A stretch of DNA of 25,134 nucleotides from IMG/VR virus record IMGVR_UViG_3300025127_000253, positions 1-25,134 of that record; one strand, written 5' to 3'. The notes beneath the pieces are model-generated. The model searched no databases, had not been told where the DNA came from, and saw only the letters and a program-made list of their open reading frames with translations. The DNA comes from a virus. Both the position numbers and the translations under genes were made by a program. Below, piece after piece: positions 1 through 25,134 of this stretch (positions within the stretch are counted from its first letter, which is position 1; the number at the start of each line of letters is the position of its first letter).

Positions 1-336
1 ACACCCAATCAATATTGGGTAGAAAGATTTATTGATAAAGTTAGAATACATGTTTATCCAACACCAGATTCTACAAATGCATCTAAAGATATGCATTTTT
101 ATTTTATAAAAAGAATACAAGATGTAGGTGATTATACAAATGCAACTGATGTTCCATTCAGATTTGTGCCTTGTATGGTATCAGGACTTGCATATTATTT
201 AGCACAAAAGTATCAACCACAATTAATTCAAGCTATGAAATTAGCTTATGAAGATGAATTGGCTAGAGCATTAGCAGAAGATGGTTCAGCTTCTAGTACA
301 TACATTACACCAAAAGCATACTACCCAGGAACATAA
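1..336 (+). CDS. Phage head-tail adaptor-like protein, C-terminal part
   Basis: The reading frame is open from base 1 to the TAA at 334-336, so the true start lies outside the window; an internal ATG at 91 is not a convincing start. The visible 111 residues include an RFVPCMVSGLAYYLA segment followed by an acidic, helical LAYEDELARALAEDGSAS stretch and a TYITPKAYYP end. This arrangement is what I know from the C-termini of SU10/T7-gp11-like adaptor proteins of podoviruses, which form the ring between portal and tail. The stop overlaps the next start in a TAATG. Family assignment is from memory of the motif pattern and is fairly secure; the exact ring position is inferred. Confidence 0.7.
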   Translation, partial: TPNQYWVERFIDKVRIHVYPTPDSTNASKDMHFYFIKRIQDVGDYTNATDVPFRFVPCMVSGLAYYLAQKYQPQLIQAMKLAYEDELARALAEDGSASSTYITPKAYYPGT

Positions 337-683
337 TGGCAAAAGTAAAAATTATTAAAAGCATACGTAAAAAATTATTTCCTTTAGAAACTAAACCAGG
401 ACCTGGTGCTAAAGACAAATTTAAAAAACTTGATCCAAAAAGTCCTTATTTTAATGTTGATGAATTAGGGTCTCCTCCACTTCACAGAGGTAGTGGTACC
501 TCTGGAGTTCAAAAGAAAAAACAAAAAGATGTAGGTCCTAGAATACATGAAGGTTTTGAAAAAAAAGATAAAGCAAAAAAAATAAGAGATTTACAAATGG
601 GTGGATCAAAATATCTACGAGGTGGTGGAATTGCACAACGTGGGTTAGGTAGAGCATTTATGAAAGGTGGAAGGGCAAGATAA
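336..683 (+). CDS. Small, very basic marine-phage protein with RGGGIAQRGLGRAF motif
   Basis: A 115-aa protein dominated by Lys, Arg, Gly and Pro, with no hydrophobic segment and no cysteine. The N-terminus is KIIKSIRKKLF-like and basic, the middle is polar and probably disordered, and the C-terminus ends in YLRGGGIAQRGLGRAFMKGGRAR-type sequence (residues about 93-115). The short motif G-G-I/M-A-x-R-G-x-G-x-A-F-x-K-G-G-R is one I associate with small proteins of uncultured marine phages near portal/adaptor genes. It is translationally coupled on both sides through TAATG junctions. Its charge suggests binding to nucleic acid or to acidic virion surfaces; that is inference. No enzyme function is visible. 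Confidence 0.7.
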   Translation: MAKVKIIKSIRKKLFPLETKPGPGAKDKFKKLDPKSPYFNVDELGSPPLHRGSGTSGVQKKKQKDVGPRIHEGFEKKDKAKKIRDLQMGGSKYLRGGGIAQRGLGRAFMKGGRAR

Positions 684-1285
684 TGGCAAAATACGCAACA
701 GGTAAACACGCAAAAGCAATATCAGATAGATCTGGTGTAGAATTTCCATATAGAGAAATGGTTAGAGAATGGAATGGTGCTTTTGTACATGTTTCTGAGT
801 TTGAACCAAAACAACCACAATTAGAACCTAAACCTATTTCAGCTGATGGTATCGCATTAAGAAATGTTAGAACTGATAGAACAGAACCATCAACAACTGT
901 TAGAATACCTAACAACGGTTTTGAAACTTATGAAGCAGGTTCTAGAATTATAAATGTTTTTGCACCTGGACATGGTTTAACTAATGGTACAACTTATAGA
1001 TTTAGAGGAGCACCGACTACTTCTCCAGGGACAGGCACTTCAACAAACCCAGTTTTTGCTTACGCAAACATTCCAGATTTTGATGGAATAACAGGAACAA
1101 ATATTACAAAGTCTGCAGGATACGCTATCACTGTAGGTCTATATAAAAATGATGCTGCAGTAACAACTGATTATGCAAGTTCAAATTTTTTTCATTTTAC
1201 AGTTGATACAGATACTGCTACAATTGGAAATGTAAAAGGAGGAGGTTATGGTTCTTCAGTAGGGCCCATAACTATAGAGGCATGA
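683..1285 (+). CDS. Conserved SU10-type podovirus virion-associated protein
   Basis: A 200-aa protein. Residues 1-70 carry the pattern MAKYATGKHAKAISDRSG, then FPYREMVREWNGAFV, then EFEPKQPQLEPKP, which I recognise as a widely conserved phage protein encoded beside adaptor genes. The C-terminal half (about 80-200) is Thr/Gly/Ser-rich and looks beta-stranded, with an APGHGLTNGTTYRFRG segment typical of small virion beta domains. It starts at a TAATG shared with the upstream stop and ends in an ATGA overlap with the next small gene. A role in the head-tail junction is inferred from position. No catalytic motif is seen. Confidence 0.75.
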   Translation: MAKYATGKHAKAISDRSGVEFPYREMVREWNGAFVHVSEFEPKQPQLEPKPISADGIALRNVRTDRTEPSTTVRIPNNGFETYEAGSRIINVFAPGHGLTNGTTYRFRGAPTTSPGTGTSTNPVFAYANIPDFDGITGTNITKSAGYAITVGLYKNDAAVTTDYASSNFFHFTVDTDTATIGNVKGGGYGSSVGPITIEA

Positions 1286-1434
1286 TTAAAAAAATTAAAA
1301 AATTTATTTGTAAATTATTTGGTATTAAACAATGTGAGTGTCCAGACGAAAATGAGGTTGGACAAAAAGGACTGCCAATAATAAATGAAACGGAAAAACA
1401 AAAAAAGATACGTTTAAAACATAAAGGACAATAA
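1282..1434 (+). CDS. Small basic Cys-containing protein, 50 aa
   Basis: An ATG at 1282 overlaps the upstream stop in an ATGA, and the TAA at 1432-1434 overlaps the next ATG in a TAATG, so this short frame exactly fills the gap between two structural genes. The product starts with a Lys/Ile/Phe amphipathic stretch (MIKKIKKFICKLFG), then carries Cys10, Cys18 and Cys20 in C-x7-C-x-C-P, then a charged tail. Three Cys are too few for a classic zinc site in one chain, but a dimer or disulfide is possible. Coupling on both sides and the dense packing argue that it is a real gene. Function is not recognised. Confidence 0.6.
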   Translation: MIKKIKKFICKLFGIKQCECPDENEVGQKGLPIINETEKQKKIRLKHKGQ

Positions 1435-2141
1435 TGGCTGGAATAAGTTACAGTGGATTAGTTACACAAATTAGAAACTACACAGAAGTAGATTCAAATG
1501 TTTTATCTACAGATCAATTAGAAAATATTATTTTAAATGCACAATATAGAATAATGAGAGATATTCCTATTGATGCAGATAGAAAACAACAATCAGGTAA
1601 TTTAGTAACAGGTCAAGAAACAATTAATGCTCCAGCTGGCTGTTTATTTGTTAGAGGCATACAAGTTTATGATTCAACATCAGCTATAACTGGTGCTAAT
1701 ATTTGGTTAGAAAAAAAAGATATTACATATTTACAAGAATATGTTTCATCAACAGAATCCGCTAAAAGAGGTCAACCTAAATATTATGCTATGTTTGGTG
1801 GAGCTACCGGTGATAGTGATACTAATTCTGGAAGAATGATGTTTGCTCCTGTTCCTGATACTACGTATAAATTTAGAGTGCATTTTAATAAAATGCCGGC
1901 TACTTTAGCTTCAGATAATACGACTAATTATATTAGTTTAAACTTCCCAAATGGTCTATTATACTGCTGTCTATCAGAAACATACGGATTTTTAAAAGGT
2001 CCGATAGATATGTTGACATTATATGAAAATAAATATAAACAAGAGGTACAGAAGTTTGCTAACGAGCAAGTTGGTAGAAGACGAAGAGACGACTACACAG
2101 ACGGAGCAGTTAGAATACCAGTTACCTCAGCAAACCCGTAG
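1434..2141 (+). CDS. SU10-like head-tail adaptor protein
   Basis: A 235-aa protein beginning with a helical segment (ISYSGLVTQIRNYTEV, then LENIILNAQYRIMRDIPIDADR) followed by a beta-rich middle (about residues 50-170) with KKDITYLQEYVS and QPKYYAMFGG. A C-terminal helical region follows (NGLLYCCLSETYGFLKGP, then a long NKYKQEVQKFANEQVGRRRRDD helix). This order of N-terminal helices, beta sandwich and C-terminal helix with an Arg cluster is what I know as the phage SU10-type adaptor family, which sits below the portal. A second adaptor-like protein ends at 336, consistent with two stacked adaptor or tail-tube rings. No start alternative competes with the coupled ATG. Confidence 0.75.
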   Translation: MAGISYSGLVTQIRNYTEVDSNVLSTDQLENIILNAQYRIMRDIPIDADRKQQSGNLVTGQETINAPAGCLFVRGIQVYDSTSAITGANIWLEKKDITYLQEYVSSTESAKRGQPKYYAMFGGATGDSDTNSGRMMFAPVPDTTYKFRVHFNKMPATLASDNTTNYISLNFPNGLLYCCLSETYGFLKGPIDMLTLYENKYKQEVQKFANEQVGRRRRDDYTDGAVRIPVTSANP

Positions 2142-2152
2142 GAGAAAAAATT

Positions 2153-2593
2153 ATGGCAATAACATCTGCAGTATGTACAAGTTTTAAAGTTGAACTTTTA
2201 AAAGGAGTTCACAACTTCACAGCGACAACTGGAAATACTTTTAAAATAGCTCTTTACACAAGTTCTGCAACTTTAGGAGCTTCAACAACAGCTTATTCAA
2301 CATCAAACGAAATTACTAATTCATCTGGAACAGCATACACAGCAGCTGGAGCAACTCTTACAAGTGTAACTCCTGTAGCTGATAGCACAACGGCAGTTTG
2401 TGATTTTGCTGATGTTAGTTACACAAGTGCAACCTTTACAGCAAATGGTGCATTAATTTATAATGATTCAGCATCTGGAGATCCAGCATGTGCAGTTATT
2501 GCATTTGGTGGTGATAAAACTGTAACAAGTGGAACTTTTACAATTCAATTCCCTACAGCAGACGCAACTAACGCAATCATACGATTAGCCTAA
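2153..2593 (+). CDS. Conserved beta-rich phage virion protein
   Basis: A 146-aa protein with an AGGAG ribosome site at 2140-2144, eight bases before the ATG. After a SFKVELLKGVHNF opening it is almost entirely Thr/Ser/Ala/Gly beta-strand sequence, including NTFKIALYTSSATLG, GALIYNDSASGDP and the end FTIQFPTADATNAIIRLA. The pattern matches a family common in marine phage tail regions that probably forms a compact beta sandwich. It lies between the adaptor and fibre genes, so it may be a decoration, tail-knob or fibre-adaptor component; this role is inferred from neighbours. No catalytic residues are visible. Confidence 0.7.
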   Translation: MAITSAVCTSFKVELLKGVHNFTATTGNTFKIALYTSSATLGASTTAYSTSNEITNSSGTAYTAAGATLTSVTPVADSTTAVCDFADVSYTSATFTANGALIYNDSASGDPACAVIAFGGDKTVTSGTFTIQFPTADATNAIIRLA

Positions 2594-2607
2594 AGGAGTA
2601 ACGACGT

Positions 2608-3819
2608 ATGTCCGTTACTAGAACATTCACGGTAACGGTGGTTAGCACCGGCAGTGGAAATAAATATTTTATTGATGGTGTTCAACAAGATACTTTAAAT
2701 CTAGCTGAAGGTGGAACATTTAAATTTGATCAAGCAGATTCATCAAATAGCACTCACCCTTTAAGATTTTCAACAACAAGCGACGGTACACATAATTCTG
2801 GAAGCGAATATACGACCGGTGTTACCACCAATGGAACACCAGGATCTTCTGGTGCGTACACACAAATTACAGTAGCAGCATCTGCACCAACTTTATATTA
2901 CTATTGCAGTAATCACTCTGGGATGGGTGGACAAGCAAATACAATTAGTGGAGATTCTTATGGTGCATTTGGTTGGAGTTCAAATCGTTGGGGAGTAGAA
3001 GAAGAATTTATTTTAGGTTGGGGCGCACAAGCTTGGAATGATAGTGAATGGGGTCAACTAAATAATGCTGTTGTTTCTTTAACAGGTGTCTCTGCAACTG
3101 CTAGTGTAGGGTCTCCTACAATTGATGCACAAATAGCAATTGGTTGGGGTCAAGACGGTTGGGGAGTTGAAAATTATGGTGCCTCTGGATTAGTAGTAGA
3201 ATTAGAAGCTCCAGATGCAATATCATCAGCTATTGGTACTGGTAGTGCTTGGAATAATGGATCTTGGGGTGAACCACAAGGTTGGGGACAATTTGTTATA
3301 AGTCCGGCAGATGTAATGGGTTTAACAGGTGTATCATCAACATCTGCAGTTGGTTCAGTAAGTCATGTAATTAATGCAACGTTTAGCTTAACAGGAGTTT
3401 CAGCAACTTCTAATGTAGGAGCGATAACTGCGGCCTCTCAAATTGTTGGATTAATAGGTGTGTCTTCAACTTCTGCAGTGGGTTCAATAACCCCTGCACA
3501 ACTTTCTTTAGGATTAACAGGAGTTTCAACAACTTCTAGTCTTGGTACACCAGTTATTGATGCGATTGATATAATAGATGTTACAGGTGTACAATCTACA
3601 TCTGGTGTAGGATCAATTATAATTGAAATAGGAGTTCCTGTAACAGGAGTTTCTTTTACTTCTGCTGTGGGTTCTATAGCACCAGCAGATGTAATGGGAT
3701 TAACAGGAGTTTCTGCAACTGTTTCTGTGGCTGGATTTGGCACTGCAGATGGTTTTGGAATTCAAGCATATCAAGCTATTGACACAGGTTCTAATACATC
3801 ATATAGTGACGTCGCATAG
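2608..3819 (+). CDS. Virion/tail protein with N-terminal cupredoxin-like domain and TGVS repeats
   Basis: A 403-aa protein with AGGAG at 2594-2598, nine bases before ATG. Residues 1-115 resemble a small blue-copper (plastocyanin/amicyanin) fold: beta strands, then His50 in STHPLRFS, then Cys100, His103 and Met106 in YYYCSNHSGMGG. This is the H...C-x2-H-x2-M ligand set of amicyanin-type cupredoxins. Residues 125-240 hold Trp/Gly motifs (GWG, WG) that suggest a rigid linker. From residue 158, eight copies of (L/V)TGVSxTSxVGS follow, most spaced 20-22 residues apart. Position beside two fibre genes suggests a structural tail or adhesin protein. The copper ligands are visible; copper binding and any electron transfer are inferred. 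Confidence 0.75.
   Translation: MSVTRTFTVTVVSTGSGNKYFIDGVQQDTLNLAEGGTFKFDQADSSNSTHPLRFSTTSDGTHNSGSEYTTGVTTNGTPGSSGAYTQITVAASAPTLYYYCSNHSGMGGQANTISGDSYGAFGWSSNRWGVEEEFILGWGAQAWNDSEWGQLNNAVVSLTGVSATASVGSPTIDAQIAIGWGQDGWGVENYGASGLVVELEAPDAISSAIGTGSAWNNGSWGEPQGWGQFVISPADVMGLTGVSSTSAVGSVSHVINATFSLTGVSATSNVGAITAASQIVGLIGVSSTSAVGSITPAQLSLGLTGVSTTSSLGTPVIDAIDIIDVTGVQSTSGVGSIIIEIGVPVTGVSFTSAVGSIAPADVMGLTGVSATVSVAGFGTADGFGIQAYQAIDTGSNTSYSDVA
3079..3741 (+). repeat. TGVSxTSxVGS protein-level tandem repeats
   Basis: Eight copies of an 11-12 residue core (L/V)TGVSxTSxVG(S/A/T) are encoded within the cupredoxin-like gene. The first copy, at 3079, is separated from the rest by a Trp/Gly-rich insert. Copies two to eight run from about 3321 to 3741 at spacings of 20-22 residues. 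Codons differ between copies, for example tca/tct for Ser, so the array is old or under selection against DNA identity. The short alternating beta pattern suggests stacked strands in an elongated fibre. Confidence 0.8.
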
Positions 3820-3850
3820 AATAAGAATTCTAATTGGGAGATAAAAAATT

Positions 3851-5236
3851 ATGGCATCAACATATACACCTTTAGGGGTAGAGCTTCAGGCAACTGGTGA
3901 AAACGCCGGTACGTGGGGGACAAAAACTAATACTAATTTACAAATTATAGAACAAATTTCTGGTGGATATACAACACAAGCAGTAACAAGTGGTGGGACA
4001 GTAGCATTATCTGTTTCAGACGGATCAACTGGTGCAACTTTATCTCACAGAATGATTGAGTTTACAGGATCATTATCTGATAATGCAATCGTTACAATAC
4101 CTATAGATGTACAAAACTTTTATTTTTTAAGAAATTCAACATCTGGTTCATACACAGTTCAATTTAAATATGCTTCGGGAAGTGGTGATTCATTTACTTT
4201 TGCTGCAGGAAATAAAGGTGATGCTCTTGTATTTGCAACTGCAAATGATGGAACTAATCCAGACATTGATACTCTACCAGCTGGAGATGTAACACTTACT
4301 GCAACACAAACTTTAACAAACAAAACTTTAACTTCACCTGCAATAGGGACCTCTATTTTAGATACAAATGGAAATGAATTAGCTAAACTTACAGCTACAG
4401 GTTCTGCAGTAAACGAATTTACAATAGCAAACGCTGCTACAGGAAATGATCCAACACTATCTGCAACAGGTGGTGACACAAATATTGATATAGCTATTAA
4501 ACCAAAAGGATCTGGAGAAACTGTTTTTGGAACAGGAGCAGCAAACGCTACAATTACAAGTAGTGGAGCACATGATTTAATACTAGATACTAATTCTGGA
4601 ACTAATTCAGGAACAATCACAATTACAGATGCAGCTAACGGAGATATAACTATAGCTCCTAACGGAACTGGAGTTGCTAAAGCTGTAGATGGTGGAGATA
4701 ATACAGCAGCAATTAAAATTGCTGGTAAAGAAACTATTTGGGTTCCATCCTCAGCTATGTATCCTAATACTACAAATGGATGTGCTGACTTAGAACAAAC
4801 AGAATTATCTAATGGACCTGAATTAAAATCTTTAGATTTTGATAAAGACTCAGATGAATTTGCACAATTTGCTGTTGCATTTCCAAAATCATGGAATGAA
4901 GGAACAGTAACTTTTCAAGCTTACTTTACAGCTGATTCTACAAACACAGGTACTGTTTCTTGGGCATTAAATGGTGTTTCTTGTGCAGACAATGACACTA
5001 TTAACGTTGCTTTTGGAACTGCAGTTGCACCAACAGCAAAAGCTCATAGTGGAACAGCAAACGATTTAGACGTTACAGCAGAAAGTGGTGCAGTAACTAT
5101 TGCAGGTTCACCTAGCACAGATGAACAAGTATTTTTTCAAATACAAAGAGACGTGTCAGAAGATAGTTTAACAGCTGATGCAAAACTATTAGGTATTAAA
5201 TTATTCTTTACTACTGACGCTGCTAACGACGTTTAA
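3851..5236 (+). CDS. Tail fibre protein
   Basis: A 461-aa Thr/Ser/Ala/Gly/Asn-rich protein with a weak GGGAG site at 3836-3840. The N-terminus has TPLGVELQATGENAGTWG and TNTNLQIIEQIS, an opening I know from marine phage fibre proteins. Residues 152-163 read TQTLTNKTLTSP, a motif seen repeatedly in phage tail fibres and thought to sit in trimeric beta-helical shafts. The middle is a low-complexity TITSSGAHDLILDT-type region. The last about 150 residues (from IWVPSSAMYPNT on) form a distinct domain with WNEGTVTFQAYFTAD and LGIKLFFTTDA, probably the receptor-facing or capping domain. Fibre identity is well supported; receptor and host are unknown. Confidence 0.8.
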   Translation: MASTYTPLGVELQATGENAGTWGTKTNTNLQIIEQISGGYTTQAVTSGGTVALSVSDGSTGATLSHRMIEFTGSLSDNAIVTIPIDVQNFYFLRNSTSGSYTVQFKYASGSGDSFTFAAGNKGDALVFATANDGTNPDIDTLPAGDVTLTATQTLTNKTLTSPAIGTSILDTNGNELAKLTATGSAVNEFTIANAATGNDPTLSATGGDTNIDIAIKPKGSGETVFGTGAANATITSSGAHDLILDTNSGTNSGTITITDAANGDITIAPNGTGVAKAVDGGDNTAAIKIAGKETIWVPSSAMYPNTTNGCADLEQTELSNGPELKSLDFDKDSDEFAQFAVAFPKSWNEGTVTFQAYFTADSTNTGTVSWALNGVSCADNDTINVAFGTAVAPTAKAHSGTANDLDVTAESGAVTIAGSPSTDEQVFFQIQRDVSEDSLTADAKLLGIKLFFTTDAANDV

Positions 5237-5248
5237 TAGGAGTATAGA

Positions 5249-6265
5249 GTGAAAGACTTTAAACTAGACCCAAATAAAATCTTCCCTTCATATGGTGGAA
5301 AAGGTTCTCGTAAACATTCGGGGCCAAAAACTAAAGGATTTGGTTATCAAATCTTAGGTTTTGGATCTGGTGCTCCAGGAAAAAATCAAATACCTTTTGG
5401 TTATTTAATTGTTGCTGGCGGCGGCATGGGAGGCCAAAACTACGGTGGCGGCGGAGGCGGCGGTGGAATGAGAGAATTTTCTATTCCCCAAGGTCAACAA
5501 GCAGTCGAAACAGGAACTTACACAATTACAGTTGGTGCTGGAGGATCTGGAACAAGATCACCAGGTCCAGGTGGACCTGAATCTGGAAGAGGTGTAAATG
5601 GTGGTGCTTCTTCAGTATTTACAGGTTCTGCATTTGCGGTTGAATCATCCGGAGGTGGTGGCGGAGGTAATCAAGGAGTCCCTGATTTAAATGGTGCTGG
5701 TGTACCTGGAGGTGCAGGCGGTGGATCTGGTCCAGGAGGATATATAAGTTCTAATCCAAGAGGAAACGGAAACGCTGGTGGATACTCTCCACCTGAAGGC
5801 GCACAAGGAGGTCAATCACCTAGTTCACTAGATGCACCTGCTTACGGAGCAGCTGGTGGCGGAGGCGGCGGAGCTCAAGGATCAGCAGGATCACATTCTA
5901 ACTCTGGAGGCCCAGGAGGCGGCGGAACTCCAACTACATTTATTTCACCAAGTGCACAAACATTCTCTGGCGGAGGTGGCGGTGGATTTGGAAACGTGCC
6001 TAGTGGATCTGGCGGATCAGGAGGATCTGGCGGAGGAGCTGGTGGTAACGCTAACGCTTCAGCGAATACTGGAGGTGGCGGCGGAGGCGGCGGCCCAGTG
6101 CAAGGTAATGGAAATAGACAAGGTGGATCTGGTAGAGTTCATTTAAGATGCCCTACTGCTTTAGTACCCCTTGTTACAGTTAGTCCTGAAGGATCAATAA
6201 CTGCTTCTCAAGACGGAAGTGCAATAATTACTTTTACATCTAGTGGTACTTTAACCATCGCATAG
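5249..6265 (+). CDS. Polyglycine-rich tail adhesin-like protein
   Basis: Starts at a GTG, with AGGAG at 5238-5242 six bases upstream, and no closer ATG fits. The 338-aa product has a Lys-rich N-terminus, then YLIVAGGG at 51-58 and polyglycine runs at 66-73, 135-140, 203-208, 241-246 and 275-282. TYTITVGAGGSG (90-101) and many GPGG/PGG steps lie between them. It ends in a beta tail, SITASQDGSAIITFTSSGTLTIA-like. This resembles Gly-rich adhesins, such as T-even-type gp38 and related domains in which polyglycine helices pack side by side. It is the last gene of the fibre block and the nearest upstream neighbour of the oxygenase cassette. Adhesin role is inferred. Confidence 0.7.
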   Translation: MKDFKLDPNKIFPSYGGKGSRKHSGPKTKGFGYQILGFGSGAPGKNQIPFGYLIVAGGGMGGQNYGGGGGGGGMREFSIPQGQQAVETGTYTITVGAGGSGTRSPGPGGPESGRGVNGGASSVFTGSAFAVESSGGGGGGNQGVPDLNGAGVPGGAGGGSGPGGYISSNPRGNGNAGGYSPPEGAQGGQSPSSLDAPAYGAAGGGGGGAQGSAGSHSNSGGPGGGGTPTTFISPSAQTFSGGGGGGFGNVPSGSGGSGGSGGGAGGNANASANTGGGGGGGGPVQGNGNRQGGSGRVHLRCPTALVPLVTVSPEGSITASQDGSAIITFTSSGTLTIA

Positions 6266-6268
6266 AAC

Positions 6269-6297
6269 TTGATTTTCAAATAATTTATCTGTATAAT
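6269..6297 (+). promoter_or_regulatory. Sigma70-like promoter of the oxygenase cassette
   Basis: TTGATT at 6269-6274 and a perfect TATAAT at 6292-6297 are separated by 17 bases, the ideal spacing for a host sigma70 promoter. Transcription would start near 6304, only about 7 bases before the ATG at 6311, and there is no Shine-Dalgarno sequence before that start. It lies in one of only a few non-coding gaps in the window. Confidence 0.65.
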
Positions 6298-6312
6298 GTA
6301 GAGATACATTAT
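6293..6312. promoter_or_regulatory. Perfect 8-bp dyad over -10 box and start codon
   Basis: ATAATGTA at 6293-6300 and TACATTAT at 6305-6312 are perfect inverted repeats around a GAGA centre. The left arm covers most of the -10 box and the right arm includes the first two bases of the ATG at 6311. Because the expected transcript starts near the centre, a DNA operator is more likely than an RNA hairpin. No regulator is identified. Confidence 0.5.
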
Positions 6313-6859
6313 GAAAGATATTAAGGTAAAACAGACTAATTTAATCTTAGAAAAAAATATAGAAAAACCAACTTTTTTGTATGAATGTATTTTAGAAAAT
6401 ATAAATACAAAAAAATTAATTAAAGGAATAGAACACGGTATTACTCTTCCAAGTAATATGAATCATAGAACTAATGTTCGTGGAGAAATGACGGACTGGA
6501 AATATTTTGTTCATGATGTAGATCTTAATAGCCTGCTTTCTTTTTGCATAGACCATTTTGACTTAGATACAAAAATGGGCAACTCGTATTTAGTAAATGC
6601 TTGGGGAAATAAAATGACAAGAAATTGTTTTACTGCCCTACATGATCATGCTGGCAACAGCGTATCAGGTGTATTATTTTTAAATACTTGTAAAGGACAT
6701 TATTTAGAATTCCCTGAATTAAATATAAAAACAGAAGTTATAGAAAATAAAATTGTTTTGTTTAGAGGACATACTAGACATAAAGCAAAAAGAATAACAG
6801 ACAATACTGTTAAATATGCAATAGCTTTTAATTTTAGAGCAAGGGAGAGTTGGGAATGA
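6311..6859 (+). CDS. 2OG-Fe(II) oxygenase-like protein (HxH type)
   Basis: A 182-aa protein. The signature is LHDHAGNSVSGVLFLN at residues 110-125, followed by a strand and a distal LFRGHTRHKAKR (150-161), then YAIAFNFR. This aligns by eye with the phage/cyanobacterial 2OG-Fe(II) family in which H-x-H-P-N-S-x-x-S-G-V-x-Y-L replaces the usual H-x-D; likely metal ligands are His111/His113 and His157. It is the first gene after the sigma70-like promoter, has no ribosome site, and overlaps the next gene in an ATGA. It resembles the last gene of the cassette (11065-11676). Family membership is fairly likely; substrate is unknown and catalytic competence is unproven. Confidence 0.6.
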   Translation: MKDIKVKQTNLILEKNIEKPTFLYECILENINTKKLIKGIEHGITLPSNMNHRTNVRGEMTDWKYFVHDVDLNSLLSFCIDHFDLDTKMGNSYLVNAWGNKMTRNCFTALHDHAGNSVSGVLFLNTCKGHYLEFPELNIKTEVIENKIVLFRGHTRHKAKRITDNTVKYAIAFNFRARESWE

Positions 6860-7551
6860 CAAATATAGGCTGGGTGCCTTTTAAAAAAAGTTATTTTGAT
6901 AAATATCATATTATTGAATCTTTAGAAAGAATGATAAAAACTCCTGAAAAAATTTTAGGGTTCTACAAAGAAACAAATAGTTGGTTTAAACAGTGTCCTT
7001 CTAATTTTAATTTTTTAAAAAATTTTTATGTTATTAGATCTCCTTTTGATGTTGAAATTAAATATTTTAGAGAAGAAAAAAGAATTTGGGTAAGTCAAAA
7101 ACAAGGTTTTGTAGATCATATGATTGACCCTAGATTTGGACAATATACAGATACAGATAAAGCTTTATGTTCTGTTTTAGTTTCTTATATGTTTGTTGCA
7201 GATGAACCTGTGTGGTTAGAAGTTTATCCTCCTTTTTTACATGGTGAGGTAAAGAATACTAGATTTATTAGTGGAACCTTTGATATTCATAGTTGGCAAA
7301 GACCCGTGGATTTTACCTTTGAAATATTAAACGATAAAAAACCAATTAAAATAAAAGAAAATCAACCTTTATATTATGTAAGATTTGTAAGTAAAAAGCT
7401 TAATGATGATTTTAATTTAAAAAGATTAAAATGGACAGAAGAATTGTTTAAAGCACATGCAATCTCTCAACCACAAAATTATTTTGTTAATGTAGCTTGG
7501 AAACTAATGAAACTAGGTAATAAGCTAAGACCTAAAAAATTTATTAAATGA
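6856..7551 (+). CDS. Conserved marine-phage protein of unknown function
   Basis: I chose the ATG at 6856 (ATGA overlap, GGAG at 6844-6847 eight bases upstream) over a TTG at 6850. The 231-aa product has QCPSNFNFLKNFYVIRSPFDVEIKY (46-70, with Cys47), then GFVDHMIDPRFGQY, then SYMFVADEPVWLEVYPPFL and TRFISGTFDIHSWQRP. I recall this pattern from hypothetical proteins of cyanophages and other marine phages, possibly the DUF6065-like group. No clear H-x-D...H metal triad is seen, so I do not count it as an oxygenase. Its place inside the cassette with both ends overlapping neighbours suggests a partner or substrate-preparing role, which is inference. Confidence 0.65.
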   Translation: MTNIGWVPFKKSYFDKYHIIESLERMIKTPEKILGFYKETNSWFKQCPSNFNFLKNFYVIRSPFDVEIKYFREEKRIWVSQKQGFVDHMIDPRFGQYTDTDKALCSVLVSYMFVADEPVWLEVYPPFLHGEVKNTRFISGTFDIHSWQRPVDFTFEILNDKKPIKIKENQPLYYVRFVSKKLNDDFNLKRLKWTEELFKAHAISQPQNYFVNVAWKLMKLGNKLRPKKFIK

Positions 7552-8126
7552 AAAATTTAAAAGACTATATACTTCAATTAGATAATTGGATTCCTAATAA
7601 TATCTTAAAAACTTCTTTAAAAGAACTTAAAAAAGATAAGACTTGGGAACAACACAAATATCAAAACTTGCAAGATGCAAGTGATACTTACGTTAAAAAT
7701 AAAAGTAAAGAACTTAATATTTGTTGGGGAGAAAAATTAACTTATTTAGAAGAGTTAATGAAATTAACTTGGAAAGCAATAGAAAGATATATTATTATTG
7801 ATAAAATTGGTGGAGACACAATTAATAGTTGGAATGGATTTTCTAAAATTAGATTTAACAGATATAAAAAAAATCAAATAATGTCTAAACACGTTGATCA
7901 CATTCATGATTTGTTTACTGGAGAAAGAAAAGGAATACCGATATTAAGTATTGTTGCTGTTTTAAATGATGACTATGAAGGTGGAGAGTTTATACTATTT
8001 GATGATTATGAGATTAAATTTAAAGCTGGAGATTTAATTATTTTTCCTTCTGCATTTTTATATCCACATTTAGTTAAACCCATAAAGAAAGGAACAAGAT
8101 ATTCTTTTGTATCTTGGTGTTATTAG
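7548..8126 (+). CDS. Prolyl-4-hydroxylase-like 2OG-Fe(II) oxygenase
   Basis: A 192-aa protein with a complete catalytic set. H115-V-D117 in SKHVDHIHD is the first metal pair, GGEFILFDDYEIKFKAGDLIIFPS forms the core strands, and H174 in YPHLVKP is the distal ligand. R184 in KGTRYSFVSW is the residue expected to bind the 2-oxoglutarate carboxylate. This order and spacing match the P4H/PHD2-like domain (2OG-FeII_Oxy_3 type). It overlaps the upstream gene in an ATGA and abuts the next gene with no gap. Reaction: Fe(II)-dependent hydroxylation coupled to 2-oxoglutarate decarboxylation. The target, protein or small molecule, cannot be told from the sequence. Confidence 0.8.
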   Translation: MKNLKDYILQLDNWIPNNILKTSLKELKKDKTWEQHKYQNLQDASDTYVKNKSKELNICWGEKLTYLEELMKLTWKAIERYIIIDKIGGDTINSWNGFSKIRFNRYKKNQIMSKHVDHIHDLFTGERKGIPILSIVAVLNDDYEGGEFILFDDYEIKFKAGDLIIFPSAFLYPHLVKPIKKGTRYSFVSWCY

Positions 8127-8750
8127 ATGATTGATTATTTAAAAGGTGTGCATAAAGATGCTGGAATAAAATATAAAAATCATAAAGACATTTTAATTAC
8201 ACCTTTATTTACTGAATCTTTTTGTAAAGAACTTTGTGATATAGGAGACGAATTAAAAAACAAATTTAATTATTGGCATCAATCTAACGTTGCTAAAGAT
8301 TCAACATTGTATTTTAATATTATGCGATCTAGATATTTTGCTGGAGAAAAATTTTTTGAAGATTTTACTATACATTATTCTCAAACTATTTCTAAAATGA
8401 TAAAAAAAGAATGGCCTTCTACAAAAGTAATAGGTTGGTTTGACCCATTTATTGTTAGATATGATGGTGGTAAAAAAGACGAATTACATTTACATAATGA
8501 TGTAAGTCACATAACAATGGTAGTTAAATTAAATAATGATTTTAAAGGTGGTGTACTTAAACTTCCAAGACAAAAATTTGATAATAAAAAAATACCAGTG
8601 GGATATGCTTTAGTATGGCCGAGTCAAGTAACTCACCCACATACTGTATCTCCCATTACAACAGGAGTTAAATATTCTATGACAAGTTGGACCTGGCCAG
8701 TATATTGGCAAGAAAATGGAATAGCTTGGCAAAAGGAGATGCATCAATGA
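8127..8750 (+). CDS. Prolyl-4-hydroxylase-like 2OG-Fe(II) oxygenase, Lys variant
   Basis: A 207-aa protein starting directly after the upstream TAG. It has FIVRYDGG followed by H121-L-H123-N-D125 (metal pair H123/D125), FKGGVLKLPRQ, VGYALVWPSQ, and distal H172 in THPHTVSP. The position usually held by Arg in KGxRYS is Lys182 in TGVKYSMTSW. Lys in that place is known in collagen-type prolyl hydroxylases, so the enzyme may well be active. The final about 20 residues are Trp-rich and extend past the domain. The end overlaps the next gene in an ATGA. Substrate unknown; the fold call is strong. Confidence 0.78.
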   Translation: MIDYLKGVHKDAGIKYKNHKDILITPLFTESFCKELCDIGDELKNKFNYWHQSNVAKDSTLYFNIMRSRYFAGEKFFEDFTIHYSQTISKMIKKEWPSTKVIGWFDPFIVRYDGGKKDELHLHNDVSHITMVVKLNNDFKGGVLKLPRQKFDNKKIPVGYALVWPSQVTHPHTVSPITTGVKYSMTSWTWPVYWQENGIAWQKEMHQ

Positions 8751-9355
8751 TTTTAAATCATAAATATTTTTATTTTAAAAAAGCTTTAACAGATAAATTT
8801 TGTGACGATGTAATTAAATATGGTTTAGAACACAAAGCTAAAAAAGCAACTGTAAGAAAAGTTACAAATGTATCACAAGGAGTTACAAAAAAATATAGAA
8901 ACTCGGATATAGTTTTTTTAGATGAGGAATGGATTTATAAAGAAATTCAACCTTATGTAAGACGAGCTAATGAAGAAGCAGGTTGGAATTTTGAATGGGA
9001 TTGGACAGAACCAGCTCAATTTACTATATACGGACCTAATCAATTTTATAACTGGCATGTAGATACTAGTTTACCTTATGACAATCCTAATAATTTAAAT
9101 ACACATAATAAAATTAGAAAGTTATCTGTAACTGTAAATTTATCTAATTCTAAAGATTATAAAGGAGGACATTTTGAATTTGATTTTAGAGATTATCAAG
9201 ATATAAAAAAATGTAAACCACATAGAGTTAAAGAAATAAATCAAAGAGGAAGTCTAATAGTTTTTCCATCTGATTTATGGCACAGAGTTACACCTGTTAC
9301 AAAAGGAAAAAGATACTCATTAGTAATGTGGAATTTAGGATATAGTTTTAAATAA
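8747..9355 (+). CDS. PKHD-type 2OG-Fe(II) hydroxylase
   Basis: Start is the ATG at 8747, with AAGGAG at 8733-8738 inside the upstream gene; a TTG further upstream is in frame but has no support. The 202-aa product shows H104-V-D106 in FYNWHVDTS, RKLSVTVNLS, a YKGGHFEFD strand, SLIVFPSDLWH179RVTPV and K-R189-YSLVMW. This is a full metal triad plus the 2-oxoglutarate Arg. The layout closely follows YbiX/PiuC-like PKHD hydroxylases and cyanophage homologues. It is the most canonical member of the cassette. Substrates of the phage versions are unknown. Confidence 0.83.
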   Translation: MILNHKYFYFKKALTDKFCDDVIKYGLEHKAKKATVRKVTNVSQGVTKKYRNSDIVFLDEEWIYKEIQPYVRRANEEAGWNFEWDWTEPAQFTIYGPNQFYNWHVDTSLPYDNPNNLNTHNKIRKLSVTVNLSNSKDYKGGHFEFDFRDYQDIKKCKPHRVKEINQRGSLIVFPSDLWHRVTPVTKGKRYSLVMWNLGYSFK

Positions 9356-9357
9356 AA

Positions 9358-9861
9358 ATGAAAGATATTTTTGTCTATGATCATTTTTTAGATTGGGAGA
9401 GTTTTAATAAAATAAATGTTACCATGAACAGTGGTTATTTTCCTTGGTACTTTAGTTGTGTGACTGAAAATAATAAAAAAGATGAATTTCAATTTTCACA
9501 TTTATTTTATCAAACAGGAGGAGTAAACTCTGATTTTTGTGATATGCTAAATCCTTTAATAAAAAAATTAAATGCTACAGCAATAGCTAGAATAAAAGCT
9601 AATCTTTTATTACAAACTAAAAATATTAAAATATTTGATTACCATACTGATTTTGATTGGAATCATAAGTGGTGGACAGCTATTTATTATGTTAATACTA
9701 ATGATGGTAAAACTATTTTTAAAAATAGTAGAGAAATATTAAGTCGAGAAAATAGAGTAGTTATATTTGATGGACGTTATGAACATACAGGAACTACTTG
9801 CACAGATGAAAAAAATAGGTTAGTAATTAATTTAAACTATTACAATAAAGATATAAAATGA
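9358..9861 (+). CDS. Short 2OG-Fe(II) oxygenase-like phage protein
   Basis: A 167-aa protein starting two bases after the upstream stop. Catalytic-type residues are visible: H96-T-D98 in DYHTDFD, TAIYYVNTNDG (strand after the metal pair), NRVVIFDGRYEH143TG (distal His) and R154 in NRLVINLNYY. The RIKANLLLQT strand before the HxD fits the double-stranded beta-helix core. I recall close relatives as hypothetical or 2OG-type proteins in cyanophages. It is shorter than typical P4H domains and lacks the long N-terminal helices, so it may act on a small substrate or with a partner. It ends in an ATGA overlap with the next gene. Confidence 0.68.
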   Translation: MKDIFVYDHFLDWESFNKINVTMNSGYFPWYFSCVTENNKKDEFQFSHLFYQTGGVNSDFCDMLNPLIKKLNATAIARIKANLLLQTKNIKIFDYHTDFDWNHKWWTAIYYVNTNDGKTIFKNSREILSRENRVVIFDGRYEHTGTTCTDEKNRLVINLNYYNKDIK

Positions 9862-10472
9862 GTTTTAAAAAAAATAAATATAAAGTTTTAAAAAACGTTT
9901 TAGATAAAAATTTTTGTGAGTTTTTATTTAATTATTTTTTAAATAAAAGATTCTTAACATATGTTTTATTACAACATAGATATATAAATCCTAATGAAGG
10001 TATGTTTGGTGTATTTGGGGACACACAAGTGCCAAATACTTACAGTATATATTCAGACACTGTTTTTGAAACTTTATTACAACATTTAAAACCTATAATG
10101 GAAAAAGAGACAGGTTTAAAATTATATCCTAATTATTCTTATGGAAGAGTTTATAAAAATGGAGATGTTTTAAAAAGACATAAAGATAGAATGGCTTGTG
10201 ATATTTCAACCACTTTAAATTTAGGGGGTCAAAACTGGCCTATTTATTTAGAACCTTCAGGAGAAGAAGGAAAAAAAGGCATTAAGATAGATTTAAATGC
10301 AGGTGATATGTTAATATACAAAGGATGTGACCTTGAACATTGGAGAAAACCTTTTAAAGGGGTGGATTGCGCTCAGGTTTTTTTACACTATAATAAGAAA
10401 GGTAAGAACGCTATAAAATTTGACAATAGACCTATGTTAGGTTTACCTCAATATTTTAAAAATAAAAAGTAA
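9858..10472 (+). CDS. 2OG-Fe(II) oxygenase-like phage protein, atypical 2OG site
   Basis: A 204-aa protein with N-terminal helices (KNFCEFLFNYFLN), then YGRVYKNGDVLKRH108KD110RMACD carrying the H-x-D pair. TTLNLGG, IDLNAGDMLIYKGCDLEH161WRKPF with the distal His, and AQVFLHYN follow. In canonical members an Arg or Lys would follow the distal His by about ten residues; here the strand has Gln173 (CAQVFLHY), so 2-oxoglutarate binding may be non-standard. This family is familiar from marine phages. It is coupled to the gene before and is the last of five overlapping or abutting oxygenase-like genes. Fold likely; activity uncertain. Confidence 0.65.
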   Translation: MSFKKNKYKVLKNVLDKNFCEFLFNYFLNKRFLTYVLLQHRYINPNEGMFGVFGDTQVPNTYSIYSDTVFETLLQHLKPIMEKETGLKLYPNYSYGRVYKNGDVLKRHKDRMACDISTTLNLGGQNWPIYLEPSGEEGKKGIKIDLNAGDMLIYKGCDLEHWRKPFKGVDCAQVFLHYNKKGKNAIKFDNRPMLGLPQYFKNKK

Positions 10473-10485
10473 TTTACTAAACATT

Positions 10486-10491
10486 TATAAT
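10486..10491 (+). promoter_or_regulatory. Possible -10 element (TATAAT) before 10512 gene
   Basis: The 39-base gap 10473-10511 contains a perfect TATAAT but no recognisable -35 hexamer 16-18 bases upstream. The gap also carries the ribosome site AAGGAG at 10499-10504. In such AT-rich DNA a chance match is quite possible. Confidence 0.25.
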
Positions 10492-10511
10492 ACTATATAA
10501 GGAGAAACATT

Positions 10512-11075
10512 ATGGCACATTTTGCAAGATTAGAAAAAGAACCAAACCCATTTACCGGAGAGCTAGAGTGGAAAGTAAAAGAGTGTATTGTTGCTTCTAA
10601 TGATATACCTACTACAGATGGTCCGTTAGGGGAAAACGATATGCATGTAGATGGAGAAACATATATAAAAAATCTATACAAACACATGTATTCTGAAGAG
10701 AAAAATGTATGGAAACAATATTCATATAACCACAAATTTAGAAATCACGCTACAGGGCTTGGAGGAGTTTATTTAGAAACTGCAGATAAATTTATAGAAC
10801 CACAACCTTATGCTTCATGGCATTTAAGTAATGAAAACTTTGCTTGGAAAGCACCAGTAGATTATCCAACAATTACAGAGTATGATAATCCTTTAGCGGG
10901 ACAAGATATATTAAATGATGCTGGAGAAGTTGAAGGTACACAACCTGATCAAGCTCCTTATTACATTAGATGGAATGAAGACCAACAAAAATGGTATGCA
11001 CAGGCTTCTCATTTAAATGTTAATGAAGATACTCACGTTTGGAATGTTGATACAACATCGTGGGATGAAGTATAA
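10512..11075 (+). CDS. Conserved marine-phage protein (MAHFAR family), unknown function
   Basis: A 187-aa protein with a good ribosome site (AAGGAG, seven bases before ATG). It begins MAHFARLE, has WKQYSYNHKFRNHATGLGG, then PQPYASWHLSNENFAWKAPVDYP and a C-terminal YYIRWNEDQQKWYAQ. I know this family from cyanophages and pelagiphages, where N-terminal MAHFA, a W-x-Q-x-S-Y-N motif and a P-Q-P-x-x-S-W motif recur near tail genes. It is acidic, Trp- and Tyr-rich and has no enzyme motif. Small gaps on its left and an 11-base overlap on its right place it inside the cassette. A virion-attachment role is possible but not shown. Confidence 0.65.
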   Translation: MAHFARLEKEPNPFTGELEWKVKECIVASNDIPTTDGPLGENDMHVDGETYIKNLYKHMYSEEKNVWKQYSYNHKFRNHATGLGGVYLETADKFIEPQPYASWHLSNENFAWKAPVDYPTITEYDNPLAGQDILNDAGEVEGTQPDQAPYYIRWNEDQQKWYAQASHLNVNEDTHVWNVDTTSWDEV

Positions 11076-11676
11076 TACACATAATTTATTTCCAATACCT
11101 GTTTATATTTCAAAAATAAATAGACCATTTACAAAAAAAGAATTAAATTTTGTTGATAATCAAAAAAACAAGACAAATAAAAACTTTAATTCTTTTACAA
11201 AAGATACTTATATTTTAAACAAACCTGAACTTAAAAGTATAAAAAATTTTATAGATAAAAACTGTAAAAACTATTTAAATAAAATTATATCACCTAAACA
11301 TGAAAGTGAGTTATATGTAACTCAATCTTGGATAAATTATATGAAACAAGGTGAGCATCACCATCCCCATGCTCATCCAAATTCAATTGTATCAGGTGTG
11401 TTTTATTTAAATGCAGATGATAAAAATGACAGTATTAAGTTTATACATCCAAAAGGATATCAACAAATTAAGCCCGAGATAGATAAATATAATATTTGGA
11501 ATTCAGATACATGGTGGTTTCCTGTAAAAACTGGTCAATTAATAATGTTTCCATCATCATTAGTTCATCGAGTCGACACTAAAAAAAATAAAGACACCAG
11601 AATAAGCCTTGCTTTTAATACTTTTTATAAAGGAATACTAGGTTCAGATAATACTTTGAGTGAATTAAAATTGTAA
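11065..11676 (+). CDS. 2OG-Fe(II) oxygenase (HxHPNS family)
   Basis: I chose ATG 11065, which gives MKYNTHNLFPIPVYI, the usual opening of this family; an in-frame ATG at 11017 would add 16 residues from inside the upstream gene. The 203-aa product has Q-S-W-I-N-Y-M-K-Q-G-E, then H98-H-H-P-H102-A-H104-P-N-S-I-V-S-G-V-F-Y-L, then LIMFPSSLVH168RVD and R179 in TRISLAFN. This is the signature of the phage/cyanobacterial 2OG-FeII_Oxy_5-type family. The run of five His around the metal site is striking. Substrate is unknown in this family. It is the last gene before virion genes resume. Confidence 0.8.
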   Translation: MKYNTHNLFPIPVYISKINRPFTKKELNFVDNQKNKTNKNFNSFTKDTYILNKPELKSIKNFIDKNCKNYLNKIISPKHESELYVTQSWINYMKQGEHHHPHAHPNSIVSGVFYLNADDKNDSIKFIHPKGYQQIKPEIDKYNIWNSDTWWFPVKTGQLIMFPSSLVHRVDTKKNKDTRISLAFNTFYKGILGSDNTLSELKL

Positions 11677-11722
11677 TATTAGTCTAGATTTAGTAGAAAT
11701 AACATAATATAGTGGAAAAACT

Positions 11723-13933
11723 ATGCTACAAAAGATAGGATTTCAACCAGGAATAAATAAACAACTCACGCCTACCGGTGCTGAAGGGCAATGGGTGGAT
11801 TGTGATAATGTTAGATTTAGGTATGGCACACCAGAAAAAATAGGTGGATGGAATCAATTAGGTAACGTTAATCAGAATGAGTTAACTGGAGCAGGAAGAG
11901 GATTACATCATTTTTTAAATAGCTTATCACAAAGATATGCAATCATAGGAACAAATAGAATTTTATACGCTTTTCAAGGGGGTGTATTTTATGACATCCA
12001 TCCTATCAAAACTACAACAAGTCTTACAAGTGCGTTTAGTACAACTAATGGATCACCAACTGTTACAATAACTTTTTCAACATCCCACAACATTAATATA
12101 AATGATATTATATTATTAGATAATTTTACAACTATAACAGGATCTAATTTTGGAGCTTCTGATTTTGACGATAAAAAATTTATGGTTACATCAGTTCCTA
12201 CAGCTACAACATTAACAATTACTATGCCATCAAATGAATCAGGATCTGGTGCAACAACATCGGGTGGAATAAGAGTCCAACACTATTATCCAGTAGGAAC
12301 ACCTGTTCAAGAAAAAGGTTATGGTTGGAGTCTTGGATCTTGGGGTGGAGAAGCCTCTTCTGCCATTACTACAACTTTAAGTGGTGCATTATTAAATGAT
12401 ACTGCTGGCACTGGTGGATCAGGAACATCTGTTACATTAACAAGCACAGTTAACTTTCCATCTTCAGGTACAAATTTTATTAAGGTAGGAACAGAAGAAA
12501 TATCTTATACAGGTGTTTCAGGAAATGATTTAACTGGTATCACCAGAGCAGTTAGAGGAACAACAAGAGCAGCTCATAGTGATGGAGCAACTGTAACTAA
12601 CACAAGTGACTTTACCGCATGGAACCAACAAACATCAGAAGGTCTTGCATTAGATCCAGGTATGTGGTCATTAGATAATTTTGGTGATAAAGCAATTTGT
12701 TTAATTCACGATGGTCCTGTTTTTGAATGGAATTCTATTGCAGCAAATGCTGTTAACACAAGAGCAACAATTATATCTGGTGCACCAACTGCATCTAGAC
12801 ATATGGTTGTATCTACACCTGATAGACACTTAGTTTTTTATGGAACAGAAACAACTATTGGAGATACAGGAACTCAAGATGATATGTTTATTAGATTTTC
12901 GGACCAAGAAGATATAAATACTTATACCCCAACAGCAACCAATACAGCTGGTACACAAAGACTGGCCGACGGATCAAGGATCATGGGAGCTATAAGAGGT
13001 AAAGATGCAATTTACCTTTGGACGGACAATGCTTTATTTACACAACGTTTTGTTGGTCAACCATTTACTTTTGCCTTTTCACAAGTTGGAACTAACTGTG
13101 GATTAGTAGGACAGAACGCATGTGTTGAAGTTGATAATACCGCATATTGGATGTCAAAAAATGGATTTTTTAAATATGGTGGTAGACTAGAATCATTACC
13201 TTGTTTAGTAGAAGATTTTGTGTATGACGATATAAATTTAACATCAGGTAATCAATTAGTGTCAGCTGGCTTAAATAATTTGTTTGGTGAGGTAATGTGG
13301 TTTTATCCTTCAGGAACATCAGATGTTGTTAATAAAATGGTTACTTATAATTATTTTGATTCATCACCACAAAGACCAGTATGGACTGTAGGCACATTAG
13401 CAAGAACTATGTGGAGAGATTCAGCTATATTTGGTTTACCACATGCATTACAATATGATGCAGGCACAGATACATCTTTTGATGTTGTTGGTAATACTGA
13501 AGGTAGAACAGCGTACTATGAACATGAAACAGGAACAGATCAAAATAGAAATGGAACTATAACAGCTATCACTTCAAACATAACATCTGGAGATTTTGAT
13601 ATTACACAACAAAGAGCACAAGGAACGGGTCAAGCCACAGGTGTTGCAACATTTAGAGGAGATGGTGAATTTATTATGAAGATAAGAAGATTCATACCAG
13701 ATTTTATATCACAAAATGGAAACACACAAATTACATTACAACTAAGAGATTTTCCAAATGATACAGCAGCAAGTTCATCACTTGGACCATTTACAGTATC
13801 TTCATCAACAAAAAAAATAGATACACGTGCAAGAGCTAGAGCTATTGCTTTAAAAATAGCAAATACAAGCGCTTCACAAAGTTGGAAGTTAGGAACTTTT
13901 AGATTAGATATACAACCGGATGGACGTAGATAA
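11723..13933 (+). CDS. Large nozzle/tail-tubular-like virion protein
   Basis: A 736-aa protein with no strong ribosome site (GTGGAA). It opens FQPGINKQLTPTGAEGQW, then CDNVRFRYGTPEKIGGW (27-43), an opening I know from a family of large podovirus tail proteins. By position and length these resemble the nozzle or tail-tubular protein B that closes the short tail. The rest alternates Thr/Gly-rich beta strands with short loops and Trp-containing motifs (YGWSLGSWGG, KDAIYLWTDNALF, NTAYWMSKNGFFKYGG), as expected for a propeller of repeated blades. It ends TFRLDIQPDGRR and overlaps the next small gene in a TAATG. Family confident; nozzle assignment is an inference from context. Confidence 0.65.
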   Translation: MLQKIGFQPGINKQLTPTGAEGQWVDCDNVRFRYGTPEKIGGWNQLGNVNQNELTGAGRGLHHFLNSLSQRYAIIGTNRILYAFQGGVFYDIHPIKTTTSLTSAFSTTNGSPTVTITFSTSHNININDIILLDNFTTITGSNFGASDFDDKKFMVTSVPTATTLTITMPSNESGSGATTSGGIRVQHYYPVGTPVQEKGYGWSLGSWGGEASSAITTTLSGALLNDTAGTGGSGTSVTLTSTVNFPSSGTNFIKVGTEEISYTGVSGNDLTGITRAVRGTTRAAHSDGATVTNTSDFTAWNQQTSEGLALDPGMWSLDNFGDKAICLIHDGPVFEWNSIAANAVNTRATIISGAPTASRHMVVSTPDRHLVFYGTETTIGDTGTQDDMFIRFSDQEDINTYTPTATNTAGTQRLADGSRIMGAIRGKDAIYLWTDNALFTQRFVGQPFTFAFSQVGTNCGLVGQNACVEVDNTAYWMSKNGFFKYGGRLESLPCLVEDFVYDDINLTSGNQLVSAGLNNLFGEVMWFYPSGTSDVVNKMVTYNYFDSSPQRPVWTVGTLARTMWRDSAIFGLPHALQYDAGTDTSFDVVGNTEGRTAYYEHETGTDQNRNGTITAITSNITSGDFDITQQRAQGTGQATGVATFRGDGEFIMKIRRFIPDFISQNGNTQITLQLRDFPNDTAASSSLGPFTVSSSTKKIDTRARARAIALKIANTSASQSWKLGTFRLDIQPDGRR

Positions 13934-14097
13934 TGGCAAAGATAGTACAGGTAATAACTAGACCATCAAACGAATATGATGTTAATACAGCTGAATCGTT
14001 GGTGAGAGACATCGACGGTGTAATAGTAAAATTAAATACTACATATCAACAAGAATTAAAAGATGAGGTAGAGGCTCAAAACTTCTTTTTAAATTAA
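13933..14097 (+). CDS. Small conserved phage protein, 54 aa
   Basis: ATG 13933 overlaps the upstream TAA and the terminal TAA at 14095-14097 overlaps the next ATG, so this frame exactly fills the gap between two virion genes. The product begins MAKIVQVITRPSNEYDVNTAE and continues as a single predicted amphipathic helix with IVKLNTTYQQELKDEVEAQNFF. The repeated polar/non-polar pattern suggests a coiled coil. I recall equivalents of this short protein in marine phages at the same place. Function unknown. Confidence 0.65.
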   Translation: MAKIVQVITRPSNEYDVNTAESLVRDIDGVIVKLNTTYQQELKDEVEAQNFFLN

Positions 14098-14438
14098 TGG
14101 CAAATAGTTTTATAAATAAAAAAGTAGATTTAACGACAACGGATTTAACAACATTGTATACAGTTCCAAGTGCAAAAACATCTGTAGTAAAATCTATATT
14201 AGTTTCTAATGATGCAGGATCTGGTTGTAATATAGATGTTACTCTAGTAGATGCTAGTGGCAATATATTTAGTCTATTTAAAACAAAGACCATAGCAACA
14301 ATCACCACAACAGAACTTTTAACCAACCCCCTTGTGATGGAGGAGAGTGAGGCATTAAAGGTACAAGCTGCTGACGCGAACGAGCTGCACGTCATAGCCT
14401 CTATATTAGAAATACAGCCAAGAGAGGTAACAACATAA
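14097..14438 (+). CDS. Small beta-rich conserved virion protein
   Basis: A 113-aa protein: MANSFINKKVDLTTTDLTTLYTVPSAKTSVVKSILVSNDAGSG-like N-half, then VTLVDASGNIFSL and NPLVMEESEALKVQAADANELHVIASILEI. This pattern (LTTTDxTTLYTVP, SIxVSNDxGSG, LKVQAAxANxLHVxASILE) is a familiar small beta-sandwich family of cyanophage and marine phage virions. It sits in a chain of TAATG-coupled small genes after the nozzle-like protein. Role probably structural. The base composition is slightly richer in GC toward its 3' end (14320-14400) than in the flanking genes. Confidence 0.7.
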   Translation: MANSFINKKVDLTTTDLTTLYTVPSAKTSVVKSILVSNDAGSGCNIDVTLVDASGNIFSLFKTKTIATITTTELLTNPLVMEESEALKVQAADANELHVIASILEIQPREVTT

Positions 14439-14608
14439 TGCAAGAACTAAAACCAGAAAAAATAATAGAAAAGATAACTAACAAAAAAACAGGCGAAGAA
14501 TACAAGAATGATTCTGAATGGAAAACAAAAGGTATATCTCCTGATGATATCAGAAGAGATGTAACAATAGTAATGCCTAGCCTTGATTTTTTAAGTAAAA
14601 CAAAATAA
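14438..14608 (+). CDS. Small charged protein, 56 aa
   Basis: ATG 14438 overlaps the upstream stop and the frame runs to TAA at 14606-14608. The product (MQELKPEKIIEKITNKKTGEEY, then WKTKGISPDDIRRDVTIVMPSLDFLSKTK) is Lys/Glu-rich with one Trp and no hydrophobic segment. The tail SPDDIRRDVTIVMPSLDFL has regular strand-like character. I do not recognise a function, but the coupled start and plausible codon use support a real gene. It ends nine bases before the next start, which has no ribosome site. Confidence 0.6.
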   Translation: MQELKPEKIIEKITNKKTGEEYKNDSEWKTKGISPDDIRRDVTIVMPSLDFLSKTK

Positions 14609-14617
14609 GATAGATAA

Positions 14618-16012
14618 ATGGCCATAACAAACGCACAACAATTCAAACAACTTGTAAACCCACCAATGGAAGGTAAGAAAAGACCTGGATATCGTGGTGA
14701 TGATGCGTATGGTGGTGGCGTGACTGCAGGTGGGAGTAGGGCTGATAGCCCAGGAGATAGAGGAGATGGAAAAGCACCTGACGTTGACATGTCACATTTT
14801 GGAGACACGGGAGATGTAGTACAACAAGATTTTACACCTTATAGTGACAGACCAGACACAATAACTAGTTTTGTTGATAATTTAAATGCCTCAAGAAAAG
14901 GACCAAGAGGAGTTCTTAATACGGTTCTTTCTGTTTTAGTTCCTGGATTTGGTCTTGCAAATATAGCTAATATTGCAAATCAAACTGCTCAAGCACGAGA
15001 TCTTATGGGTTTTGTTGATCAGCCTAAGGATGAAGATGACGATCAAGGTCCAGGTGGATCTGATAAACCATTAGAAGGATTACCAATTCTTACAGAGGGT
15101 ATTGTACCATCAACTCCTGATAAATCTGATGTCGAAGATATAAATCCTTTTAGAACTGGACCAGCGTATAGATTTATGAATAAAGGTGGCATTGCAGACA
15201 CCGTTGTAGGTGGTGAGTTTGATTTTGAATCAGCAAGACAAATGTATGGTCTAGGTAAACTTGTTAAGAAAATTACAAAGTCAGTTAAAAAAGTTGCAAA
15301 ATCACCAATAGGTAAAGCTGCAATATTAGGTGCTGTTGGTTTTGGTATACCCGGAACTAGTTTTGGTGGTTTATTAGGCAGAGCTAGTTTTGGTGGTGCA
15401 GCAAAAGGTTTATTTGGCACTTACGGCCCAGCTTCTGCTTTACGAAGTTTAGGTCTTATGAAAACTCAATTTCCAGGTTATGCTGAAAGAGTAGGACCAT
15501 TATCTAAATTAGGACCAATGTCAGGTATATTTGCAGCATCAGCGTTAGCAGGTTTAATGACACCAAAAGAAGAAGATGAAGATGAAGAAGATACTTACAG
15601 AGGTGAGGGCTTAGATATTGATGCTATTAGAGCTAATCCATATGCATATATACCTAGAAGATTTGCAGCTGAGGGTGGTGACATAGAAAAAGAACCTGTA
15701 GCTAAAAAGACTATGCCTTTATTAGATATGGGTGGCAAAGAAATGGATTTAAGAGCTGAAGGTGGTTTTGTGCCAATAGGTAGAATGGAAAAAGCAGACG
15801 ATGTGCCTGCAAGATTATCAAAGAATGAGTTCGTATTTACAGCCGATGCTGTAAGAAACGCAGGTGACGGAAATGTAGACAAAGGCGCAGAAGTTATGTA
15901 TAACATGATGAAGAACCTCGAGGCCGGAGGTGAAGTATCTGAAGAATCGCAAGGCATGGAAGGCGCACGTAAAATGTTTCAAACATCACAAAGATTAGAG
16001 GAAGTATTATAA
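14618..16012 (+). CDS. Internal/ejection-type virion protein with C-terminal ADDVPARLSKNEF motif
   Basis: A 464-aa protein. Residues 1-90 are Gly/Asp-rich and probably disordered. A hydrophobic helix-like stretch at about 98-120, a Gly/Ala/Lys stretch at 215-268 (KLVKKITKSVKKVAKSP then GAVGFGIPGTSFGG) and another at 301-313 suggest membrane-active segments, and an acidic run lies at 318-327. The C-terminus has EGGFVPIGRMEKADDVPARL, then SKNEFVFTADAVR (401-413), GAEVMYNMMKNLEAGG and ARKMFQTSQRLEEVL. I know this C-terminus from many marine phages, and it resembles the ends of some tail tape-measure/internal proteins. It starts the block of three ejection-type genes. Ejection role inferred. Confidence 0.65.
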   Translation: MAITNAQQFKQLVNPPMEGKKRPGYRGDDAYGGGVTAGGSRADSPGDRGDGKAPDVDMSHFGDTGDVVQQDFTPYSDRPDTITSFVDNLNASRKGPRGVLNTVLSVLVPGFGLANIANIANQTAQARDLMGFVDQPKDEDDDQGPGGSDKPLEGLPILTEGIVPSTPDKSDVEDINPFRTGPAYRFMNKGGIADTVVGGEFDFESARQMYGLGKLVKKITKSVKKVAKSPIGKAAILGAVGFGIPGTSFGGLLGRASFGGAAKGLFGTYGPASALRSLGLMKTQFPGYAERVGPLSKLGPMSGIFAASALAGLMTPKEEDEDEEDTYRGEGLDIDAIRANPYAYIPRRFAAEGGDIEKEPVAKKTMPLLDMGGKEMDLRAEGGFVPIGRMEKADDVPARLSKNEFVFTADAVRNAGDGNVDKGAEVMYNMMKNLEAGGEVSEESQGMEGARKMFQTSQRLEEVL

Positions 16013-17079
16013 TGACAACACAAACTACAAGAACATTACCTGCACAATTTGTTGAAGATTTAGGAACAGATCTAGCAACACAAGTAGTAGCACAAACAGG
16101 TGTACCTGTAGTATCAACGGGTTTAGCTGGCATATCACAAAGACCAGGTGAAGATCCAGCAGCTTTTCAAGCAAGACAAGACGCAGCAAGAAGATTTGAA
16201 ACAAGACAACAAAATTTAGCAGGACTTGCACCTCAGGTAGCAAGCCAAGGTGCATTACAAACACAAGCACAAACATTAGCACAGCAAGGTGTAGGATCCT
16301 TTCAACCATTTTTAAATCAAGCGCAGACTCAAGCACAAGTAGCTGCTGGTTTAGGAACACAGGCTCTTGGACAATTAGGCGGAATAGGAACTGGAGCAAC
16401 AGCATTTCAACAGGACGTACAAGACTTTATGTCCCCTTACCAAACACAAGTTATCGACGCTACATTAGCGGAGTTTGATCGTAACAAGGCTATACAAGAA
16501 CAAAGTATACGAGATCAACAAACAGCTTTGGGTGCGCTCGGCAGTGGTCGAGCGGGAGTGCAACTCGCAGAGTTCGGCACAGGGGCTGCGAGAGAACGAG
16601 CTTTACTACAAGCCGGTCTCTTGCAACAGGGATTTGGTCAAGCAGCAGCACAAAGACAACAAGATATACAAAATAGATTTGCTCAAGCGGGAGCAACTCA
16701 AGGTCTTGGTGCATTTCAATCAACATTAGCTGGACAACAAGCAGCTCTTGGTGGACAACAACAAGCATTACAAGGAACAGATATCACACGTTTAGGTCAG
16801 TTGGGCGCACTGAACCAGGCGCAAGCACAAGCTCAACTTGATGCACAAAGAGAAGCAACTAGACAAGCAACGTTCTTACCACAAGAACAATTAGATAGAT
16901 ACGCTGCACAAGTAACAGGAATCATGGGTGGATATCCGGCATCATTCCAAACAACAAATATACCTAACCCTACACCATTACAAACTGCATTAGGTGTTGG
17001 TACAACACTTGCTGGTATTTATGGTGCATATGGTCAAGGAAAAAGAGATCTTTCTTTACTAGGAGTGCCAAGAGGATAA
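16012..17079 (+). CDS. Gln/Ala-rich internal/ejection-type virion protein
   Basis: A 355-aa protein that is strikingly rich in Gln and Ala, mostly long helices with no cysteine. From residue 140 it carries MSPYQTQVIDATLAEFDR, then QQTALGALGSGRAG, then REATRQATF and a C-terminal Gly/Ala hydrophobic segment (LQTALGVGTTLAGIYGAYGQG, about 323-343). I recognise MSPYQ...IDATLAEFD as a recurring signature of podovirus-type internal proteins, comparable in composition to P22 gp7/gp20-like ejection proteins. The stop overlaps the next start in a TAATG. DNA ejection or core-protein role is inferred. Confidence 0.68.
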   Translation: MTTQTTRTLPAQFVEDLGTDLATQVVAQTGVPVVSTGLAGISQRPGEDPAAFQARQDAARRFETRQQNLAGLAPQVASQGALQTQAQTLAQQGVGSFQPFLNQAQTQAQVAAGLGTQALGQLGGIGTGATAFQQDVQDFMSPYQTQVIDATLAEFDRNKAIQEQSIRDQQTALGALGSGRAGVQLAEFGTGAARERALLQAGLLQQGFGQAAAQRQQDIQNRFAQAGATQGLGAFQSTLAGQQAALGGQQQALQGTDITRLGQLGALNQAQAQAQLDAQREATRQATFLPQEQLDRYAAQVTGIMGGYPASFQTTNIPNPTPLQTALGVGTTLAGIYGAYGQGKRDLSLLGVPRG

Positions 17080-17942
17080 TGAATAGAACTTTAAAAAGAC
17101 CAATGTTTAGAATAGGTGGATCAGCAGGAACTGGTATTACATCAGGGCTAGATCAACCACAAAAAATGGCTAAAGGTGGTAGAATAGAATATCAACAAGG
17201 ATCTAATCCATACGCCATGGGTAATTTTCAATCAACAGGTTTACCAGGTTTTTTAACTAGCTTTGGTTTAAATTTATTATCAACACCACCAGCAGGTAAT
17301 ATATTTCAAACAGCTGCAATATCTGCACAAGATCCATTTAGAAGATTACAGGCTGATCAAGCAGCAGCAATGAAGACAGCAGGTGAAAGAGAGTTTGCAG
17401 AAAAATTAGCTGCAGATGAAAGAGAATTTTTAAGTGGAGAAACGACTAGAAAATTAGAATCAGCAGAGAGAATAGCTGGTATGAAAACTACAGATTTAAC
17501 TGACAGAATACAAGCTATTGCAGATACAAAATATGATGGTGATATAATAAAAGCGCAAAGGGACGTTGAATTTGCAACTGAAACATATCCTAGTTTAGTG
17601 ATTGAATATGGACAAGAGTCAGTTGCTACATCTGTAATAGATTCTTCTGGTTTACAAAAACAAAAAGATATTAACAGATTTGTAAAACAAAACCCACAAT
17701 TAGCTCGTCAAGTTGTATATGATGTTAGAACAGGTAAAGCCATGAAATTTGTAAAAGATGAAACAGGTAAATTTGCACTTGTACCAGCAGATTCTGCTGA
17801 CATAGATACAACTAATGAAGGTATGCCTGAACCAGATTCACAAACAAGAAGTTTTGATTATCTTAGTGAAAAACAAAAAGAAAAATTAAAAGAAATACAA
17901 GAAGGCTCTGACTCTGAATTTGGCATGAATTTCTACGATTAG
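17079..17942 (+). CDS. Ejection-type virion protein with RPMFRIGGSAGTGITSG N-terminus
   Basis: A 287-aa protein starting in a TAATG. The N-terminus (residues 6-25) is LKRPMFRIGGSAGTGITSGL, a pattern I associate with marine phage internal proteins. It is followed by MAKGGRIEYQQGSNPYAMG, a short hydrophobic stretch and a long charged helical region (about 85-160) rich in Ala/Glu/Arg that looks coiled-coil. The C-terminus is acidic (SEKQKEKLKEIQEGSDSEFG). It lies between the Gln/Ala-rich protein and the 1309-aa giant, the usual three-gene order of internal virion proteins in short-tailed phages. Function is inferred from this context only. Confidence 0.65.
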   Translation: MNRTLKRPMFRIGGSAGTGITSGLDQPQKMAKGGRIEYQQGSNPYAMGNFQSTGLPGFLTSFGLNLLSTPPAGNIFQTAAISAQDPFRRLQADQAAAMKTAGEREFAEKLAADEREFLSGETTRKLESAERIAGMKTTDLTDRIQAIADTKYDGDIIKAQRDVEFATETYPSLVIEYGQESVATSVIDSSGLQKQKDINRFVKQNPQLARQVVYDVRTGKAMKFVKDETGKFALVPADSADIDTTNEGMPEPDSQTRSFDYLSEKQKEKLKEIQEGSDSEFGMNFYD

Positions 17943-17951
17943 GAGCAATAA

Positions 17952-20900
17952 ATGGCAAAATATGTCCCATTATCAGAAGCAGAATTAAACAACGACAGTA
18001 GTATATTTTCATCTGTTGCTGCTGGCTTTGCATCTGGTATTCTTAAAACTGTAGAGGGAGTTGTATCTTTAGGTGCAGAACTCATTGACCTTGGAGCAGA
18101 TACAAATAAAGCAGCAGAAGTAGAACAATTTTTCGATGACATAAATATATTTGAAGACACAGCACAGGATAGGGTTGCTGGTAAACTTGTAGAGGTATTT
18201 ACACAAATAGGTATACCAGGTGGTATTGGTTTTAAAGCTGCAACTAAACTAGCTGACAAAGCAATCAAGGCAAAAAAATCTGGTAATTATGTAAACGCAA
18301 GAGCTAAGTCTGTTCAAGATGGTATGAAAACAGCCCAATCACTAAATGATAGAATACCCGGTAAAACAAAAAGATTTGCAGCTGGTGTATTTGGTGGTGC
18401 AGCCGGTGAAACTTTAGTTGCAGATGTAGAGGACATTGGAACGTTTGGTGATTTTTTTGATGGACCAACAGCGATAGATGATAGAGAAACATTTGGTAGA
18501 GAAGAAGCAGGTAGAAGAATATTAAATAGATTAAAGTTTGGAACAGAATCTATATTTATTACACCGTTTGTTTATGGTGTGGGCACAGGTGCAAAAGCTC
18601 TTGCAAAAAGAGGCAAGGACCTTGCATATAGTGATAGCGCATTTGAAAGATGGGTAGACAAATATATTGGTTCACCATTTAGACCAAGAGGAGATTTGCC
18701 AACAGAAGTATTTGAAGCAGAAATGGCAAAGGCTGGATTAAAAGCAAGGGATACTTTTAGAGCAAAAGAAATTGTAGAAAATATAACAAGAGAAGTTGAT
18801 AAAATATTTCCTAGAACTGGTAAATTGTTTGATACAACCACAAATAAAGAACAAGTAGATTTTTACAAAAAAATAAATGACGTATTATTTGAAGGTGATT
18901 TAAGTAAACCAATAAATCCAAAAGCATCTGATGATTTAATTAGATTGTTAAAGAATAAAGAAATACCAGAAGAATCTATTACTAACATAGTAACAAATCT
19001 AAATGGTGCAAGAAATGAATTTACTAATTTAATTGATATATTAAACAGAAATGCAGGGACAAAAATTGCTGCAGGTGCAAAAGATTTACAGAAGATAATG
19101 AAAGATAGGATTGAGGGATGGCTAGGAGGTACATATAGAATATTTCAAAAACCAAAAGGTTTATTTAAATTATTTCAAAAATTTAAACCAACAGATGAAG
19201 CGTATGCAAATGCAATAAGTTTATTTAGAAGATATCTTGCAAAAACAGACAAAGATAGAAAAATACCATTTGATCCCGACAGCACAGATTATTATGAAAA
19301 AGCAAAATTTTTAGTAGATGATGTTATAAACCAAGTTCAGGTAAAAGGTAGACCTGCAGGTTTACCAGATATTACATATCAAAACGGTACAGCCATGTCT
19401 AAAAAGAAAACTTTTGAAGGTATACCAGGCAGAGGTAGTAAAGTATTTAGAGAATTGTTTGGTGAAATAAATGACCCAAGATATTCTATATTTAATGCGA
19501 TGACTAATCTATCATCCGTTGCAAGAACAGCCACGTATCTTGACGACGTTGCAGCACAGAATAGAAAAGTACAACAAGAGGGTGGTAGAGGTTTTTTTTG
19601 GGACACAGAAGATATAGCAAAAGAAGCTGTGCAATCACCAACAACTGGTATTCAAATAGTTCCTATTGATAGTGTAGTGCAAAAATTACCAGGTGGTAAC
19701 AGTATTGCTAATCCGTTGTCTGGTAAATTTACAACAAAAGAAATAGCTGACGGCATAAAAAATGCAAATGATATTGGTGCAGGTCTTACATCTGTTATCA
19801 GAGGTAGAGAGGGTGCGAACCCTGCAGAAAAAGCAGTAACATGGTTTTACAGAAATCTTTTATTATTTCCAAAAGGAATATCACAATTAGCAAAAACAGT
19901 TTTATCCATACCTACACACCTACGTAACTTTTTTAGTGCCGGTGCATTTGCTGGTGCTAACGGTATATTATTTGAAGGACTAACTAATCCTGGTCTATTA
20001 GCCAGAGCATTTAGAGAAGGTGTAGATACATCTGCATTATTAAAACTTGGACCATCTAGTCCACAGGCACAAGCAGCATACAGAGAATTACTAGAACTTG
20101 GTGTTGTAAACTCACAAGTACAGATAGGAGATCTTGTTAATCTATTAAAAGATGCAACAGGTAATCCAGGTGTTGTATCTACAGATGCAATACTACGACC
20201 GTTTATGACTAAACTAAAAAAACTTGGTAGTTTTTTTCAAGGTAAATATGTTGCAGAAGACGACACATGGAAGATTACAAACTATGTTGTTGAGTTAGAT
20301 AGATTAAAACAGTCTGCAGTAAAACAAGGTATTGAATTAACAGATGATGTAGTTAGAGGTTTAAAACAAGAGGCAGCTAACATTGTAAAAAACACTGTGC
20401 CAAACTATGCGTATGTAGGGTCTGCAGTTAAAACAGCAAGAATATTACCAATTGGTAACTTTATGTCGTTTCCTGCAGAAATGATTAGAACGACAACTAA
20501 TATCGCAGAGCAAGGTCTAAAAGAAATGAGGCATATACCATTAGAGGGTGAAAAAATTATAGGAAGCACAGTTACACCTTATGTTAACATAGAAGGTAAA
20601 GGTCTTGTTAAAAATAATAATCCTATGTACGGCACAGGATTCAAAAGATTATCTGGTATGGCCACAACATTAGTTGTTGTACCACAAGTGGTTGTAGAAG
20701 GAGCAAAAGCTATATATGATGTAACTGAGGATGAGATACAGGCATTACGTCAGTTTGTTCCTGAATGGTCTAAAAACTCTACGCTTGTCCCTATTAAAAC
20801 AGACGATGGTGAGTTACGTTACATAGATTTTAGTCATAGTAATGCATACGACGTAATAGCTAGACCATTTAGAACTTTAGTTAATAATATTATTGCAGGT

Positions 20901-21881
20901 GAACAGACTGATCAAACATTGTTATCTGGTTTTGTTAACGGTGTAAATCAAGCAGGTGCAGAAATAATGAATCCATTTATATCAGAATCTATTTGGACAG
21001 AAGCTGTTACAGATTTAACTGTTAGAGGTGGTAGAACAGCTGAGGGTAGACAACTGTACACAGATCAAACACCAGCAGGAAACAAAGCTGCAATTAGATT
21101 TTTACATTTAGGTATCGCTCTTGCACCATCATACAGACAATTTCAAAGATTAGGACAAGCTGCTTTTGGCACACCAACAAAACGTGGTGATGAATTAAAT
21201 ATAGGACCAGAGCTAGCAGGTTTTATGGGATTACGTCCTATTAAAGTAAATCCATTAGACTCTATGGGATTTAAAATAGCTGAATATCAAACTGGTATAA
21301 GAAATGCTAGAAGAGAATTTACTGGTGGTTATTTTGGAATATTAAGAGGTGGTAGAATAAAACCAAACGATGTTATCCAAGCATATTACAATTCTAATAG
21401 AGCTAGATTTTTAGTTCAACAAGAAATGAATAAAAATATAAATGCAGCACAAATATTAGGAGTAAACAAATCTGCATTACAACGTGAGTTTAAAGATAGA
21501 CAATTAAGCGATGCAACTTTCAATAGTTTATCTAGAGGTAGATTTGAACCATACTTTCCATCAGATGATATTCAACAAAGATTTGCTGAGATAGCTAGAA
21601 ATTTAGGTGACCCAAATGTGTTTACAGAAGTTAGACCAACATTAAGATTAATGTTGCAAGAATTTAAACGTTTACCATTAACAAGTGTTTTTGATTCTGA
21701 TGTAAATGATTTTTTATTTGAAGAAGCACCATTAATACCATTACCAACAACACCACAACCTGTTGTAAATACACAAGCAAATATACAACAAATTGATCCA
21801 ACAACTAACTTGACACGTACTGAACAAGCTTTATTATCACCCGAGGAAAAAATTATCCGGGAGAGGTTAAGGAGAACATAA
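17952..21881 (+). CDS. Giant internal/ejection virion protein
   Basis: A 1309-aa protein with AGGAG at 17941-17945 six bases before the ATG. It is helix-rich with hydrophobic/Gly segments near the start (about 17-45, VAAGFASGILKTVEGVVSLG) and around residues 630-690 (WFYRNLLLFPKG, then NFFSAGAFAGANGILFEG). A motif around 835-850 reads NFMSFPAEMIRTT. The C-terminus is NLTRTEQALLSPEEKIIRERLRRT, whose LTRTEQALLSPxEK pattern recurs in marine phage giants. Length, position after two smaller helix-rich genes, and position before lysis fit the T7 gp16-like class that forms the DNA-ejection conduit. I see no clear transglycosylase motif; enzymatic activity is not claimed. Confidence 0.7.
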   Translation: MAKYVPLSEAELNNDSSIFSSVAAGFASGILKTVEGVVSLGAELIDLGADTNKAAEVEQFFDDINIFEDTAQDRVAGKLVEVFTQIGIPGGIGFKAATKLADKAIKAKKSGNYVNARAKSVQDGMKTAQSLNDRIPGKTKRFAAGVFGGAAGETLVADVEDIGTFGDFFDGPTAIDDRETFGREEAGRRILNRLKFGTESIFITPFVYGVGTGAKALAKRGKDLAYSDSAFERWVDKYIGSPFRPRGDLPTEVFEAEMAKAGLKARDTFRAKEIVENITREVDKIFPRTGKLFDTTTNKEQVDFYKKINDVLFEGDLSKPINPKASDDLIRLLKNKEIPEESITNIVTNLNGARNEFTNLIDILNRNAGTKIAAGAKDLQKIMKDRIEGWLGGTYRIFQKPKGLFKLFQKFKPTDEAYANAISLFRRYLAKTDKDRKIPFDPDSTDYYEKAKFLVDDVINQVQVKGRPAGLPDITYQNGTAMSKKKTFEGIPGRGSKVFRELFGEINDPRYSIFNAMTNLSSVARTATYLDDVAAQNRKVQQEGGRGFFWDTEDIAKEAVQSPTTGIQIVPIDSVVQKLPGGNSIANPLSGKFTTKEIADGIKNANDIGAGLTSVIRGREGANPAEKAVTWFYRNLLLFPKGISQLAKTVLSIPTHLRNFFSAGAFAGANGILFEGLTNPGLLARAFREGVDTSALLKLGPSSPQAQAAYRELLELGVVNSQVQIGDLVNLLKDATGNPGVVSTDAILRPFMTKLKKLGSFFQGKYVAEDDTWKITNYVVELDRLKQSAVKQGIELTDDVVRGLKQEAANIVKNTVPNYAYVGSAVKTARILPIGNFMSFPAEMIRTTTNIAEQGLKEMRHIPLEGEKIIGSTVTPYVNIEGKGLVKNNNPMYGTGFKRLSGMATTLVVVPQVVVEGAKAIYDVTEDEIQALRQFVPEWSKNSTLVPIKTDDGELRYIDFSHSNAYDVIARPFRTLVNNIIAGEQTDQTLLSGFVNGVNQAGAEIMNPFISESIWTEAVTDLTVRGGRTAEGRQLYTDQTPAGNKAAIRFLHLGIALAPSYRQFQRLGQAAFGTPTKRGDELNIGPELAGFMGLRPIKVNPLDSMGFKIAEYQTGIRNARREFTGGYFGILRGGRIKPNDVIQAYYNSNRARFLVQQEMNKNINAAQILGVNKSALQREFKDRQLSDATFNSLSRGRFEPYFPSDDIQQRFAEIARNLGDPNVFTEVRPTLRLMLQEFKRLPLTSVFDSDVNDFLFEEAPLIPLPTTPQPVVNTQANIQQIDPTTNLTRTEQALLSPEEKIIRERLRRT

Positions 21882-22057
21882 TGGCGAGAAAATCAGCGCT
21901 ACAAAAAATTGAATCACATGAAAAGCTTTGCAGGATAATGCAAAAGCAAACCTTTGAGCAGATTAAAGAAATGCAAGATAGAATCAAAAGATTAGAGTAT
22001 TGGATCGTTGGCGGCATGGGAGCTGTACTAATGATTTTACTAACGGATATAGCATGA
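21881..22057 (+). CDS. XhlA/holin-like small membrane protein
   Basis: ATG 21881 overlaps the upstream TAA, and AAGGAG at 21869-21874 gives a usable ribosome site seven bases before it. The 58-aa product has an amphipathic, coiled-coil-like N-terminal helix (KSALQKIESHEKLCRIMQKQ, then QIKEMQDRIKRLEYW), then one hydrophobic segment at residues 41-56 (WIVGGMGAVLMILLTD). This is the architecture of XhlA/hemolysin-type helper proteins and single-span holins. It lies immediately before the M15 peptidase, whose start overlaps its stop (ATGA), completing a lysis pair. Which lysis protein it is (holin or helper) is not decided. Confidence 0.7.
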   Translation: MARKSALQKIESHEKLCRIMQKQTFEQIKEMQDRIKRLEYWIVGGMGAVLMILLTDIA

Positions 22058-22530
22058 ACTTAACACGTAACTTTACACTTTCAGAATTAACTAAATCGGA
22101 CACTGCAATACGTAAAGGCATTAATAACAACCCTAGTGCGGAGCAAGTAGAAAAATTAAAAGCATTGTGTGAAAATATTCTTCAACCGGTGCGTGACCAT
22201 TTTGGCAGAGTTAAAATTACCAGCGGTTTCCGTAGCGTAGAGTTGTGCCTAGCCATAGGATCGAGTCAGAACAGCCAACATGCTCGTGCAGAAGCGGCGG
22301 ATTTTGAATGTCCAGGTGTAGACAATGCTGAATTAGCTGATTGGATTCACAAGAATCTTCCGTATGACCAGCTCATCCTTGAGTTCTACACTCCGGGTGA
22401 ACCTAACAGCGGATGGATACATTGCTCGTGGATTGATGGAACACCAAGAGCTTCTTATTTACATGCATTTAAATCAGAGGGTAAAACAAAGTACAAACCA
22501 GTTATTGGTGGTGCTAAAAATTTAATTTAA
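22054..22530 (+). CDS. Peptidase M15-type endolysin
   Basis: Start ATG 22054 forms ATGA with the holin-like gene; an in-frame TTG at 22000 would add unsupported residues from the holin coding frame. The 158-aa product has NFTLSELTKSDTA at the N-terminus, GRVKITSGFRS (51-61), SQH76ARAEAAD83FE and WIH123CSW, which are the His/Asp/His zinc ligands of the M15 (D-Ala-D-Ala carboxypeptidase/L,D-endopeptidase) family; Glu110 is a candidate catalytic base. It would cleave peptide cross-links of peptidoglycan. There is no signal peptide, so export through the holin is expected. The shape is complete and looks active. Confidence 0.85.
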   Translation: MNLTRNFTLSELTKSDTAIRKGINNNPSAEQVEKLKALCENILQPVRDHFGRVKITSGFRSVELCLAIGSSQNSQHARAEAADFECPGVDNAELADWIHKNLPYDQLILEFYTPGEPNSGWIHCSWIDGTPRASYLHAFKSEGKTKYKPVIGGAKNLI

Positions 22531-23957
22531 ATCCAAGCTCGTAATTCTTCACCAAGGACTTCAGATGCAATATTTATTTTATTTCTTAAAGCCTTCACAA
22601 TCTTCTCGTCAATCGTGTCCTCACAAATTAAATCTATGTAAGTTACTGTTTTTTTCTGTCCTATTCGGTGTGCTCTGTCTTCTGACTGTAATCTCTTTTC
22701 TAGGTCATATCCGTTAGAATAGTAGATTACGGTGTTTGCAGCTGTTAAAGTTATCCCATAGCCGCCCGTAGACGGCGTTCCTACCATGAACCGGCACTTA
22801 GGGTCATGCTGAAATTGACGTATATTATCTTGCCGTTCTTCTTGTGGTGTGAGTCCATAATAACTAACCACGGACCCTGGACCATAAACTTTTTCTATTT
22901 CACTAACTATGTTTTGTATATCTTTCTGCCAGTGTCCCCATATAATAGCTTTACCTTCTGTTTCATCTAACACATCCATCAGTTCTGTAATTCTATTATT
23001 TTTTATCTCCTGCGCACTACCATCATCGGCAACGAAGTGACCACATGTTATTTGTTGTAATCTCATTAATTGAGTAATGACTGTCATGGTAGATGTAACT
23101 TTACCATTTAAAGTAGCGAGAGCTGTTTTTTTCATTTGATCATAAACTTTTTGTTGTTCTTTACTTAATGTAATATGACGTTTAATCCAATTCTTAGGAG
23201 GTAAATCTAAACAATCTTCTTTTAATACTCTGTAAGAAAAACCTTGTAATTTATCTGACAACTCTGAAAGATTTTGAAAAGCGTGCACGACTTGTATTGA
23301 TCTGCCTCTAATGTGCATAGTTTTCATTTCTGCATATCTATTACGAAAAGCATAGTATGAAGAATGGTTTAATAAATATGGATCAAGAAACTCACACTGT
23401 GTATATAAATCTAATGGATTTTTTGTAATAGGAGATCCTGTCATAATACGTCTGTACTTTGAATACTTACCAAGGTTTATAATATTTTTAGTTCGTTTTG
23501 CTGTAGGTGTTTTAATTGTTGTAGACTCATCAATAGCCATTAAAACTTTATGAGAGTTTAAAAATTTAGATGCAAACTTAATACCTTTTTCCGTACTAAA
23601 TGCTTCAACATTCATAACTAAAATATGTAACGCTGTTTCTATTTCAAATAAACTCTCTAATTTTTCTTGTTGTTTTTTTGTAATATTTGGCTGCCATAAT
23701 ACCGACACATTCTCTATGTGATCTGGTAAGTGCGTAGGAAGTTCTTGCTCATACCAGGTTTTTACAACACCTTTAGGAGCAATAATTAATGCACCGTCAA
23801 CTTTACCTTTGTCATAAAGCATAGACATATTATCTATTAATACTTTTGTTTTACCTGTACCCATTTCCATAAAATAGGCGTAAGTTTCTTTATTCCATGA
23901 CTTTTCTAAAGCAGTCAACTGATGCTTGTATGGCTTTGTCTTAAATTTATAATTCAT
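22527..23957 (-). CDS. SNF2-family DNA helicase/translocase-like protein
   Basis: A 476-aa minus-strand gene with ATG at 23957 and a weak AGAAAG just before it. Visible helicase motifs, in order: Q-motif-like KPYKHQLTAL (8-17), Walker A EMGTGKTK (31-38, G33-T-G-K-T37), VMNVEAF, motif II DEST (143-146), motif III TGSP (173-176), motif V GGYGITLT (398-405) and motif VI QSEDRAHRIGQ (424-434). This is the SNF2-like superfamily 2 arrangement found in many phages. The DEST in place of DEAH is normal in some SNF2 phage proteins. A role in replication, recombination or genome remodelling is inferred. Its stop overlaps the endolysin stop by four bases in convergent orientation. Confidence 0.88.
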   Translation of the reverse strand: MNYKFKTKPYKHQLTALEKSWNKETYAYFMEMGTGKTKVLIDNMSMLYDKGKVDGALIIAPKGVVKTWYEQELPTHLPDHIENVSVLWQPNITKKQQEKLESLFEIETALHILVMNVEAFSTEKGIKFASKFLNSHKVLMAIDESTTIKTPTAKRTKNIINLGKYSKYRRIMTGSPITKNPLDLYTQCEFLDPYLLNHSSYYAFRNRYAEMKTMHIRGRSIQVVHAFQNLSELSDKLQGFSYRVLKEDCLDLPPKNWIKRHITLSKEQQKVYDQMKKTALATLNGKVTSTMTVITQLMRLQQITCGHFVADDGSAQEIKNNRITELMDVLDETEGKAIIWGHWQKDIQNIVSEIEKVYGPGSVVSYYGLTPQEERQDNIRQFQHDPKCRFMVGTPSTGGYGITLTAANTVIYYSNGYDLEKRLQSEDRAHRIGQKKTVTYIDLICEDTIDEKIVKALRNKINIASEVLGEELRAWI

Positions 23958-23966
23958 CTTTCTATG

Positions 23967-24001
23967 CTTGACATATAATATAGGATGGTTATATTGTCAA
24001 G
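23967..24001. promoter_or_regulatory. Divergent promoter/operator dyad between helicase and early genes
   Basis: CTTGACA at 23967-23973 and TGTCAAG at 23995-24001 are perfect inverted arms, extended inward to ATATAA/TTATAT with a one-base offset. On the plus strand TTGACA (23968-23973), a 16-base gap and TATATT (23990-23995) form a promoter. On the minus strand TTGACA (24000-23995), a 17-base gap and TATATG (23977-23972) form another. Each -35 box sits over the other promoter's -10 area, so the two may compete, and the dyad could bind a dimeric regulator. Confidence 0.6.
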
Positions 24002-24002
24002 T

Positions 24003-24362
24003 ATGTCAGAAAGAATAGTGTATGTAATACAACATATTGCCGGAACACAAGCAGGTAATCCTAAAATAAATATTATAGGTGCACAAAAATATGGTGAGTT
24101 TAAATTTTTATTGCCAGAGTTTTCGCAAATGATTTTTTCCCCTGGTCCACTTGTATATAAATTAAGACAAGGATTAAAAGATTTTAAAGAGGACGATCAT
24201 TTACTACTTACAGGTGATCCTGCACTAATAGGTGTTGCGTGTTCTATTGTATCTGATATTACAAACGGCAAATACAATTTGTTAAAGTGGGATAAACAAG
24301 AAAGAAAATATTATCCTATCGCTATTAATTTATATGAGAAAGGAGAAATCGATGGCAATTAA
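24003..24362 (+). CDS. Conserved marine-phage early protein of unknown function
   Basis: I prefer ATG 24003 over ATG 23985 because the plus-strand promoter would start transcription near 24002, making this an almost leaderless mRNA; no ribosome site precedes either. The 119-aa product reads MSERIVYVIQHIAGTQAG, then NPKINIIGAQKYG, then FLLPEFSQMIFSPGPLVYKLR and LLLTGDPALIGVACSIVSD, ending YPIAINLYEKGE. I recall this protein from many marine phages, always near replication genes. LTGDPALIGVACSIVSD resembles an alpha/beta nucleotide-binding or hydrolase-like turn, but I see no certain catalytic set. The last bases overlap the next start. Function unknown. Confidence 0.7.
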   Translation: MSERIVYVIQHIAGTQAGNPKINIIGAQKYGEFKFLLPEFSQMIFSPGPLVYKLRQGLKDFKEDDHLLLTGDPALIGVACSIVSDITNGKYNLLKWDKQERKYYPIAINLYEKGEIDGN

Positions 24363-24933
24363 ACAACAAATAAAATTTAAAGATGAAATAAACTTTGAAG
24401 CAGATCAACAAGATGCAATGAAAAAAACTGGTAACATTCAGTCTCTTGCAGATCAAGTTGAAAGATTAGAGATAGTAGATTCAGAAATAGAAGATACTGA
24501 AGCTAGAGTAAAATTCTTAAAAAAGAAAAGAGATCATATATCGGGTGAGGTAATACCAACTATGATGAGTGAGATGGGTTTAGCAGAACTAAAATTACAT
24601 GATGGATCTCATTTAAAAGTTTCAACGACGTATCGAGCTACCATAACGGAAGCAAATAAAGAAACGGCGTTTAACTGGCTTCGTGAGAATGGACTAGGGG
24701 ATATAATCAAAAACGAGATATCCGTATCCTTTGGTCGCAACGAAGATAACAAGGCGGCTGATTATGCCGAACTTGCGAAGAGTAGTGGGTTTCAACCAAC
24801 ACAAAAGATGAAGGTTGAGCCCATGACTCTGAAAGCGCTAGTCCGTGAGCGTATTGAGGCAGGTAAAGAAATGCCAACGGAAATCTTCGGGGTGTTTTCG
24901 GAGAATAAAACAACAATAAAAAGGAACAAATAA
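24352..24933 (+). CDS. T7 gp5.5-like / coiled-coil phage early protein
   Basis: Start chosen at ATG 24352, six bases after AGGAG (24341-24345), rather than an ATG at 24334. The 193-aa product has a coiled-coil-like N-half (about 30-65, SLADQVERLE, DSEIEDTEARVKFLKKKRD). It is followed by IPTMMSEMGLAELKLHDGSHLKV, then AFNWLRENGLGDIIKNEISVSFGRNED and TLKALVRERIEAGKEMPTEIFGV. I have seen this MSEMGL...L.DG...FGRxEDxKA...VRERIEAG pattern in podoviruses, annotated there as gp5.5-like (H-NS antagonist type). The similarity to T7 gp5.5 is a remembered annotation and not something I can show here. It partly overlaps the upstream stop. Confidence 0.6.
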   Translation: MAIKQQIKFKDEINFEADQQDAMKKTGNIQSLADQVERLEIVDSEIEDTEARVKFLKKKRDHISGEVIPTMMSEMGLAELKLHDGSHLKVSTTYRATITEANKETAFNWLRENGLGDIIKNEISVSFGRNEDNKAADYAELAKSSGFQPTQKMKVEPMTLKALVRERIEAGKEMPTEIFGVFSENKTTIKRNK

Positions 24934-24935
24934 AC

Positions 24936-25134
24936 ATGAACCAAGTAGCAACAAAAAAAGAAGGAGCATTAGCAACATTTGATATGGAAGCTGATGCAAA
25001 CAAAGGTGCTCAAAATATATCGCAAGAAGATCTTGCGTTGCCTTTCTTAAAAATTTTGGGCCAACTATCTCCAGAGGTAAACAAAAGAGATGGTAAGTAT
25101 GTCGAGGGCGCAGAGCCAGGCAAAATAATAAACA
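24936..25134 (+). CDS. Conserved phage early protein, 5' part
   Basis: AAGGAA at 24921-24926 lies nine bases before ATG 24936; the frame is open to the end of the window (66 codons seen). The N-terminus reads MNQVATKKEGALATFDMEAD, then EDLALPFLKILGQLSPEVNKRDG and EGAEPGKIIN. The pattern (ALPFLKIL...LSPEVNKRDG.Y.EGAEPG) is a family I know from phage replication regions, possibly single-stranded-DNA-binding-like, but I cannot decide that from a fragment. It follows the gp5.5-like gene with a two-base gap after its stop. Confidence 0.55.
   Translation, partial: MNQVATKKEGALATFDMEADANKGAQNISQEDLALPFLKILGQLSPEVNKRDGKYVEGAEPGKIIN

Follow-up and report, generated by a model that had tools for sequence, protein, structure and literature searches.

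A variable oxygenase cassette beside a glycine-rich fibre gene in the tail region of an ocean phage

Gene content of the slot and identity of the oxygenases

The stretch of virus DNA analysed here, 25,134 nucleotides and referred to as the window, carries one cassette in its tail region, as the first-pass annotation had proposed, in a slot bordered by g3851 and a nozzle-like virion protein (Table 1). The seven oxygenase-like ORFs lie on the + strand at the starts given by that annotation, and neighbours overlap or abut. While the seven oxygenases stand, two non-oxygenase genes (x6850 and y10512) and the Gly-rich fibre gene that travels with the cassette had been missed. The slot content of HTVC023P-type pelagiphages (Gly-rich fibre, y, oxygenases and nozzle) is matched by the window, and a SAR11 single-cell contig carries a member of the module with a nozzle 81% identical. 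The source is an ocean phage related to SAR11 phages.

Table 1. Genes and features of the tail-region slot, with nucleotide positions in the window.
Feature	Position	Strand	Remarks
g3851, tail-region protein	3851..5236	+	phrog_31104 (function unassigned); left border of slot
Gly-rich fibre gene	5249..6265	+	338 aa, 33% Gly, PF21722
Exchanged block	5383..11852	none	88.8-88.9% nucleotide identity to two contigs, flanks saturated
ox6311, family E oxygenase	6311..6859	+	HxH...H; phrog_81/PF13759-like
x6850, non-oxygenase	6850..7551	+	phrog_17480; dN/dS 0.06-0.11; within exchanged block
ox7548, family A oxygenase	7548..8126	+	PF13640 above cut-off; HxD...H...R
ox8127, family A oxygenase	8127..8750	+	PF13640 above cut-off; HLHND...H...K
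ox8747, family A oxygenase	8747..9355	+	PF13640 above cut-off; closest solved: PKHD-type hydroxylases (PiuC)
ox9358, family C oxygenase	9358..9861	+	phrog_274, misnamed 'DNA endonuclease V'
ox9858, family D oxygenase	9858..10472	+	phrog_2954, misnamed 'ferrochelatase'; prolyl-hydroxylase fold
y10512	10512..11075	+	phrog_7759; small, Trp-rich, accompanies Gly-rich fibres
ox11065, family B oxygenase	11065..11676	+	PF13759 above cut-off; HxH...H...R
Nozzle-like virion protein	11723..13933	+	phrog_3287; right border of slot; survey anchor

The genes first called oxygenase-like are real: a profile, a match to a solved structure or a model places each of the seven proteins in the 2OG/Fe(II) double-stranded beta-helix superfamily. 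The fold is predicted from a structure model for ox9858 and by profile for the other six. Besides the Pfam matches in Table 1, ox6311 and ox9358 match below cut-off; ox9858 has no Pfam match, and PHROGs matches were obtained for 7/7. The family E profile (ox6311) matches B. anthracis prolyl-4-hydroxylase (E 3.5e-8), and the family C profile (ox9358) matches a solved 6mA demethylase (E 7e-4) as well as the family A profile (96% probability). The AlphaFold model of ox9858 (pLDDT 95.4) is best matched by prolyl hydroxylases and SnoN (Z 15-17). The model of x6850, which has no Pfam match, is beta-rich but poor (pLDDT 43).

Metal ligands are retained throughout the family alignments: HxD...H in 57/57 sequences of family D, HxD in 30/30 and the distal H in 29/30 of family C, HxH...H in 10/10 of family E and 25/25 of family B, and H...H in 28/28 of family A, 27/28 of which carry D/E as the middle ligand. 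Among the window proteins, HxD occurs in ox7548, ox8747, ox9358 and ox9858, and HxH in ox6311 and ox11065; the HLHND of ox8127 can be read as either. The basic residue for the 2OG carboxylate, about 10-12 positions after the distal His, is present in six of the seven. The exception is ox9858, without the usual Arg/Lys about 11 residues past that His; in family D this position is an invariant Gln, and Arg111 and Arg163, also invariant, lie nearby. With dN/dS of 0.02-0.32 for each, every oxygenase is under purifying selection. The cassette proteins presumably catalyse oxygenase reactions.

Families C and D are widely misnamed. Family D was found in 156 marine phage records, many annotated 'ferrochelatase', but the Pfam ferrochelatase profile gave no match at E up to 1 with ox9858 and five phage homologues, and this search together with the oxygenase-fold model rules out a ferrochelatase role for ox9858. 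Similarly, PF13640 is matched by ox9358 and by two of three phage proteins annotated 'endonuclease V' (two of these matches being weak); the third has no Pfam match, and no endonuclease profile in Pfam matched any of the four. The profile evidence rules out a DNA endonuclease V role for ox9358. Two widespread phage annotations are thereby corrected.

Exchange and variation of the slot

In two relatives, L009 and L014, the distal fibre and the whole cassette are about 89% identical to the window. One breakpoint falls within the fibre gene and the other close to where the nozzle gene starts; an N-terminal fibre stretch with the motif FGYQILGFGSG (nt 5339-5371) lies outside the block, which takes in the distal part from 5383 onwards. 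Against these relatives dS is 0.10-0.48 for most genes of the block and about 1.2 for ox9858, and 1.1-2.7 for the flanks. Since the block is so similar while its flanks are saturated, the distal fibre and the cassette were transferred together, as one unit.

The slot was surveyed from the downstream nozzle gene, blind to the oxygenases, which gave 59 complete slots (58 contigs and the window). All 59 hold two to nine oxygenases of families A-E (median 5). Co-location is conserved in related phages; the independent scattering that the first-pass annotation had named as a refutation was not seen. A Gly-rich fibre is present in 56/59 and the companion y in 50/59; some relatives additionally carry genes for a (Trp) halogenase, sulfotransferase, carbamoyltransferase or methyltransferase. 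The slot is obligatory and its enzyme content variable: there are 45 distinct arrangements, and 0/16 nozzle pairs of 94-97% identity share one. The cassettes of L194 and L243 run against the direction of the tail operon. The modification pathway with several steps that had been envisaged does not survive as a fixed pathway in the face of 45 arrangements; instead, each enzyme looks like a modifier that can be exchanged independently of the others. Families A and D are not an obligatory adjacent pair either, as they adjoin in 24/50 slots against 28.5 under shuffling. On the best reading, the cassette is neither a fixed pathway nor a ferrochelatase/iron partnership.

When loci are compared, differences in enzyme repertoire follow those in the fibre (Mantel 0.466; partial 0.397, p 0.001) and not those in the equally adjacent nozzle (Mantel 0.05; partial 0.02). 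With y held fixed, the correlation between repertoire and fibre vanishes. Among 46 loci, three pairs of enzyme number and fibre composition pass Bonferroni, with significance lost within one fibre type; the copy number of D rises with fibre proline (rho 0.50, Bonferroni 0.035), halogenase correlates with fibre His and the number of B with fibre Cys, all in exploratory statistics that ignore relatedness. These correlations serve as a lead only. No solved relative of the fibre sequence or of the y profile was found, and tblastn of the Gly-rich fibre against phage records gave no match, probably owing to the low-complexity filter.

The neighbourhood of fibre plus oxygenases recurs in unrelated phages: the T4-like HTVC008M and Mosig, HTVC033P, HTVC023P, a 200-kb contig, the gammaproteobacterial phage DSL-LC04, and two contigs binned as Betaproteobacteria and Opitutae. 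HTVC025P, Bellamy and Greip have the Gly-rich fibre and y without oxygenases, so modification is not always needed. Y also adjoins Gly-rich proteins in phages that lack the cassette, and in cyanophage P-SSM2 the oxygenases are situated among replication genes.

What the enzymes may modify

Our study suggests that these phages chemically decorate their own fibre. In the best explanation, which we hold at about even odds, the locus is a host-recognition module that can be swapped between phages, with enzymes that modify its Gly-rich fibre. The fibre, likely the receptor-binding tip, would be inherited together with a set of cytoplasmic oxygenases; these, along with the other tailoring enzymes of relatives, may hydroxylate or otherwise modify the newly made fibre before virion assembly, and y10512 is possibly a further substrate. 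Differing enzyme sets would give chemically different fibres, by which phages could keep pace with host receptors. The virion had been named earlier as a natural target, and it is favoured because the distal fibre and the enzymes move together and the repertoire tracks the fibre, which is itself the putative substrate. A putative peptide-type chemistry, with family D sharing the fold of prolyl hydroxylases whose substrates are proteins, speaks for the module. So do the oxygenases in every surveyed slot, the purifying selection, the recurrence of the neighbourhood in unrelated phages, the additional tailoring genes of relatives and, as a lead, the composition correlations. Counted against it are fibre and y without oxygenases, the placement in P-SSM2, the two inverted cassettes, and the correlation lost when y is fixed. 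The wider proposal, that an abundant group of ocean phages runs combinatorial post-translational chemistry on its own Gly-rich receptor-binding fibre and swaps it as fibre-plus-enzyme modules, is tentative and falls somewhat short of an even chance. The same reserve applies to the chemistry within it, which would be hydroxylation and, in relatives, also halogenation, sulfation, carbamoylation and methylation.

Alternatively, the enzymes could act on the surface of the host cell, or on precursors of that surface in the cytoplasm (O-chain sugars, lipid A, outer-membrane proteins). Superinfection of infected cells would thereby be blocked, or progeny would avoid re-binding debris; the fibre would co-travel because fibre and receptor must match. 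This is the main rival, though an unlikely one. Fibre linkage, which weighs against the module to that extent, and hypervariability fit it equally well. Sulfotransferases, carbamoyltransferases and methyltransferases act on glycans too, and these families occur in relatives' slots. The hypervariable host-recognition cluster of pelagimyophages has glycosyltransferases, read by its authors as surface alteration (PMC7029224). However, the cassette in the window has no glycosyltransferase, families A, D and E look like hydroxylases of proteins or of the PKHD type, and the oxygenases lie among late structural genes, one in DSL-LC04 being placed between a Gly-rich fibre and y.

It is improbable that these are auxiliary metabolic genes, oxygenases with a ferrochelatase partner that adjust the iron, haem or 2-oxoglutarate/nitrogen status of the host, although this is the published reading for HTVC023P-type phages (PMC9599517) and cyanophages (PMC3037559). 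The model of the 'ferrochelatase' shows the fold of an oxygenase, and the protein lacks a Pfam ferrochelatase match; metabolic genes are not expected to track a fibre or to fill one obligatory slot in 45 arrangements. Host iron-uptake transcripts rise during HTVC027P infection (PMC12753301), yet a higher iron demand would also be in keeping with iron enzymes that act on the virion.

There is also a slim chance that small late genes gather in the slot because it is a hot spot of recombination, with functionally unrelated enzymes and the fibre co-inherited by physical linkage alone; fibre-adjacent hypervariable islands are indeed common in marine phages (PMC7029224, PMC10504331). Mere linkage, however, should tie the repertoire to the nozzle too, and no such tie is seen; moreover, a few tailoring-enzyme families dominate the slot in 59/59 and each gene is conserved. 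AlkB/TET-like modification or demethylation of phage DNA/RNA against host defence is very improbable: profiles of families C and D weakly match 6mA demethylase and Tet-like proteins, and a related oxygenase of freshwater pelagimyophages has been read so (PMC7029224), but prolyl hydroxylases and SnoN lead the whole-fold matches of family D and AlkB ranks below them, the enzyme repertoire follows a fibre, and the slot holds no replication gene.

Relation to known systems

Many 2OG oxygenases, halogenases and 'ferrochelatases' are encoded by marine phages and are usually classed with the genes of host metabolism; the present evidence moves a large set of them towards the host-recognition part of the virion. 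If modification of the fibre is true, phages diversify receptor binding through chemistry as well as sequence, and marine viral halogenases and the misnamed 'ferrochelatases' gain a native role. The pelagiphage group in or near which the module occurs is reported as the most abundant known in the ocean (PMC12753301). HTVC023P and HTVC033P are cultivated, which makes the substrate question directly testable.

In HTVC023P-type pelagiphages, a 2OG-Fe(II) oxygenase and a 'ferrochelatase' were described as partner auxiliary metabolic genes, with eight non-orthologous oxygenases (Wittmers et al. 2022, PMC9599517). The same gene families, including D, are found there in related SAR11 phages, but they were taken for genes of host metabolism that include a real ferrochelatase, nearby rather than adjacent, and without a fibre link; here D belongs to the oxygenases, and cassette and Gly-rich fibre form a single exchange unit. 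The pelagimyophage cluster is likewise a hypervariable island with a fibre and additional enzymes, but it spans 44 kb, has glycosyltransferases, and its oxygenases were not discussed as fibre-linked (PMC7029224). The same enzyme classes (2OG oxygenases, prnA halogenases, carbamoyltransferases) are known from marine cyanophages, where the oxygenases were explained via 2OG/NtcA nitrogen signalling (Sullivan et al. 2010, PMC3037559).

The P. putida P4H with EF-Tu (4iw3), PHD2, PBCV-1 vCPH (5c5t) and B. anthracis P4H share the fold predicted for D. The resemblance to these protein prolyl hydroxylases extends to the E profile, which matches B. anthracis P4H, and to HxD...H in most; identity to the D model is about 12-16%, and D is without the usual basic residue near +11. 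Phage S16 gp38 is a polyglycine tail-fibre adhesin whose Gly-rich tip undergoes module exchange; S16 is not known to carry a fibre-linked oxygenase set. The fibre described here, although without a solved-structure match, shares with gp38-type adhesins a Gly-rich fibre tip in module exchange.

Oxygenase families of the cassette

The window, a 25-kb piece of tailed-phage DNA, runs from tail genes through a Gly-rich fibre, the cassette and a nozzle-like virion protein to internal or ejection-type genes, endolysin and helicase. G+C contrasts sharply within 5249–11676 (fibre gene 49%, cassette 27%; window 35%). The same layout is found in AG-404-L13, a single-cell contig assigned to Pelagibacteraceae (nozzle 81% and tail-region protein g3851 84% identical), which points to SAR11 as the probable host group, with the caveat that phages may be attached to sorted cells.

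Features of the window and of three compared loci
Feature	Position	Strand	Remark
Gly-rich fibre	5249–6265		
FGYQILGFGSG motif, fibre N-terminus	5339–5371		
Segment matching L095 and L091	5383–11852		
Cassette	6311–11676	+	
x6850	6850–7551	+	non-oxygenase; beta-rich in a poor model; as conserved as the oxygenases and travels with them
Nozzle-like gene	from 11723		
DNA helicase (phrog_62)	22527–23957	−	sole family-matched gene on this strand of the window
L022/L023	795–9155		200-kb contig
L258	10564–11797		Pelagibacter phage Mosig
L044	2808–10651		enzyme stretch

Seven oxygenase-like genes had been proposed in the first-pass annotation. Four exceed curated Pfam cut-offs (three PF13640, one PF13759); ox6311 and ox9358 are weak matches individually and ox9858 has no Pfam match. 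The ox6311 family profile (family E) matches a solved prolyl-4-hydroxylase chain (E 3.5e-8) and, profile to profile, family B (ox11065; 98% probability). That of ox9358 (family C) matches a solved 6mA demethylase chain (E 7e-4) and family A (ox7548, ox8127, ox8747; 96%). The AlphaFold model of ox9858 (family D; 57 relatives, pLDDT 95.4, pTM 0.90) has a predicted oxygenase fold, matching prolyl hydroxylases and other 2OG enzymes with Z 15–17. Metal ligands are kept in every family alignment. The ox6311 and ox11065 families carry three His (HxH...H) in place of HxD...H, making canonical 2OG chemistry less certain there.

Family D is found in 156 or more records of marine phages, many of them under the label 'ferrochelatase'. 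We reject this name, since a ferrochelatase match is absent and the modelled fold is that of an oxygenase. The 2OG oxygenase–ferrochelatase partnership published for these pelagiphages (PMC9599517) depends on that name. 'DNA endonuclease V' for family C (phrog_274) is likewise rejected: ox9358 matches PF13640, as do two of the three phage proteins so annotated that were tested, and profile search gave no endonuclease match for ox9358 or any of the three.

Conservation and exchange of the slot

Eighty viral contigs were retrieved by nozzle protein, blind to oxygenases, and genes were mapped between g3851 and the nozzle. These 80 ranked highest among 600 or more matches, and each has a nozzle sharing at least 79% identity with that of the window; the survey therefore describes one lineage. 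Within it, the anticipated co-occurrence was borne out, as all 59 complete slots (58 contigs and the window) hold 2–9 oxygenases of families A–E, median 5 (A in 59, D 50, B 49, C 39, E 5). A Gly-rich protein (>20% Gly) is present in 56; of the other three, one has a 19% Gly protein, one a 16% Gly protein and one an extended g3851 at 20% Gly. The small Trp-rich fibre companion y is present in 50. The slots show 45 distinct enzyme arrangements, shared by 4/4 nozzle pairs >97% identical and by 0/16 at 94–97%. Further slot genes encode Trp halogenase (9 slots), DUF6445 (8), carbamoyltransferase (4), Sulfotransfer_3 (4), and cupin/JmjC-like proteins and methyltransferases. In L194 and L243 the cassette points the opposite way to the tail operon, so not every cassette is co-transcribed with the fibre.

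Against L095 and L091, the window gives a single unbroken match of 88.8–88.9% nucleotide identity, with flanks saturated or unmatched. It begins just past the fibre N-terminal motif and ends ~130 bases inside the nozzle gene. These alignments indicate that distal fibre and cassette move together as a unit. Gene by gene against L009 and L014, dS is 0.10–0.48 for most cassette genes versus 1.1–2.7 for flanks. The exception, ox9858, has dS about 1.2 there yet is nearly identical in L004; thus single genes are swapped too. dN/dS is 0.02–0.32 for every oxygenase.

Candidate substrates

Across 46 non-redundant loci, similarity of enzyme repertoire correlates with that of the fibre (Mantel r 0.466, p 0.001; partial 0.397, p 0.001, nozzle and g3851 removed); there is no correlation with the nozzle at the opposite end (r 0.05; partial 0.02) or with upstream g2153. 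Among loci with y, the fibre correlation vanishes once y is held fixed, which makes y just as good a candidate for the partner. From this association we infer that the fibre (or y) may be the substrate. Most likely, the fibre-linked oxygenases, mostly in the late structural operon, would hydroxylate it in the cytoplasm before assembly. The number of family D genes correlates with fibre proline (rho 0.50; exploratory composition test, relatedness ignored), which, with the prolyl-hydroxylase fold predicted for D, points the same way. Modification of the host surface is still the main rival, because a fibre has to match its receptor. Host iron-uptake transcripts rise on HTVC027P infection (PMC12753301), a response expected if iron enzymes are being produced in number, irrespective of what they act on. 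The open literature searched yielded no paper that connects phage oxygenases with Gly-rich fibres, most subscription journals lying outside its coverage.

Comparison with other lineages

D adjoins A in bacterial contigs of Legionella and Thiogranum MAGs (L281, L288), in the latter behind TPR/sulfotransferase-like proteins; these pairs are possibly cellular relatives of the phage pair. In L044, one B and three tandem C oxygenases share a stretch with two radical SAM-like proteins and a carbamoyltransferase, and no Gly-rich fibre was seen near this stretch. In Mosig, the oxygenase cassette is immediately followed by genes annotated as heme oxygenase and phycocyanobilin:ferredoxin oxidoreductase; the phage's host, SAR11, makes no phycobilins. 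HTVC025P, Bellamy, ct2KA10 and Greip are counter-examples, having the Gly-rich protein and y with no oxygenase found in the stretch read.

Further counter-examples are P-SSM2, whose oxygenases sit among replication genes, and S-PM2, whose oxygenases adjoin an ordinary short tail fibre. Gly-rich protein and oxygenases, with or without y, occur together in HTVC008M and Mosig (both T4-like), HTVC033P and HTVC023P. The 200-kb contig has two Trp halogenases, carbamoyltransferase, DUF6445 and A, B and C oxygenases adjoining a 30% Gly protein, a contig from a Betaproteobacteria bin and one from an Opitutae bin each have a solitary D after a Gly-rich protein, and in DSL-LC04 the order is fibre, small ORF, B oxygenase, y.
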